This document shows positions 1 through 51,432 of a stretch of DNA of 51,432 nt, one piece after another; the first letter of the stretch is position 1; every line of letters begins with the position of its first letter. The stretch spans positions 1 through 51,432 of the forward strand of contig DATLUO010000219.1 in assembly GCA_035533075.1 (NCBI GenBank), read 5' to 3'. The notes below the pieces were generated by a model that was given only the letters and a program-made list of their open reading frames with translations, was not told the DNA's origin and did not search any database. This DNA comes from Pirellulales bacterium (GTDB taxonomy: Bacteria; Planctomycetota; Planctomycetia; Pirellulales; JAICIG01). The position numbers were made by a program, and so were the translations under genes.

Positions 1-601
1 AGGAATAGGCCGGCGACCGGTTCCATGCGCCGTTTTGCCCCGCGTTCGTCGCGTAATGCGCGTGCGCAAAAAAAATCGTGGGGCTGAACTGGCCGGCGTC
101 GGTCGGATTGTCGCTGGGACCACTGTAGCGGTGTAAGGCAAAACCGTTGCTGCCGCCGGTGGCAGAGGGGCAAAGAAAAACGGGCAGCTTCGTCGCCACC
201 AGCGCGGCGTTCTGGGGCGCCCAACAGGGGAGGTTGAGGTTCAGGCTCTGATACAGGGCGTGCTGCTCGACGTAAGGAAGCAACAGCGTGCCCCAGCCCC
301 ACCCCGTCAATCCGTTTGAGCCGTCGTCGGGATACGCGAGGCCGTAGGCGGTGCCTGACTGTCTCGCTGACGTGAGCAGGTACGACGGCGGGAATACTTT
401 GGTAACGCTTTCATAGTTGGCCAGGGCGACTCCGATTTGCTTGAGGTTGTTGACGCACTGCGCGCGTCGCGCCGACTCGCGTGCCGCTTGCACTGCCGGT
501 AGCAGCAGGCCCACCAGCAGTCCGATGATGGCGATGACCACCAGCAGTTCGACAAGGGTAAACGCACGGCGTCCACGGCGGCTGATTTCCACGGGTTCCA
601 C
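1..601 (-). CDS. DUF1559 family pseudopilin-like protein (3' end cut by window edge)
   Basis: The minus-strand frame from the GTG at 601 opens with a basic stretch and the type IV pilin signal FTLVELLVVIAIIGLL, then LLPAVQAARESARRAQCVNNLKQIG and a tryptophan/glycine-rich body (GWGWGTLLLPYVEQHALYQSLN). This is the planctomycete DUF1559 layout: prepilin N-terminal methylation helix followed by a secreted beta-rich domain; many paralogues occur per genome and their substrate is unknown. The start is chosen because AGGAGGT lies 7 bases upstream of GTG 601; a second in-frame GTG is at 592. About 200 codons are visible and the frame is open at the window edge. The family assignment is firm; the exact role (surface or pseudopilus structure) is inference. 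Confidence 0.9.
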   Translation of the reverse strand, partial: MEPVEISRRGRRAFTLVELLVVIAIIGLLVGLLLPAVQAARESARRAQCVNNLKQIGVALANYESVTKVFPPSYLLTSARQSGTAYGLAYPDDGSNGLTGWGWGTLLLPYVEQHALYQSLNLNLPCWAPQNAALVATKLPVFLCPSATGGSNGFALHRYSGPSDNPTDAGQFSPTIFFAHAHYATNAGQNGAWNRSPAYS

Positions 602-935
602 GAAGCACACCTCCTGTTTTTGAACGGCAAAACAAACTTTTGGTCACTCAAAAAGAACGACGCCGAGCAGTGTACCAGGTGCTTTTTGATTCGTCAAACA
701 TTATTTTGCCAGGTCGAAAAACTGCCTCGCGGGAGGCCGTGCCGAAGAGCACAGTCCACGTATCGCGGCACCCAAACCACGCGATTTGCCCACTTGCCCA
801 AAAAAAACCTTGACCGGTCTCTTTTTGGCTGCATAGACTTAACTGGATGATGCCGATGAAACAAACGGCACCATCCTCCTGGTCCAGGCAAGTGGTCCGG
901 TTTCGAGATTCGGGCAGGCGACAGGAGGCAAGAGA
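602..935. other. Intergenic region between divergent genes
   Basis: This 334-base stretch separates the minus-strand DUF1559 gene from the plus-strand gene at 936. I see no convincing coding frame in it. It must carry the promoters of both genes. The only readable candidate is the plus-strand pair listed separately at 810-839. Confidence 0.6.
810..839 (+). promoter_or_regulatory. Candidate sigma-70-type promoter for the 936 gene
   Basis: TTGACC (810-815) and TAGACT (834-839) are separated by 18 bases, about 100 bases upstream of the 936 gene. Planctomycete promoters are poorly defined, so this is only a pattern match. Confidence 0.3.
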
Positions 936-1475
936 GTGGACATAAAGCGTTCGCACACGGTTCTTTACCGCTTTTTCTCAGGGCTGGCCGAGTACACCTT
1001 CGAAGCTCGGCTGGGCGTGGCCGACCCTCCGCTGGTCGACTACATTGCCTTGCTGTTGACCCGCTTCATGCACTGCGACGCCATCTACCAGGTCCGCAAT
1101 CCCTCTGGGCGACGCCTGGAAGAGGTGGCCCAGATGCTCGTGGAGGCAGACGCGCGAATCGGCAACCCGCGGCGAGAAGTCCACCGGCACATCGGCGACT
1201 TCACGCTGTTTTGGACGGGCGTGTATCCAGAGGCGTTGCGGCGACTAAAAGACGCCTCGCGGCTCGATTACTTCGTCGACTATTGCGAGCAGGGCAAGCG
1301 CGCCTACCACATCGCGGCCACGATCGAGACCGCCGGGAACGCCCAGGAGAACGAAGTGCTCGAACGGTTGAGCCACGACTTTGAGCTTTGCGCTTTCGGG
1401 CTGGGCGAGCTCCGCCGCGAATGGGAACGCCGCGATCCCGAGGGCGGCCTGTCGGGGCCGATCATCATCAACTAG
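936..1475 (+). CDS. Conserved hypothetical protein, 179 residues
   Basis: The GTG start at 936 has AGGAGG 7 bases upstream. The protein is soluble, charged and largely helical, with no signal peptide or membrane segment. Recognisable stretches are FTLFWTGVYPEALRRL and FVDYCEQGKRAYHIA in the middle and a C-terminal helix followed by LSGPIIIN. I do not recognise a named domain. Its stop overlaps the stop of the convergent deoC gene by 4 bases, so the two transcripts meet tail to tail with no room for a separate terminator. Strong ribosome-binding site and sensible composition make it a real gene; function unknown. Confidence 0.8.
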   Translation: MDIKRSHTVLYRFFSGLAEYTFEARLGVADPPLVDYIALLLTRFMHCDAIYQVRNPSGRRLEEVAQMLVEADARIGNPRREVHRHIGDFTLFWTGVYPEALRRLKDASRLDYFVDYCEQGKRAYHIAATIETAGNAQENEVLERLSHDFELCAFGLGELRREWERRDPEGGLSGPIIIN

Positions 1476-2164
1476 CTAGCGGGCAAACCGAGCCGCCTTC
1501 GACATTCGTCGAGCATTTCCTTGGTCCGGCTGGCGCCGCAACGGCTGACGCCCAAGTCTCGCACCTTCAGCAGCGTGTCGAGATCGCGCACCCCGCCGGC
1601 CGCCTTCACTTGCACCCGCGGGGCGGCGTGTTTTCGCATCAGCGCCAGGTCTTCCATCGTCGCGCCGCCGCTCGCGTAACCGGTCGAGGTCTTCACCCAA
1701 TCGGCGGCAAGCTCGCTGCAGATTTCACAGAGCCGGATTTTCTGGGCGTCGTTGAGGTAGCAGTTCTCGAAGATCACTTTGACCTTTTTGCGGGCGGCGT
1801 GCGTCTCTTCGACGACGGCGCGGATGTCGTCGCGCACATAGTCCCAATTTCCGCTGAGCACCTGCGAGATATTCACCACCATGTCGAGCTCCTGGCCTCC
1901 GTCGGCCAGCGCCTGCCTGGTTTCGGCGAGCTTGACCGCGGTGGTGTGGCCGCCGTGGGGAAAGCCGATCGTCGTGCTCGCCTTCACGCCCGACACGGCC
2001 AGCAGCTCGGCGCAGCGGTGCAGGTAATACGGCATGATGCAGACGCTGGCCACCTGATAGTCCACCGCCAATTGGCAGCCGGCATCGAGTTCGGCCGTCG
2101 TCAGCGTGGGGTTGAGCAGCGAGTGGTCGATCATGCCGGCAATCTGAGCGTAAGTGTAGTTCAT
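1472..2164 (-). CDS. deoC: Deoxyribose-phosphate aldolase
   Basis: The product (230 residues) matches the DeoC class I aldolase, which cleaves 2-deoxyribose 5-phosphate to glyceraldehyde 3-phosphate and acetaldehyde in nucleoside salvage. Visible motifs: IDHSLLNPTLT at the N-terminus, the Schiff-base lysine in DWVKTSTGYASGGAT, the second conserved lysine in VQVKAAGGVRD, and the phosphate-binding glycine loop around VSRCGASRTKEML. Length is normal for bacterial DeoC. It is a single gene, divergent from the MmgE/PrpD gene and convergent with the 936 gene; no other deo genes are adjacent. Confidence 0.95.
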   Translation of the reverse strand: MNYTYAQIAGMIDHSLLNPTLTTAELDAGCQLAVDYQVASVCIMPYYLHRCAELLAVSGVKASTTIGFPHGGHTTAVKLAETRQALADGGQELDMVVNISQVLSGNWDYVRDDIRAVVEETHAARKKVKVIFENCYLNDAQKIRLCEICSELAADWVKTSTGYASGGATMEDLALMRKHAAPRVQVKAAGGVRDLDTLLKVRDLGVSRCGASRTKEMLDECRRRLGLPAS

Positions 2165-2282
2165 AGCGGCAGTATATGCCTCGAGCGCCTTCAGTGGCAG
2201 ACTTGTTAACCGCGGCGGGGTTCAGGCGGCGCAGCACATCGAAGCACTGGCCTTCGGTGCCGTCGCTTCGTAACGTGGTGAT

Positions 2283-3875
2283 ATGAACATCCTCCTCCCC
2301 CACGACGGAAACCAGGCCCGCGGGCTGGCTGGTTTCGCCATCGACTTTCTGGCCGGCAAGTTCGATCCGCCGGGCGAGCGGGCGCTGCGGATGGTCGATC
2401 GCTTCCATCTCGACAGCATGGCCTGCGGCGTCTCCGCGATCGCCTGCGGCACGAACGCGCCGAATGTGCTCCGCAGCGAGGCCTGGGAGTACGCTCATCC
2501 GCTAGGCGTGCCGTGCTTTGCCTCGCAAATCAAGGTGATGTCCGAAAAGGCGGTGCTGGCCAATTGCTCGGCCGTGCGCGAATGGGACGCCAACGGCACC
2601 AACTTCGGCTACGATCCTTCGCGCGGCGCCACGGCCGGCGAATTCGGACACAACGACTTTTATCCGGTCGCCGTGGCCGCCGCCCAGCAGCGCGGGCTCG
2701 ACGGTCGCGCCACCTTGCGGGCCATGCTGCTCATCGACGAAATCCGCGGCCGTCTGGCGGAGGTCTTTTCACTCAAAGACCACAAGATCGATCATGTCGT
2801 CCACGGCGCGATCGCGTCGGCGGCCGTGTATGGCGCGATGATGGGCGCCACAGTCGACCAGATCGAGTCGGCGCTGGGACTGTTGGTGGCTCATTACGTT
2901 CCCTTCCGGGCCATCCGGGCAGGCAAGCAGCTTTCCGATTCGAAGGGCGCCTCGGCGGCGATTAGCGCCGAGATGGCGGTGGCCAGCGTGCGGCGTGCTC
3001 TGCGCGGCTTCGTGGGACCGGCCGACATCTTCCGCAATCCCGAAGCGATCTTTTGCCTGTTCGAGCCGCCGGCCAAGCCAGGCAGCAGCCCTTTCGACCT
3101 GCGGCTGACGGCTTCGGGCGACGACTTTGCCGTGATGGGCATGCACTTCAAGCTCGGCCTCTACGAGCACCAATCGGCCGGCGCGATCCAGGGCCTGATG
3201 GATCTGCTCCAGCAACATCCGCAACTGCTCGACGACGAACGGCAGCTTCGCAAAGTGCGGATCAGCATCTATCAGCCGGCCTTCGGCATCATCGGCGACC
3301 CGGCCAAGCGCGACCCGCGCACGCGGCAAAGCGCCGACCACTCGATGGTCTACATCATCGCCACGCTGTTGCGAAAGGCGTTCGAGACGAAGCAAGCCGG
3401 CTGGCGCGAGCTGCTGCTGATGCCGGCCGATTACGACGACACGAGCCTCGTTCATCCGCTGACGCGGCGGCTGATGGAGCGGATTGAGTTCCGCCACGGC
3501 GGCCGCGACTATGACGAAAAATACCCCAATGGCATTCCCACCACGCTGGAGATCGAGCACGACCAGCTAGGCCGTTTATCCAGCGGGCTGGTGATGTACC
3601 CGGCCGGGCACGCACGCAACGCGACAACCGACTTGGACGGGCTGCTGGCCCACAAATTTCGCTTACTGGCATCGTTGGGCGTCGTTGACGTCGACGCGCT
3701 ATATCAGCGGTTCACGAACCTGAGCGAGAAGTCGGCGCGGGAGATTGCGGCGATTTATGACTTTGAGTTGATTGGCCGCATAGCGGCCACAGAGTTTAGC
3801 CGTGGGCGCGAGCCCACGGACGACGTTGCAAATCCCTCGGCGGAGCCGCGTAGCGGCGGCAGAATACGCGAGTGA
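2283..3875 (+). CDS. MmgE/PrpD family protein (2-methylcitrate dehydratase-like)
   Basis: The 530-residue product resembles the MmgE/PrpD family, whose founder dehydrates 2-methylcitrate in propionate catabolism. Family-like segments include DRFHLDSMACGVSAI near the N-terminus, NGTNFGYDPSRGATAGEFGHNDF, the helical DHKIDHVVHGAIASAA segment and the C-terminal DHSMVYIIATLL. No prpB/prpC partner is nearby, so the true substrate is uncertain. The last ~30 residues (from about ATEFSRGREP) have odd composition because they are encoded by two palindromic repeats (3800-3819 and the left arm of 3844-3898); the ancestral C-terminus was probably near DFELIGRIA. ATG 2283 is used; its ribosome-binding site is weak. 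Confidence 0.85.
   Translation: MNILLPHDGNQARGLAGFAIDFLAGKFDPPGERALRMVDRFHLDSMACGVSAIACGTNAPNVLRSEAWEYAHPLGVPCFASQIKVMSEKAVLANCSAVREWDANGTNFGYDPSRGATAGEFGHNDFYPVAVAAAQQRGLDGRATLRAMLLIDEIRGRLAEVFSLKDHKIDHVVHGAIASAAVYGAMMGATVDQIESALGLLVAHYVPFRAIRAGKQLSDSKGASAAISAEMAVASVRRALRGFVGPADIFRNPEAIFCLFEPPAKPGSSPFDLRLTASGDDFAVMGMHFKLGLYEHQSAGAIQGLMDLLQQHPQLLDDERQLRKVRISIYQPAFGIIGDPAKRDPRTRQSADHSMVYIIATLLRKAFETKQAGWRELLLMPADYDDTSLVHPLTRRLMERIEFRHGGRDYDEKYPNGIPTTLEIEHDQLGRLSSGLVMYPAGHARNATTDLDGLLAHKFRLLASLGVVDVDALYQRFTNLSEKSAREIAAIYDFELIGRIAATEFSRGREPTDDVANPSAEPRSGGRIRE
3800..3819. repeat. Perfect palindrome inside the end of the PrpD gene
   Basis: CCGTGGGCGCGAGCCCACGG has 8-base perfect arms around GCGA. 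It lies in the final codons of the PrpD-family gene and resembles dispersed REP-like elements rather than coding sequence. Confidence 0.8.
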
Positions 3876-3898
3876 ACCTCTGTCGCCGCTACGCGGCT
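3844..3898. repeat. Inverted repeat spanning the PrpD stop codon (possible terminator hairpin)
   Basis: Left arm 3844-3863 and right arm 3879-3898 are 20 bases each with one mismatch; the stop codon (3873-3875) sits in the loop. The hairpin could end transcription, but no T tract follows. It reads as a second REP-like element downstream of the palindrome at 3800. Confidence 0.75.
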
Positions 3899-4000
3899 TT
3901 GTTGGCACTCGCCGAATGTTACCGTGGGTTTGCATCAACTAGATCATACCCGGTAGGCTGACCCGCTGGAACCGATGATGAGCCGTTGGGAGCCTCAACG

Positions 4001-5038
4001 ATGACTGTTCATAGCCTCTATTTTCCAGCGATCTGTTTGGTGGCACTAGCCTTTCATGTTGCCCCGGTTCGCGTCGCGGCCCAGAGCGGCGGCGACGACG
4101 CAACGGCGATCGCTCCGCCGGCGGGCCTGTTTGTCTGCCGAGGTCCAAGTCCGACGCCCGAAAAGGAAGTCGATTTTCCCTTTATCGACGGCTGGCTGGT
4201 GCGGCCCGGCTGGAACCGGGTCGAACCCAAGGAAGGCGAATTCGACTTCAGTTACATCGACGCTGAGATTGCACTGGCGAAGCGGCTGAAGAAGAAGATC
4301 ACGCTTTGCGTGTTGGGCGGACCGCAGACCCCGGCCTGGGTGTTTGAAGCCGGCGCGCCGGAATTCGACTATTCCATGCCGTTCGGCAGGATACGGTCGG
4401 CGAAGATTCCACCGCTTTGGAATGAGGTCTATTTGCAAAAGTGGACGGCGCTCATCCGCGCCTTTGGCGAAAAGTATGGCGACAATGAGACGGTCCTGCT
4501 GGTCCATATCACGGGCGCGACCGCCAACGGGCTGGAGATGCAACTGCCGTTCATGCGCAGAGACCGCGAGCGGTGGCAGATGCTGGGTTTCACACCGGAG
4601 AAGGTGATTGCCGCCTGGAAGCCAATCATCGACACGTTTGCCGAGGCGTTCCCCGGCAAGCCGCTCGACATCGACATTCATCCCGTGTTGGGAACCGACC
4701 GGGTGGCCGAGGAGGTGGCCGCTTACGGCTCCGCGAGGTTGGGCCGGCGGTTCGGCATCTTTTCCGGCTGGCTGAGCGGCCGCAGCCCCGAACAGGACCG
4801 GCACCACGCGGGCATGTTGGCCCTGGCCGAGAAATACGGCCCCAAGGGATTCGCCGCCTTTCAGATGATCGCCAGCGAGTCGCGCACACCGCAGCAGTTT
4901 GCCGAGGGCGGCATAAAAACCGCTATCAACCAGGGACTATCCTGGAACGCGCACTACTTCGAGATTTGGGAGCTCGATGCCATGAACCCCGAACTGCACG
5001 CGATGCTGACGGAGATGGCGGTCAAAGTGAAGAAGTAA
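4001..5038 (+). CDS. Secreted glycoside-hydrolase-like TIM-barrel protein
   Basis: The product (345 residues from ATG 4001; an upstream TTG at 3986 is less likely) begins with a signal peptide (LYFPAICLVALAFHV ending near VAAQ). The mature part resembles the catalytic barrel of beta-galactosidase/GH42-GH5-like enzymes: FPFIDGWLVRPGWNRVEP, then FDFSYIDAEIALAKRLKKKI, a central VLLVHITGATANGLEMQLPF, and near the C-terminus SWNAHYFEIWELD, where a catalytic glutamate is expected. The substrate cannot be told. It is followed on the minus strand by gene debris and stands alone transcriptionally. Confidence 0.7.
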   Translation: MTVHSLYFPAICLVALAFHVAPVRVAAQSGGDDATAIAPPAGLFVCRGPSPTPEKEVDFPFIDGWLVRPGWNRVEPKEGEFDFSYIDAEIALAKRLKKKITLCVLGGPQTPAWVFEAGAPEFDYSMPFGRIRSAKIPPLWNEVYLQKWTALIRAFGEKYGDNETVLLVHITGATANGLEMQLPFMRRDRERWQMLGFTPEKVIAAWKPIIDTFAEAFPGKPLDIDIHPVLGTDRVAEEVAAYGSARLGRRFGIFSGWLSGRSPEQDRHHAGMLALAEKYGPKGFAAFQMIASESRTPQQFAEGGIKTAINQGLSWNAHYFEIWELDAMNPELHAMLTEMAVKVKK

Positions 5039-5048
5039 GCACGGCCCG

Positions 5049-5400
5049 TCACACTCCCAAGGGAAAATCCGTCGCATCAAGCCAATCTTCGAGGGCCGAC
5101 CACTGCCGGTCTTCGTCCGCGGCGTCCGCGCCGCTGGGCGGATGCGTGGCGCCCACCTTTGGCGGGCGCAGGCGGATGTTCTCGGCGCGGAGCGGAGGAG
5201 AGCCGATCTCGGCGCCGCGCCGATAAACCGGTCGAGCTGTTCGCCTGTAGTGTGAACTCTTTGACCACCAGGCGGCGCGTGAGCACGTAGCAGCGAAACA
5301 GCATCAGGGCCGGCACCACATGGTTGAACCAGTCTTCCAGGGTTGTCTGCCCGTGCTCGACGGCCAGTGCCGGATAGCGAAAGGTGTTTGGCCCATCGGC
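5049..5400 (-). pseudogene. Degraded gene remnant, frameshifted
   Basis: On the minus strand, one frame reads like protein from about 5400 to 5240 (FRYPALAVEHGQTTLEDWF, then ALMLFRCYVLTRRLVVKEF). A second frame continues briefly (TTGEQLDRFIG), and a third carries RAENIRLRPPKVGATHPPSG and SALEDWLDATDFPLGV to a TGA at 5049-5051. Three consecutive frames making sense in order suggests a decayed gene with at least two frameshifts, 5'-truncated. I do not recognise the family. It overlaps the upstream region of the redoxin gene on the other strand. Confidence 0.4.
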
Positions 5401-5469
5401 TGTTCCCAACAGCGCGCCGTTTGCTACCATGAAGCCGGACTGATCACCGGCCCTCACCAGGAGAAAAAC

Positions 5470-6060
5470 ATGGCCCGAACACCCAGCACGATGTTGCCGC
5501 TTGGCACCCAGGCCCCTGATTTTTCGCTGCCGAACATCGACGGCCGCACCGTCTCGCTGGCCGATTTCCAGGACGCGCCGGCGCTGGTCGTCGCGTTTAT
5601 CTGCAACCACTGTCCGTTCGTGAAACACGTCGCGCCCGAGCTGGCGCGGCTGGCGCGAGACTATCAGGCGCGCGGCGTGGCCGTGGTGGCCATCAATTCC
5701 AACGACGTGGCCTCCTTTCCCGACGACGCCCCGCCCAAGATGGCCGAAGAGGCCAAGAGCCGCGGTTACACGTTCCCTTATCTCTACGACGCGACGCAAG
5801 CCGTGGCCAAAGCCTATCGCGCGGCCTGCACGCCCGACTTTTATCTGTTCGATAAGGCACAGCGATTGGCCTATCGCGGGCAGCTTGACGCCAGTCGTCC
5901 CGACAGCGGCGTGCCGTTGACGGGGGCCGACCTGCGGGCGGCCCTCGACGCCGTGCTGGCCGGCAAGTCGCCTTCGCCCGACCAGAAGCCGAGCATCGGC
6001 TGCAACATCAAGTGGCAGGCCGGCAACGAGCCCGACTACTACGGGCACATCGCGAGCTAA
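5470..6060 (+). CDS. Thioredoxin-fold redoxin (AhpC/TSA-like)
   Basis: The product (196 residues) has the redoxin layout: LGTQAPDFSLPNIDGRTVSL, then FICNHCPFVKHVAPEL, where Cys-Asn-His-Cys is the likely CxxC active site, VVAINSNDVASFPDDAP, and a cis-proline-like segment AACTPDFYLFD. Such cytosolic thioredoxin-family proteins reduce peroxides or disulfides; the partner is unknown. ATG 5470 is preceded by AGGAG at a proper distance; the open frame extends further upstream but without protein-like sequence. The next gene starts 13 bases downstream, so the two are probably cotranscribed. Confidence 0.9.
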   Translation: MARTPSTMLPLGTQAPDFSLPNIDGRTVSLADFQDAPALVVAFICNHCPFVKHVAPELARLARDYQARGVAVVAINSNDVASFPDDAPPKMAEEAKSRGYTFPYLYDATQAVAKAYRAACTPDFYLFDKAQRLAYRGQLDASRPDSGVPLTGADLRAALDAVLAGKSPSPDQKPSIGCNIKWQAGNEPDYYGHIAS

Positions 6061-6073
6061 GGATTTTTGGCGC

Positions 6074-6931
6074 ATGCCAGTCTCACCGTACAGACGCCGC
6101 AGGGCAGCGCGTGGATGGTGGTTTCTTCTGCCGGGCCTCATAATCTTGGCCTGCTCGGTCGGCGTCGGACCCGCTGAGGCCTACCCGCCCGGCAGGCTCA
6201 CGCCGGTCGCCAAGATCAAGCTGTTTGTGCCCACGTACTTTTACCCGGCCGGCGAGGGACTGAAAGAATGGGAGCGGCTGATCTCCGCCGCCCAAACGGT
6301 CCCGATCGTCGCAATCGCCAACCCGGCCAGCGGGCCCGGCGACCAGGACGACCCGAATCATGCCAACATCATTGGCCGCGCGACGCAGGCGGGCGTCACC
6401 GTGATTGGTTACGTGAGCACGCAATACACCAAGAAGCCGCGGGAGCAGGTCAAGGCCGAGGTCGATCGTTGGACGCAGCTTTACCCGGCGATCCAGGGCA
6501 TCTTTTTCGACGAACAGTCGAGCGACGCCGCTCAGGTGGACTACTATCGCGAGCTGTTCGATTACGCCCGCAAGAAAATCAAAAACGGCTTCGTGGCTTC
6601 CAATCCCGGCGTGGCCTGCGACGTGGCCTACTTGACGGTGGCCCGGCCGGACCTGATTTGTGTCTTCGAGCATCACCAGGGATTCGAGGAGTTTAACCCG
6701 CCGACCGGATGGGGCGACGATGCACGACGCCACGCGGCCGTGGTCCCCTATCAGACGGCCGATGCCGCTCAGATGCGCGATCGCCTGCGTCGCACGGCGC
6801 AACTGCACCTGGGCTACTTTTATGCCACCGACGACGGCGGCGCCAACCCCTGGGACCGCCTGCCGACCTACTGGGACGACGAAGTCGCCGCGGTGCGAGA
6901 ATTGAACCGTGCCCGGAACGGCCGAGAATGA
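6074..6931 (+). CDS. Spherulation-specific family 4-like secreted protein
   Basis: The product (285 residues) has an N-terminal hydrophobic export segment (WWFLLPGLIILACSVGV) and then KIKLFVPTYFYPAGEGLKEW, VPIVAIANPASGPG, VIGYVSTQYTKK, YPAIQGIFFDEQSSD and FVASNPGVACDVAYL. This order matches the spherulin-4 family, a TIM-barrel of the endo-alpha-galactosaminidase-like clan. In bacteria it is often an extracytoplasmic glycan-active protein. It sits 13 bases after the redoxin gene. Activity is inferred from fold only. Confidence 0.8.
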   Translation: MPVSPYRRRRAARGWWFLLPGLIILACSVGVGPAEAYPPGRLTPVAKIKLFVPTYFYPAGEGLKEWERLISAAQTVPIVAIANPASGPGDQDDPNHANIIGRATQAGVTVIGYVSTQYTKKPREQVKAEVDRWTQLYPAIQGIFFDEQSSDAAQVDYYRELFDYARKKIKNGFVASNPGVACDVAYLTVARPDLICVFEHHQGFEEFNPPTGWGDDARRHAAVVPYQTADAAQMRDRLRRTAQLHLGYFYATDDGGANPWDRLPTYWDDEVAAVRELNRARNGRE

Positions 6932-7019
6932 GACGCTTTGCGCGGTAAGGGTTCTGGACAAACCCCGTCGTCCATGCCAGAATGGGGCCGCTTTGCCCCC
7001 CGCTTTCTGGTGATTTTCC

Positions 7020-7658
7020 ATGTCACGCGGCCCGATGTTCAGCTCCGGCGATGGGGCCGGGGCGCCCGAGGCGACGTCGCTCAGCCTGCTTGAACGCCTG
7101 CGCACGCAATCGCCGGACGCCTGGCGCTCGCTGGTGGCGATCTACAGCCCCTTGATCTACCGCTGGTGCCGGCGGATGGGCGTGGCGAGCAGCGAGGCGG
7201 CCGATGTTTCGCAGGAAGTTTTCCGCTCTGTGGCGCGGCAGGTCGGCGAGTTCCGCCACAGCCGGCCGGACGATTCGTTCCGCGGCTGGCTCTATACCAT
7301 CACTCAAAACAAGGCGCGCGATCACCTTCGCCGCCGCCGGGCCCAGCCGCAGGCCGTCGGCGGCAGCGAGGCCCAACTCCAGCTCGCCGCTTTGGCCGAC
7401 CTTGCGGCTGAGGACGACTTTTCCACCGACGACAGCGGCTCAGCGGACGACGACCAGAGGCTGCTCGTTGTCCAGGTGCTCGAACAATTGAGCGGCGAAT
7501 TCGGCCAGCCGGCTATAACTGCTTTTTGGCGAATGGTCGTCGATGGCCACGCCGCAGCCGACATTGCCCGCGATTTGAACATCAGCCCGAAGGCCGTTCG
7601 CCAGGCAAAGTATCGCGTTTTGCAGCGGCTGCGAGAGGAATTGAAGGAGCTGGAGTGA
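7020..7658 (+). CDS. ECF-type RNA polymerase sigma factor
   Basis: The product (212 residues) has sigma region 2 (DAWRSLVAIYSPLIYRWC, then AADVSQEVFRSVARQVGEF and SFRGWLYTITQNKARDHLRR) and region 4 with a helix-turn-helix (AADIARDLNISPKAVRQAKY). It would direct RNA polymerase to a specific regulon. The next gene, 109 bases downstream, encodes a membrane Ser/Thr kinase whose N-terminus carries an anti-sigma-like zinc-finger signature. Planctomycete ECF factors are known to sit beside such kinases, so the pair probably forms one signalling unit. Start ATG 7020 was taken; an internal ATG 15 bases later (7035) is possible. Confidence 0.92.
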   Translation: MSRGPMFSSGDGAGAPEATSLSLLERLRTQSPDAWRSLVAIYSPLIYRWCRRMGVASSEAADVSQEVFRSVARQVGEFRHSRPDDSFRGWLYTITQNKARDHLRRRRAQPQAVGGSEAQLQLAALADLAAEDDFSTDDSGSADDDQRLLVVQVLEQLSGEFGQPAITAFWRMVVDGHAAADIARDLNISPKAVRQAKYRVLQRLREELKELE

Positions 7659-7670
7659 CCCGCGTCACGG

Positions 7671-7704
7671 CAATCCAAGATCCAAAATCGAAAATCCAAA
7701 ATCC
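7671..7704. repeat. CCAAAATC-type dispersed repeat
   Basis: Tandem variants of the unit TCCAAAATC(G) lie in the spacer between the sigma factor and the kinase gene. The same unit recurs at 27966-27997, 34419-34446 (inverted) and 34474-34507. Confidence 0.85.
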
Positions 7705-7767
7705 GGCGTGGCGCTCGTGCGTTGTTCTTTATAGGTGAGCATACCATCCATTTCCAAGGTCCCGGCC

Positions 7768-10700
7768 ATGAGTCACATAAACTGCTTGAGCCAACAGGAA
7801 CTTTCCGACTATTGCCTGGGCACGCTCGATCCCAAGCTCGCCGACGACGTCGCCGATCACGTCGAGCACTGCCCGCGGTGCGACTTTACGCTCCGGCAAC
7901 TCGAGGCGCAAGGCGATACGCTGTTTTCGTCGCTGCGGGAGCCGGTGTATGACGATCCCTACCTTCGCGAGCCGGAGTTGAGCCGCGTTTTTGATTTGGC
8001 GGCCGCCCTCGCGCCGGCGGCGGCTTCGGGACCGGCCGTCGCCGAGCAGCTTCGCGATTATCGGCTGCTGGTCCGGTTGGGGCAGGGTGGCATGGGCACG
8101 GTTTACAAAGCGGTGCATACCCGCTTGGACAAGCTGGTGGCGGTCAAGCTGCTGCCGCCCGACCGCACCCGCGACCCACACGCCGTGGCCCGCTTTCAGC
8201 GTGAAATGAAGGCGGTCGGCAAGCTCGAGCACCCGAATATCGTGGCCGCGCACGACGCCGGCGAGGCCGATGGCCGGCACTACCTGGTGATGGAATACGT
8301 CGAGGGACTCGATCTCGCCGAAGTCTCGCGCCGCGCGCGGCCGCTCGCCGTGGCCGACGCTTGCGAGCTGGCCCGCCAGGCGGCGCTGGGACTCGATTAC
8401 GCCCACCACCACGGCCTGATTCACCGCGACGTCAAGCCCTCGAACCTGATGCTCACCGCCGACGGGCACGTGAAGATTCTCGACCTCGGCCTGGCCTTGT
8501 TGCAGGGCGAGCCGGTCGCCGGCGGCGAGCTGACGGGCACGGAGCAACTGATGGGCACCACCGACTACATGGCCCCCGAGCAGGCCGGCGACTGCCACGG
8601 CGTCGGCGGCCCCGCCGATATCTACAGTCTCGGCTGTACGCTCTACAAGTTGCTGACGGGCGTAGTGCCCTACGGCGGTCCGGCATTCGCGACGTCGATG
8701 AAGAAGTTGCTGGCCCACGTCAACGCACCGGTGCCGAACCTGGCGGAGCGCCGTGTCGGCCTGCCCGATGGGCTGGTAGCCGCCGTGGAGCGGATGATGG
8801 CCAAGCTGCCCGAGGCACGGTTTGCCACAGCGGCCGAGGTGGCGGGCGCGCTGGCGCCCTTCGCCGCCGGCAGCGACCTGCCGGCCTTATTCGCCGCCGC
8901 CGCGCGGAAGACCGCATCCGGCGCGGCGCAAACGCATGCGTTACCCACCGTCGCGTCGGCGGCGCCGATTCACGCGGCCTCGCTATCGCAAATCGCCGAC
9001 ACCAACGACTATCTCTCGTCAGCACTCAGCGGAACGGAGGACGACGTCTCGGACGTTGCCCCAGCGGAGTCTGCAGGGAACGCCCTCTGTGGCGTTCCGC
9101 TGGCCGCGGACCCAACGTTGCCGACGGTTACTCGGAACGCCACCGAGGGCGTTCCCTACAGAATTCCGCCACGCCGGCGACTGCTCGTCGCCGCGGCCGG
9201 CGCCGCGGCGGTTTTGCTGATGGGCGTCGTGATCATCGTCAAAATGCGCGACGGCTCGACGCGCAGGTTCGAGGTTAAGGGCGACGTGAAAGAATTCACG
9301 ATAACTCCCAAGGACGATGCCGATGCCACCACGACGCCCGCAGACCCCAACCGCGAAGTTGTGAAATGGGTGTTCGAAGTAGGCGGGAACGTGGCGGCCG
9401 TCAATCGCGAGGCGTGGGGGTGGCCAAGCAAGTGGCCGGAAAGTCCGTCTGACGTGCCAGACGACTCCGATGATTTGATGATCCTACTCATGGATTGTCA
9501 AAAAGTTACCGATGCCGACCTCAAGCGTTTCAAATCGCTTACCAAGCCGTTTTGGTTGTGCCTGACGCGTACGCACATCACCGACGCGGGGCTCGCGGAG
9601 CTGCGCGGGCTGCCAAACCTACGCATTCTCATTCTTGACGAAACCGCGATTACGCGCGTCGGACTCGAGAACCTTGGCACCCTGCCCAATCTTGAAACAA
9701 TCGAGCTTCAGCGCACCGCAACGAGAGGCGCTGACCTAGGGCTTTTGGCCAACTTTCCAAAATTGGGACTCGTCGGCGTCGGACCGCCGCATTTGAGCCT
9801 TGAAGGGGTCGAGGTGTTGTCGACGATGCCGAACGTCTCTGTCGGGTTGACCGCTGTCGGGGAGGCCGACCTGAAATATTTTGGCAAACTGAGCCATCTG
9901 CAGTCGCTCTCCGTTGGCGGCAAGGAATTCAACGACGCTTGCCTTGAACCGCTCGCCAGTCTGACGAACCTGACGGTGCTGGGCCTATGGGACACGTCGG
10001 TCGGCAATGCCGGTATTGCCCGACTTCCGCTTCAGGCGCCTCGCCTCACGGTCCTGAGTGTCTCCTATGGTCGGCTGACCGACGATGCCGTGCAGCACCT
10101 GACCAAGCTGCGGAAGCTCGATGGCTTAAATCTTCTCGCGACAGGAGTGACGTCCGCCGGCGTTGCCGAACTAAAGGCCGCCTTGCCGAATTGCAAAATC
10201 CAATGGACGGATTCCGGCCGCACACCGGCTCCGTCCGAGGCCGACCGCGAAGTCGTGAAATGGGTATTCGGCGTAGGCGGCCGAGTAGCGGCCGTCGGTA
10301 AAGGGCCGTGGGCCTGGCCGGGCAAGTTCCTCGAACGACCGTCGGACTTGCCTGACGACCTCGACCAATTGAGTATTGTGCTTGCGAATTGTAGGGAAGT
10401 GACCGATGCCGACCTCAAGCGGCTAAAATCACTCCCCAAGCTATTTGAGTTGAGCCTGAGCGGCACGCGCATCACCGATGCGGGGCTGGCCGAGCTTCAC
10501 GGGTTACCGAACCTCCGAGTGCTATATGTAGACGAGACTGCGATCACGCGCGCCGGGGTCGAGAAGCTTGGCGTGCTGCCGAATCTTGAAATGATCCGTC
10601 TTGGCGGTACAGCGACGACCCCGGCGGATCTGGTCCTGCTCTCGCGGTTTCCGAAGCTCGCTTTCATACAGCTTGGCCGCGCTCAATTGACCAACGAGGG

Positions 10701-12156
10701 AGTCGTAGTGCTCTCGGCTATGAAGACTATCGATTCGCTGGAGACGAGGAACGATGTCGGCTTGGATGAGTTCGGGCGCATCGCCAATCTAAGTCAACTG
10801 CGACATCTTGCCGCCGTGGGTGAATCATGCAGCGACGCTTGCCTCGAAACGCTCAGCAAACTAGCGAATCTGAACGACCTGTTGCTGTATTCGACATCGG
10901 TGACCGATGCAGGCATTGCCAGCCTTCCCCAGGTGGCTCCGGGACTCGTCTTCTTGACCGTCTCCGGAGGGCAAGTGACCGACGCGGCTGTCAAGCACCT
11001 GGCTGCGCTGACGAAGCTCGAAGTCGTGAATCTCCGCCAAACGCAGGTTACCGCCGCGGGCGTTGCCGAGCTACAGGCCGCCTTGCCGAATTGCAAAATC
11101 ACTTGGACCGATGGCAGCATCACGCCGCCTGCCCCGTCGGTCGCCACCGATGCCGACCGCGATGTCGTGAAATGGGTATTCGATATTGGCGGGCGAATTT
11201 CGGTTGGCGAGGGCGACGTTTGGGCGGCGGCAAAGGCAATTAACGATGCGTCTGGTCTGCCTGTCAGGTTTGGCAGCCTGGTGATCGGTCTGTCCGATTG
11301 CCCAAACGTGACCGACGCCGACCTGAAACGGTTCAGGTCGCTGAGCAAGCCATTCGGGCTCGCGCTTGGCGGAACGAGCATCACCGACGCGGGGCTGGCG
11401 GAACTGCACGATTTGCCGAACCTACGATACCTATACAGGCTTACCACGGTCACTCGCGCCGGGCTCGATAGCCTCGGGGTTCTACCGAATCTTTATAACA
11501 TCGAACTCAATGGCACATCGACGACCGACGCGGACCTTTCGCTCCTGTCGCGGTTTCCCAAGCTGCATAGTGTTGCACTCGCACAAGCGCACCTCACCGA
11601 TCGGGGAGTGCAAGTGCTCGCCACCATGCCGAAGATCGTCGCGCTGTACGCTGACGGCGCCGCGGAAGCCGAAACCGAGCGGATTGGCAATCTCAGCCAA
11701 CTGCGCACTCTTTCCGTCGGGGGCAGGCAATTCAACGACGCTTGCCTTGAGCCGCTCAGCAAACTGACGAACCTGATCAGCCTGGGACTATATAACACTT
11801 CGGTGACCGACAAAGGCGTTGCCAGGCTTCCAATCGTCGCGCCGCGGCTCGACTACCTGAATCTCTTTGGAGCGCCGGTGACCGACACGGCGTGCAAGGA
11901 GCTGGCCGCGTTGGCGAAACTGAAGGCCCTGGTGCTGACCGACTGCCGCATCGGCGACGCCGGCCTGGAGAAACTGTCGGCGTCATTGGGCCTTGAACTA
12001 ATTGAACTCAGCGGAACCGACGTTACGGACGATGGCCTCAAGCATTTGCACAGGCTCGTCAACCTGAAGCAGCTCGATCTGACCAACACGCAGGTCACCG
12101 CTGCGGGCGTCGCCGAGCTGAAAACGGCGTTGCCAGGCTGCAATATCCAAAGATGA
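7768..12156 (+). CDS. Zinc-finger / Ser-Thr kinase / transmembrane / triple LRR-module protein
   Basis: From ATG 7768 the product has 1462 residues. An anti-sigma-like zinc-finger signature (HVEHCPRC: H31, C35, C38) comes first. A protein kinase domain follows at about 98-370 with GQGGMG (105-110), lysine 127, HRDVKPSN (D221) and DLG in place of DFG (239-241). The linker is partly encoded by a palindromic repeat (9071-9161). A single membrane span lies near 470-492. The outer part is three tandem ~300-residue modules beginning at 9349, 10243 and 11155, each starting with (N/D)R(E/D)VVKWVF and continuing with leucine-rich repeats of the (V/I)TDAGLAEL type, ending PNCKI or PGCNI. It is probably a receptor-like kinase paired with the upstream sigma factor; its ligand is unknown. 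The upstream in-frame start at 7735 adds only 11 residues. Confidence 0.9.
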   Translation: MSHINCLSQQELSDYCLGTLDPKLADDVADHVEHCPRCDFTLRQLEAQGDTLFSSLREPVYDDPYLREPELSRVFDLAAALAPAAASGPAVAEQLRDYRLLVRLGQGGMGTVYKAVHTRLDKLVAVKLLPPDRTRDPHAVARFQREMKAVGKLEHPNIVAAHDAGEADGRHYLVMEYVEGLDLAEVSRRARPLAVADACELARQAALGLDYAHHHGLIHRDVKPSNLMLTADGHVKILDLGLALLQGEPVAGGELTGTEQLMGTTDYMAPEQAGDCHGVGGPADIYSLGCTLYKLLTGVVPYGGPAFATSMKKLLAHVNAPVPNLAERRVGLPDGLVAAVERMMAKLPEARFATAAEVAGALAPFAAGSDLPALFAAAARKTASGAAQTHALPTVASAAPIHAASLSQIADTNDYLSSALSGTEDDVSDVAPAESAGNALCGVPLAADPTLPTVTRNATEGVPYRIPPRRRLLVAAAGAAAVLLMGVVIIVKMRDGSTRRFEVKGDVKEFTITPKDDADATTTPADPNREVVKWVFEVGGNVAAVNREAWGWPSKWPESPSDVPDDSDDLMILLMDCQKVTDADLKRFKSLTKPFWLCLTRTHITDAGLAELRGLPNLRILILDETAITRVGLENLGTLPNLETIELQRTATRGADLGLLANFPKLGLVGVGPPHLSLEGVEVLSTMPNVSVGLTAVGEADLKYFGKLSHLQSLSVGGKEFNDACLEPLASLTNLTVLGLWDTSVGNAGIARLPLQAPRLTVLSVSYGRLTDDAVQHLTKLRKLDGLNLLATGVTSAGVAELKAALPNCKIQWTDSGRTPAPSEADREVVKWVFGVGGRVAAVGKGPWAWPGKFLERPSDLPDDLDQLSIVLANCREVTDADLKRLKSLPKLFELSLSGTRITDAGLAELHGLPNLRVLYVDETAITRAGVEKLGVLPNLEMIRLGGTATTPADLVLLSRFPKLAFIQLGRAQLTNEGVVVLSAMKTIDSLETRNDVGLDEFGRIANLSQLRHLAAVGESCSDACLETLSKLANLNDLLLYSTSVTDAGIASLPQVAPGLVFLTVSGGQVTDAAVKHLAALTKLEVVNLRQTQVTAAGVAELQAALPNCKITWTDGSITPPAPSVATDADRDVVKWVFDIGGRISVGEGDVWAAAKAINDASGLPVRFGSLVIGLSDCPNVTDADLKRFRSLSKPFGLALGGTSITDAGLAELHDLPNLRYLYRLTTVTRAGLDSLGVLPNLYNIELNGTSTTDADLSLLSRFPKLHSVALAQAHLTDRGVQVLATMPKIVALYADGAAEAETERIGNLSQLRTLSVGGRQFNDACLEPLSKLTNLISLGLYNTSVTDKGVARLPIVAPRLDYLNLFGAPVTDTACKELAALAKLKALVLTDCRIGDAGLEKLSASLGLELIELSGTDVTDDGLKHLHRLVNLKQLDLTNTQVTAAGVAELKTALPGCNIQR
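9071..9161. repeat. Palindromic repeat element embedded in the kinase gene
   Basis: Arms 9071-9100 and 9133-9161 are near-perfect inverted copies (core GGAACGCCAC..GAGGGCGTTCC). An intergenic copy of the same element is at 32331-32424. Here it is translated in frame as part of the linker between kinase domain and membrane span (NALCGVPLA ... TRNATEGVPYRIP). Confidence 0.85.
9349..12156 (+). repeat. Three tandem ~0.9-kb coding modules (LRR ectodomain)
   Basis: Module starts at 9349, 10243 and 11155 (periods 894 and 912 bases). Each encodes the VVKWVF opening, a WPxK/WAAAK-like tract, VTDADLKR, ITDAGLAEL and VTxAGVAEL repeats and an NC(K/N)I closing. Divergence between modules is considerable, so the duplication is not recent. 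Confidence 0.85.
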
Positions 12157-12348
12157 ACCGCGGGCCGGCTATGAAGTGCATTTGGAGTTTTCGCGACAGG
12201 TTGGGCCTCGTTCGGCACTTTCTTCTTAGGCGGCGATGGGCGGGCGTTTTTCTGTGTCGGGAAATCCGCTCAACGGCGTTAATACTCATGAAGCTGGAGT
12301 GTTACAGATAAGTGGAGAACATGACCACCAGAACCACGGAGTTGAATC

Positions 12349-14874
12349 ATGACATTTGACGCTTACCACAAATGGCTGGGCATTCCGCCGGCGGAGCAGC
12401 CGGCGAATCATTACCGCTTGTTGGGCATCGCCACTTTTGAGGACGATCCCGACGTGATCGAGACCGCCGCCGATCAGCGGATGGCGCTGCTGCGCACGTT
12501 TCAAACCGGGCAGCACTCGGCGCTGTCGCAAAAGCTGCTGAACGAGCTCTCCGCCGCCAAGCTGTGCCTGCTCAAGGCGGAGAAAAAGGCCGCCTACGAC
12601 GCCGAGCTGCGCCGCCGAATCGACGCGGCGCAGGCGCCCAAGCCGGTGATCCCGATGGCCATGCCGCTAACGGCTTCGCCCGTGCGACCGTTGGAGCCGA
12701 CGCGCGTGGCAACCGAAGCGCCGGCCTTGATCGTCACCGACGGCGGCGCCGCGCGGCATTCCACGCGCAAGCGCCGCCGAGGGCTTGGCTCGGCGGCCTC
12801 CGCCTGGTTGGCCCTCGCCGCGGTGGCGATCCCGGCCTTCGCGTTCGTGGGCTACTCGATTTGGAACAAGCCCCGTCCCGAGCAGAAAACACCGCCGGCG
12901 GCACGGCCGATGGTACACGAGTCAGCGGGAACAGATAAGCCACAACCGAATCCGCCTGCGCCGCAGCCGGCTGAACAGCCGATGCCCTCAACCGGCGGCA
13001 GTCAGCCGGAGCCTCCGCCGACGGTCCCCGAGCTTGCCAGCGGCAATATCATCTCCGACGGCTTCGTACCCTTGTTCAACGGCAAAGACCTCACTGGCTG
13101 GAAGACGCACCCGAACCAGCCGGGCAATTGGCGCGCGGAAGACGGCGTGCTGATCGGCTCAGGTCCGGCCGAAAGCAACCTTTACAGCGAACGCGGCAAC
13201 TTCACGAACTTCCATTTGCGAACCGAAGCATCCATCAACGACGGCGGCAACAGTGGCGTGTTCTGCCGCTCGCGCTTCGGCCCGGTCAGGCCCGCTGACG
13301 GTCCTCGCTGGCCCGACGGCTACGAAGCGCAGATCAATAGCACACACTCCGATCCGAACAAGACCGGCAGCCTCTACGGACCGCGAGGCGCCGTAGTCGG
13401 CATCGCCAACTCGATTGTGCGGCCGAACGAGTGGTTCAAGTTGGAACTGATTGCCGCCGACAGCCACCTTGTCGTCAAAGTCAACGGCCAAACGACCGCC
13501 GACTATGTTGACGCTGACCGTAGCTTCCCGATGGGCCATCTCGCCTTGCAGCAGCATAATCCGCAGACCGTCGTCAAGTATCGCAAGATCGAGATTCGCG
13601 AGGATCTGCCGATCAACCAAATTGCCGTGAACGGCCCGCACGTCGAACCAGCGGGACAAGGCGGATCCGCATCGAGTGAGGCGCCGGTTGACACGCCGGT
13701 CGTCAACAATCAACGTCCGCAATCAGTTGCATCGTCCGCGCCAGGGCCAAAAAGCGACGTGAAGCCCGCCGGGCCTACCGCCAAGCTACCGTCGCTCGCC
13801 GATCTGGCGAAGGAAAACGACCCGGCGGAAAAGGCCAAGCTCACCGCGACGGAAGCATTCTTGCTAAAGCAGCACACGGAGGCGGTCACGCGCATCGCCT
13901 TTCACCGCACCATGCCGCTCTTGGCCTCGGCCGGCAAAGACGGCCAGATCCTCCTCTGGAACCTGGAAACGCGCGCGTTGCAGCTCCTGGTGCATAAGTT
14001 CAATGAAGAATCTTGGGCGGTCAAGTTCAGCCCCGACGGCAGCATGCTCGCCTTGGCCAATCGCAATTGGTGGGGCAGCAGGTTATTGTTCAAAACGCCC
14101 CTGGGTGTGCAGTTGAATGAAATCAAGGACTTCAAGAAGAGCGGCGGCGGAGCGGTGGGCTCGATCGCCTACAGCCACGACGGCCGCTTGTTCGCCGCCG
14201 GTCAAGACGATGGCACCATTCGCCTGTGGGACGTGGCCCAGTTGAACGAAATCGCTCCCGTCGCCTTCGGCTCGGAAAGCAGGATCTACGCCTTGGCCTT
14301 CGGGCCCCTTGCCGGCGATCGAAAAAATAAGCGCACCGAATACCTACTGGCCGCGGGAGGCACGGACGGCGAGCTCAGGACGCTGGCCGTGACCTATGGC
14401 AAAAGCAAGGCGGGCGACCGGTGTACCTTCCAACCGACCGCCGTGCAGTTTGCCAAGGCGGGCGAGGTGCGGGGCGTGCGGTTCAGCCCGGACGGTAAGC
14501 TTTTGGGGTGCGGGCGTCGGGGAAGCGTTGCCCTTTACCATCCGCGAACGGGCGAAAGCGTGCGCCAGCTTGCGGCCGACGGTGGCACCGTCGAATGGAT
14601 CGCGTTTCACCCGCATCGCCCCTGGTGTGTCACGGCGCACAACAACGACCATGTGGCCCGCATCTGGAACACCGAGACGGCGGAGCTGCTGTGCGAATTG
14701 CGCGGCCACACCGGGGGCGTGATGTGCGCCGAGTTCAGCCCCGATGGCCGCCACGTCGCCACGGCATCCGAAGACTTTTCGATCAAAGTCTGGGATCTGG
14801 TCGGAGCCGACGTGCCCGCCGCGCCGAAGAAGGGAAAAAAGGCCAAGCCGGTCCCGTTGCTCGTCGGAGACTAA
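12349..14874 (+). CDS. J-like domain / transmembrane / DUF1080 / WD40 fusion protein
   Basis: The product (841 residues) has four parts. Residues 1-92 (YHKWLGIPPAEQPANHYRLL ... AAYDAELRRR) form the J-domain-like helical module seen in planctomycete signalling proteins, without a classic HPD. A membrane span follows at about 153-174 (WLALAAVAIPAFAFVGYSIW). A DUF1080 (3-keto-disaccharide hydrolase/lectin-like) domain spans about 240-420 (FVPLFNGKDLTGWKTHPNQP, NSGVFCRSRF, GHLALQQHN). A WD40 propeller occupies about 500-830 (LLASAGKDGQILLWNLET, VKFSPDGSMLALANRN, SHDGRLFAAGQDDGTIRLWD, FSPDGRHVATASEDFSIKVW). GGAG precedes ATG 12349 by 7 bases. Its last 141 coding bases are duplicated 1508 bases downstream. 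Confidence 0.88.
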   Translation: MTFDAYHKWLGIPPAEQPANHYRLLGIATFEDDPDVIETAADQRMALLRTFQTGQHSALSQKLLNELSAAKLCLLKAEKKAAYDAELRRRIDAAQAPKPVIPMAMPLTASPVRPLEPTRVATEAPALIVTDGGAARHSTRKRRRGLGSAASAWLALAAVAIPAFAFVGYSIWNKPRPEQKTPPAARPMVHESAGTDKPQPNPPAPQPAEQPMPSTGGSQPEPPPTVPELASGNIISDGFVPLFNGKDLTGWKTHPNQPGNWRAEDGVLIGSGPAESNLYSERGNFTNFHLRTEASINDGGNSGVFCRSRFGPVRPADGPRWPDGYEAQINSTHSDPNKTGSLYGPRGAVVGIANSIVRPNEWFKLELIAADSHLVVKVNGQTTADYVDADRSFPMGHLALQQHNPQTVVKYRKIEIREDLPINQIAVNGPHVEPAGQGGSASSEAPVDTPVVNNQRPQSVASSAPGPKSDVKPAGPTAKLPSLADLAKENDPAEKAKLTATEAFLLKQHTEAVTRIAFHRTMPLLASAGKDGQILLWNLETRALQLLVHKFNEESWAVKFSPDGSMLALANRNWWGSRLLFKTPLGVQLNEIKDFKKSGGGAVGSIAYSHDGRLFAAGQDDGTIRLWDVAQLNEIAPVAFGSESRIYALAFGPLAGDRKNKRTEYLLAAGGTDGELRTLAVTYGKSKAGDRCTFQPTAVQFAKAGEVRGVRFSPDGKLLGCGRRGSVALYHPRTGESVRQLAADGGTVEWIAFHPHRPWCVTAHNNDHVARIWNTETAELLCELRGHTGGVMCAEFSPDGRHVATASEDFSIKVWDLVGADVPAAPKKGKKAKPVPLLVGD

Positions 14875-14885
14875 TTCCTGACCGC
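14734..14885 (+). repeat. Direct repeat copy 1 (3' end of the WD40 gene)
   Basis: These 152 bases (last WD40 blade, stop codon and 11 bases beyond) match 16242-16393 at a constant offset of 1508 with 8 mismatches by hand count, about 95 percent identity. Confidence 0.92.
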
Positions 14886-15016
14886 CGAGGCTGATCGAGG
14901 ATGTACCACGAGATGCCTGAAAGCAGCCTCCGGCGTTCGCCAGTCAGCGTCGTTCGCTCCACCGTCGCCATGCAAAACCTCTTTGAGCGCGTTGACCGGA
15001 TGATGCGGCGAGCGCG

Positions 15017-15583
15017 TTATCGACTGCCGACGCCCGCGCCGGCCTTTTCGCGCTCCTGAACGGTCGCCAGGAAACTCGATAACTGTTCGATCGGCGGAGA
15101 GGAGCGAAAGACCTCCAGTTGCTGAGGCGTCGCCGCCGTGAGAATTTCGACGGGACTCTTCACGGCGCACCCCTCCAAGACCATTCCCAGCACCATCTTT
15201 GGCAGGGCACGCGCAAAAGCGGTCTGCTCGGGAGTAAGTTGCCGACCAACGATCTCCTCCAGCAGGCGCGGTTCTTGAAAGAAGACGACTTCCAGCGAGG
15301 GAACGGCGACCACGATTTCCACGGGGACGCCCGCCGCGAAACTCGTGACCGACTCCTCAAGACTTAATCGCCGCTCCTCGATACGCTCCTCGTCGACCGT
15401 CTCGGCGTTCACCACAATCGCCAGCGGCTTCCTCTCGTCCACGAGCAGCGATACCGCAATCGAGTCGACGGACGAAAGGCTCTCCGCGGCCAAAAAACCG
15501 ATTCCCGCCAACAATTGCCGCGGGAGCAGGCCCTTGAGCAATTCAACGTCCGACCGTCCCACCGTCATGATGTAGGCAATCAT
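15017..15583 (-). CDS. TOPRIM-like partner protein of the nuclease module
   Basis: The product (188 residues) starts at ATG 15583, which overlaps the nuclease stop codon as ATGA, so the two are translationally coupled. The sequence alternates strands and helices in a TOPRIM-like order: IMTVGRSDVELLKGLLP, then LAAESLSSVDSIAVSLLV, LAIVVNAETVDEERIEERRL, VEIVVAVPSLEVVFFQEP. From memory, cyanobacterial relatives with an EGxxD and a DADS-type motif sit beside the same nuclease family. Here those positions read TVGRSD and VVNAET, so the metal-binding acids appear partly lost. The function is unknown; a regulatory or defence role is inference from context. The open frame upstream of 15583 is only a shadow of the nuclease gene. 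Confidence 0.65.
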   Translation of the reverse strand: MIAYIMTVGRSDVELLKGLLPRQLLAGIGFLAAESLSSVDSIAVSLLVDERKPLAIVVNAETVDEERIEERRLSLEESVTSFAAGVPVEIVVAVPSLEVVFFQEPRLLEEIVGRQLTPEQTAFARALPKMVLGMVLEGCAVKSPVEILTAATPQQLEVFRSSPPIEQLSSFLATVQEREKAGAGVGSR

Positions 15584-16218
15584 AAGACATCTCGCTCCAG
15601 GACGTTGTAATTCGGCACAGCCAGTTCGATGCACTTGCGGTGCTTCAGGACCAGCAAATCCGCAATGTTCTCGTTGGCCAAGGCGAACTCCACTTCTCCA
15701 CCGCTCCACAGGAGTATCGCCTGAGGCAGCGCGAAGGATGCCAGTAGCTTCGCCGATGGTGTAAAGTCGCTGGTGCTGAACAGTACGCCGATCGTGCCAG
15801 ACGGCCGCCGCAGCAGTTGACTGCGGACTTTCGCGATCGGCGCGAAAGAGACGTTTGCCCGGCTGTCCTTGCTTTCGATCAACGCCCTGATGTCTTGATA
15901 ATACACGGCCCCGTCAATTTGCTCCACCTCTTCGCTTAGCAACTCGACGGAGTAAGGCCAAGTCACTTGCGCCCCGCCGTGCTCGAACGCGCGGAGGACG
16001 AGATACTCGAACGCTTTGCCCGGTTCCCAACCGGGCGTGTCGCGCCGCTTGATCGCCAACCAGAGATCGCGCAATCGTGTCCAGTCGAGCGCACCGATTG
16101 CGGCCTCGTATTCCTCCGTCTTGGGCACGCTTGAGCGCCTCGTTGAATCCTTACCGAACCAATCTCCTTCCTCGTCAACCTGAGCATAGCCGAAATCCGG
16201 CGCCGTGCAATATGCCAA
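15580..16218 (-). CDS. Mrr-like PD-(D/E)XK restriction endonuclease family protein
   Basis: The product (212 residues) carries GKAFEYLVLRAFEHGGAQV (E71), then EEVEQIDGAVYY (D102) and ALIESKDSRANVSF (E115-S116-K117), the arrangement of a PD-(D/E)XK nuclease core, followed by VRSQLLRRPSGTIGVLFSTS and AILLWSGGEVEFAL, typical of Mrr-like proteins of the restriction-endonuclease superfamily. The catalytic residues look intact. It lies upstream of, and overlaps by 4 bases, the TOPRIM-like gene; the pair lies between two copies of a 152-bp direct repeat. ATG 16218 is used, but the domain itself begins near TEEYEAAI, so a later start is possible. DNA cleavage in defence is a reasonable inference, not shown. 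Confidence 0.8.
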   Translation of the reverse strand: MAYCTAPDFGYAQVDEEGDWFGKDSTRRSSVPKTEEYEAAIGALDWTRLRDLWLAIKRRDTPGWEPGKAFEYLVLRAFEHGGAQVTWPYSVELLSEEVEQIDGAVYYQDIRALIESKDSRANVSFAPIAKVRSQLLRRPSGTIGVLFSTSDFTPSAKLLASFALPQAILLWSGGEVEFALANENIADLLVLKHRKCIELAVPNYNVLERDVL

Positions 16219-16241
16219 TTGCTTTCCGCATGCCGCCTTGC

Positions 16242-16393
16242 TTCAGCCCCGATGGCCGCCACGTCGCCACGGCATCCGAAGACCTTTCGATCAGAGTCTG
16301 GGAGCTGGTCGGAGCCGACGTGCCCGCCGCGCCGAAGAAGGGAAGAAAGTCCAAGCCGGCCCCGTTGCTCGTCGGAGACTGATCCCTGACCGC
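16242..16393 (+). repeat. Direct repeat copy 2 (orphan WD40 gene end)
   Basis: This is a promoterless fragment encoding FSPDGRHVATASEDLSIRVW through PLLVGD and a stop codon, matching 14734-14885. It begins abruptly just upstream of the nuclease gene start, so the nuclease promoter must lie in or next to it. Confidence 0.92.
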
Positions 16394-16398
16394 GAATT

Positions 16399-17115
16399 CT
16401 AACAGCCGTCATCCAGCCGTCTCGAATCGTACGCGCCGAGCGACCTCGCGATCACCAGTGTCTGATCCGCAGACCTCGTGACCGACTCGACGAAGTACTG
16501 GTGCCGTTCGGCGATCGGGTAGACGCGATGCCGGTTGCCGACAAGTCTGACCCGGCAGGCGAGGAAGGTGCGGTGCAAGGGATCTTCGCCTAGCCGGGTG
16601 TAAAGGCTGGCCGCGCGGTCGCCGAACAGCTCCTGGCCGTCGCGGATGCCCCCATACAGGCGAAAGACGGTCGTCTCCGCCAGGGCCATCCAATGCCTCT
16701 GTCGCAGCTCGCGGCCCACGTCCAGTCCTCCGGGGCCGAGCTTCGCCTCGTCCCGGCGGGCGAAAACGTCGTCTTGCACCGTCGCCAATACCTTCGACAG
16801 CTTGGAGCGATCGCAAGGAGCCGCCAGAAAGCCCGCCACGCATTCTTCCCCCGCCTCGCCAGCGCGGCAGACGTCGGCATGGCTGCCGACCGCGATGATG
16901 CATGTGCCGCTCAACGCCAGCCCGCGGCAAACCTCCGCGGCGGCGGGAATCGTCCAGTCGATCAACGCCAGATCGGGCCGGAAACCCAAAGCTTCCTCCA
17001 GCGCGGCCTCGGCACACGAGGCGGCATGCACCTGATGGCCCATGAACCGCAACAACCCGGCTACGCCGTCCGCGGCCAGACGACCGTGATCGACGACAAA
17101 CACGCGAAGAGACAT
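16399..17115 (-). CDS. Degenerate response-regulator receiver protein
   Basis: From ATG 17115 the product has 238 residues. Its N-terminal ~115 residues look like a receiver domain: LRVFVVDHGRLAADGVAGLL, LALIDWTIPAAAEVC with the phospho-acceptor aspartate, TCIIAVGSHADV and GFLAAPCDRSKLSKVL. Two hallmarks are altered: the acidic pair is DH rather than DD, and the conserved KP is AP, so phosphotransfer may be impaired. The C-terminal half (WMALAETTVFRLYGGIRDG ... VESVTRSADQTLVIARSLG) is not one I recognise and has no obvious DNA-binding motif. It begins 71 bases downstream of the DHS-like gene on the same strand and may be cotranscribed with it. The longer open frame upstream is a shadow of that gene. 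Confidence 0.65.
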   Translation of the reverse strand: MSLRVFVVDHGRLAADGVAGLLRFMGHQVHAASCAEAALEEALGFRPDLALIDWTIPAAAEVCRGLALSGTCIIAVGSHADVCRAGEAGEECVAGFLAAPCDRSKLSKVLATVQDDVFARRDEAKLGPGGLDVGRELRQRHWMALAETTVFRLYGGIRDGQELFGDRAASLYTRLGEDPLHRTFLACRVRLVGNRHRVYPIAERHQYFVESVTRSADQTLVIARSLGAYDSRRLDDGC

Positions 17116-17186
17116 GGCGGCACCTGGAATTTGGATACGCCGCCATTGTAGCGGCGCGCCGGATATGAACCAAGCAAAGGTCCGCC

Positions 17187-18149
17187 TCACTCCCCCATCA
17201 CGTAAGCGAAGACCAAGGGCGCCACGATCGAGGCGTCGGAGTTGATCATGAACTTGGGCGCGTCTTTCTCCAGCTTGTACCAGGTGATCTTCTCGTTGGG
17301 CACCGCCCCCGAATACGAGCCGAAGGAGGTCGTCGAGTCGGAAATCTGGGCGAAATAGCTCCACAGCGGCACGTCTTTTTCCAGGTCCTGGATGATGAGC
17401 GGCACGGCGCAGATGGCAAAGTCGCCCGCAATGCCGCCGCCGATCTGAAAGAAACCGAGCCGGTGCCGCTCGGCGTTGTCGAGATACCAACGCACCAGGT
17501 GCTCCATCTGCTCCGTGCCGCTCTTGATCGCCGAGTGGCTCTTGACCTTTTTCTCCAGCACGCGGGCGGCAAAGATGTTGCCCAGCGTCGAATCTTCGTA
17601 GCCGGGCGTGTAGACCGGAATGTTCATGTCGTAGGCGGCCCAGACCCAGGAATGCTCCTTGGGAATCTGACGCACCTTGTCGAGCGTGCCGTCTTCGATC
17701 AGCCGGTAGAAATACTCGGTCGAGAAGTACGACTCGCCCTTTTCGGCGGCCGCGGTCCAGTATTCCAGCAGCTTGTGTTCGATATGCCGGATGACCGTTT
17801 CGGGAATGCAGGTGTCGGTGACGCGGTTGAAGCCGTCGTCGCGCAGGGCCAGCTCGGCGTCGGGCGAAAGATCGCGATAGTGCGGCAGCATGCGATATTC
17901 GTCGTGGGCCACCAGGTTGAAGATGTCTTCCTCGAAGTTGGCGGCCGTGCAGGAGATGGCGTGGATTTTGCCTGCCCGAATCATTTTGGCCAGCGAGATG
18001 CCCAGTTCGGCGGTGCTCATGGCGCCGGCCATGGCCAGCAACATTTTGCCGCCCTCATCGAGGTGCCGCCGCCAGGCACGAGCGGCATCGACGGTCTCCC
18101 GCGCGTTGAAATGCCGGAAGTGATGGTCCATGAAGTGGGTGATGGTCAT
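17187..18149 (-). CDS. Deoxyhypusine synthase family protein
   Basis: The product (320 residues from ATG 18149) matches the DHS-like family: GGKMLLAMAGAMSTAELGIS, IHAISCTAANFEEDIFNLVA, IPVYTPGYEDSTLG, LGFFQIGGGIAGDFAIC, and near the C-terminus EKITWYKLEKDAPKFMINSD, where WYKL aligns with the WGKI that carries the catalytic lysine of eukaryotic DHS. In eukaryotes DHS transfers the aminobutyl group of spermidine to eIF5A; bacteria lack eIF5A, so these homologues probably act in polyamine chemistry such as homospermidine formation. AAAGGA lies 11 bases upstream of 18149; an alternative ATG at 18161 overlaps the upstream stop codon. It is cotranscribed with the coiled-coil gene at 18158-18418. 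Confidence 0.88.
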   Translation of the reverse strand: MTITHFMDHHFRHFNARETVDAARAWRRHLDEGGKMLLAMAGAMSTAELGISLAKMIRAGKIHAISCTAANFEEDIFNLVAHDEYRMLPHYRDLSPDAELALRDDGFNRVTDTCIPETVIRHIEHKLLEYWTAAAEKGESYFSTEYFYRLIEDGTLDKVRQIPKEHSWVWAAYDMNIPVYTPGYEDSTLGNIFAARVLEKKVKSHSAIKSGTEQMEHLVRWYLDNAERHRLGFFQIGGGIAGDFAICAVPLIIQDLEKDVPLWSYFAQISDSTTSFGSYSGAVPNEKITWYKLEKDAPKFMINSDASIVAPLVFAYVMGE

Positions 18150-18157
18150 GATGCAAG

Positions 18158-18418
18158 TCATCCTTTGAAGCCAATCTTGTCGCGCACCGCCTCCGGCAGG
18201 CGCTCGAGCAGTCGGCTGTGCTCGGCCAGCACGCGCAGGATCGCGGCCATGTCGTTTTCGATCCGAGCGAACCTCTCGTCGATCCGCGCGAACCTCTCGG
18301 AAGTGATGCGTTCGATCTCCGCCATGCGGCCGCGAAATGCCGCCTGATTCTGAATCAATATGGCCATTGCTTCGCCGAGGCGGTCCTGGCCGTTTTCTGT
18401 CGTCGCTTTCTTTGCCAT
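18158..18418 (-). CDS. Small coiled-coil protein upstream of the DHS-like gene
   Basis: The 86-residue product is polar and heptad-rich (MAEIERITSERFARIDERFARIENDMAAILRVL), with two tandem copies of ERFARIxxRFARI-like sequence, so a parallel coiled coil is likely. It ends AVRDKIGFKG. Its TGA overlaps a candidate ATG of the DHS-like gene. Similar short helical proteins are common next to Uma2 or other accessory genes, but no function is known. A fragment of a related gene end lies at 18909-18956. Confidence 0.7.
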   Translation of the reverse strand: MAKKATTENGQDRLGEAMAILIQNQAAFRGRMAEIERITSERFARIDERFARIENDMAAILRVLAEHSRLLERLPEAVRDKIGFKG

Positions 18419-18667
18419 AGATTGAGCACGCCGTGTTCAAGAACCCTCGGCAGGGGACGTCGTCAACGCTGACAACACCGAGCCATTTGGAGTGTTGGCT
18501 GCTTCAAGAATCGTAGTTCATCAAGGTCGCTGAGGCAATGTCGGCGAGGGACAGCGTTGGTAACTGACCCCTACCTGGCCCATCTGATTGCGAAGGAGCG
18601 GTACGGTGCGAGGGCAGCGCGTCGGACACGTTTGCGCGAAAGTCTCGCTCACGTTAGGATGGCCAGC

Positions 18668-18895
18668 ATGGTCCCCGGTAAGCTGCCACATGATCCGAAG
18701 CCGCGGCCGAACCACCGCCGCTATATCGAAGTGTTGCGGAAAATGACGCCGGAGCAGCGCCTGGCAAAGGCGTTTGAATTATCGGAGATGCTGAAGGAGC
18801 TTCGCTTGCGTGAGCGCTTTCCTGAGTTGGACGAAGCCGCCTTCCATCGGCTCTTTCTCGACCGGCTCGCGAAGTGTTACAACCAGAACTATTAG
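18668..18895 (+). CDS. Small antitoxin-like protein, orphan
   Basis: The 75-residue product begins MVPGKLPHDPKPRPNHRRYI and continues LRKMTPEQRLAKAFELSEML ... ERFPELDEAAFHRLFLDRLA and CYNQNY. ATG 18668 is preceded by AGGA with an 8-base gap; the frame is open further upstream to 18557. From memory, proteins with the MTPEQRL(x)KAFELSE and CHNRNY hallmarks occur as first genes of two-gene units followed by a nucleotidyltransferase-type protein. No such partner follows here: the next gene is on the opposite strand. An orphaned antitoxin-like gene is inference. Confidence 0.6.
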   Translation: MVPGKLPHDPKPRPNHRRYIEVLRKMTPEQRLAKAFELSEMLKELRLRERFPELDEAAFHRLFLDRLAKCYNQNY

Positions 18896-18908
18896 CGCCG
18901 GTCGTTGA

Positions 18909-18956
18909 TCACTCTTTGAAACCTGTTTTGTCGCGAACGGCTTCGACAGACGCGAT
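18909..18956 (-). pseudogene. Remnant of a second coiled-coil gene end
   Basis: On the minus strand the bases read SVEAVRDKTGFKE and a TGA at 18909-18911, closely matching the end (AVRDKIGFKG) of the coiled-coil gene at 18158. Only about 15 codons remain, cut off by the end of the esterase gene. Confidence 0.55.
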
Positions 18957-18958
18957 CG

Positions 18959-20146
18959 TCACTTCTCCGAGGGTTGGGTGCGCCGTTGCGATTCAATGAA
19001 ATGTACCCATTCTGGCAACTGCTGCCGAAAGTTGGGCGGAAAAGTGTGAGCGCTCGCGCCTGGCGTGATCAGCAATCGGACATTGGCGCCCATCTTTTCC
19101 GCCAGGCTTGCGTCGGACCGGGTGCTATGTACCGTCATTGGATGCTCGCGCTCCCCGCAACACAGCACATAGGCCTGGCGTCGATGCATTGAGCTGCTGC
19201 GGATCTGCCGCAAGTCGCGTGGTTTCTGTGAGCCAGGCGACAGGACAATCGCCCCGGCGAATTCCTCCGGGTACGTCATGGCGATTTCGAAGGCCATTTG
19301 CGCCCCTTGTGAGAAACCAAGCAGAATGACGCGCCGATTGTCAACCTGCTCCTGCTGAGCAACTTCGCGCAGTGCCTGGCGGACGCGCTCGGAGTCTCGG
19401 ACCACGTCTTCAGCCCAAACAAACGAGGTACGTCCTCGGGGCACAGTCCCGCTAACCGCGACGAACGCCATCGCCAGTTGGTCGGCAAACGGCTGATAAC
19501 CAATCGGAAAAAAACTGTGGGGATTGTCACCCAGGCCCGGCAGTCCTAACACGACTCCAACACGTGTGCCGGGCGCCAGTTCTTGCGGCATGACGAACGA
19601 TGTGGCCGGCTGCCCCTTGCTGGCCCAATACTGATTTGTTGCTGCGAGAAACGGAGCAAGTTGTGCCCAGCGCCGGTCGCTCCGGACCGCGTCAAGGTCG
19701 TAATCTCTTCCGGCCCACTCAGCGTCGACGCCGTCACTTAGCGAGGCATCTTGCAACCAATAGATTGCGCTGTCTACGTCCCCGATGCGCGAATAGTAAC
19801 AAGCCAGGTCGTACCTTCCACGGTCATTGGTGTGGACCGCCCAGTATTGCAGCGTCACCGCATCCACATAGTTGCCTTTTTGGGCGGCTTCCCGGGCGGC
19901 GCCCGCCAGAACCGGCCCCATCAAGCTGGATAAGTCTTTGCCTTTCCATAGTGCGTTTGGCGGCGCGGGCGGAGACAACTGAATCGGCACCAACGGCTTC
20001 CCATTCTGGTCGAAATTCGAGTATGCTCCGCCGGCGCCGCAACCAGTAGAGGTCGACAGCAAACACAGCGAAAAGAGAGCACAAACGACAGTGCCTAGCG
20101 GGCGGCGAAGCCGGCAATTGCGTTGCCTAATAATGCCAGCGCACAT
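18959..20146 (-). CDS. Lipoprotein with alpha/beta-hydrolase (phospholipase/carboxylesterase-like) domain
   Basis: From ATG 20146 the product has 395 residues. It starts with a basic stretch, hydrophobic core and lipobox-like LLSTSTGCGAGG. A TPR/Sel1-like helical segment follows (VTLQYWAVHTNDRGRYDLAC, SAIYWLQDASLSDGVDAEWA). The C-terminal half is an alpha/beta hydrolase: GVVLGLPGLGDNPHSFFPIG, the nucleophile elbow VILLGFSQGAQMAFEIA (GFSQG serine), an acidic region and a late histidine in TPGASAHTFPPNF. Esterase activity on an unknown substrate is likely. The longer frame to 20227 adds no signal-like sequence. It stands alone between the antitoxin-like gene and the cytochrome operon. Confidence 0.8.
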   Translation of the reverse strand: MCAGIIRQRNCRLRRPLGTVVCALFSLCLLSTSTGCGAGGAYSNFDQNGKPLVPIQLSPPAPPNALWKGKDLSSLMGPVLAGAAREAAQKGNYVDAVTLQYWAVHTNDRGRYDLACYYSRIGDVDSAIYWLQDASLSDGVDAEWAGRDYDLDAVRSDRRWAQLAPFLAATNQYWASKGQPATSFVMPQELAPGTRVGVVLGLPGLGDNPHSFFPIGYQPFADQLAMAFVAVSGTVPRGRTSFVWAEDVVRDSERVRQALREVAQQEQVDNRRVILLGFSQGAQMAFEIAMTYPEEFAGAIVLSPGSQKPRDLRQIRSSSMHRRQAYVLCCGEREHPMTVHSTRSDASLAEKMGANVRLLITPGASAHTFPPNFRQQLPEWVHFIESQRRTQPSEK

Positions 20147-20331
20147 GATCGACCGCCTCACGTTCTGGACGCGAACCTGATAGTGAGAATAGCCCGCTCG
20201 CTGATCAGGATCAAGCAGCGCGGACAAGCCCGAAAACCCTCAAGCTATTTTGGCCGATGGAACGATTCAGGTCCATCCGGCAACGGGCTATCTAAACGTC
20301 GCCCGGCGTGATGAGTTACGATCCGCTCGGT

Positions 20332-22557
20332 CTATTGCACCTGAGCGGTCTGCGTTTGCTTGGCCTGCTGAAGCTGATCGTAGGCGGCTTTTTCGGCGGC
20401 GGCTTGCTGAGCGGCCGTCTGGGCGGCTTGAGCCGCGGCTGACATGCCCTGAGACTTGGCGGTGCGCTCGGCGACCAACTTATCCGCCTCGGCCTTCTCG
20501 GCCGATTTCTTCTCAGCCGCGGCCTTGGCGGCGGCGATCTGATCGGCGGCGGTCTTGGCCGCGGCCGCCTTGGCTGAGAAGTCGTTGGCCGCGGCCAACC
20601 GCGCCTCGTCGGCCTGCTTGGCAGCGGCGGCCGATGCGGCGGATTTGTCGGCGGCGGCCTTTGTGGCCGAACGTTTGTCGGCTAGGGTCTTTTCCGCGGC
20701 GGCAAGCTCGGCGGCCGCTTGCTCGACACGCTTCTTATTGTCGTCGTTGGCCGCTGCGGCCAGCGCCGCCGCGGCTGCTTGCATCGCGGCTTGTTTTTCG
20801 GCGATCAGCTTGACGCCTTCGGCCTGCTCGGACGCCGCCTTGTCGAATGCCTGCGCGTCGGCCGCGGCCGCGTCGGCCAGCGGCTTGGCCACGGCGGCCT
20901 TTTCGGCCACCGTCTTCTCGGCCGCCACGCGCTCGGCCTCGGTCTTCGCCACGTTGGCCTGGACCGCGGCCAGCGCTTGATTGGATGCCTCAAGTTCTTT
21001 GACACGCGCTGCGGCGACCGCTTGCGCATCGGCCAACTCCTTGGCGGCTTGCTGAGCGGCGGCCGCGGCCGCGGCGGCTTGCTGGGCGGCGGCGCTGGCC
21101 ACCATTTCCAAGGTCGGCGGATTGGCGGGAAGGTGGGCGATCAGCTTGCCGTCGGCGGCATTCCACATGCGCACTTCGCCCGTCCAGTCGCCCGCCACGA
21201 CACGGGCACCGTCGTGCGTAAAGGCGACTTCCATCGCCAGATCGGCGAAGGCCTCGAAGGCCCGTTGCTGGCCGCCGTTGCCGTCCCACATTTTGACCTG
21301 CTTGTCGCGGCCGGCCGAGACCAGGCGGCCGTCGTGCGTGTACTCCACTGAAGCGGTGCCGCCGCCGTGCGCTTGCCAGTTCTTGATCTGCGAGCCATTC
21401 TGCATCTCCCACAGGCGGACCGTGCCGTCCTCGCTGCTGCTGGCCAGCACGTTGCCGTCGTCGCGCCAGCTTACGTCGGTGATCGGCCCCGTGTGCCCGG
21501 TGAGGTTCTGATACTCGCGGCCCGTGTCGGCCTCCCAGACGAACAGTCCGCCGCTGCGGTCGCCCGTGGCCAGCAGCACGCCGTCGGGACTGAACTCGAC
21601 GGCGGTGATCCAATCGGTGTGCTTCTTGATTTCATACTGCAGCGCGCCGTCGAGCGCGGAATAGACCCGCACCACGCGGCGCGGGCCGCCCAAGGCGATC
21701 AGCGTGTGATTGTTGTTGATGTCGGCCGCCAGCACGGTATCGAGCTCGTCGCCCACCGCGAACACGCGCTCGCTCGTCTTCACGTCGTAGACGGCCGCCA
21801 GTCCCTGCTTGGCGCTCCGTCCGCCGCCGGCCAGGAGCAGCGCTCCGGTGCGGCTGAACTTGAGCACTTGCGGCACGCCTTCGGGGAACGGTAGCACGGC
21901 GAGAAGCGCCGCGGTGTCGGAGTTGTACAGCGCGATCTGCTTTTGCCCGGCGATGGCCACCAGCGGCGCCCAAGGGCTGGAAGCAATGCCCGTCACGGCC
22001 GCAGCGCGCGGCGTATAGACGACCGGCTGCCGCACGACCTTGCCCGCTTCGGGCATGGCGACCGGTCCCGTCGGCTTGCCGGTGCCGGCGGTCACCTGCA
22101 GGTCCATCGACGGCTTTTTCTTGATCTTGGCGATCGACCCGGAGTTCTCCAACGCCCCCTCCGCGATCCACTGCTTGAGGATGGCCAGCTTGGCGTCGGC
22201 CAGCTTGGGCTGCTGCGGCGGCATTTCCGGCGTTTCGGTGTGCGAGACCAGCGCCCAGAGCCGCGAGGCATCGGGGTCGCCCGGCTCGATCACCTCGCCG
22301 CTGGCCCCGCCCCGCATCAGGGCCGCGAAGTTATCGAGCGCCAGGTCGCTCTTTTGCGTGTCAGGACCGTGGCAGTTGTAGCAATGCTCGCGAAAGATCG
22401 GCTGCACGTGCTCGGTGTAGTTGATCTTGGCCGCGGCGGGAGCGGCCGGCTTGGCCTCTTCGGCGAATGTCGGGCCGGCAAGGAAGAGCAGCATCAAACC
22501 GAGGGGGAATTGCAAATTGCAAATTAGTCGGCGCACGCGGTGTAGGTGAAAGCGCAT
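20332..22557 (-). CDS. Planctomycete cytochrome c / WD40 / Ala-rich coiled-coil protein
   Basis: The product (741 residues) has a signal peptide whose start (RLICNLQFPLGLMLLFLAG) is encoded by an AATTTGC repeat. A PSCyt1-type cytochrome domain follows (INYTEHVQPIFREHCYNCHG; CYNCH is the heme motif; HTETPEMPPQQPKL). A WD40 propeller spans about 170-480 (TDWITAVEFSPDGVLLATGD, TGPITDVSWRDDGNVLASSS, RLVSAGRDKQVKMWDGNGGQ). The last ~250 residues are Ala/Lys/Glu coiled coil without hydrophobic clusters. It is last in the operon after the DUF1549/1553 gene. Such clusters are periplasmic and characteristic of Planctomycetota; substrate and electron partner are unknown. Confidence 0.88.
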   Translation of the reverse strand: MRFHLHRVRRLICNLQFPLGLMLLFLAGPTFAEEAKPAAPAAAKINYTEHVQPIFREHCYNCHGPDTQKSDLALDNFAALMRGGASGEVIEPGDPDASRLWALVSHTETPEMPPQQPKLADAKLAILKQWIAEGALENSGSIAKIKKKPSMDLQVTAGTGKPTGPVAMPEAGKVVRQPVVYTPRAAAVTGIASSPWAPLVAIAGQKQIALYNSDTAALLAVLPFPEGVPQVLKFSRTGALLLAGGGRSAKQGLAAVYDVKTSERVFAVGDELDTVLAADINNNHTLIALGGPRRVVRVYSALDGALQYEIKKHTDWITAVEFSPDGVLLATGDRSGGLFVWEADTGREYQNLTGHTGPITDVSWRDDGNVLASSSEDGTVRLWEMQNGSQIKNWQAHGGGTASVEYTHDGRLVSAGRDKQVKMWDGNGGQQRAFEAFADLAMEVAFTHDGARVVAGDWTGEVRMWNAADGKLIAHLPANPPTLEMVASAAAQQAAAAAAAAQQAAKELADAQAVAAARVKELEASNQALAAVQANVAKTEAERVAAEKTVAEKAAVAKPLADAAAADAQAFDKAASEQAEGVKLIAEKQAAMQAAAAALAAAANDDNKKRVEQAAAELAAAEKTLADKRSATKAAADKSAASAAAAKQADEARLAAANDFSAKAAAAKTAADQIAAAKAAAEKKSAEKAEADKLVAERTAKSQGMSAAAQAAQTAAQQAAAEKAAYDQLQQAKQTQTAQVQ
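22508..22526. repeat. AATTGC-type repeat inside a signal-peptide coding region
   Basis: Repeats of AATTTGC (minus strand) encode the ICNLQF residues of the cytochrome/WD40 signal peptide. Related tracts are at 25282-25320 and 25420-25459. Confidence 0.8.
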
Positions 22558-22602
22558 TGAGTCTCAGGTTATCGTCTGTCGGTAGGGTGGGTCTGTTCTC
22601 GT

Positions 22603-22853
22603 GAGCCGGCTTTAGCCGGCTTTGATCGTCTGCCACCAGCTTTAGCTGGTGGGTAGCGAGGCAATCTATTATGTTTGAGCCGGCTTCAGCCGGGCTTCTC
22701 GACCATATCGCCGCGTCGAAGACTTGTTGCGGGCAAGGGCTAAAGCCGCCATCGAGAAGTCCGGCTAAAGCCGGCTAACAAATGTTATTCTTAACCGCAG
22801 ACCACCGGCTAAAGCTGGTGGCAAGCAAGTCAAGTCCGGCTAAAGCCGGCTCA
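22603..22853. repeat. Cluster of seven short palindromes (GCCGGCTTTAGCCGGC type)
   Basis: The spacer between the cytochrome/WD40 and DUF1549/1553 genes holds palindromes at about 22603-22620, 22633-22652 (CCACCAGCTTTAGCTGGTGG), 22677-22694, 22739-22750, 22760-22775, 22803-22821 and 22835-22852. The right half is arranged as an inverted copy of the left half, so the whole 250 bases could fold into a branched structure. It lies between two genes of one probable operon. Confidence 0.85.
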
Positions 22854-22867
22854 TGATTCTCCCGGCG

Positions 22868-25372
22868 TTAATGGTTGAACACAAACTCGCGTGAATTCAA
22901 AACGGCCCAGAAGACGTCTTCCAACGCCTTCTGCGGCTCCTTCTCTTCGGCCACGGCGGCTTTGACCTTCGCCAGCTCGTCGGGCGTCGGCTTGCGCGTG
23001 AGGCAACGGACGTAGATCGACTCGATCGCCTGGTCCGGCGTCTTGCCTTCCTTCAGCGACCGTTGAATCAACCCGCCGTTGCGGATCTTGCCTTCGATCG
23101 TGTCGCCGTTGAGCATGTGCAACGACTGCGACAGGTTCGGCTCCGTCTTGACCTCGCACGAGCAGACCGTGTTGCGCGTCGAACGGCCGAACGTGTTCAA
23201 GAAGTAGGTGCTGCGGCTGCCGTCGGCAATTTGCACTGCCCGTGAGCCGAGCGGCAGGCCGGGGAATTTGTCTTTGGCATCGGTGGCTTGGCTGATGCAA
23301 TCGAGCAGGTTTTCGGCCCGAACCCGGCGGATGCGGGAGTGGGCGAAGTTCAGCTCGTCCGATTCGTTGCTGGCGTTGCGCTCGCTGGCCCGCTGATACG
23401 TCTTCGAGTTGCAGATGTCGCGCACGAGCTGCTTGAAGTCGTAGTTGTAACCGGTCAGCTTGTCGCCCAGGGCCTTGTAGAGTTCGGGGTTGCTGGGCGG
23501 ATTGCTGATCCGCACGTCGTCGACCGGATTGACGATGCCGATGCCAAAGAAGTGGTCCCAGACGCGGTTGGCCACGCTGGTGGCGAAGTACGGATTTTCG
23601 GGCGACGCCAGCCACTGGGCCAGCACTTGCCGGCGGTCTTGTCCTTTCACTTCCGGCTGCGGGCCGCCCAGGTATTTCGGCGGCATCACGCGGCCGTCGA
23701 CCGGGTGCTTCACTTCGCCGCCGCCGGAATTGAACACGATCGTCTCGCGGTAATCTTCGCCGCGCTTGCGGCCGATCTGCGAAAAGAACGCCGCAAAGCT
23801 GTAGTAGTCGTTCATCGTCCAGCGGTCGAACGGATGGTTGTGGCACTGGGCGCACTGCGTGCGGATGCCCATGAACACCTGGGCCACGTTCTCGGCCGTT
23901 TTCAGCGTATCGCGCTCGACCTCGAAGTAGTTCGTCGCCGGGGTCTTGAACGTGCCGCCGGTGGCTCCCAACAGATCCTGCACCATCTTGTTCAGCCGCA
24001 CGTTGTTCTGAATCTGCTGCGAGAGCCAGTTGGCGTAGAGATAGGCCGACTTGGCGCTCACCTGGTTCGTCGACCGGATCGTGAGCAGCTCGGCCCACTT
24101 CATGGCCCAGATTTCCGAGAACTCTTTCCGCTCCAAGAGCCGGTCGATCAGCTTGGCCCGCTTGGCCGGATCCTGGTCGGCGAGAAATTCGGCGTGTTCC
24201 TGCTCGGTGGGCAAGAGACCGGTGACGTCGATCGTCGCTCGCCGTAAGAAAACTTCGTCCGTGCAAAGCTCGCTGGGCAGAATGCGGAGCTTCTGCAGCT
24301 TGGCGTTGACGAGCTCGTCGATGTAATTGACCGGCGGATCGCTGGGCGGCGTGTACTGGATGTCCTTCGGCAACGCCAAAACCTGGCTGCCGACCGTATG
24401 CGTCTCGAAGCGGGCCATGACGAACGCTTCGCCGCGATTGGCCGCCGTCACCAGCCCGTCGGGCGTGATCGCCGCCGAGTTGTCGTTGTTCGTCAGGAAC
24501 ACGGCGAGATCCGTCACGTCGCGGTCGGTGCCGTCGGAATACTTGGCCCGCGCGATCATCTGCTGCGTCGCCCCCGCGCCTTCCAGCACGACCTGCTTGG
24601 GATACAGTTCAACATCGAGCACCTTTGCCACTTCACCGGCATCATAAGGCGCGCCCGCTTCGAGCCAGCGCAGCAGCGTGCGATAGTACTCGCTGTCGCG
24701 GTCGAAGCGTTTGCCGCCGGTGTGCTGCACGGTGCCGTCGATCTTCTCCATCAGCAAGCTTTCGGCCGGCAAGGCCAGGTTGATCCGTCGATAGCCCATT
24801 TCGTGCGTGATGCGAAAGTGGTCGCCGGCCGGATCAAAGCCGAAGAGCGAAATGCGGAAGCCGTCTTTGCCACGGGCTGCACCGTGGCAGCTTCCGGTGT
24901 TGCAGCCGGACCGCATGAAGACCGGCATCACGTCGAGTTGAAAGCTGATCGGCCGGTCGGCGGTGGCCTGCTTGACGGTGACGGGCACCGGCAACGTCTG
25001 GCCGTTGAAAGCGACTTCGAGCGTGGTCTGTCCGTCGGCTACGGGATAGAGCGTTGCGCCCTCGAGTTTGGCCAGGGCCGGATTCGCCAGTTTCGCTTGG
25101 GCCTGGCTTGTGACATCGAGCGTCACACCGTCGGCCCGCGTGGCCACCACGATGAACTTCTGGCGGTCGCGATTGGTGCTCAGTTCAACATCGGGCGGAA
25201 AGACCTCTACTTTCGCGATGGGGGCGTCGGCGGCGGCCGTGGAAACCAACACCGATGCGAGCACCAAACCAACGAGGGGAACTTGCAAATTGCGAAATGC
25301 AAATTGCGAATTGGCAATTGACCGCCGTACCGTCGACCGTATTCTTGCACCGCACGTAGCAGACAACGTCAT
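22868..25372 (-). CDS. DUF1549/DUF1553 planctomycete cytochrome-type protein with Ig-like domain
   Basis: From ATG 25372 (AAGGA about 9 bases upstream; the earlier ATG 25396 has a poorer site) the product has 834 residues. The N-terminal export segment includes repeat-encoded SIANSQFAFRNLQ and then VGLVLASVLVSTAAADA. An Ig-like (Big2-type) segment covers about 50-150. A heme-like motif SGCNTGSCHGAARGKDGF follows, then a second Ig-like stretch, DUF1549 (FLRRATIDVTGLLPTEQEHA, CAQCHNHPFDRWT with CxxCH) and DUF1553 (VANRVWDHFFGIGIVNPVDD, LTRKPTPDEL). The family is periplasmic and expanded in Planctomycetota with unknown reaction, often paired with DUF1501 as here. Confidence 0.93.
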   Translation of the reverse strand: MTLSATCGARIRSTVRRSIANSQFAFRNLQVPLVGLVLASVLVSTAAADAPIAKVEVFPPDVELSTNRDRQKFIVVATRADGVTLDVTSQAQAKLANPALAKLEGATLYPVADGQTTLEVAFNGQTLPVPVTVKQATADRPISFQLDVMPVFMRSGCNTGSCHGAARGKDGFRISLFGFDPAGDHFRITHEMGYRRINLALPAESLLMEKIDGTVQHTGGKRFDRDSEYYRTLLRWLEAGAPYDAGEVAKVLDVELYPKQVVLEGAGATQQMIARAKYSDGTDRDVTDLAVFLTNNDNSAAITPDGLVTAANRGEAFVMARFETHTVGSQVLALPKDIQYTPPSDPPVNYIDELVNAKLQKLRILPSELCTDEVFLRRATIDVTGLLPTEQEHAEFLADQDPAKRAKLIDRLLERKEFSEIWAMKWAELLTIRSTNQVSAKSAYLYANWLSQQIQNNVRLNKMVQDLLGATGGTFKTPATNYFEVERDTLKTAENVAQVFMGIRTQCAQCHNHPFDRWTMNDYYSFAAFFSQIGRKRGEDYRETIVFNSGGGEVKHPVDGRVMPPKYLGGPQPEVKGQDRRQVLAQWLASPENPYFATSVANRVWDHFFGIGIVNPVDDVRISNPPSNPELYKALGDKLTGYNYDFKQLVRDICNSKTYQRASERNASNESDELNFAHSRIRRVRAENLLDCISQATDAKDKFPGLPLGSRAVQIADGSRSTYFLNTFGRSTRNTVCSCEVKTEPNLSQSLHMLNGDTIEGKIRNGGLIQRSLKEGKTPDQAIESIYVRCLTRKPTPDELAKVKAAVAEEKEPQKALEDVFWAVLNSREFVFNH
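25282..25320. repeat. AATTGC-type repeat in the N-terminal coding region
   Basis: Tandem variants of GCAAATTGC / GCGAATTGGC encode IANSQFAFRNLQ of the DUF1549/1553 protein, just before its hydrophobic export core. Confidence 0.8.
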
Positions 25373-25419
25373 CGCGACAGATCCTTTGTTAACCATCCAA
25401 GCATCGTCGCCCCTTTACC

Positions 25420-25459
25420 AATTTCAAATCTGCAATTTGCAATTCGCAATTCGCAATTT
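25420..25459. repeat. AATTGC-type repeat, intergenic
   Basis: Tandem GCAATTTGCAATTC-like units fill the spacer between the DUF1549/1553 gene and the PPC-domain gene. Confidence 0.85.
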
Positions 25460-25464
25460 CCCCC

Positions 25465-27954
25465 TTACTGGCCGCCGCCGCCGGCTCCGGCCGCTGCCTC
25501 GGGCTTCTGCCCCGATTTCAGCGCCTTCTCGCGCTCCAGCCGCAACTGCTCCAGCCGCGTGAGCCGCTTTTCGGGCGGCTTCTCTGGCTGAGGCGCGGCG
25601 GCCACCGCCGTCGGCATCGGCGCGGGAGCGGTGGGCTTGGGCGGTAGCGGCGTGTCAATCCGCAATTCGCCCCCGCCCAGGTTGTGTACGATCGGTTCGC
25701 CGTTGGCCATCACGGTCGCACGGCAAAGCAACGTCTTATGACGGCCCGCCGGCGATTTGGCGGTGGTCTTCACGTGGAAGACGAGTTCCGTCGCGTCCTT
25801 GGTGAGCTTGGTCGGCTCGGTCGTTACTTCGAACGGCGTGCCCAACAACTCAACGACGGCCTCGCCTTCGAACGCCTTGTTGTTCTCGACCTTCACCACC
25901 ACGTCGGTTTCCTGGCCCTGCTCGCAGGCCGTGGCATTGAAGGCGAACTTCACGTAAGGCTCGGCCACTTCGAGATTGGCGAGTTGCGTCGAGGCCATGA
26001 TGCCTTCGTCGCCCACATTCGACCGGCCAATCACGGCGATCTTCCAGTGCCGGATTTCCGCCCCGCCGTTGGCCGTGAGCGGAATGACCGCTTCGTTCTC
26101 GTTCTCGGCGATCTTGATGTCGCCCGACGAGCCGACGCCCGGCGGGTTGTAAAGCATGCGAATGGCAATCGGCGCCGTAAAGCCTTCTTTGCGTTTGGCC
26201 ACCACTTTCAGGCCCATCGAGCCGTTGCGGACCAGCGGCACCTTTGGCTCGACAACGTCGATGGTAAACGGTGCTTCAGCAGTGATCGCCGTGGCCATGC
26301 GGTGTGCGGTATGGCCCCACACCATGATGTTGTTCTGGCCTCGCACCAACCCAGTGACCTGCTCGACGTGCCCCTCGACTGGAATTTTCGAGTCGGTCGG
26401 TCGGCCAATCACATCCACCAGTGCTCCGGCCAAAGTCGCACCGGGCGCCGCCGTGAACAGCACCGGCACCTGGCTCTGGTTGGCCGCCATGGGCACGGTT
26501 TCGAACGTCAGGCCGGCCGGCAGGTCTTTCATGTCGAGCAGCAACTCGCCGCCAAAATCTTTCCGCTGAGCGCTGACCAGAATCGCCATGCGATTGCCCT
26601 GCGGTACGCTGGTGGTAATGTCGAAATACTGCCTGCGTTCGGGCAAGCCCATGGTGAGCCTGGGGTGTACCGGCTCGAGTTGCACGCGATAGGCGTAATC
26701 GACGCGGCCTTTGTTCAGGTGATCGCGCACGCTGACCAGATAGTTGCCGTCGGCGGGCGGGTTGAATCGCAGATAGCTGTCGGGTCCGCCGCTGTCGTCG
26801 TTGCCCGCCACCGTTCCGCCGTCTTCGCGGTGAATGTACAGGACCGGATCAAGTTGCGAACGAATTCCGCGGCCAAGCACATGGATGTCGAGTTGCTGGC
26901 CTTTCTTGGCGGCGAACTTGAAGAAGTCGATATCGCCGTCCTTTTCAATCACGCCGTTGAGAGCGGCGGGCGTTTCGAACACGGGTGCGTTGACCGGTGC
27001 GTCGTTCGGCTCGACTTCCATCACGTTGGTCAGGCCATCGAGCACGAAGGCGTTCGGCGAAGGAGAAATGCCCTTGTCGTCCTTGGCAAACAGGCCGAAA
27101 GGCACCGTCGCGTCGACCGGGACGACATAGTTCTCGCTTCGCTCACCGAGCATGTCGCCGAGCCATCGCAGGGCAACCGTCTCACCCGGCTTGCCGCCGG
27201 CAGGAATCGCGGCGGTCGGCCGCGGGAAGCGTCCGACGTGCAAGCGATAGGTGCAGGCGCCGTTGCCGCCAAACGCGCTCTCGCGGACCATGATCGTATA
27301 CTGGCCGTCATCGGGAGCGACGATCGACACCACGCCGTCTTGCCAGACCAAAGCCGCGTCGTCGCAGGCGGTCAGCTCGAAGCGGTTCTTGTCGAGGACC
27401 GACAGCACCGGATCGAAGAAAAAGTTGCCCAAGCGGATGCCTTCGATCTCGGCCGTGATCCGCTCGCCTTTCTTGGCCTCGACGAGGTAATAGTCGACGT
27501 CTTCGTTGTTCACGAAACCGTTGACCGTGACGTCGAGGTTGATCTTTTGCGGCGTGGCGAACTCGCTGTTCGGCTCGACCTCGGCGACTTCGGGCATGGC
27601 GCCCACGCTGAAGGTGCGCAGGTTGCTGATGCCCGTGGCCGTGCGCATCCGCATGGCGTGAATGCCGATGCGGCAATCCGGAGCGATTTGCAGCCGCGTT
27701 TTGACGGCCTTTTCGTTGCCGGCTTCGAGGCTCAGGACTTTGATGCCCGGATAATAGAGCATGATTTCCTGAGCGTCTTCGAGATCGTCGCCGTTGAAGG
27801 ACACGTCGATTTCGGTTCCCCGCTGCGCGCCGTAGGGTGCAATGCCATTCAACCGCGGCCCGCCGAACCCCCGCCGCCGCTGTGCCAGCGCGACGTTGGA
27901 TGCCAGCAGAACCGCCAAACCGACGACAACGACTCGATGGACTGTGGAAGTCAT
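25465..27954 (-). CDS. Pre-peptidase C-terminal (PPC) domain secreted protein
   Basis: From ATG 27954 (upstream codons to 27981 are repeat-derived and start with TTG) the product has 829 residues. It starts with a signal peptide (VVVVGLAVLLASNVALAQ). Two PPC-type beta domains are visible: VEPNSEFATPQKINLDVTVN with DVDYYLVEAKKGERITAEIE, and VEPNDAPVNAPVFETPAALN with DIDFFKFAAKKGQQLDIHVL and YLRFNPPADGNYLVSVRDHL. Further beta-rich segments follow, and the tail is proline- and glycine-rich and charged. PPC domains are beta-sandwich modules of secreted proteins; no catalytic domain is evident. It lies between DUF1501 and DUF1549/1553 genes in the same orientation, a common planctomycete trio. Confidence 0.85.
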   Translation of the reverse strand: MTSTVHRVVVVGLAVLLASNVALAQRRRGFGGPRLNGIAPYGAQRGTEIDVSFNGDDLEDAQEIMLYYPGIKVLSLEAGNEKAVKTRLQIAPDCRIGIHAMRMRTATGISNLRTFSVGAMPEVAEVEPNSEFATPQKINLDVTVNGFVNNEDVDYYLVEAKKGERITAEIEGIRLGNFFFDPVLSVLDKNRFELTACDDAALVWQDGVVSIVAPDDGQYTIMVRESAFGGNGACTYRLHVGRFPRPTAAIPAGGKPGETVALRWLGDMLGERSENYVVPVDATVPFGLFAKDDKGISPSPNAFVLDGLTNVMEVEPNDAPVNAPVFETPAALNGVIEKDGDIDFFKFAAKKGQQLDIHVLGRGIRSQLDPVLYIHREDGGTVAGNDDSGGPDSYLRFNPPADGNYLVSVRDHLNKGRVDYAYRVQLEPVHPRLTMGLPERRQYFDITTSVPQGNRMAILVSAQRKDFGGELLLDMKDLPAGLTFETVPMAANQSQVPVLFTAAPGATLAGALVDVIGRPTDSKIPVEGHVEQVTGLVRGQNNIMVWGHTAHRMATAITAEAPFTIDVVEPKVPLVRNGSMGLKVVAKRKEGFTAPIAIRMLYNPPGVGSSGDIKIAENENEAVIPLTANGGAEIRHWKIAVIGRSNVGDEGIMASTQLANLEVAEPYVKFAFNATACEQGQETDVVVKVENNKAFEGEAVVELLGTPFEVTTEPTKLTKDATELVFHVKTTAKSPAGRHKTLLCRATVMANGEPIVHNLGGGELRIDTPLPPKPTAPAPMPTAVAAAPQPEKPPEKRLTRLEQLRLEREKALKSGQKPEAAAGAGGGGQ

Positions 27955-27965
27955 AATCTCGTGTT

Positions 27966-27997
27966 CCAATCCAAAATCCAAAATCGAAAATCCAAAA
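27966..27997. repeat. CCAAAATC-type dispersed repeat
   Basis: Four variants of (A)TCCAAAATC lie just upstream of the PPC gene start on the minus strand, where the ribosome-binding site would be expected. Confidence 0.85.
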
Positions 27998-28003
27998 CGG
28001 AAC

Positions 28004-28038
28004 GGTGGGCCAGCGCTCGCAAGCTCGCTGGTCCCACC
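28004..28038. repeat. GGTGGGCCAGCG palindromic element
   Basis: GGTGGGCCAGCG and CGCTGGTCCCACC are inverted arms around a short loop, in the spacer after the DUF1501 gene. It is a REP-like element next to the CCAAAATC repeat. Confidence 0.75.
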
Positions 28039-28046
28039 CTACATAA

Positions 28047-29348
28047 TTACGCGAGCAGCCCCTTGCGCACCTTGCCGCCGTCGACGATCTCGATCGGCCG
28101 GTTGCCGGGGGCCATCAGCTCTTTGTCGGCGATGATGCCGAGTTGGTGGTACACGGTCGTCGCCAGATCGGCAGGTCCGATCTCGTCTTCTTCCGGCTCG
28201 CTGGCGGTCGAATTCGACGAGCCGAAGATCGAGCCGCGCTTGATGCCGCCGCCCGCCAACACCACGCTGAACACCTTCGGCCAGTGGTCGCGGCCGGCGT
28301 TCTGGTTGATCTTCGGCGTGCGGCCGAACTCCGACGACACCATCACCAGCGTGTCGTTCAACAGGCCGGCGCGGTCGAGATCGGCAATCAGGGCCGAAAA
28401 CGCCTGGTCGAAGGCGGGCATCTGGTTCCGCATGCTCTGCGTGATGGCGTTGTGCATGTCCCAGCCGCCGTAGGTGAGCGTGACGAAACGCACGCCCGCG
28501 GCCACCAGCCGCCGGGCCATCAGCATCCGCTGCCCGGCCTGATTGCGGCCGTATTCGTCGCGGACGCTGGGCGATTCGGCGTCGATGTTGAACGCCTCAC
28601 GGGCCTGCTGCGAGCTGACCAGGCTGTAGGCCCGATCATAAAACGTGTCCATCGCCGTCAAAGCGTCGGACTTTTCCTTCTTGGCGAAGTAATCGTTCAC
28701 GGCCTCCAGCGCCGAGCGACGGCGGCTGAAGCGGGCTTCATCGACACCCCCTTGCGTCGCCAGATCGAGCACCTTGAAGCCGTTGTTGGCCGGATCGGAG
28801 CCGAGGCTGAACGGGGCGAACGACGAGCTGAGGTAGCCCGTGCTGGCGAATTCGTTCGGCACGTTGGGAATGCAAACGTAGGGCGGCAGATTGTTCCGCG
28901 GGCCGTACTCGTGGCTCACCACGCTGCCCATGCTGGGGAACACCAACGCCGGGCTGGGCCGATAGCCGGTGAACATGTTGTGGGTGCCGCGCTCGTGGGC
29001 GGCCTCGCCGTGCGACATCGAGCGGACCACGGTGATCTTGTCGGCGATGGCCGCGGTCTTAGGCAGCACCTCGCAAAACTCGGCCCCCGGAATCTTAGTG
29101 GGAATCGGTTTCATCTCGCCGCGGTATTCCAGCGGGGAGAAGGGCTTCGGATCGAACGACTCCTGCTGGGCCATGCCACCCGGCAGAAAAATATGTATCA
29201 CGCTCTTGGCCTTGGCCTCGATGAAGTCGTAATTCTTTTGTTCCGCCTTGGCCTCCTGAAGTCGAAAGAAATCCGCCAGCGACAGTCCGATGCCACTCAC
29301 GGCACCCACGGTCAAAAATCCACGTCGGCCGACGCGATCGGTAAGCAT
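28047..29348 (-). CDS. DUF1501 domain-containing secreted protein
   Basis: From ATG 29348, preceded by GAGGAGAA, the product has 433 residues. The N-terminus has a twin-arginine-like signal (RVGRRGFLTVGAVSGIGLSL). The body shows DUF1501 (alkaline-phosphatase-like fold) signatures: KSVIHIFLPGGMAQQESFDP, SMSHGEAAHERGTHNMFTGY, RFVTLTYGGWDMHNAI, LVMVSSEFGRTPKINQNAGR and RDHWPKVFSVVLAGGGIKRG. It heads the operon with the PPC and DUF1549/1553 genes. The family is thought to act in the periplasm on sulfated or phosphorylated compounds, which is not demonstrated. The longer frame upstream to 29675 has no protein-like sequence. Confidence 0.93.
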   Translation of the reverse strand: MLTDRVGRRGFLTVGAVSGIGLSLADFFRLQEAKAEQKNYDFIEAKAKSVIHIFLPGGMAQQESFDPKPFSPLEYRGEMKPIPTKIPGAEFCEVLPKTAAIADKITVVRSMSHGEAAHERGTHNMFTGYRPSPALVFPSMGSVVSHEYGPRNNLPPYVCIPNVPNEFASTGYLSSSFAPFSLGSDPANNGFKVLDLATQGGVDEARFSRRRSALEAVNDYFAKKEKSDALTAMDTFYDRAYSLVSSQQAREAFNIDAESPSVRDEYGRNQAGQRMLMARRLVAAGVRFVTLTYGGWDMHNAITQSMRNQMPAFDQAFSALIADLDRAGLLNDTLVMVSSEFGRTPKINQNAGRDHWPKVFSVVLAGGGIKRGSIFGSSNSTASEPEEDEIGPADLATTVYHQLGIIADKELMAPGNRPIEIVDGGKVRKGLLA

Positions 29349-29667
29349 GCAACTTCTCCTCGATAGGGGTTGAAAAGCGGTTTGGTTCAGGGCGGGCATT
29401 CGGTTCCACGGGCGGCCGCGGTGCGGCAAAAGGCCCGGAAAACGCGAAACTTGGACTACTTCATCCGCAGGCCGGGGTGGGGCGCCTCTCGGCCTCTCTC
29501 TTCGGGAGGCGGCACGAGCGGCGTATCCGGCTGTCGGCAGATGCGGGGTGTGCGTTGGCATCTGCCCAGGCAGGTCTCTGGCATTCGTTCTTGGGCAAAC
29601 CAGCCCTAACCCATCAACGAATACCAAGCTGACGATACCCGGTGTCGAAGCGAATGTCAAAGAGATT
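29349..29667. other. Intergenic region without a gene
   Basis: This 319-base stretch lies between endonuclease IV and the DUF1501 gene, both on the minus strand. I see no credible coding frame and no repeat family member; it presumably holds the operon promoter, but no convincing -35/-10 pair was found. Confidence 0.5.
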
Positions 29668-30528
29668 TTATTCAACCAGCCCCCGCAACGTCCGCAGATT
29701 CAGCACGTCGAGCTCTTCGCCGTCGACGATCCCCTTGGGCGTTTCCAGATACATCGGCACCTGCTGAAACCGCTCGTCGTTGAGCAAATGCCGGAACGGT
29801 TCCAGGCCCAGCTTTCCCCGGCCGATGTGCTCGTGGCGGTCGACGCGCGAGCCGAGCTCGCGTTTGCTGTCGTTGAGGTGAAACGCCTTCACCCGTTCCA
29901 GCCCCACGAGGGCGGCAAGCTGCTTCATGGTGGCCCGATACTGGCGGAGCGTGTGCAGCGGGTAGCCGGCCGCGAAGATGTGGCAGGTGTCGACGCAGAC
30001 GCCGAGCCGTTCGGGCTGCTTCACGCCGTCGAGAACCGCCGCAAGCTGCTCGAAGCGATGGCCGAGGCAGCTTCCCTGGCCGGCGGTCGTTTCCAGCAGG
30101 ATGCGCACCTGAACCCCGCGCGTCTGGCGGTGGATTTTATTCAGCGCCGAGACGACCCGCCGCAGCCCTTGCTTTTCGCCGCTGTCGACGCACGCGCCGG
30201 GGTGCGTCACCACGTAGGCCAGGCCCAACAGCTCTGCCCGCTGGATTTCGACGACGAACGCCTCGATGCTGCGCCGCCAGAGCACTTCGTCGGGGCTGGC
30301 GAGATTGATCAGATACGAGTTGTGGGCGATCGGATGTCCGATGGTCAACGCCGAGAGCGTCGAGCGGAACTTGACCGCTTCGTCTTCCAGGATCGGCTTG
30401 GCCCGCCATTGGTTGCTGTTCTTGGTGAATACCTGAAGGCAATCGCAGCCGCAACGATGGGCGATCTCGATGGCCTTGTAGTATCCGCCGGCAATCGACG
30501 TGTGCGATCCGAGAATAGGCATCTTCAA
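29668..30528 (-). CDS. nfo: Endonuclease IV (AP endonuclease)
   Basis: The product (286 residues; a second start two codons in is equally good) matches Nfo, the zinc-dependent apurinic/apyrimidinic endonuclease of base-excision repair. The metal-ligand motifs occur in order: LGSHTSIAGG, AHNSYLINLASP, VVTHPGACVDSG, LLETTAGQGSCLG, CVDTCHIFAAGY, AFHLNDSKRELGSRVDRHEH and PMYLETPKG. Length is normal. It is preceded by a 261-base spacer and probably transcribed alone. Confidence 0.95.
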   Translation of the reverse strand: MKMPILGSHTSIAGGYYKAIEIAHRCGCDCLQVFTKNSNQWRAKPILEDEAVKFRSTLSALTIGHPIAHNSYLINLASPDEVLWRRSIEAFVVEIQRAELLGLAYVVTHPGACVDSGEKQGLRRVVSALNKIHRQTRGVQVRILLETTAGQGSCLGHRFEQLAAVLDGVKQPERLGVCVDTCHIFAAGYPLHTLRQYRATMKQLAALVGLERVKAFHLNDSKRELGSRVDRHEHIGRGKLGLEPFRHLLNDERFQQVPMYLETPKGIVDGEELDVLNLRTLRGLVE

Positions 30529-30789
30529 CTCGCTTATCTGACCGTTTGTTCGCCCGACCCAGCGGGACCGCTAAAGACCACGGTTCATTTTAGCGGTTCC
30601 TGCCGGAAACAGCCGCCAGCCCCGGCACCAAAAAATCAACCGACCCATCAGGGAGCGCTTGCATTGCGCGCCTGCAAGCGTTAGATTGACGGCGTCGGCC
30701 AATCGCCGACCGCCCAGTCCAGATACCTGCCCCGTCTGCGACTGGGTTTTTCTTGCGCCGTTGCGAACGCCAAGGAAAGGACCAGAACC

Positions 30790-31569
30790 GTGCCAAAAAA
30801 GCCAAGCCGAGCATCGAAGCGGCCAGCCTCGATCCGCTGGGAGTTCGAGCCAGACATCCCCACGCACGACTTTTTCGAAGGCGGATCCCTGGATGACTTG
30901 GGGAACCTTGACGAAGCCGTCGATGGCTTCGTCTGGTGGTTGGAAAAGGGTTATTTTATGATCTGGGAGGCGGTCGTCTGTGAAGAGCAGGACATCCCCC
31001 TCACGCCCAGGCAGAAGAAGATGTTGGGCGGCCTGCTGAACTTCAATGATGTTGGAGACGATGAAACCCTTTACATCGACGAAATCCCCCGGCCCAGCGA
31101 ACCCTGGCACGTCATCCTCAACAAGATCGTGCCTCACCTGCTGATCGAGCCATTTCGCACTTTTGACGGTCACGAGCAGGTGCAATGCGATGGCTGGAAC
31201 CGGATTGCGACCGCCCTGCGAGAGCATGGGCTGGGCCTTTCTTTGCCTCCCGGCGTGGAATCTTGGGAGGCATTGGTTCCGGTGGAGTTGCGGCACAAAC
31301 TCTGGCTGCAATCGTGCTTCAACAGCCTCGACGGCTTGGGACAGGATGCGAGCCTGACCCTGAAAAACCCTGGAGAGCATTACCTGGTGGACTGGTGCGT
31401 CAAACGCTTGCGGGAATGCAAAGAGAGCGTCGCCTACTTCGGTCTCACCCTTGAATCGCTGCTCAACCGGCTTGTGTTGCCCGTGCAGGACCAGCCGATC
31501 TTCTTGAAAATGATGCAGGACAAGCTCGGCCTGAGTTCGGACCACGAACAAATCGCCGGCCGGCTTTAG
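30790..31569 (+). CDS. Hypothetical protein, 259 residues
   Basis: Start is GTG 30790 with AAGGAAAGGA shortly upstream. The product is soluble, acidic and tryptophan-rich (DEAVDGFVWWLEKGYFMIWE, RPSEPWHVILNKIVPHLLIE, FDGHEQVQCDGWNRIATALR). There is no signal peptide, membrane span or recognised domain. Composition and codon use look like a real gene, and the opposite-strand frame (30571-31599) is its shadow. It stands alone between nfo and the DUF1080-like gene. Function unknown. Confidence 0.75.
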   Translation: MPKKPSRASKRPASIRWEFEPDIPTHDFFEGGSLDDLGNLDEAVDGFVWWLEKGYFMIWEAVVCEEQDIPLTPRQKKMLGGLLNFNDVGDDETLYIDEIPRPSEPWHVILNKIVPHLLIEPFRTFDGHEQVQCDGWNRIATALREHGLGLSLPPGVESWEALVPVELRHKLWLQSCFNSLDGLGQDASLTLKNPGEHYLVDWCVKRLRECKESVAYFGLTLESLLNRLVLPVQDQPIFLKMMQDKLGLSSDHEQIAGRL

Positions 31570-31680
31570 CGTTGAAGTGGGCGTCGTGGGGGCAATCACC
31601 CCGCAGTCATTGCCGCCAGTCCATTCGATTCGCTCCTTCGCCTGATTGACCGTTCAGCGACGACCGTGCGTTCCGGGCCG

Positions 31681-32295
31681 TCAAAAGTCGCCCGACACCG
31701 TCAGGTCGTCGAAATAGGTGCGGGCGTCGGCTTTCGTCCACAGGCCGATACGCCCGGCATCGGCGAACGTCGTGTCTTCGGCGTCGAGATACCGTTTGCC
31801 ATCGTAGTAGCAATCGATCCCGTCGCCGCGCATGGTGACGCGGAGGGTGTGCCAGCCGTCGGTGTGCTTGATGTCACGGCTGTCGAGCAGCGTCCGCTTG
31901 CCGGCGACAACGTGATAGAGACGGAAGTTGTTCTCCAGCGGGTTATAGCGGCAGATGTAGTAGTTGTCTTTGTCCTTGGCCCGCCAGACCAGTCCGCCGC
32001 CGCGGTCGTCGTCGCCCGACACCGCTTTGAAGCGCACGCTCAGATCGACGTCTTGCACCTCGAAGCCGTCGACGAGCACCACGTTAAAAACCTTGTCGGG
32101 GTTCTTCGCCGACTGGAAGAGCACTTTGCCGCGGTCGACGAGGGCGGTTTTCCATTCGCCGACTTCCTCGCGAAAACCGCGCGGCACGGTGCCCGGCGCG
32201 TCGTCTTCGAATGTCCACGTCTGTTTCGCCTCCGCGGCCGCCAGGAATCCAGCAGTCAAGCAACAAGCAATGGCCAAGAACCTTCGTGCAACCAT
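31681..32295 (-). CDS. Secreted DUF1080-like (LamG/concanavalin-fold) protein
   Basis: From ATG 32295 (GGAG 9 bases upstream) the product has 204 residues with a signal peptide (FLAIACCLTAGFLAAAEA). The mature part has the jelly-roll hallmarks of DUF1080/3-keto-disaccharide hydrolase relatives: VLFQSAKNPDKVFNVVLVDG, VQDVDLSVRFKAVSGDDDRG, GLVWRAKDKDNYYICRYNPL, DGWHTLRVTMRGDGIDCYYD and RIGLWTKADARTYFDDLTV. It is shorter than full-length family members, so a carbohydrate-binding rather than catalytic role is possible. Confidence 0.8.
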   Translation of the reverse strand: MVARRFLAIACCLTAGFLAAAEAKQTWTFEDDAPGTVPRGFREEVGEWKTALVDRGKVLFQSAKNPDKVFNVVLVDGFEVQDVDLSVRFKAVSGDDDRGGGLVWRAKDKDNYYICRYNPLENNFRLYHVVAGKRTLLDSRDIKHTDGWHTLRVTMRGDGIDCYYDGKRYLDAEDTTFADAGRIGLWTKADARTYFDDLTVSGDF

Positions 32296-32330
32296 CGTGA
32301 GTTTCTCCAACGGCAATCATTTGCGGCCGG

Positions 32331-32424
32331 CTCTGTAGAGAACGCCCTCCGTGGTGTTCCGCGAAGACCGGCACGGCGCCAACCGTCGTGCGGCGGAACG
32401 CCACGGAGGGCGTTCCCTACAGAG
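32331..32424. repeat. Palindromic repeat element, intergenic copy
   Basis: Arms 32331-32362 and 32393-32424 are near-perfect inverted copies with the same core as the element inside the kinase gene at 9071-9161. The spacer sequences differ, so only the arms are conserved. Confidence 0.88.
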
Positions 32425-32551
32425 CCGGCACCAGCGACATTATAGTGGACCATTTTCGATTTCGCTGCTACCGTTAGGCGTTGGTTCTTCGGGAATGAGC
32501 TTTGCATTCCTGGAGGGACGTTTGGCACGTAAGTTTTTGCGGAGGTCAGCC

Positions 32552-32797
32552 ATGAAAATCGAGTTGCGCTACTGCTCGGTTTGAAACTACGAACCGAAGG
32601 CTGTCAGTTTGGCAAGCCGAATTCTGTCGCAATACAAATTGCAGATCGAACGCCTGGAGTTGGTGCCCGACCGTGGAGGATGTTTCGAGCTTTCGGTCGA
32701 CGGCGATCTGATCTACTCGAAGCTCAAGACGGGCGAGTTTCCGGATGAGGAGGCGATGATCGGCAGCATCGGCAAGCAGCTTAAAAAGAGGTTGTGA
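32552..32797 (+). CDS. SelW-like Rdx-family selenoprotein with in-frame UGA (Sec)
   Basis: ATG 32552 follows GGAGG by 6 bases. The frame reads MKIELRYCSV, then TGA at 32582-32584, then NYEPKAVSLASRILSQYKLQ, LELVPDRGGCFELSVDGDLI and YSKLKTGEFPDEEAM to a TGA at 32795-32797, 81 residues in total. Reading the internal TGA as selenocysteine gives YCSVUNYEPK, which matches the CxxU redox motif and following lysine/proline context of selenoprotein W (mouse YCGAUGYKPK). The rest matches the short thioredoxin-like Rdx fold, including the GGCFEL and LIYSK strands. A stem-loop follows the UGA at 32599-32618. Known SelW-type proteins are small thiol/selenol redox proteins. Standard calling would give only 62 residues from 32609. 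No selA/B/C/D gene lies in the window. Confidence 0.82.
32599..32618 (+). promoter_or_regulatory. SECIS-like hairpin downstream of the UGA codon
   Basis: GGCTGTC (32599-32605), loop AGTTT, then GGC-A-AGCC (32611-32618) forms a 7-bp stem (one G-U pair) with a single bulged A, beginning 14 bases after the UGA. Bacterial SECIS elements lie inside the coding region at about this distance and have a small loop with a conserved G-U. Assignment is by hand folding. Confidence 0.5.
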
Positions 32798-32849
32798 GCC
32801 GGACGGCTCGCGTCTGTTTGTACTGCACGCGCGAAACGGAGACATCTTC

Positions 32850-33006
32850 GGTGGCTGGGGCAGAGGCTGGCCACGTAACGGTCGAGAATGCTCAGAAACG
32901 CCGCGGCCAGCCGATGCCCCGGTAGCGTCACCACCGGGGCATCGCTTGGCCGGCGGCGCGTTTTGTGGTGCGAACTCGGTCTCGGCCAAGCTCTGCCCCA
33001 GCCACC
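32850..33006. repeat. Nested palindromic element between convergent genes
   Basis: Outer arms 32850-32872 and 32984-33006 (23 bases, 2 mismatches) enclose inner arms 32899-32923 and 32933-32958, whose core GATGCCCCGGT / ACCGGGGCATC is perfect. The whole could fold into one long hairpin. It separates the selenoprotein gene from the convergent regulator gene and may act as a bidirectional terminator. Confidence 0.8.
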
Positions 33007-33037
33007 CCCATTTCTCTCGACGACGCCCCGTCTACCG

Positions 33038-34408
33038 TCAGCCGAGCTTCTTGCGCAAGGTGGCGCGGTGCATGCCGAGCATCTGAGCGGCCGCCAGGCG
33101 GTTGTTGCCGGTACGCTCCAAGACCGCATCGAACAGCGGCGGCTCCACGGTGTCGAGCAACTGTTGATACAACTCGACCGGCGCATCGGCAGACGCCAGC
33201 CGCGCCGCCACCCAACCGCGCACCGCGTCGCCCAATGCGGTGCCGACGTCGACAGCGCAATTGGCCGTCGGCGGGCATATCGGGGGCAGATGCTCGGGGT
33301 AGATCGTGCCCGACCGGGCCAACAGGGCGGCGTGCTCGACGGCGTTTCGCAGCTCGCGCACGTTGCCCGGCCAAGGGCGGCGGCGAAGTTCGTCGATCGT
33401 GGCATCGGCAAAGGCTGCTTGCCCGTTGGCGTGCAGCCGGCGCAAGAAGTGCTCGGCCAACGGTGCGATGTCGTCGACCCGCTGGCGCAGCGGCGGCAGC
33501 TCGATCTCGAATACGGCCAGGCGGAAAAACAGGTCTTCGCGAAACGTGCCGGCCTGGACCTCCTTTCGCAAGTCGCGATGCGTGGCCGCGATCACGCGAA
33601 AGGCCGCCTTGCGAGGACGCACGTCGCCCACGGGCGTCACCTCTTGCTGCTCCAGCGCCCGCAGCAGTTTCACCTGCACGGGAAGCGGAATCTCGCCCGC
33701 CTCGTCGAAGAACACCGTGCCGCCGTCGGCCAGTTCCAGCAGTCCCTGGCGGGCCTGGTCGGCCCCCGTGAAGGCGCCCCGCGCATGGCCGAACAACTCG
33801 CTTTCGACCAGTGCCGGATTGAGCGCGGCCAGGTTGACGGGCACCAGCGGGCCGGACGCGCAGGCCGAGTGCCGATGGATGGCCCGCGCCACCAGTTCCT
33901 TGCCGGTGCCGCTTTCGCCCGTGATCAGCACCGACGCGTTCGTATCGGCCACCAGCGCGATGCGTTTGAAAACCTCCTGCATGGCGGGACTCGTCCCCAC
34001 CAGTTCTTCCGTCACCGCGGCGCTCGCTGGCGCGGCCGCCACGGGCGCGACGCGTCGGGCAAGCGCCCGACGCATGACCGATGCCGCCTGCTCGACGTCG
34101 AACGGCTTCGTCATATAGTCGAAAGCGCCGTTGCGGACCGCTTCGACGGCCGTCGCCAGATTGCCGAACGCCGTCATCACCACGATCGGCGCCTGTGGCT
34201 CGAGCGCTTGCAATTCGCGCATGGCCGAGAGACCATCCATGCCGGGCAAGCGGACGTCGAGCAGCACCAGGTCGAACGGCCGCCGCCGGGCCAAGTCGAT
34301 CGCCTCTTCCGCCGACGCCGCAGCGACGGCCGTATGTCCTTCGTCGACCGCCAGCCGCCGCAGCGCCCAGCTTATGGTCTCTTCGTCGTCGACGATCAGA
34401 ACGTTCAT
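33038..34408 (-). CDS. NtrC-family sigma-54-dependent response regulator
   Basis: The product (456 residues) has a receiver domain (D7, D8, phospho-acceptor D51 in LVLLDVRLPGMDG, K101). An AAA+ sigma-54 activation domain follows (ITGESGTGKELVARAIHRHS Walker A, ELFGHARGAFTGADQARQGL with the GAFTGA loop, GGTVFFDEAGEIPLPVQVKL Walker B, RPWPGNVRELRNAVEHAALL). A C-terminal Fis-type helix-turn-helix (ERTGNNRLAAAQMLGMHRAT) completes it. Its ATG overlaps the stop of the upstream histidine kinase (ATGA), so the pair is cotranscribed and coupled. No Shine-Dalgarno is visible upstream because a CCAAAATC repeat occupies that place. Targets are not identifiable. Confidence 0.95.
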   Translation of the reverse strand: MNVLIVDDEETISWALRRLAVDEGHTAVAAASAEEAIDLARRRPFDLVLLDVRLPGMDGLSAMRELQALEPQAPIVVMTAFGNLATAVEAVRNGAFDYMTKPFDVEQAASVMRRALARRVAPVAAAPASAAVTEELVGTSPAMQEVFKRIALVADTNASVLITGESGTGKELVARAIHRHSACASGPLVPVNLAALNPALVESELFGHARGAFTGADQARQGLLELADGGTVFFDEAGEIPLPVQVKLLRALEQQEVTPVGDVRPRKAAFRVIAATHRDLRKEVQAGTFREDLFFRLAVFEIELPPLRQRVDDIAPLAEHFLRRLHANGQAAFADATIDELRRRPWPGNVRELRNAVEHAALLARSGTIYPEHLPPICPPTANCAVDVGTALGDAVRGWVAARLASADAPVELYQQLLDTVEPPLFDAVLERTGNNRLAAAQMLGMHRATLRKKLG

Positions 34409-35883
34409 GGGGCAATTCTGGATTTTGGATTTTGGATTTTGGATTGTTCCGCGTCCGGTTTTGGCTGTTGATTCAATCCAAAATCCAAAATCGAAAATCC
34501 AAAATCGTGCCTGGGCAGGCGCAGCTCAAAACAGGTCACACCGCCCTGGCGCCGATAATCGAGCGTCCCGCCGTGGGCCTGGGCGACCTGTCGGGCAACC
34601 GCCAACCCCAGGCCGATGCCTTCGGGCTTCATCGTGGCGAAAGGCTCGAACAGCCGCTCGGCGATCTCGGCGGCAATGCCCGGCCCGCCATCGAGCACGC
34701 GCAACAGCACTTCTTGTTTCGTCGCGGCAAGCTCCAACCGCAGCCATCCGCCGGGTCCGGCTGCCTCGACGGCGTTCAGGGCCAGGTTCATCAGCAGTTG
34801 CCGGAGTTGTTCCGGGTCGGCTTCGACGCAGCCCTCGCCTTCGTTGGTAATGAGCGGCGAGTCGCGACGCTCGTCGGTCGTCCGCAGGTCGACTTTACGG
34901 TGGCGACAAGTCGGTTCGATCATCTTGGCGACGTGCTCGACGATCGGCCAGGGATCGCAACGGGTTTTCTGCAGCGGCCGGGGCTGACCGGCCGAGAGGA
35001 ACTGTTGCAAGTGCTCTTCGGTCAACTGAAGCTGCCGCAGGGCGACATCGAGGCTCTCGTCATCGGCATGACAGCCGTGCCGCTGGTGAAGCTGCACGGC
35101 CATGCGAGCGCCGGTGATGTCGTTGCGTAGATGGTGGGCCAGTCCGCCGCTGAGCTGGCCCAGCAACGTGAAGCGCTCGGCCCGGCCGATGGCGCGGCGC
35201 ATCTGCGTTAATTGCTCGGCGAGCACGTTGACGGCGCGCGCGAGATCGCGCAGCTCGTCGTTTCGCTGCGGCAACGGCAGGGTCTGAAAATCGCCCTCGG
35301 CAAGCCGGGCCACCTGGGCGCGCAGACGGGCGATGGGGCGGCCGAGTCGAACGGCGATGACGGCGGCCACCACCATAAACGCGGCCAGCGTCGCCGCGCC
35401 GACGAGGAGCGGCGGCAGGGCGGCTTCGCGCCGGCTGGCCCGCCAATGCTGCTCGGGATAAAGAATATCGAGCGTCAACGATTGCGTCGCCGGTCCCCGC
35501 GGCGGCATGGCCAGCGACGACAGAAAGAAACCGTTGCCGCCGGCTTCGATGAGCGGCCCCAAGGCAAGCTGTTGCCAAGGGCGGCCTGGCAAGCGGCCCG
35601 CGCTGTGGGCGGGCGCCGTTTTGCTCCGCGCCGCGACCTTGCCCGACGCGTCGAAGAGCACGAATTCCGCGCCGCTCAGGCCGCGCATTTGTTCCAACAC
35701 GGTGTCGGTGAGCGGGAAGGTCGACTCCACGAGGGTGCGCCCCAGATTGCGCACTTGCTCGTCGATTTGCCGCTCGGCGCGTCGGGCCGCCAGGAGCGCG
35801 CTGAGCGCGCTGACCGACACCAGACCGATCAGCATGGCCGCGGCGAAGGGAACCAGGATTTGGTAGCGGATGGGCCAGCGCAT
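34405..35883 (-). CDS. Membrane sensor histidine kinase (NtrB-like partner)
   Basis: From ATG 35883 the product has 492 residues; an ATG pair at 35916/35919 is an alternative. A first membrane span ([20 protein letters not shown]), a periplasmic sensor of about 120 residues, a second span ([20 protein letters not shown]), a HAMP-like segment, then the H-box [21 protein letters not shown]-box [15 protein letters not shown], and G-boxes [10 protein letters not shown] and [18 protein letters not shown]. The last ~33 residues ([20 protein letters not shown] onward) are encoded by CCAAAATC repeats and are not part of the conserved kinase. It pairs with the sigma-54 regulator. The signal sensed is unknown. 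Confidence 0.9.
34419..34446. repeat. CCAAAATC-type repeat, inverted arm (HK/RR junction)
   Basis: Three tandem GGATTTTGGATTTT-like units lie just upstream of the regulator start on the minus strand. They form an inverted pair with 34474-34507 and encode the very end of the histidine kinase. Confidence 0.85.
34474..34507. repeat. CCAAAATC-type repeat, second arm
   Basis: Tandem TCCAAAATC(G) units, inverted relative to 34419-34446 with a 27-base loop. They are translated as SILDFGLN-like residues at the histidine kinase C-terminus. Confidence 0.85.
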
Positions 35884-35974
35884 GGCAAAGTCGCGAAAAA
35901 GAGCTTCCCTTGGCATCATAGATGGCCCGGCGTGGGCCTTCAAGAAACGCCGTGGTGGTGATACCATTTGCCTT

Positions 35975-37521
<1,547 letters not shown>

Positions 37522-37525
<4 letters not shown>

Positions 37526-38538
37526 TTCTGGCGGGCGACGTCGGAGGAACCAAGACCAACGTCGGTTTCTTCCAAGTCGAAGGCCACGGCCGCTCGCTGC
37601 GAGTCACGTCGGTCGTCGAACAAACGTATCACAGCCGCGAACACGCGAGTCTCGACGAGCTGGCGCTGGCCTTTCTCAACCAGCACAAGCTGCAAGCTTC
37701 GGTGGCCTGCTTCGGCGTGGCCGGACCCGTGCGGCACGGCCATAGCCAGGCCACGAACCTTCCCTGGACCATCGACGCCGCCCGGCTGACAGCCGAATTG
37801 CGCGTCGAGCGAACGCTGCTCATCAACGACCTGGAAGCGAACGCCTGGGGCGTCGCCCAGCTCGACGAGCGGGATTTCGCCGTGCTGAACCAAGGCGCCG
37901 CTGATAGCGAAGGCAACGCCGCCGTGATCTCGGCCGGCACGGGCCTGGGCGAAGCCGGGCTTTACTGGGACGGCCGGCGGCACTTGCCCTTTGGCTGCGA
38001 AGGCGGGCACGCCGATTTCTCGCCCCGCAACGCGTTGGAAAGCGGGCTGCTGGCATTTCTCTTGGAAGAATTCGGGCATGCATCTTGGGAGCGGGTTCTT
38101 TCCGGCCCCGGTCTGCACAACGTTTATCGTTACCTGTGCCGAATCAAACCTGGGGCGGAATCGCCGGAGGTGGCCCGCGAGATCGCGACCGGCGACCCTC
38201 CGGCGGTGATTTCGTTGGCGGCCCAGCAGGGTTGTTGTCCGATCTGCACTGAAGCGATGGGTCTGTTCGTCTCGCTGTATGGGGCGGAGGCGGGCAACCT
38301 GGCCTTGAAGCTGATGGCGACCGACGGCGTGTACCTTGGCGGCGGCATTGCGCCGAAGAACGTGGCGGCACTCCGGCAGGGCGACTTCATGCGGTCTTTT
38401 GCCGCCAAGGGCCGCATGCGGCCGGTGTTGGAAGCGGTTCCGGTGCGGGTGATCTTATCAGCCAAGGCCGCGCTGCTGGGCGCGGCCCGCTGCGCGGCCA
38501 CCCGTAGCCCGCTTGCTCCGCAAGCGGAGGGACCGTAG
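37522..38538 (+). CDS. glk: Glucokinase (Glk type)
   Basis: The product (338 residues) has [20 protein letters not shown] (ATP phosphate-binding), [78 protein letters not shown] and [13 protein letters not shown], in the order of E. coli-type Glk. It phosphorylates glucose to feed the upstream zwf product. Start ATG 37522 overlaps the zwf stop. The final ~12 residues ([12 protein letters not shown]) are encoded by the first of two palindromic repeats at 38502-38560, so the original C-terminus was probably near [10 protein letters not shown]. Confidence 0.95.
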
Positions 38539-38560
38539 CCCGCTTGCTCCGCAAGCGGAG
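38502..38560. repeat. Two tandem palindromic repeats at the glk end
   Basis: Copies at 38502-38529 and 38533-38560 are identical 28-mers centred on CCGCTTGCTCCGCAAGCGG. The first supplies the glk C-terminal codons and the stop codon lies in the second. A related palindrome is at 44565-44584. Confidence 0.88.
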
Positions 38561-38601
38561 TGAACTTCCGGTCGCAAGGCGGACGTAACCCCACCATTGG
38601 C

Positions 38602-38624
38602 CAACTGACAGATTCTGTCAGTTG
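38602..38624. terminator. Perfect hairpin between convergent glk and the methylase remnant
   Basis: CAACTGACA and TGTCAGTTG are perfect 9-base arms around GATTC. No T tract follows on either strand, so terminator is the likeliest but not the only reading. Confidence 0.4.
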
Positions 38625-38660
38625 CGCAGGCGTTCCCCGTCCGGCCGGCAAGCCAAGCGA

Positions 38661-39081
38661 TCATCGCGATCTAAAACACTTGTGAAAAATAAAAGCATTT
38701 AGCGTCATGGCCCAGCGGTAACACCTGTCCGCATATACCTTTAGAGCCAACAGGCCCACGTCGTTTGCTGAAAACTTGATCGCTCCGTCCCCAAGATTCA
38801 CGAGCCCCAACAGCTCGCGTTGGAGGATTCCAAGCGTGCTGTTGAGTTGAGCGACAATTGAAAGCTCCTCACCCGCGGATGCGGGGATGATTTTGTAGAA
38901 TTCCTTGCCGTACACGCCGTCGACATTCCATAGCACCATGTGCCGCTCGCCAAACGTGCGCGGGAAGAGAATCGGCGCTTTCAGCGAGGAATTTCCCTCC
39001 TGCTTGACCCCGTAAAGGACCACTCCCGCGCAGTCTGTTGTCAGCTTGATTTGCTTGGCATCCTTGGCTGGCTTGAGGGGG
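38661..39081 (-). pseudogene. 3' remnant of an N6-adenine DNA methyltransferase-like gene
   Basis: The minus-strand frame ending at 38661 encodes PLKPAKDAKQIKLTTDCAGV, SLKAPILFPRTFGERHMVLW, VDGVYGKEFYKIIPASAGEE, LSIVAQLNSTLGILQRELLG and NLGDGAIKFSANDVGLLAL. The order (a specificity-like strand, then IVAQLNSTL..QRELLGLVNLGDGA) resembles the C-terminal target-recognition part of type I/IIG N6-adenine methylases. No catalytic domain (no NPPY) is present: the frame runs straight into the rhodanese gene. It is probably debris of a lost restriction-modification locus. Alternative: a small stand-alone protein, for which no start is evident. Confidence 0.6.
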
Positions 39082-39417
39082 TCAATACCGCGGCACGCTG
39101 GCGTCGATCTCGGCCGACCAGGCGTCGATGCCGCCCGACATGCTTTGGGCCGCGGCAAAACCCTGCTGACGCAACCACTGGGCCACCCGCAGGCTGCGGC
39201 CGCCGTGGTGGCAATGGACCACGATCGCTCGGCCGCGGTGCGGCTCAAGTTCGCTCACGCGCTCTTGAATCTCGCTCATCGGCAACAACCTCGCGGCGAC
39301 GATCTTGGCCACCGCATATTCGTCGGCCTCCCGACAGTCGAGCAGCAGAAAGTCGTCGCCCGCGTCGAGCTTGGATTTGACCGCCTGGCAGGGAATTTCC
39401 AATTCAAGTTCGGACAT
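39082..39417 (-). CDS. Rhodanese-like domain protein
   Basis: The product (111 residues) is a single rhodanese module: FLLLDCREADEYAVAKIVAA, RLLPMSEIQERVSELEP, and the active-site loop VVHCHHGGRSLRVAQWLRQQ with the catalytic cysteine, then SMSGGIDAWSAEIDASVPRY. Such proteins carry persulfide sulfur to acceptors in sulfur metabolism or tRNA thiolation. Length is normal for single-domain bacterial rhodaneses. It ends immediately before the methyltransferase remnant and is divergent from the tRNA nucleotidyltransferase gene. Confidence 0.92.
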   Translation of the reverse strand: MSELELEIPCQAVKSKLDAGDDFLLLDCREADEYAVAKIVAARLLPMSEIQERVSELEPHRGRAIVVHCHHGGRSLRVAQWLRQQGFAAAQSMSGGIDAWSAEIDASVPRY

Positions 39418-39532
39418 GGGCTATCAACGGTGGGTGGTAATGATTTCAGGCCATTCTACCGCGTTGCTTTTGATTTAGGCAACGAACGCACCCGGCTACC
39501 GGTATTGATTTCATCTGCTGCCGCGTGCGGTA

Positions 39533-39538
39533 TATAAT
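39533..39538 (+). promoter_or_regulatory. Candidate -10 element for the tRNA nucleotidyltransferase gene
   Basis: TATAAT lies 24 bases before the GTG start at 39563, with only a weak -35-like TTCATC about 17 bases upstream of it. Confidence 0.35.
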
Positions 39539-39562
39539 GCCTCCGCATCAACCACCCTACTC

Positions 39563-40915
39563 GTGACTTCCGCCGTGGCCCAGCTCGATCCGGACCGCCA
39601 ACGCGAATTTGCCCTGTCGATCGTCGAGCGGCTGCGCGAGGCGGGGCACGAAGCGTATTGGGCCGGCGGTTGCGTGCGCGATCTGCTGTTGGGCCGGCAA
39701 CCGAAGGATTACGACGTGGCCACGAACGCCCGGCCCGCCGAAATCCGCGATCTCTTCGGTCGCCGCAAGACGCTCGATATCGGCGCGGCCTTCGGCGTTG
39801 TGGCCGTGGTCGGCCCCCGGCAGTCGGGCATCGTCGAAGTCACCACCTTTCGCTACGACGTGGGCTATAGCGACGGGCGGCATCCCGACGGCGTCACCTT
39901 CACCACCGCCCAGGACGACGCCCAGCGCCGCGACTTCACCATCAACGGCCTATTTTACGATCCGCTGGCCAACGACGAAAGCCGGCGCGTGATCGACTTC
40001 GTGGGCGGCATCGACGACCTGGAGCGGCACGTGGTGCGCGCCATTGGCGATGCTCGTGCCCGCTTCGGCGAAGACAAGCTGCGCATGCTGCGCGGCGTGC
40101 GGTTTGCCGCCACGTTCGGCTTCGCGCTCGATGCCGCCACGCGCGAGGCCATCGTAGAGTTGGCGCCGACGGTCAGCGTCGTCAGCGCCGAACGAATCGC
40201 CCAGGAAATGCGGATGTTGCTGGTCTTGCCGGCCCGAGCGCGGGCGGCGGACCTATTGCGCGAGACGGGCTTGCTGGCTTCGATCTTGCCCGAACTCGTG
40301 CCGCTGGCCGATACGCCGGTCGCGCCGCACCGGCCCGAGCTGGGCAATCTTTGGCGGCGGACGCTGGCGGTGCTCGATGGGCTTCAGCGGCCGCGGTTTC
40401 CGTTGGGTCTGGCCGCGCTGTTGCACGCCGCAGCCTGTCAGGGGCATGAGCCGCCGGAGGGCGAGGGTGCTCACCGGGCCGCTGAGATCGTCAACCAGGT
40501 GTGCCAGCGCTGGCGGCTGTCGAACAAAGAAGCGGAACGGGCCTCTTGGCTCGTCGAGCGGCACCGCGCGCTGCTGAATGCGGAGCAGATGCCGTGGCCG
40601 CGGTTACAGCGGCTGTTGACGAGCGAGGGAATCGACGACCTGTTGAAGCTGCACGCGGCCATCGCCGCGGCCGCCGGCCACGACGCGTCGCACGTCGACT
40701 ATTGCCGCGGCCGGCTGGCGTTGCCGCCCGATGAGTTGAACCCGCCGCCCCTCTTGACCGGCGACGACCTGATTCACCACGGGATTCCGCCGGGGAAGAT
40801 TTACAAGAGCCTGTTGGACCAGGTGCGTGATGCTCAGTTGGAGAAGTCCGTTCGCAGTCGTGAAGAAGCGATCGCGCTGGTCGATCGGATCGTGCAAAAG
40901 GGTCTTGGGACTTAG
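39563..40915 (+). CDS. CCA tRNA nucleotidyltransferase / poly(A) polymerase family protein
   Basis: The product (450 residues, GTG start 39563) is a class II nucleotidyltransferase: AYWAGGCVRDLLLGRQPKDY with the DYDVAT acid pair, VTTFRYDVGYSDGRHPDGV, RRDFTINGLFYDPLAN, IDFVGGIDDLERHVVRAIGD, RFGEDKLRMLRGVRFAATFG and the neck/HD-like helical C-terminal half (LGLAALLHAA). It would add CCA to tRNA 3' ends or A tails to RNA; the two activities cannot be separated by eye. The tsaE gene follows after 25 bases, so both are tRNA-maturation genes in one probable operon. Confidence 0.9.
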   Translation: MTSAVAQLDPDRQREFALSIVERLREAGHEAYWAGGCVRDLLLGRQPKDYDVATNARPAEIRDLFGRRKTLDIGAAFGVVAVVGPRQSGIVEVTTFRYDVGYSDGRHPDGVTFTTAQDDAQRRDFTINGLFYDPLANDESRRVIDFVGGIDDLERHVVRAIGDARARFGEDKLRMLRGVRFAATFGFALDAATREAIVELAPTVSVVSAERIAQEMRMLLVLPARARAADLLRETGLLASILPELVPLADTPVAPHRPELGNLWRRTLAVLDGLQRPRFPLGLAALLHAAACQGHEPPEGEGAHRAAEIVNQVCQRWRLSNKEAERASWLVERHRALLNAEQMPWPRLQRLLTSEGIDDLLKLHAAIAAAAGHDASHVDYCRGRLALPPDELNPPPLLTGDDLIHHGIPPGKIYKSLLDQVRDAQLEKSVRSREEAIALVDRIVQKGLGT

Positions 40916-40940
40916 GTCACGGGTCTTGGTCTCGAAGTGC

Positions 40941-41426
40941 ATGCACATGTTTCAGTATGACGCTGTTGACGAAGCGGCGACTGAGCGACTCGGCATTGAA
41001 GTTGCGAACGTCGTGCCTCGCCCGGCGGTCGTCGCCTTGTGCGGCACGCTTGGCGCCGGAAAGACCCGGTTGGTGCGCGCCATCGCCCGCGGCCTGGGCA
41101 TCGATCCGGAATCCGTAACCAGCCCGACGTTCGTTTTGCTGCACGAGTATCCCGGCACGACGCCGCTCTTTCATTTCGACGCCTATCGTTTGCGCGACGA
41201 AGACGAGTTCTGGCAGCTTGGGGCCGACGAGTATCTCAGCGGTCAGGCGGGCGGAGTCGTCGTCATCGAATGGGCCGACCGCGTTGCCGGCTGCTTGCCC
41301 GACGAACGGCTGGACATCACGATTGAGGTTGTCGGCCCGACGGAGCGCCGCTTTTCGATCGCGGCCCACGGCGACCGCTACGAGGCGTCGCTCAGGCAGC
41401 TCATCCGGCGGTATGGTGGATCTTAG
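40941..41426 (+). CDS. tsaE: tRNA threonylcarbamoyladenosine biosynthesis ATPase TsaE
   Basis: From ATG 40941 the product has 161 residues (ATG 40947 also possible). TsaE hallmarks are present: VALCGTLGAGKTRLVRAIAR (Walker A), VTSPTFVLLHEYPG, LFHFDAYRLRDEDEFWQLGA and GGVVVIEWADRVAGCLP. TsaE is the ATPase that resets the TsaB-TsaD complex during t6A37 tRNA modification. It follows the nucleotidyltransferase gene by 25 bases. Length is typical. Confidence 0.93.
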   Translation: MHMFQYDAVDEAATERLGIEVANVVPRPAVVALCGTLGAGKTRLVRAIARGLGIDPESVTSPTFVLLHEYPGTTPLFHFDAYRLRDEDEFWQLGADEYLSGQAGGVVVIEWADRVAGCLPDERLDITIEVVGPTERRFSIAAHGDRYEASLRQLIRRYGGS

Positions 41427-41447
41427 CCCGGCGGTGCGCGGATTTAT

Positions 41448-42205
41448 TCACGGCGCCGACCGCACTGCAACGCCAAAATGCTGCGCTCGTCGCGGACTGC
41501 CGTAGGTGGCCTCGTCGGTCACTAGCCGTAGCGAGCGAATGCGGCGCGGGCCGATTTCATAATCGAAGTAGCCGGCCACCGTCGCCTCGACAAAGTTGTC
41601 GTCGTCGCGGCGGGGGTAGAAAGGGTGCTTCATTTTCAGCTCGCCATCCAACCGCACGCGCGCCAAGCCCTCTTCGACCGAGACGACCTTTGCCCGCAGC
41701 GACTCCCGGTCGATCCGGTTGTCGGCGAGGTCGTTGTCCTCGGTGTCTGGATAAAACCGCAAGTAAAGCTTGGCAACCACTTCGCGATCAGGTGCGGAAC
41801 CAGCGAGCCGGGCGGCGCCTTCGGCGGCGCGGCCTGAGCGGCCGGTTTGGCCACCGGTTCTCCCGCCTTGGGTTTCAGCTCGTCGATCGCGCAACGCAGC
41901 ATGTCGAGCACGCGACTGGCCTTGGCTTCGGCCACGTGCAAAGAATCGAAGGCGCGGCCATCGGAGGCGAGGATGTAGGCGTGTACGCTGCCGATCGAGG
42001 CCTTTGCGGCGCCCTTGGCTTCGGCTTCGCGATTGAAGCGAGAGAACTCTTCGAACAGGCGCCGATAGGCCGCTTTTTCTTCGCTGGAGGCAGCCTCGTT
42101 GTGCGAGAGATAGACCCCGTCGACGCGGACTGCCACGAAGCTGCTGTTGAGCAGGGAGATGATGGTTTCGTTGGAGAGCGGACCCGCTCTCACGCAGGCA
42201 CCGTA
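41448..42205 (-). pseudogene. Broken thioredoxin-like gene (5'-truncated and frameshifted)
   Basis: In one minus-strand frame the sequence reads LSNETIISLLNSSFVAVRVD, EEFSRFNREAEAKGAAKASI and VHAYILASDGRAFDSLHVAE, ending near PPKAPPGSL. Around 41780-41815 the sense moves to another frame, with PDREVVAKLYLRFYPDTEDN, GLARVRLDGELKMKHPFYPR and YFDYEIGPRRIRSLRLVTD to a stop at 41448. The 5' side runs into an NPKRKRG repeat (42206-42273), so the start and any export signal are gone. The first part resembles thioredoxin-like proteins expanded in planctomycetes. A sequencing error could explain the frameshift but not the missing start. Confidence 0.65.
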
Positions 42206-42273
42206 CACCAACCCGAAGCGCCAGCGAGGAGCGTGAAAAGGCGGCAAAACCTCGCTTGCGCTTCGGGTTAGTG
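42206..42273. repeat. NPKRKRG-type palindromic repeat
   Basis: Arms 42206-42229 and 42250-42273 are inverted copies (AACCCGAAGCGCxAGCGAGG core). Minus-strand translation gives NPKRKRG, a well-known artefact peptide in planctomycete gene calls. It sits at the broken 5' end of the thioredoxin-like gene. Confidence 0.85.
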
Positions 42274-42330
42274 TGAAAATGGGAACGCGTTCGGCGAAGC
42301 TTTACCTTTTCGCAGGGCGGCGGGCCGTTG

Positions 42331-42350
42331 TATAATGACGCCTGTATAAT
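42331..42350 (+). promoter_or_regulatory. Two tandem -10-like boxes upstream of the PQQ-propeller gene
   Basis: TGTATAATGACGCC occurs twice in tandem (TATAAT at 42331-42336 and 42345-42350), about 50 bases before the gene start. No clear -35 box is visible. Confidence 0.35.
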
Positions 42351-42395
42351 GACGCCGCGAGACCGCCTCACCCAGACTCAAAGGATTTCGACAAC

Positions 42396-43706
42396 GTGCC
42401 AAACAGAATGCTGCTTGCTACCGCGTGGTTGGTTCTCTTTTCGCCCCGATTGGGCATGGCGGCGGATGCCACGGACTGGCTCTCGTGGCGCGGGCCGATG
42501 GCCAATGGCAGCGTTGAACAGGGGAATTACCCGGTTCAGTTCGGGGGAGACCATTATCGCTGGCGCACCCCCTTGCCGGGCAAGGGTTGTTCGACGCCCA
42601 TTTTGCTCGACGGGACGATCTACCTGACTTCTCCCGCCGACGGGAAGGACGCGCTCGTCTGCTACGACTCACACGGCGCCGAGAAATGGCGGGCGGTCTT
42701 CGGCAAAGAGAACCCAGGGAAGCATCGCAACGGCTCCGGGTGCAACGCCTCCCCGGTGACGGATGGCAACGCTGTGTTCGTCTTCTTCAAGAGCGGCACC
42801 TTGGCGGCCGTCGAACGCGACGGGAAAGTGCGTTGGCAGACCGACCTCGTGGAGCGTTATGGCAAAGACACGCTGTTCTGGGACCATGGCACTTCGCCCG
42901 TGTTGACGAACAAGTACGTCGTCATGGCCCGCATGCACCAAGGCGAGTCGTGGTTGGTCGCCTTCGACAAAGCCACCGGCGAACTGGCCTGGAAGGTCGC
43001 CCGCAACTACTCGACGCCCACCGAATGCGATCACGGCTACGCAACGCCGCTGGTCATTCAGCATCAGGGGCAGGAGTCGGTCCTGGTTTGGGGCGCCGAA
43101 CATCTGACCATTCACACCGCGGCGGACGGGCAGGTTAACTGGTCGTGCGGCAATTTCAATCCGGGCGCCAACGCCTTGTGGCCCGCCATCGCGACGCCCG
43201 TGATCGTGGGTGACATGGCGGTGATTGCCTACGGCCGCAACGATCGCGGAATTCCGCGACTTCATGGAATTCGGCTGACGGGCAGCGGCGACGTCACGCA
43301 AACCAACCATGTCTGGAAGCGAGAAGATATTGGCACCTTCGTCCCGAGTCCGGCCGTTTACCAGGGCCGGGTGATTCTCGTCCGCGACCGCGGCCAGGTC
43401 GTGAGCATCGACCCCGCCACAGGCCGGACGATTTGGGAGGGGGCGTTTCCCAAGCATCGGGCGAACTTTTACGCCTCGCCGCTGATCGCCGCAGACAAGC
43501 TCTACGCGCCGCGCGAGGACGGCACCGTGTTTGTCGCCAGCATCGCCAACGACCAATTCAAATTGTTGGCTGAGAACAACATGGGCGAATCGATCATTGG
43601 TTCGCCCGTTCCGGTCTCGAACTGCATCCTCCTCCGCGGCGAGCAGCATCTGTTCTGCGTCGCCTCGGAGAAATCGCCGCTGACCCAGGCGGCCGCCGGG
43701 CGGTAG
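42396..43706 (+). CDS. Secreted PQQ-type beta-propeller repeat protein
   Basis: The product (436 residues from GTG 42396; ATG 42408 is an alternative) has a signal peptide (LLATAWLVLFSPRLGMAADA). The body has propeller blades of the PQQ-binding-like type: DWLSWRGPMANGSVEQGNYP, TPILLDGTIYLTSPADGKDA, SWLVAFDKATGELAWKVARN, VVSIDPATGRTIWEGAFPKH and LYAPREDGTVFVASI. Planctomycetes have many such proteins; most lack cofactor-binding residues and probably serve as interaction scaffolds outside the cytoplasm. AAGGA lies 10 bases upstream of the GTG. It is followed by the membrane-protein gene. Confidence 0.88.
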   Translation: MPNRMLLATAWLVLFSPRLGMAADATDWLSWRGPMANGSVEQGNYPVQFGGDHYRWRTPLPGKGCSTPILLDGTIYLTSPADGKDALVCYDSHGAEKWRAVFGKENPGKHRNGSGCNASPVTDGNAVFVFFKSGTLAAVERDGKVRWQTDLVERYGKDTLFWDHGTSPVLTNKYVVMARMHQGESWLVAFDKATGELAWKVARNYSTPTECDHGYATPLVIQHQGQESVLVWGAEHLTIHTAADGQVNWSCGNFNPGANALWPAIATPVIVGDMAVIAYGRNDRGIPRLHGIRLTGSGDVTQTNHVWKREDIGTFVPSPAVYQGRVILVRDRGQVVSIDPATGRTIWEGAFPKHRANFYASPLIAADKLYAPREDGTVFVASIANDQFKLLAENNMGESIIGSPVPVSNCILLRGEQHLFCVASEKSPLTQAAAGR

Positions 43707-43817
43707 TGGAAGAATTGCTCGCGGGTCGGTTGTGGCAGGGCCATCTTGGCCCTGATCCGCGATCTGCGATGTAAGATAAACACTGCTCTGCTCCGCCGCT
43801 CGCAACGGGTCGTCCTC

Positions 43818-44552
43818 ATGCTCGTCATCGCACGTATCGACTTCGGCTTCTGGTTACGGAGGGTCGTGACCTGGGATGCACTTTTGCCCATCGTGATCTG
43901 GGTCGCGCCATCGGTGATCGAGGTCCTCTTGCCGAATCGTCGCGGTGCCATGGAAATCGCGGCCCTCGTGCTGCCGATCGCCGCGGTGTTTCTGCGCTTC
44001 CGTGCCGGCATGCGGCACATCGCATCCAACCGTTGCTCGAGGCTGGTCCGTGGAGTGCAGGTCGCCGTCTTCATGGTCGGCATGCTTCCGCTGATCCTCT
44101 TCGATTGCTTCATGATCCTTTCCCACAACATGCCCGCGCTCGGGCCGATGCCGGCCGAAGACGTGATCGTCTGGTCCATCCTCCTTTCGATCTACGTCAC
44201 GGCGATGGTCATTGCCATGTACCCCGGCCGTCTTGTGGACGACAACCCCTACTGCGGATCGCTCGAATCGCCAAGGCCAGCGGAGCTCGAGGGACGGCAG
44301 TGGCAGCCGCCGTGGGCGTTCTTTGCATTGGTGATCTCTTGCATTATCTGCGGGGCATTGGCCGCCGCGATGCCTCGGCACGAGCCGATGCGAGACCTGA
44401 TCGCCTGGAACAGCGTTTTCACCGGATCCGGCGCGTTGGCTCTCCTTCTTCGTTCTCTGCAAACCCGTGCCGTCGCGCGCAAATCCGACAACCGCCAAAG
44501 ACCGCCAGCCGATCCGGCTCCTGCGCCAGAGACGCGCCGGATGCGGGGGTGA
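43818..44552 (+). CDS. Hypothetical multi-span membrane protein
   Basis: From ATG 43818 the product has 244 residues; the frame is open to 43746 without better evidence. About five hydrophobic segments are visible: ALLPIVIWVAPSVIEVLL, IAALVLPIAAVFLRF, VAVFMVGMLPLILFDCFMIL, VIVWSILLSIYVTAMVIAM and FFALVISCIICGALAAAM, with a basic, proline-rich cytosolic tail. No recognised family. It lies between the PQQ-propeller gene and the Uma2 genes on the same strand. Confidence 0.65.
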   Translation: MLVIARIDFGFWLRRVVTWDALLPIVIWVAPSVIEVLLPNRRGAMEIAALVLPIAAVFLRFRAGMRHIASNRCSRLVRGVQVAVFMVGMLPLILFDCFMILSHNMPALGPMPAEDVIVWSILLSIYVTAMVIAMYPGRLVDDNPYCGSLESPRPAELEGRQWQPPWAFFALVISCIICGALAAAMPRHEPMRDLIAWNSVFTGSGALALLLRSLQTRAVARKSDNRQRPPADPAPAPETRRMRG

Positions 44553-44564
44553 GGCCAACGGACT

Positions 44565-44584
44565 CGCTTGCCGGCAGGCAAGCG
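44565..44584. repeat. Palindrome upstream of the first Uma2 gene
   Basis: CGCTTGCCGGCAGGCAAGCG is a perfect palindrome, related to the CCGCTTGC..GCAAGCGG element at the glk end. Confidence 0.75.
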
Positions 44585-44670
44585 GAGTAGAATTTCGTGG
44601 ACGGCCGGACGCGCCGGGACTGTTGGCGCTCCGCGGCCCGACGCCTAGAATGGAAGCACGAGGTGGCACT

Positions 44671-45351
44671 ATGGCGATTGTAACCGAACAGCGCGTCGCG
44701 CCGCTGATGGCAGGCGATCAATTGACCCGCGACGAGTTCTTGCGCCGTTGGGAAGCCGATCCGAGCATCAAGCTGGCCGAGTTGATCGAAGGGACCGTCT
44801 ACATGCCTTCCCCGGTTTCTGCCGAGCACGGCGACATGGATGGAGACGTTGGTGGTTGGCTAAGCACCTACAAAGCTGCCACGCCGCGCACCGCCAGCGG
44901 CCGAAACACAACGTCGTTCCTGCTCGACGACACCCCGCAACCCGACCTAAATCTGCGGTTGCTGCCGGAGTATGGCGGCAGCTCGTGGGTCGAAGACAAA
45001 TTCCTGCACGGCACGCCCGAGTTGCTTGCGGAAGTTGCTGTTTCTACCGCCTCCTACGATCTGCACCAGAAATTCAGGCTTTATCAGTCGGCCGGCATTC
45101 CCGAATATCTGGCCGTCGTGGTCTTCGAGCAGGAAATCCGCTGGCACATGCTGGTCGACGGTCGCTACCAGCTTCTTTCGCCCGACGCCGACGGACTCTA
45201 TCGCTCGCGAATCTTTCCCGGCCTTTGGCTCGATGGCAACGCTCTTTTGTCGGGAAACCTGCGGCAGGTGCTGGATCGCTTGCAGGAAGGTCTGCGGTCC
45301 GCCGAGCACGAGCGATTCGTGGCCCAACTTGCCGCGCGACGCAAAGCATAG
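44671..45351 (+). CDS. Uma2 family (DUF820) PD-(D/E)XK nuclease-like protein 1
   Basis: From ATG 44671 (GAGGTGG upstream) the product has 226 residues. Uma2 hallmarks: LTRDEFLRRWEADPSIKLAE, LIEGTVYMPSPVSAEHGDMD, QPDLNLRLLPEYGG, LLAEVAVSTASYDLHQKFRL and YQSAGIPEYLAVVVFEQEIR. The family has a PD-(D/E)XK nuclease fold; here D (PDLNLR) and E (LLAEVAVST) are present, but the usual lysine is replaced in this region. It is greatly expanded in planctomycetes and cyanobacteria; function remains unknown. It is the first of three in a row and the most divergent. Confidence 0.88.
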   Translation: MAIVTEQRVAPLMAGDQLTRDEFLRRWEADPSIKLAELIEGTVYMPSPVSAEHGDMDGDVGGWLSTYKAATPRTASGRNTTSFLLDDTPQPDLNLRLLPEYGGSSWVEDKFLHGTPELLAEVAVSTASYDLHQKFRLYQSAGIPEYLAVVVFEQEIRWHMLVDGRYQLLSPDADGLYRSRIFPGLWLDGNALLSGNLRQVLDRLQEGLRSAEHERFVAQLAARRKA

Positions 45352-45464
45352 CTTAGCACGCGGATCGCCGCTGATCGCGGGAGGCCTATCCACTGCGTTC
45401 GCGCGGCATGGTAAAATGCGTTCGGCCGGGCAAATCCTCCCCAGTTCTCGCGCTCGATCGATCC

Positions 45465-46106
45465 ATGTCCATCGCGCAATCACCTGTCAAGCCTGATGCG
45501 GCCCTGCTGCACGACATTGATTGGGGCACCTATACGAGGCTGCTGCGCGCCTTCGAGGGAAGACGACGCTTCAGGCTCACCTACGACCGCGGGACCCTGG
45601 AAATCATGAGTCCACTCTGGGAGCACGAAAAGGCGGCCTACGTCCTGGGAGCAATGATCGACGTCCTCGTCCAGGAACTCCGACTGCAGTACGAACCGGG
45701 GCGCACCGTCACCTTGAGGCGGCGACGTAAGAGCCGAGGGCTCGAGCCGGACAACTGCTATTGGATCGCCAGCGCGGGACAGCTTGCGGGAAAGACGCAC
45801 CTCGACTTGGGCGTCGATCCGCCTCCGGACCTGGCGATCGAGATCGACGTCAAGCACAGCTCGCTCGATCGGATGAGCATCTATGCCGCCCTGGGCGTGC
45901 CCGAAGTGTGGCGCGTGACCTCGGCAGAATTGACCTTCAACAATCTCAAAAGCGGCGTCTACGAGGTGCGCCCGTACAGTGTATCGTTTCCCCGACTGGC
46001 CGGCGCCGACCTGCTTGCTTTCCTGAACCAGCCGGGCCCGACCGGCACAGCGGCGCTGATCGCGCAGTTCCGCGATTGGGTACGGCAAGTTCTGCTTCAA
46101 CGCTGA
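45465..46106 (+). CDS. Uma2 family (DUF820) PD-(D/E)XK nuclease-like protein 2
   Basis: The product (213 residues from ATG 45465) shows the second, common Uma2 subtype: FRLTYDRGTLEIMSPLWEHE, GLEPDNCYWIASAGQLAG, DPPPDLAIEIDVKHSSLDRM and IYAALGVPEVWRVTSAELTF. The D...E-x-D-x-K arrangement (PDLAIEIDVK) supplies a plausible catalytic set. It follows the first Uma2 gene by 113 bases and the third by 76, so the three probably arose by local duplication and transfer. Genomic knockouts of this family give no clear role that I know of. Confidence 0.88.
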   Translation: MSIAQSPVKPDAALLHDIDWGTYTRLLRAFEGRRRFRLTYDRGTLEIMSPLWEHEKAAYVLGAMIDVLVQELRLQYEPGRTVTLRRRRKSRGLEPDNCYWIASAGQLAGKTHLDLGVDPPPDLAIEIDVKHSSLDRMSIYAALGVPEVWRVTSAELTFNNLKSGVYEVRPYSVSFPRLAGADLLAFLNQPGPTGTAALIAQFRDWVRQVLLQR

Positions 46107-46182
46107 CGCATTGACACCGGCGTGGCGAGGCCGCCGCGGCGGCGATAGAATGGCGTGAGGCACGTCGGCAAAGGGTTCTTGC

Positions 46183-46836
46183 ATGGCCACCGCGGAAAAA
46201 GTTCGGCTGAGGGGAGAAAAACGGATCGTGCTGTCGGGCATATCCTGGGAACTGTATGAGCAGTTGCGCGACAATGAAGAAAACTGGCACGTCCGCATGG
46301 CCTACGATGAGGGGAGGCTCGAACTGATGAGTCCCTCGGCCGACCACGAAGCGATCAAAGAATTAATCTGTGATATGATTAAAGCGTTCGCTGAGGAATT
46401 GGGAATCCCGCGGCGGAGTCTGGGAAACACGACATGGAAGAGCGGCGAACTCGCCAAGGGGCTGGAGCCGGATGGGTGCTTTTACATTCTCAATCACCAC
46501 CACGTTTGCCACCGCCGCCGCATCGATCTGGCGGTCGGTCCTCCGCCCGACCTGGCCGTGGAAACGGCAATCAGCCGGAGTGTCGTCCCGCGGCTGCGTA
46601 TCTACGCGGCGCTCGGCGTTCCGGAAATCTGGCGGTGGCGTAAAAACGGACTCACCGCCTATTCGCTCGGCGCCGAGGGAAAGTACGTCGAACGCGAGTT
46701 CAGCTTGAATCTCCCGATGCTGCGGGTGAAAGACCTGGAGCCGTTTCTCGACTTCGAACTGGCGGCCGACGAAACCGCCTGGATCCGCAACTTTCGCGAC
46801 TGGGTGCGCGAGCGGTTTCTTCACAAAAAGGCTTGA
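46183..46836 (+). CDS. Uma2 family (DUF820) PD-(D/E)XK nuclease-like protein 3
   Basis: The product (217 residues from ATG 46183) shares its plan with the second Uma2 protein (MAYDEGRLELMSPSADHEAI, GLEPDGCFYILNHHHVCHRR, PPPDLAVETAISRSVVPRLR, IYAALGVPEIWRWRKNGLTA), but its core reads PDLAVETAIS where the second reads PDLAIEIDVK: the glutamate remains and the distal lysine is lost. It ends IRNFRDWVRERFLHKK, again like the second (AQFRDWVRQVLLQ). It converges with the M56 gene. Confidence 0.88.
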   Translation: MATAEKVRLRGEKRIVLSGISWELYEQLRDNEENWHVRMAYDEGRLELMSPSADHEAIKELICDMIKAFAEELGIPRRSLGNTTWKSGELAKGLEPDGCFYILNHHHVCHRRRIDLAVGPPPDLAVETAISRSVVPRLRIYAALGVPEIWRWRKNGLTAYSLGAEGKYVEREFSLNLPMLRVKDLEPFLDFELAADETAWIRNFRDWVRERFLHKKA

Positions 46837-46887
46837 CCAGGCGGCCGCCTGAACTGGCCCGCTGTGGCTCAGCGCCTCGCGTTACGT

Positions 46888-49800
46888 TTATTGCTTGGGA
46901 CTCGTCGGGCGTTGACCGCCCGGCCGGTCCCCAATGATCGTGCGAGCGGGAAAGTCGAATTCCTTGCCTTTCATTTCGGCGAGCTTGGCCTCCTGTTCGT
47001 CGGTCAACACGGCCAGCGTCTCGGCCTCGGCCTTATCCTCCAGCGCTAGCAGCTCATTGCGCCACTGATCGAGCTCCGCTTGGGAGAAGTCTTGAAAACC
47101 GGGCTGACCGGGCGGCGGATTCGCCGCCTTCTGTCGGTGGTTTTGCACGACCTTCAGAATCTTACCGATGTTGTCCTGCTGCTCTTGCGTCAGGCCGAGT
47201 TCCTCGACAACCTCCGGTTGAATGAGGGCGCCAGCGCGGAGCCATTGCAACCACAACTGCTTGAGTCGGGTACGCTGCTGGGGGTTGAGAATTTGATCTA
47301 CTTTCTCCGCCACCAACTTGCTCGCTGCGACTCCCTTTTTGTTTGTTTCCTCGAAGCGTTTCTGCCGCTCTTCGGGGCTCAGGTTCTGCGCCTCTCGGGT
47401 AGCGCCGCTTAGCTCGAGCAACGGCGCGAAGGCTTCCTCAATCTCTTGGGTTTGTTCATCGCTGACTGCCAACTCTTTGCGGACCTCCGGCGACCGCAAG
47501 AGCTCGACGGACGTGCCGAACCTGGGGCCGGGACGGAGCCGGTCGCCCACACGGCCGCGCGGCGCCTCCTGGGTCTTTTGTTGACTTCGCTCGCCGGTCG
47601 GCCGAACGATGTATTCTCCAAAAGGATTCCTTGGGAAAGCAAATTCTTTGCCGGTTAGTTCGGCAAATTTGGTCTTCTGTTCGTCGGCCAACACGTGCAG
47701 CATCTCACGTTTCGCCTTCTCCTTTCTCGCGTCCCAGTCAGCGACAAACTGTTGCTGCTCCTGCTGCGAAAGGTCCTGTAACCTGGGCTGGCCGGGCTCC
47801 GGGCGCCGCGCTGCTGCCGCGATCTCGCGCATTTTGTCCTGTTGCTCTCGCGTCAGGCCGAGCTCCTTGACCAGCTCGGGTTGAAAAAACGCGCGCATGC
47901 CCTGGAACTGTAGCCACAATTGTTTGTACCGCAGGCGCTGTTCGGGCTTGAGAATCCGGTTCACTTTTTCCTCAGCCAGCTTGGTCTCTTCGACTCTCTT
48001 TTTGAGAATCTCTTCCAAACGTTTTTGGTGGTCTTCGGGCGCGAGCTTCTGGGCCTCCCGAAGATCGCCGTTGAGCTCCTTCAACGGCGCGAATGCTTCT
48101 TGAATCTGTTTCTCCTGTTCCTCGCTGATGGCAAGCTCTTTGCGCACTTCGTCGCCCACCTGCGAGGTGCTCAGAAGCTGGAGGGGCGTATCAATCTGCG
48201 CGCCCATCGGGCCGCCAGGTATTGCCGGCTGCCCGCGGCGTGGCGGCTGGTCTTGAGCCCTGACGGTCGGTTCGTGCGGAGGATCGGCTGTGACGATGCG
48301 CCACTCGGGCATTTGCATGAAATGAATGACTGTGACGTCCTTCAGTTGCAAGGCGCGAGGTTCGCCGCCGGCGGCGGCAACGATTTCGAGCCGCGCCTTT
48401 TTTTTGCGAGGTTCGTTGATGTTTTCCACCACCTTGATTGCCAACGAGCGGCCATCGGGCGACCAGCACAAGCCGCCGATGGTCGCGTTCTCCTGCTCGG
48501 CCAGAACCTGCCGGGCATTCGAACCCTCGACATCGACGATCCACAAGCCGCCTTTTTCCGCGAGCGTGAAGCGGTGGTACGCGATTTGTTTGCCGTCGGG
48601 AGAGAAACGCGGGTACAAGTTCGCTGATCTGTCCTGTGTTATGCGGCGCTCTCCCGTGGCGTCGGGATGCATCATGTAGAGCTGATAACCGTTCTTTTCT
48701 TTCGAGTGGCGGCCTGAAATCGTCACCAACCAATTGCCGTTCGACGTCCAGTCTTCGACCTGTTCGGTTTCGGGGATGGGGAGTTTTTGCTTCTCTTTGG
48801 TCGCCAGTTCCAGCAACCATGACGTGCCGTACCAGCCCTCGCTGCCGTCGTTGACATGGTACAGCAGTCGTCGCCCATCCGGCGACCAGGCCAGCAGCGA
48901 ACCACCTTCCATCAGTTTAATCGGTTGCGGATTCTGAATGTCCGCGAGGAAGAGATCCGAAGTGCCGCCGCTGCCCGGCGCCCCCTGAGGTTTGAACTCA
49001 CTGTAGGCCACCCGGCTGCTGTCGGGCGAGAGCCGCATCCTTTGCCCCAGCGGGCCGACCTTTCGCCAGGAGCCGGTATTGGGATCGACCTCGATCACTC
49101 CTTGATAGTTGTGCGGGAAGGGCGCGTCGCTGCTCAGGTCCAGGATGACCCACACATAGATTTTGCCGGGTAATGCCTCGGGCTGCTTGGCCGCGTCCGG
49201 TTTATCATCTGCAGCCACGGCCGCGGCCGCGGCCTGAGGCGCAAGCCTCCAGGGGACGACGCTCAATGCGACGATCAGTGCGAAGACGCCGGCCGCAAGA
49301 GCCAGGCGACGAAACGAATAAGGTCGGACGCGAGACATGACTATCATCCTCCGTTCAAGGTTGCGAAAAGCCCCCAATACGCTGGCGGTGGACAGCGCGG
49401 ACCGGGTCGGCAGTGGCTCTCGCGCGGCCAGCTTCAACAGCAGGCGGCCATACTCGACGGGCTGGGCCAGCCGCCCCTGGATGAGCAACTCGTCGCAGGC
49501 CGCTTCTTGGGCCTCGGACCAGCGGCGCACCATCAGCCACACCAGCGGGTGAAAGAAGAAAAGTGCCCGGACGGCCGTCGGCAGCCAGTTCCAGGCCAGA
49601 TCGCGCCGCCGGTGGTGTGCCAATTCATGGGCCAGCATCAGCCGCAACTCGCCCGCATCGAAGGCCTCCAAGCGGGCCGGCAACACGATGGCCGGCCGCC
49701 AGATGCCGGCGAGTAGGGGACTGTCGACGCGCGGCGACAAGAGCAGCCGCGGCGGGCGGCGTAGCCCGAGCCGGTCCGCCTCCTGCCGGCAGGCCTCGCT

Positions 49801-50295
49801 CAGCGAACCGCTCACTTGCGGCGTGGCGGAAGCCGTCAGGCGTCGGGCCGCGAGCCACTGCCTGGCGATGCCGCCCAGCGAAACTACGGCGCCCGCCACC
49901 CACAGCACGAGCAGCAGGCCACCATAAAAAGGCCCCGGGCCGCCTTGCATCGGCACGACCGGCCTGGCGGCGTCGAACTGCTCGACGGCCTGCGCGGGTG
50001 GCTCGCCGGCAACGGGCAGCGCGACGTGCGACGACACCGTTTCGGGCGCGACGGGAGCCGCCGGCTCGGCGGGAAGCACTGGCAACGACAGCGGCTGAAT
50101 CCAGAACAGGGCAACCAGCAGCTTGAGGCAAGCGAGGCGCCACAACCAGCAAGCGACCCGAGCCGAAAGGAACCTCGGCCAGCGGGTGATCGCCCAGACG
50201 AGGGCAATGGCAATCGCCCCCTGCCACGAAGCCCTCGCCAAGCTGGTGATCCACGCTTCGCCCCAGAGCTCGAAGTTTTGCAAAAATTGGCTCAT
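46888..50295 (-). CDS. BlaR1-like M56 metallopeptidase with PD40 and duplicated helical modules
   Basis: The product (1135 residues) begins with membrane spans and an M56 peptidase domain: LAHELAHHRRRD (H223, E224, H227) and EAACDE (E264, D268) as zinc ligands. A further membrane span lies near 330-350. The outer part has a TolB/PD40-type propeller (LAWSPDGRRLLYHVNDGSEG, LYPRFSPDGKQIAYHRF, LCWSPDGRSLAIKVVENINE), then two tandem ~200-residue helical modules (RKELAISEEQEKQIQEAFAP and RKELAVSDEQTQEIEEAFAP, each with LTREQQDK/LTQEQQDN and a closing KEFxFP). BlaR1-type proteases sense a signal and cleave the BlaI repressor. Its ATG overlaps the BlaI stop (ATGA). Not a beta-lactam-binding sensor by sequence: the ligand domain is replaced. 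Confidence 0.9.
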   Translation of the reverse strand: MSQFLQNFELWGEAWITSLARASWQGAIAIALVWAITRWPRFLSARVACWLWRLACLKLLVALFWIQPLSLPVLPAEPAAPVAPETVSSHVALPVAGEPPAQAVEQFDAARPVVPMQGGPGPFYGGLLLVLWVAGAVVSLGGIARQWLAARRLTASATPQVSGSLSEACRQEADRLGLRRPPRLLLSPRVDSPLLAGIWRPAIVLPARLEAFDAGELRLMLAHELAHHRRRDLAWNWLPTAVRALFFFHPLVWLMVRRWSEAQEAACDELLIQGRLAQPVEYGRLLLKLAAREPLPTRSALSTASVLGAFRNLERRMIVMSRVRPYSFRRLALAAGVFALIVALSVVPWRLAPQAAAAAVAADDKPDAAKQPEALPGKIYVWVILDLSSDAPFPHNYQGVIEVDPNTGSWRKVGPLGQRMRLSPDSSRVAYSEFKPQGAPGSGGTSDLFLADIQNPQPIKLMEGGSLLAWSPDGRRLLYHVNDGSEGWYGTSWLLELATKEKQKLPIPETEQVEDWTSNGNWLVTISGRHSKEKNGYQLYMMHPDATGERRITQDRSANLYPRFSPDGKQIAYHRFTLAEKGGLWIVDVEGSNARQVLAEQENATIGGLCWSPDGRSLAIKVVENINEPRKKKARLEIVAAAGGEPRALQLKDVTVIHFMQMPEWRIVTADPPHEPTVRAQDQPPRRGQPAIPGGPMGAQIDTPLQLLSTSQVGDEVRKELAISEEQEKQIQEAFAPLKELNGDLREAQKLAPEDHQKRLEEILKKRVEETKLAEEKVNRILKPEQRLRYKQLWLQFQGMRAFFQPELVKELGLTREQQDKMREIAAAARRPEPGQPRLQDLSQQEQQQFVADWDARKEKAKREMLHVLADEQKTKFAELTGKEFAFPRNPFGEYIVRPTGERSQQKTQEAPRGRVGDRLRPGPRFGTSVELLRSPEVRKELAVSDEQTQEIEEAFAPLLELSGATREAQNLSPEERQKRFEETNKKGVAASKLVAEKVDQILNPQQRTRLKQLWLQWLRAGALIQPEVVEELGLTQEQQDNIGKILKVVQNHRQKAANPPPGQPGFQDFSQAELDQWRNELLALEDKAEAETLAVLTDEQEAKLAEMKGKEFDFPARTIIGDRPGGQRPTSPKQ

Positions 50296-50687
50296 GAGTC
50301 CCCTCTTTCACGAGATTCAAGGCGTTGGAGAAGATCTTTGAACTTACGGGCCTCGTCGTCGTTCAGCAACGACGAGCGCGTCAGATAGGCCACGAAGGGC
50401 GAGACCTCGCCGCCCAGCACCTCGTCGACAAAGCCGCTCACCAATCGGTGCAGCAGATCCGCTTTGGAGATCGTGGGCGTATAGCGATGTGCGCCGGAAT
50501 CCTTGCGGCGTTTCAAATAGCCCTTCTCCCGCAACCGTTCCATGACGGTCAGCACCGTGGTGCGGGCCTGGCCGGTGGTCGCGGCGAAATGGGCCGCCAC
50601 TTCGCGCACCGTAATCGGATGATGTTCGGTGATGTGCTGCAAGACCTCGAGTTCCAAGCGGCCGAGCGGTTCTTTGGGCGGTGGCAC
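50292..50687 (-). CDS. BlaI/MecI-family transcriptional repressor
   Basis: The product (131 residues, GTG 50687, AGGAG 7 bases upstream) is a winged-helix BlaI/MecI/CopY regulator: LGRLELEVLQHITEHHPITV, ATTGQARTTVLTVMERLREK (recognition helix region), GYLKRRKDSGAHRYTPTISK and a C-terminal dimerisation helix set (LVSGFVDEVLGGEVSPFVAY). It is cotranscribed with the M56 protease that would inactivate it. Two palindromic operators overlap its promoter, so it is autoregulated. Confidence 0.94.
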   Translation of the reverse strand: MPPPKEPLGRLELEVLQHITEHHPITVREVAAHFAATTGQARTTVLTVMERLREKGYLKRRKDSGAHRYTPTISKADLLHRLVSGFVDEVLGGEVSPFVAYLTRSSLLNDDEARKFKDLLQRLESRERGDS

Positions 50688-50700
50688 GAGCAGGCTCCTG

Positions 50701-50718
50701 TGACTACTGACGTAGTCA
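50701..50718 (-). promoter_or_regulatory. BlaI operator O1
   Basis: TGACTACTGACGTAGTCA is a palindrome with perfect 7-base arms (TGACTAC / GTAGTCA) around 4 bases, 13 bases upstream of the GTG. It abuts the -10 box and covers the likely transcription start. Confidence 0.75.
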
Positions 50719-50746
50719 TATTAGCGATGACTATGGATGTAGTCAA
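50718..50746 (-). promoter_or_regulatory. blaI-M56 operon promoter
   Basis: On the minus strand TTGACT (50746-50741) and TAATAT (50723-50718) are separated by exactly 17 bases, an almost consensus sigma-70 promoter. The -35 box is inside operator O2 and the -10 box touches O1. Confidence 0.75.
50728..50745 (-). promoter_or_regulatory. BlaI operator O2
   Basis: TGACTATGGATGTAGTCA is a near-copy of O1 (one arm mismatch), 27 bases from it centre to centre, overlapping the -35 box. Confidence 0.72.
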
Positions 50747-51191
50747 TAGGCGCTCGGCAGATTTCCTGCGACCGGTCGGTTCAGGCGAAACATTTCCCCT
50801 GATGCTTCGCTGGTTGAGTTTGGGCCCAAAAACGCTGGTGCGCAAAGCCAAGACGCTCAAGTACGCGTCCCGCGCCCCGAACAAATCCATGCTAGCGGGG
50901 GGATCCGTTGCAACGTTGCAACGTTGCACCCAAACTCCTAAAGGCCGAGGGACAGTGCGTGATCGCGCGCGTCCAATTCAACGGGTTTGCGCGGGAACGG
51001 ACCAAGCCAGTCGCAGGCGACGATACGGACGGGCGGAGACGATTCGCGGGGCGCGCGTGGGCGGGATAAGAGGACGGTGGAACTTATTGCGCACCAGTTG
51101 CGCGTCTTCGCGGCGAGTTGCGCGTCTTCGCCGGCGCACGAGGTTTTTCGTGCGCGGCGAACAGCGGCGTTCGAGTGCTGACAAGGCGCGT
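50747..51191. other. Intergenic region with short repeats
   Basis: No credible gene is seen in these 445 bases. It contains three head-to-tail GTTGCAAC units (50907-50928, period 8) and a 20-base direct repeat of AGTTGCGCGTCTTCGC at 51096-51136. These are too short to assign. Confidence 0.5.
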
Positions 51192-51432
51192 CTATCCGAA
51201 CAATTCCCGGATCGGTTGGCCCGTGGTCAAGGTGCGCGAGATGCCGCTGGCGTCCTGCGGATTGTTGATGGGAATGTCGAGGGCGTGGTAGATGGTCGCC
51301 GCCAGTTCCTCGGGGCGAACCGGGTTACTGGTGGGATACTCGCCGTACTTGTTGGACTTGCCGTACACTCGGCCCCCGGCGATGCCCGCTCCGGCCAGGA
51401 TGGCGGAGAAACACTGCGGCCAGTGCTGGCGG
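51192..51432 (-). CDS. DUF1501 domain protein, C-terminal part (5' end beyond window)
   Basis: The minus-strand frame ending at TAG 51192-51194 reads RQHWPQCFSAILAGAGIAGG, RVYGKSNKYGEYPTSNPVRP, EELAATIYHALDIPINNPQD and LTTGQPIRELFG. This is the C-terminal end of a DUF1501 protein, comparable with RDHWPKVFSVVLAGGGIKRG and the closing segment of the full copy at 28047-29348, but clearly a different paralogue. The rest of the gene and its operon lie outside the window. Confidence 0.92.
   Translation of the reverse strand, partial: RQHWPQCFSAILAGAGIAGGRVYGKSNKYGEYPTSNPVRPEELAATIYHALDIPINNPQDASGISRTLTTGQPIRELFG

Follow-up and report, generated by a model that had tools for sequence, protein, structure and literature searches.

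The window, which is the whole stretch of DNA that was analysed (51,432 nucleotides; contig C219 of an 8.5 Mb, 99% complete Pirellulales assembly), contains a genuine gene that loses its active site in standard gene calling. This gene almost certainly encodes a SelW-like selenoprotein in which the UGA at 32582 would be read as selenocysteine (Sec). The assignment draws on the reading frame, the position of the UGA, its conservation, a SECIS-type constraint, full Sec machinery in the genome and the predicted fold.

Gene and reading frame

A Shine-Dalgarno-like GGAGG is located 6 nt 5' of an ATG at 32552 on the + strand. The frame starting at this ATG has TGA as codon 11 and is open from there to a final stop, TGA, at 32795-32797. 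The read-through product has 81 residues (MKIELRYCSVUNYEPKAVSLASRILSQYKLQIERLELVPDRGGCFELSVDGDLIYSKLKTGEFPDEEAMIGSIGKQLKKRL). The features of the gene, with the basis of each in brackets, are as follows.

32541-32545, + strand: Shine-Dalgarno-like GGAGG (sequence)
32552-32797, + strand: putative selenoprotein gene of the SelW-like type (Rdx family, PF10262), encoding 81 residues of which one is Sec (Pfam, NCBIfam, AlphaFold2 model)
32573-32584, + strand: CxxU redox motif, Cys8-Ser-Val-Sec11 (frame reading and homologues)
32582-32584, + strand: in-frame UGA, predicted to be read as Sec (TGA in 80/80 of the best 80 of 245 homologues; selB co-occurrence)
32599-32618, + strand: SECIS-like hairpin of the bacterial type, with GGCUGUC/GGC(A)AGCC as its stem and AGUUU as its apical loop (bSECIS constraints, 88-gene conservation)
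32609-32797, + strand: 62-aa stub open frame, TTG start, without the active site (open reading frame reading)

The gene stands by itself between neighbours that point the opposite way. The frame left for a standard caller runs from TTG 32609 to 32797, and the Rdx match of this 62-aa stub (6e-11) does not cover profile positions 1-18, where the active site is located. An earlier note on this DNA, made from the letters alone, had described the GGAGG and ATG, the TGA at the 11th codon exactly on the CxxU redox position, the complete Rdx protein obtained when the TGA is ignored, and the loss of the active site in a 62-residue stub from 32609. Each of these descriptions was borne out, the TGA being located at the second redox position, Sec11, and its selenoprotein reading was further supported by the Sec machinery, the TGA of homologues and the hairpin constraints described below.

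An inverted repeat of 37 nt (95% complementary, 30 nt spacer) is located just 5' of the gene at 32326-32429, and a second copy of this palindromic repeat is found at 9077-9155 of the window. The repeat core GGAACGCCACGGAGGGCGTTCC gave 111 matches in the genome with up to 2 mismatches, often as inverted pairs, and the reversed control gave 0. The GGAACGCCACGGAGGGCGTTCC repeat is classed as a REP/MITE-like family.

Family assignment and predicted fold

The read-through protein was matched to Pfam Rdx (PF10262) over residues 2-71, spanning the TGA, with an E value of 1.5e-18 and a score of 67.2 bits (cut-off 22.6), and to NCBIfam TIGR02174 (CXXU_selWTH) with 62.9 bits (cut-off 34.2). The score against the NCBIfam equivalog NF041051 (SelTWH_Campy) was 75.1 bits, under its cut-off of 88. 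Comparison of the sequence profile with Rdx proteins of solved structure, which are about 24-35% identical to the window protein, gave E values of 6e-15 to 2e-6.

An AlphaFold2 model was generated from a 22-sequence alignment with Sec modelled as Cys. The model has the order beta-alpha-beta-beta-beta-alpha with a pLDDT of 90.8; strand 1 comprises residues 2-8 and the first helix residues 14-31, with CxxU in the loop between them. Foldseek returned 2obk and 2fa8 with E values of about 1e-7. The bacterial Rdx structures 2obk (P. fluorescens), 2fa8 (A. tumefaciens) and 2p0g (V. cholerae) gave TM scores of 0.84-0.88 with an rmsd of about 1.1 Å to the predicted fold, and mouse SelW (2npb) gave 0.68; all four have the fold predicted for the window protein. 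We take the three bacterial structures to be Cys forms. An Rdx thioredoxin-like fold is therefore predicted for the window protein, and the predicted anatomy indicates that it is most likely a small thiol/selenol oxidoreductase, with presumed redox activity.

Homologues and conservation of the TGA codon

Genome contigs were scanned with the patterns NYEP..AVSL and YSKL.TG.F, and the alignment begins after the TGA; the scan is blind to the Sec codon, so Cys forms were equally findable. Sixteen further TGA-bearing genes in the order were aligned, and each has a single internal TGA, always at this codon. Aquisphaera insulae (L086) and Gemmata sp. IIL30 (L117), which are cultured relatives, also have this gene. 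Among the best 80 of 245 homologues the Sec codon is TGA in 80/80 and Cys in 0, which leaves room for rarer Cys forms farther out. These 80 are labelled Planctomycetota (Pirellulales, Gemmatales and Isosphaerales groups), apart from two MAGs labelled only 'bacterium' and one Kuenenia-labelled MAG, the latter also a planctomycete. The earlier note had proposed inspecting this column for C or U and had named stops elsewhere in homologues as the sign of a pseudogene; the column holds TGA and the sign is absent from the 16 genes of the order.

A pseudogene or sequencing error, with TGA as a disabled Cys codon (TGC/TGT to TGA), would be in keeping with truncation of the protein under table 11 and with TGC to TGA being a single substitution. 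It is made very improbable by the retention of the same TGA throughout the best 80 of 245 homologues and by strong purifying selection on the codons (dN 0.16, dS 1.51, dN/dS about 0.11 against the nearest relative). Equally improbable is that the true gene is the 62-aa frame from TTG 32609, or begins at another downstream start, with the upstream part untranslated. That frame is open and retains an Rdx match, but family members share the 10 codons 5' of the TGA, among them the YC of CxxU, together with a start codon and in many cases a ribosome-binding site. TTG 32609 is moreover the conserved Leu of NYEPxAVSL and is located within the SECIS loop, and a start there would remove the active site along with strand 1 and some of helix 1.

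Searches of the order and the class also gave Rdx genes that lack the TGA, mostly from distant subfamilies, and distant homologues (L024-L028, for example) have Cys in the Sec slot. In one gene (L129, G320:C172) the Sec slot is GGT, a Gly codon, yet the CAGTTTGG SECIS loop is retained; this may reflect a recent loss or an error in the assembly. Divergent SelW-like subfamilies of the same class also carry TGA at the CxxU position (L137, L144, L145, L133, L135 and L136), with motifs such as YCTSUGYR.., YCVQUNYTP.. and WCTDUNLK.., and some genomes of the class have two SelW-like genes.

Sec machinery in the genome

The genes selA, selB, selC and selD, which the earlier note had proposed as a check in the same genome, were all found, and the Sec-decoding trait is complete. 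One tRNA-Sec (selC) is located on C135 (62.2 bits over gathering score); its anticodon is UCA and its variable arm is long. A full-length selB was found on C122 (371 bits, 2-577 of 581), selA on C202 (558 bits) and selD on C31 (284 bits). Decoding of UGA as Sec is thus expected in this genome. The selD sequence is the C-terminal part of a 741-aa single frame (L021 1390-3615, G000:C31), the N-terminal part of which resembles an FAD/NAD-dependent oxidoreductase (domain judged by eye).

The window itself gave no Rfam match at gathering score and no tRNA. A tRNA-Sec model match on C255 was identified as tRNA-Ser by ARAGORN, and a second Rdx-like match in the genome (C36) scored 13 bits, under the cut-off. 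The two strong formate dehydrogenase-like matches of the genome have no in-frame TGA, and so give no sign that FdhA is a selenoprotein in this genome.

Co-occurrence with selB was surveyed in 298 genomes of the class. An Rdx gene with internal TGA is present in 111/298, and full selB was found in 106/111 of these vs 46/187 of the others (odds ratio 65, Fisher p 8e-37, a p value overstated by shared ancestry since genomes and not independent events were counted). The five genomes with the TGA form and no full selB match (G096, G163, G196, G251 and G289) are 79-93% complete, and the missing selB is likely an assembly gap. Of the Rdx genes with plain Cys, the eleven with the highest scores are from eight genomes without selB and three with both forms. 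The gene is located 1.6-7 kb from selB in four genomes of the class; in G062 selW, selD (with its own UGA), selB and selA follow in this order on one strand (L180 4130-9074, G062:C184).

SECIS-like hairpin

A hairpin, GGCTGTC-AGTTT-GGC(A)AGCC, begins 14 nt past the TGA and occupies 32599-32618; the 7-bp stem-loop reported there earlier was recovered as a stem of 7-8 bp with one bulged A. The loop is AGUUU (or GUU with the A-U pair closed). The earlier note had suggested a bSECIS search here; when compared with the published bacterial SECIS constraints, as quoted in PMC13188914, the hairpin agrees with four of four (loop G present, spacing 21-22 nt, -10.1 kcal/mol). The folding energy of 32582-32630 relative to shuffled sequence is unremarkable (z = -0.41), and the rank of this hairpin in a synonymous-recoding control is only 11%.

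Conservation was measured in 88 distinct homologous genes against codons redrawn synonymously with local usage. All four core pairs are formed in 92% of the genes vs 17% under recoding, and the mean MFE is -9.6 vs -5.9. In 84/88 genes the serine of the loop is encoded by AGU, the background serine codons at the same loci being AGU in 10% and TCN in 68%, and the valine codon 5' of it ends in C in 83/88. Nine genes have compensatory C-G to T-A changes at the outermost core pair. Distant paralogues with other residues at this site (ATSL, AASL) keep CCAGTTTGG, as is predicted for a nucleotide-level element and not for a protein motif. It is from the conservation in the 88 genes that the hairpin is judged to be more than chance; the alignment, and not the single-sequence energy, points to constraint at the nucleotide level.

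UGA is recoded in other bacterial groups, and the codon at 32582 might by the same token specify a residue other than Sec, through recoding to Trp or Gly or through near-cognate read-through. This has very little probability: the final stop of the gene is itself TGA, the genome has a dedicated tRNA-Sec(UCA) with SelA/B/D, the Sec slot is Cys in the distant homologues given above, and the SECIS-type hairpin is conserved.

With Sec as the preferred reading, translation would start at ATG 32552, and SelB-GTP, loaded with Sec-tRNA(UCA) and held by the 32599-32618 hairpin, would outcompete release factor 2 at UGA 32582. Sec would be inserted and translation would continue to UGA 32795. The product would be an Rdx thioredoxin-like protein with a Cys8-x-x-Sec11 selenenylsulfide pair directly before helix 1, most likely acting as a small thiol/selenol oxidoreductase.

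Two-TGA forms

TGA is found at both redox positions (YUxxU) in three Gemmataceae-like genomes of two genera, G295, G273 and G145 (L130, G295:C121; L131, G273:C222; L132, G145:C82), with the motif LRYUAMUGYEPQAVSL. Their sister genomes within these genera are CxxU, with one TGA only. In the UxxU genes the lone hairpin would be 9 nt farther from the first UGA and still in the allowed range. This observation was made in draft-genome sequence and is treated as a lead. In a 2026 review, UxxU is given for other families and not for SELENOW-like (PMC13188914). From the sequences we lean towards a planctomycete SelW clade that is effectively Sec-locked, in which at least two Gemmataceae-like lineages would also have exchanged Cys for Sec (UxxU, diselenide-type, one SECIS).

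Comparison with known selenoproteins

The bacterial SelW-like CxxU family has been known since at least 2005 and is abundant (literature including PMC2398784). A 2006 survey reported very few Cys homologues of SelW-like in Sec-using organisms (PMC1794560), overlooked SelW genes were reported in Epsilonproteobacteria (PMC4607533), and the 2026 review lists SELENOW-like with one Sec (PMC13188914). The window gene is an additional unannotated member of this family and not a new kind, and the novelty is modest. The same loss of the active site in gene calling is expected for close homologues across planctomycetes, the UGA being shared by all of the best 80 of 245. The 88-gene set provides a clean planctomycete SECIS consensus that can be used to find more selenoproteins, and a clade with almost no Cys replacements is useful for asking why some proteins hold on to selenium.

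The earlier note had regarded planctomycete selenoproteins as little described. This needs qualifying, as selenoproteins of the Porphyra epiphytes P1 and P2 were described in 2016; FdhA and FmdB but not SelW are named in the main text of that paper (PMC4807772). Our literature search found no paper naming selenoprotein W in planctomycetes. P1 and P2 share with the window genome the phylum and full Sec machinery, and their selenoproteins were also predicted from in-frame UGA and SECIS (PMC4807772). The window gene has in common with the bacterial SelW-like family (PF10262/TIGR02174) the domain, CxxU, one Sec and a bSECIS directly 3' of the UGA. It differs from known SelW-like genes in its Planctomycetota host and its score under the NF041051 cut-off, and its clade, in the best 80 of 245 members, is all TGA with no Cys form.
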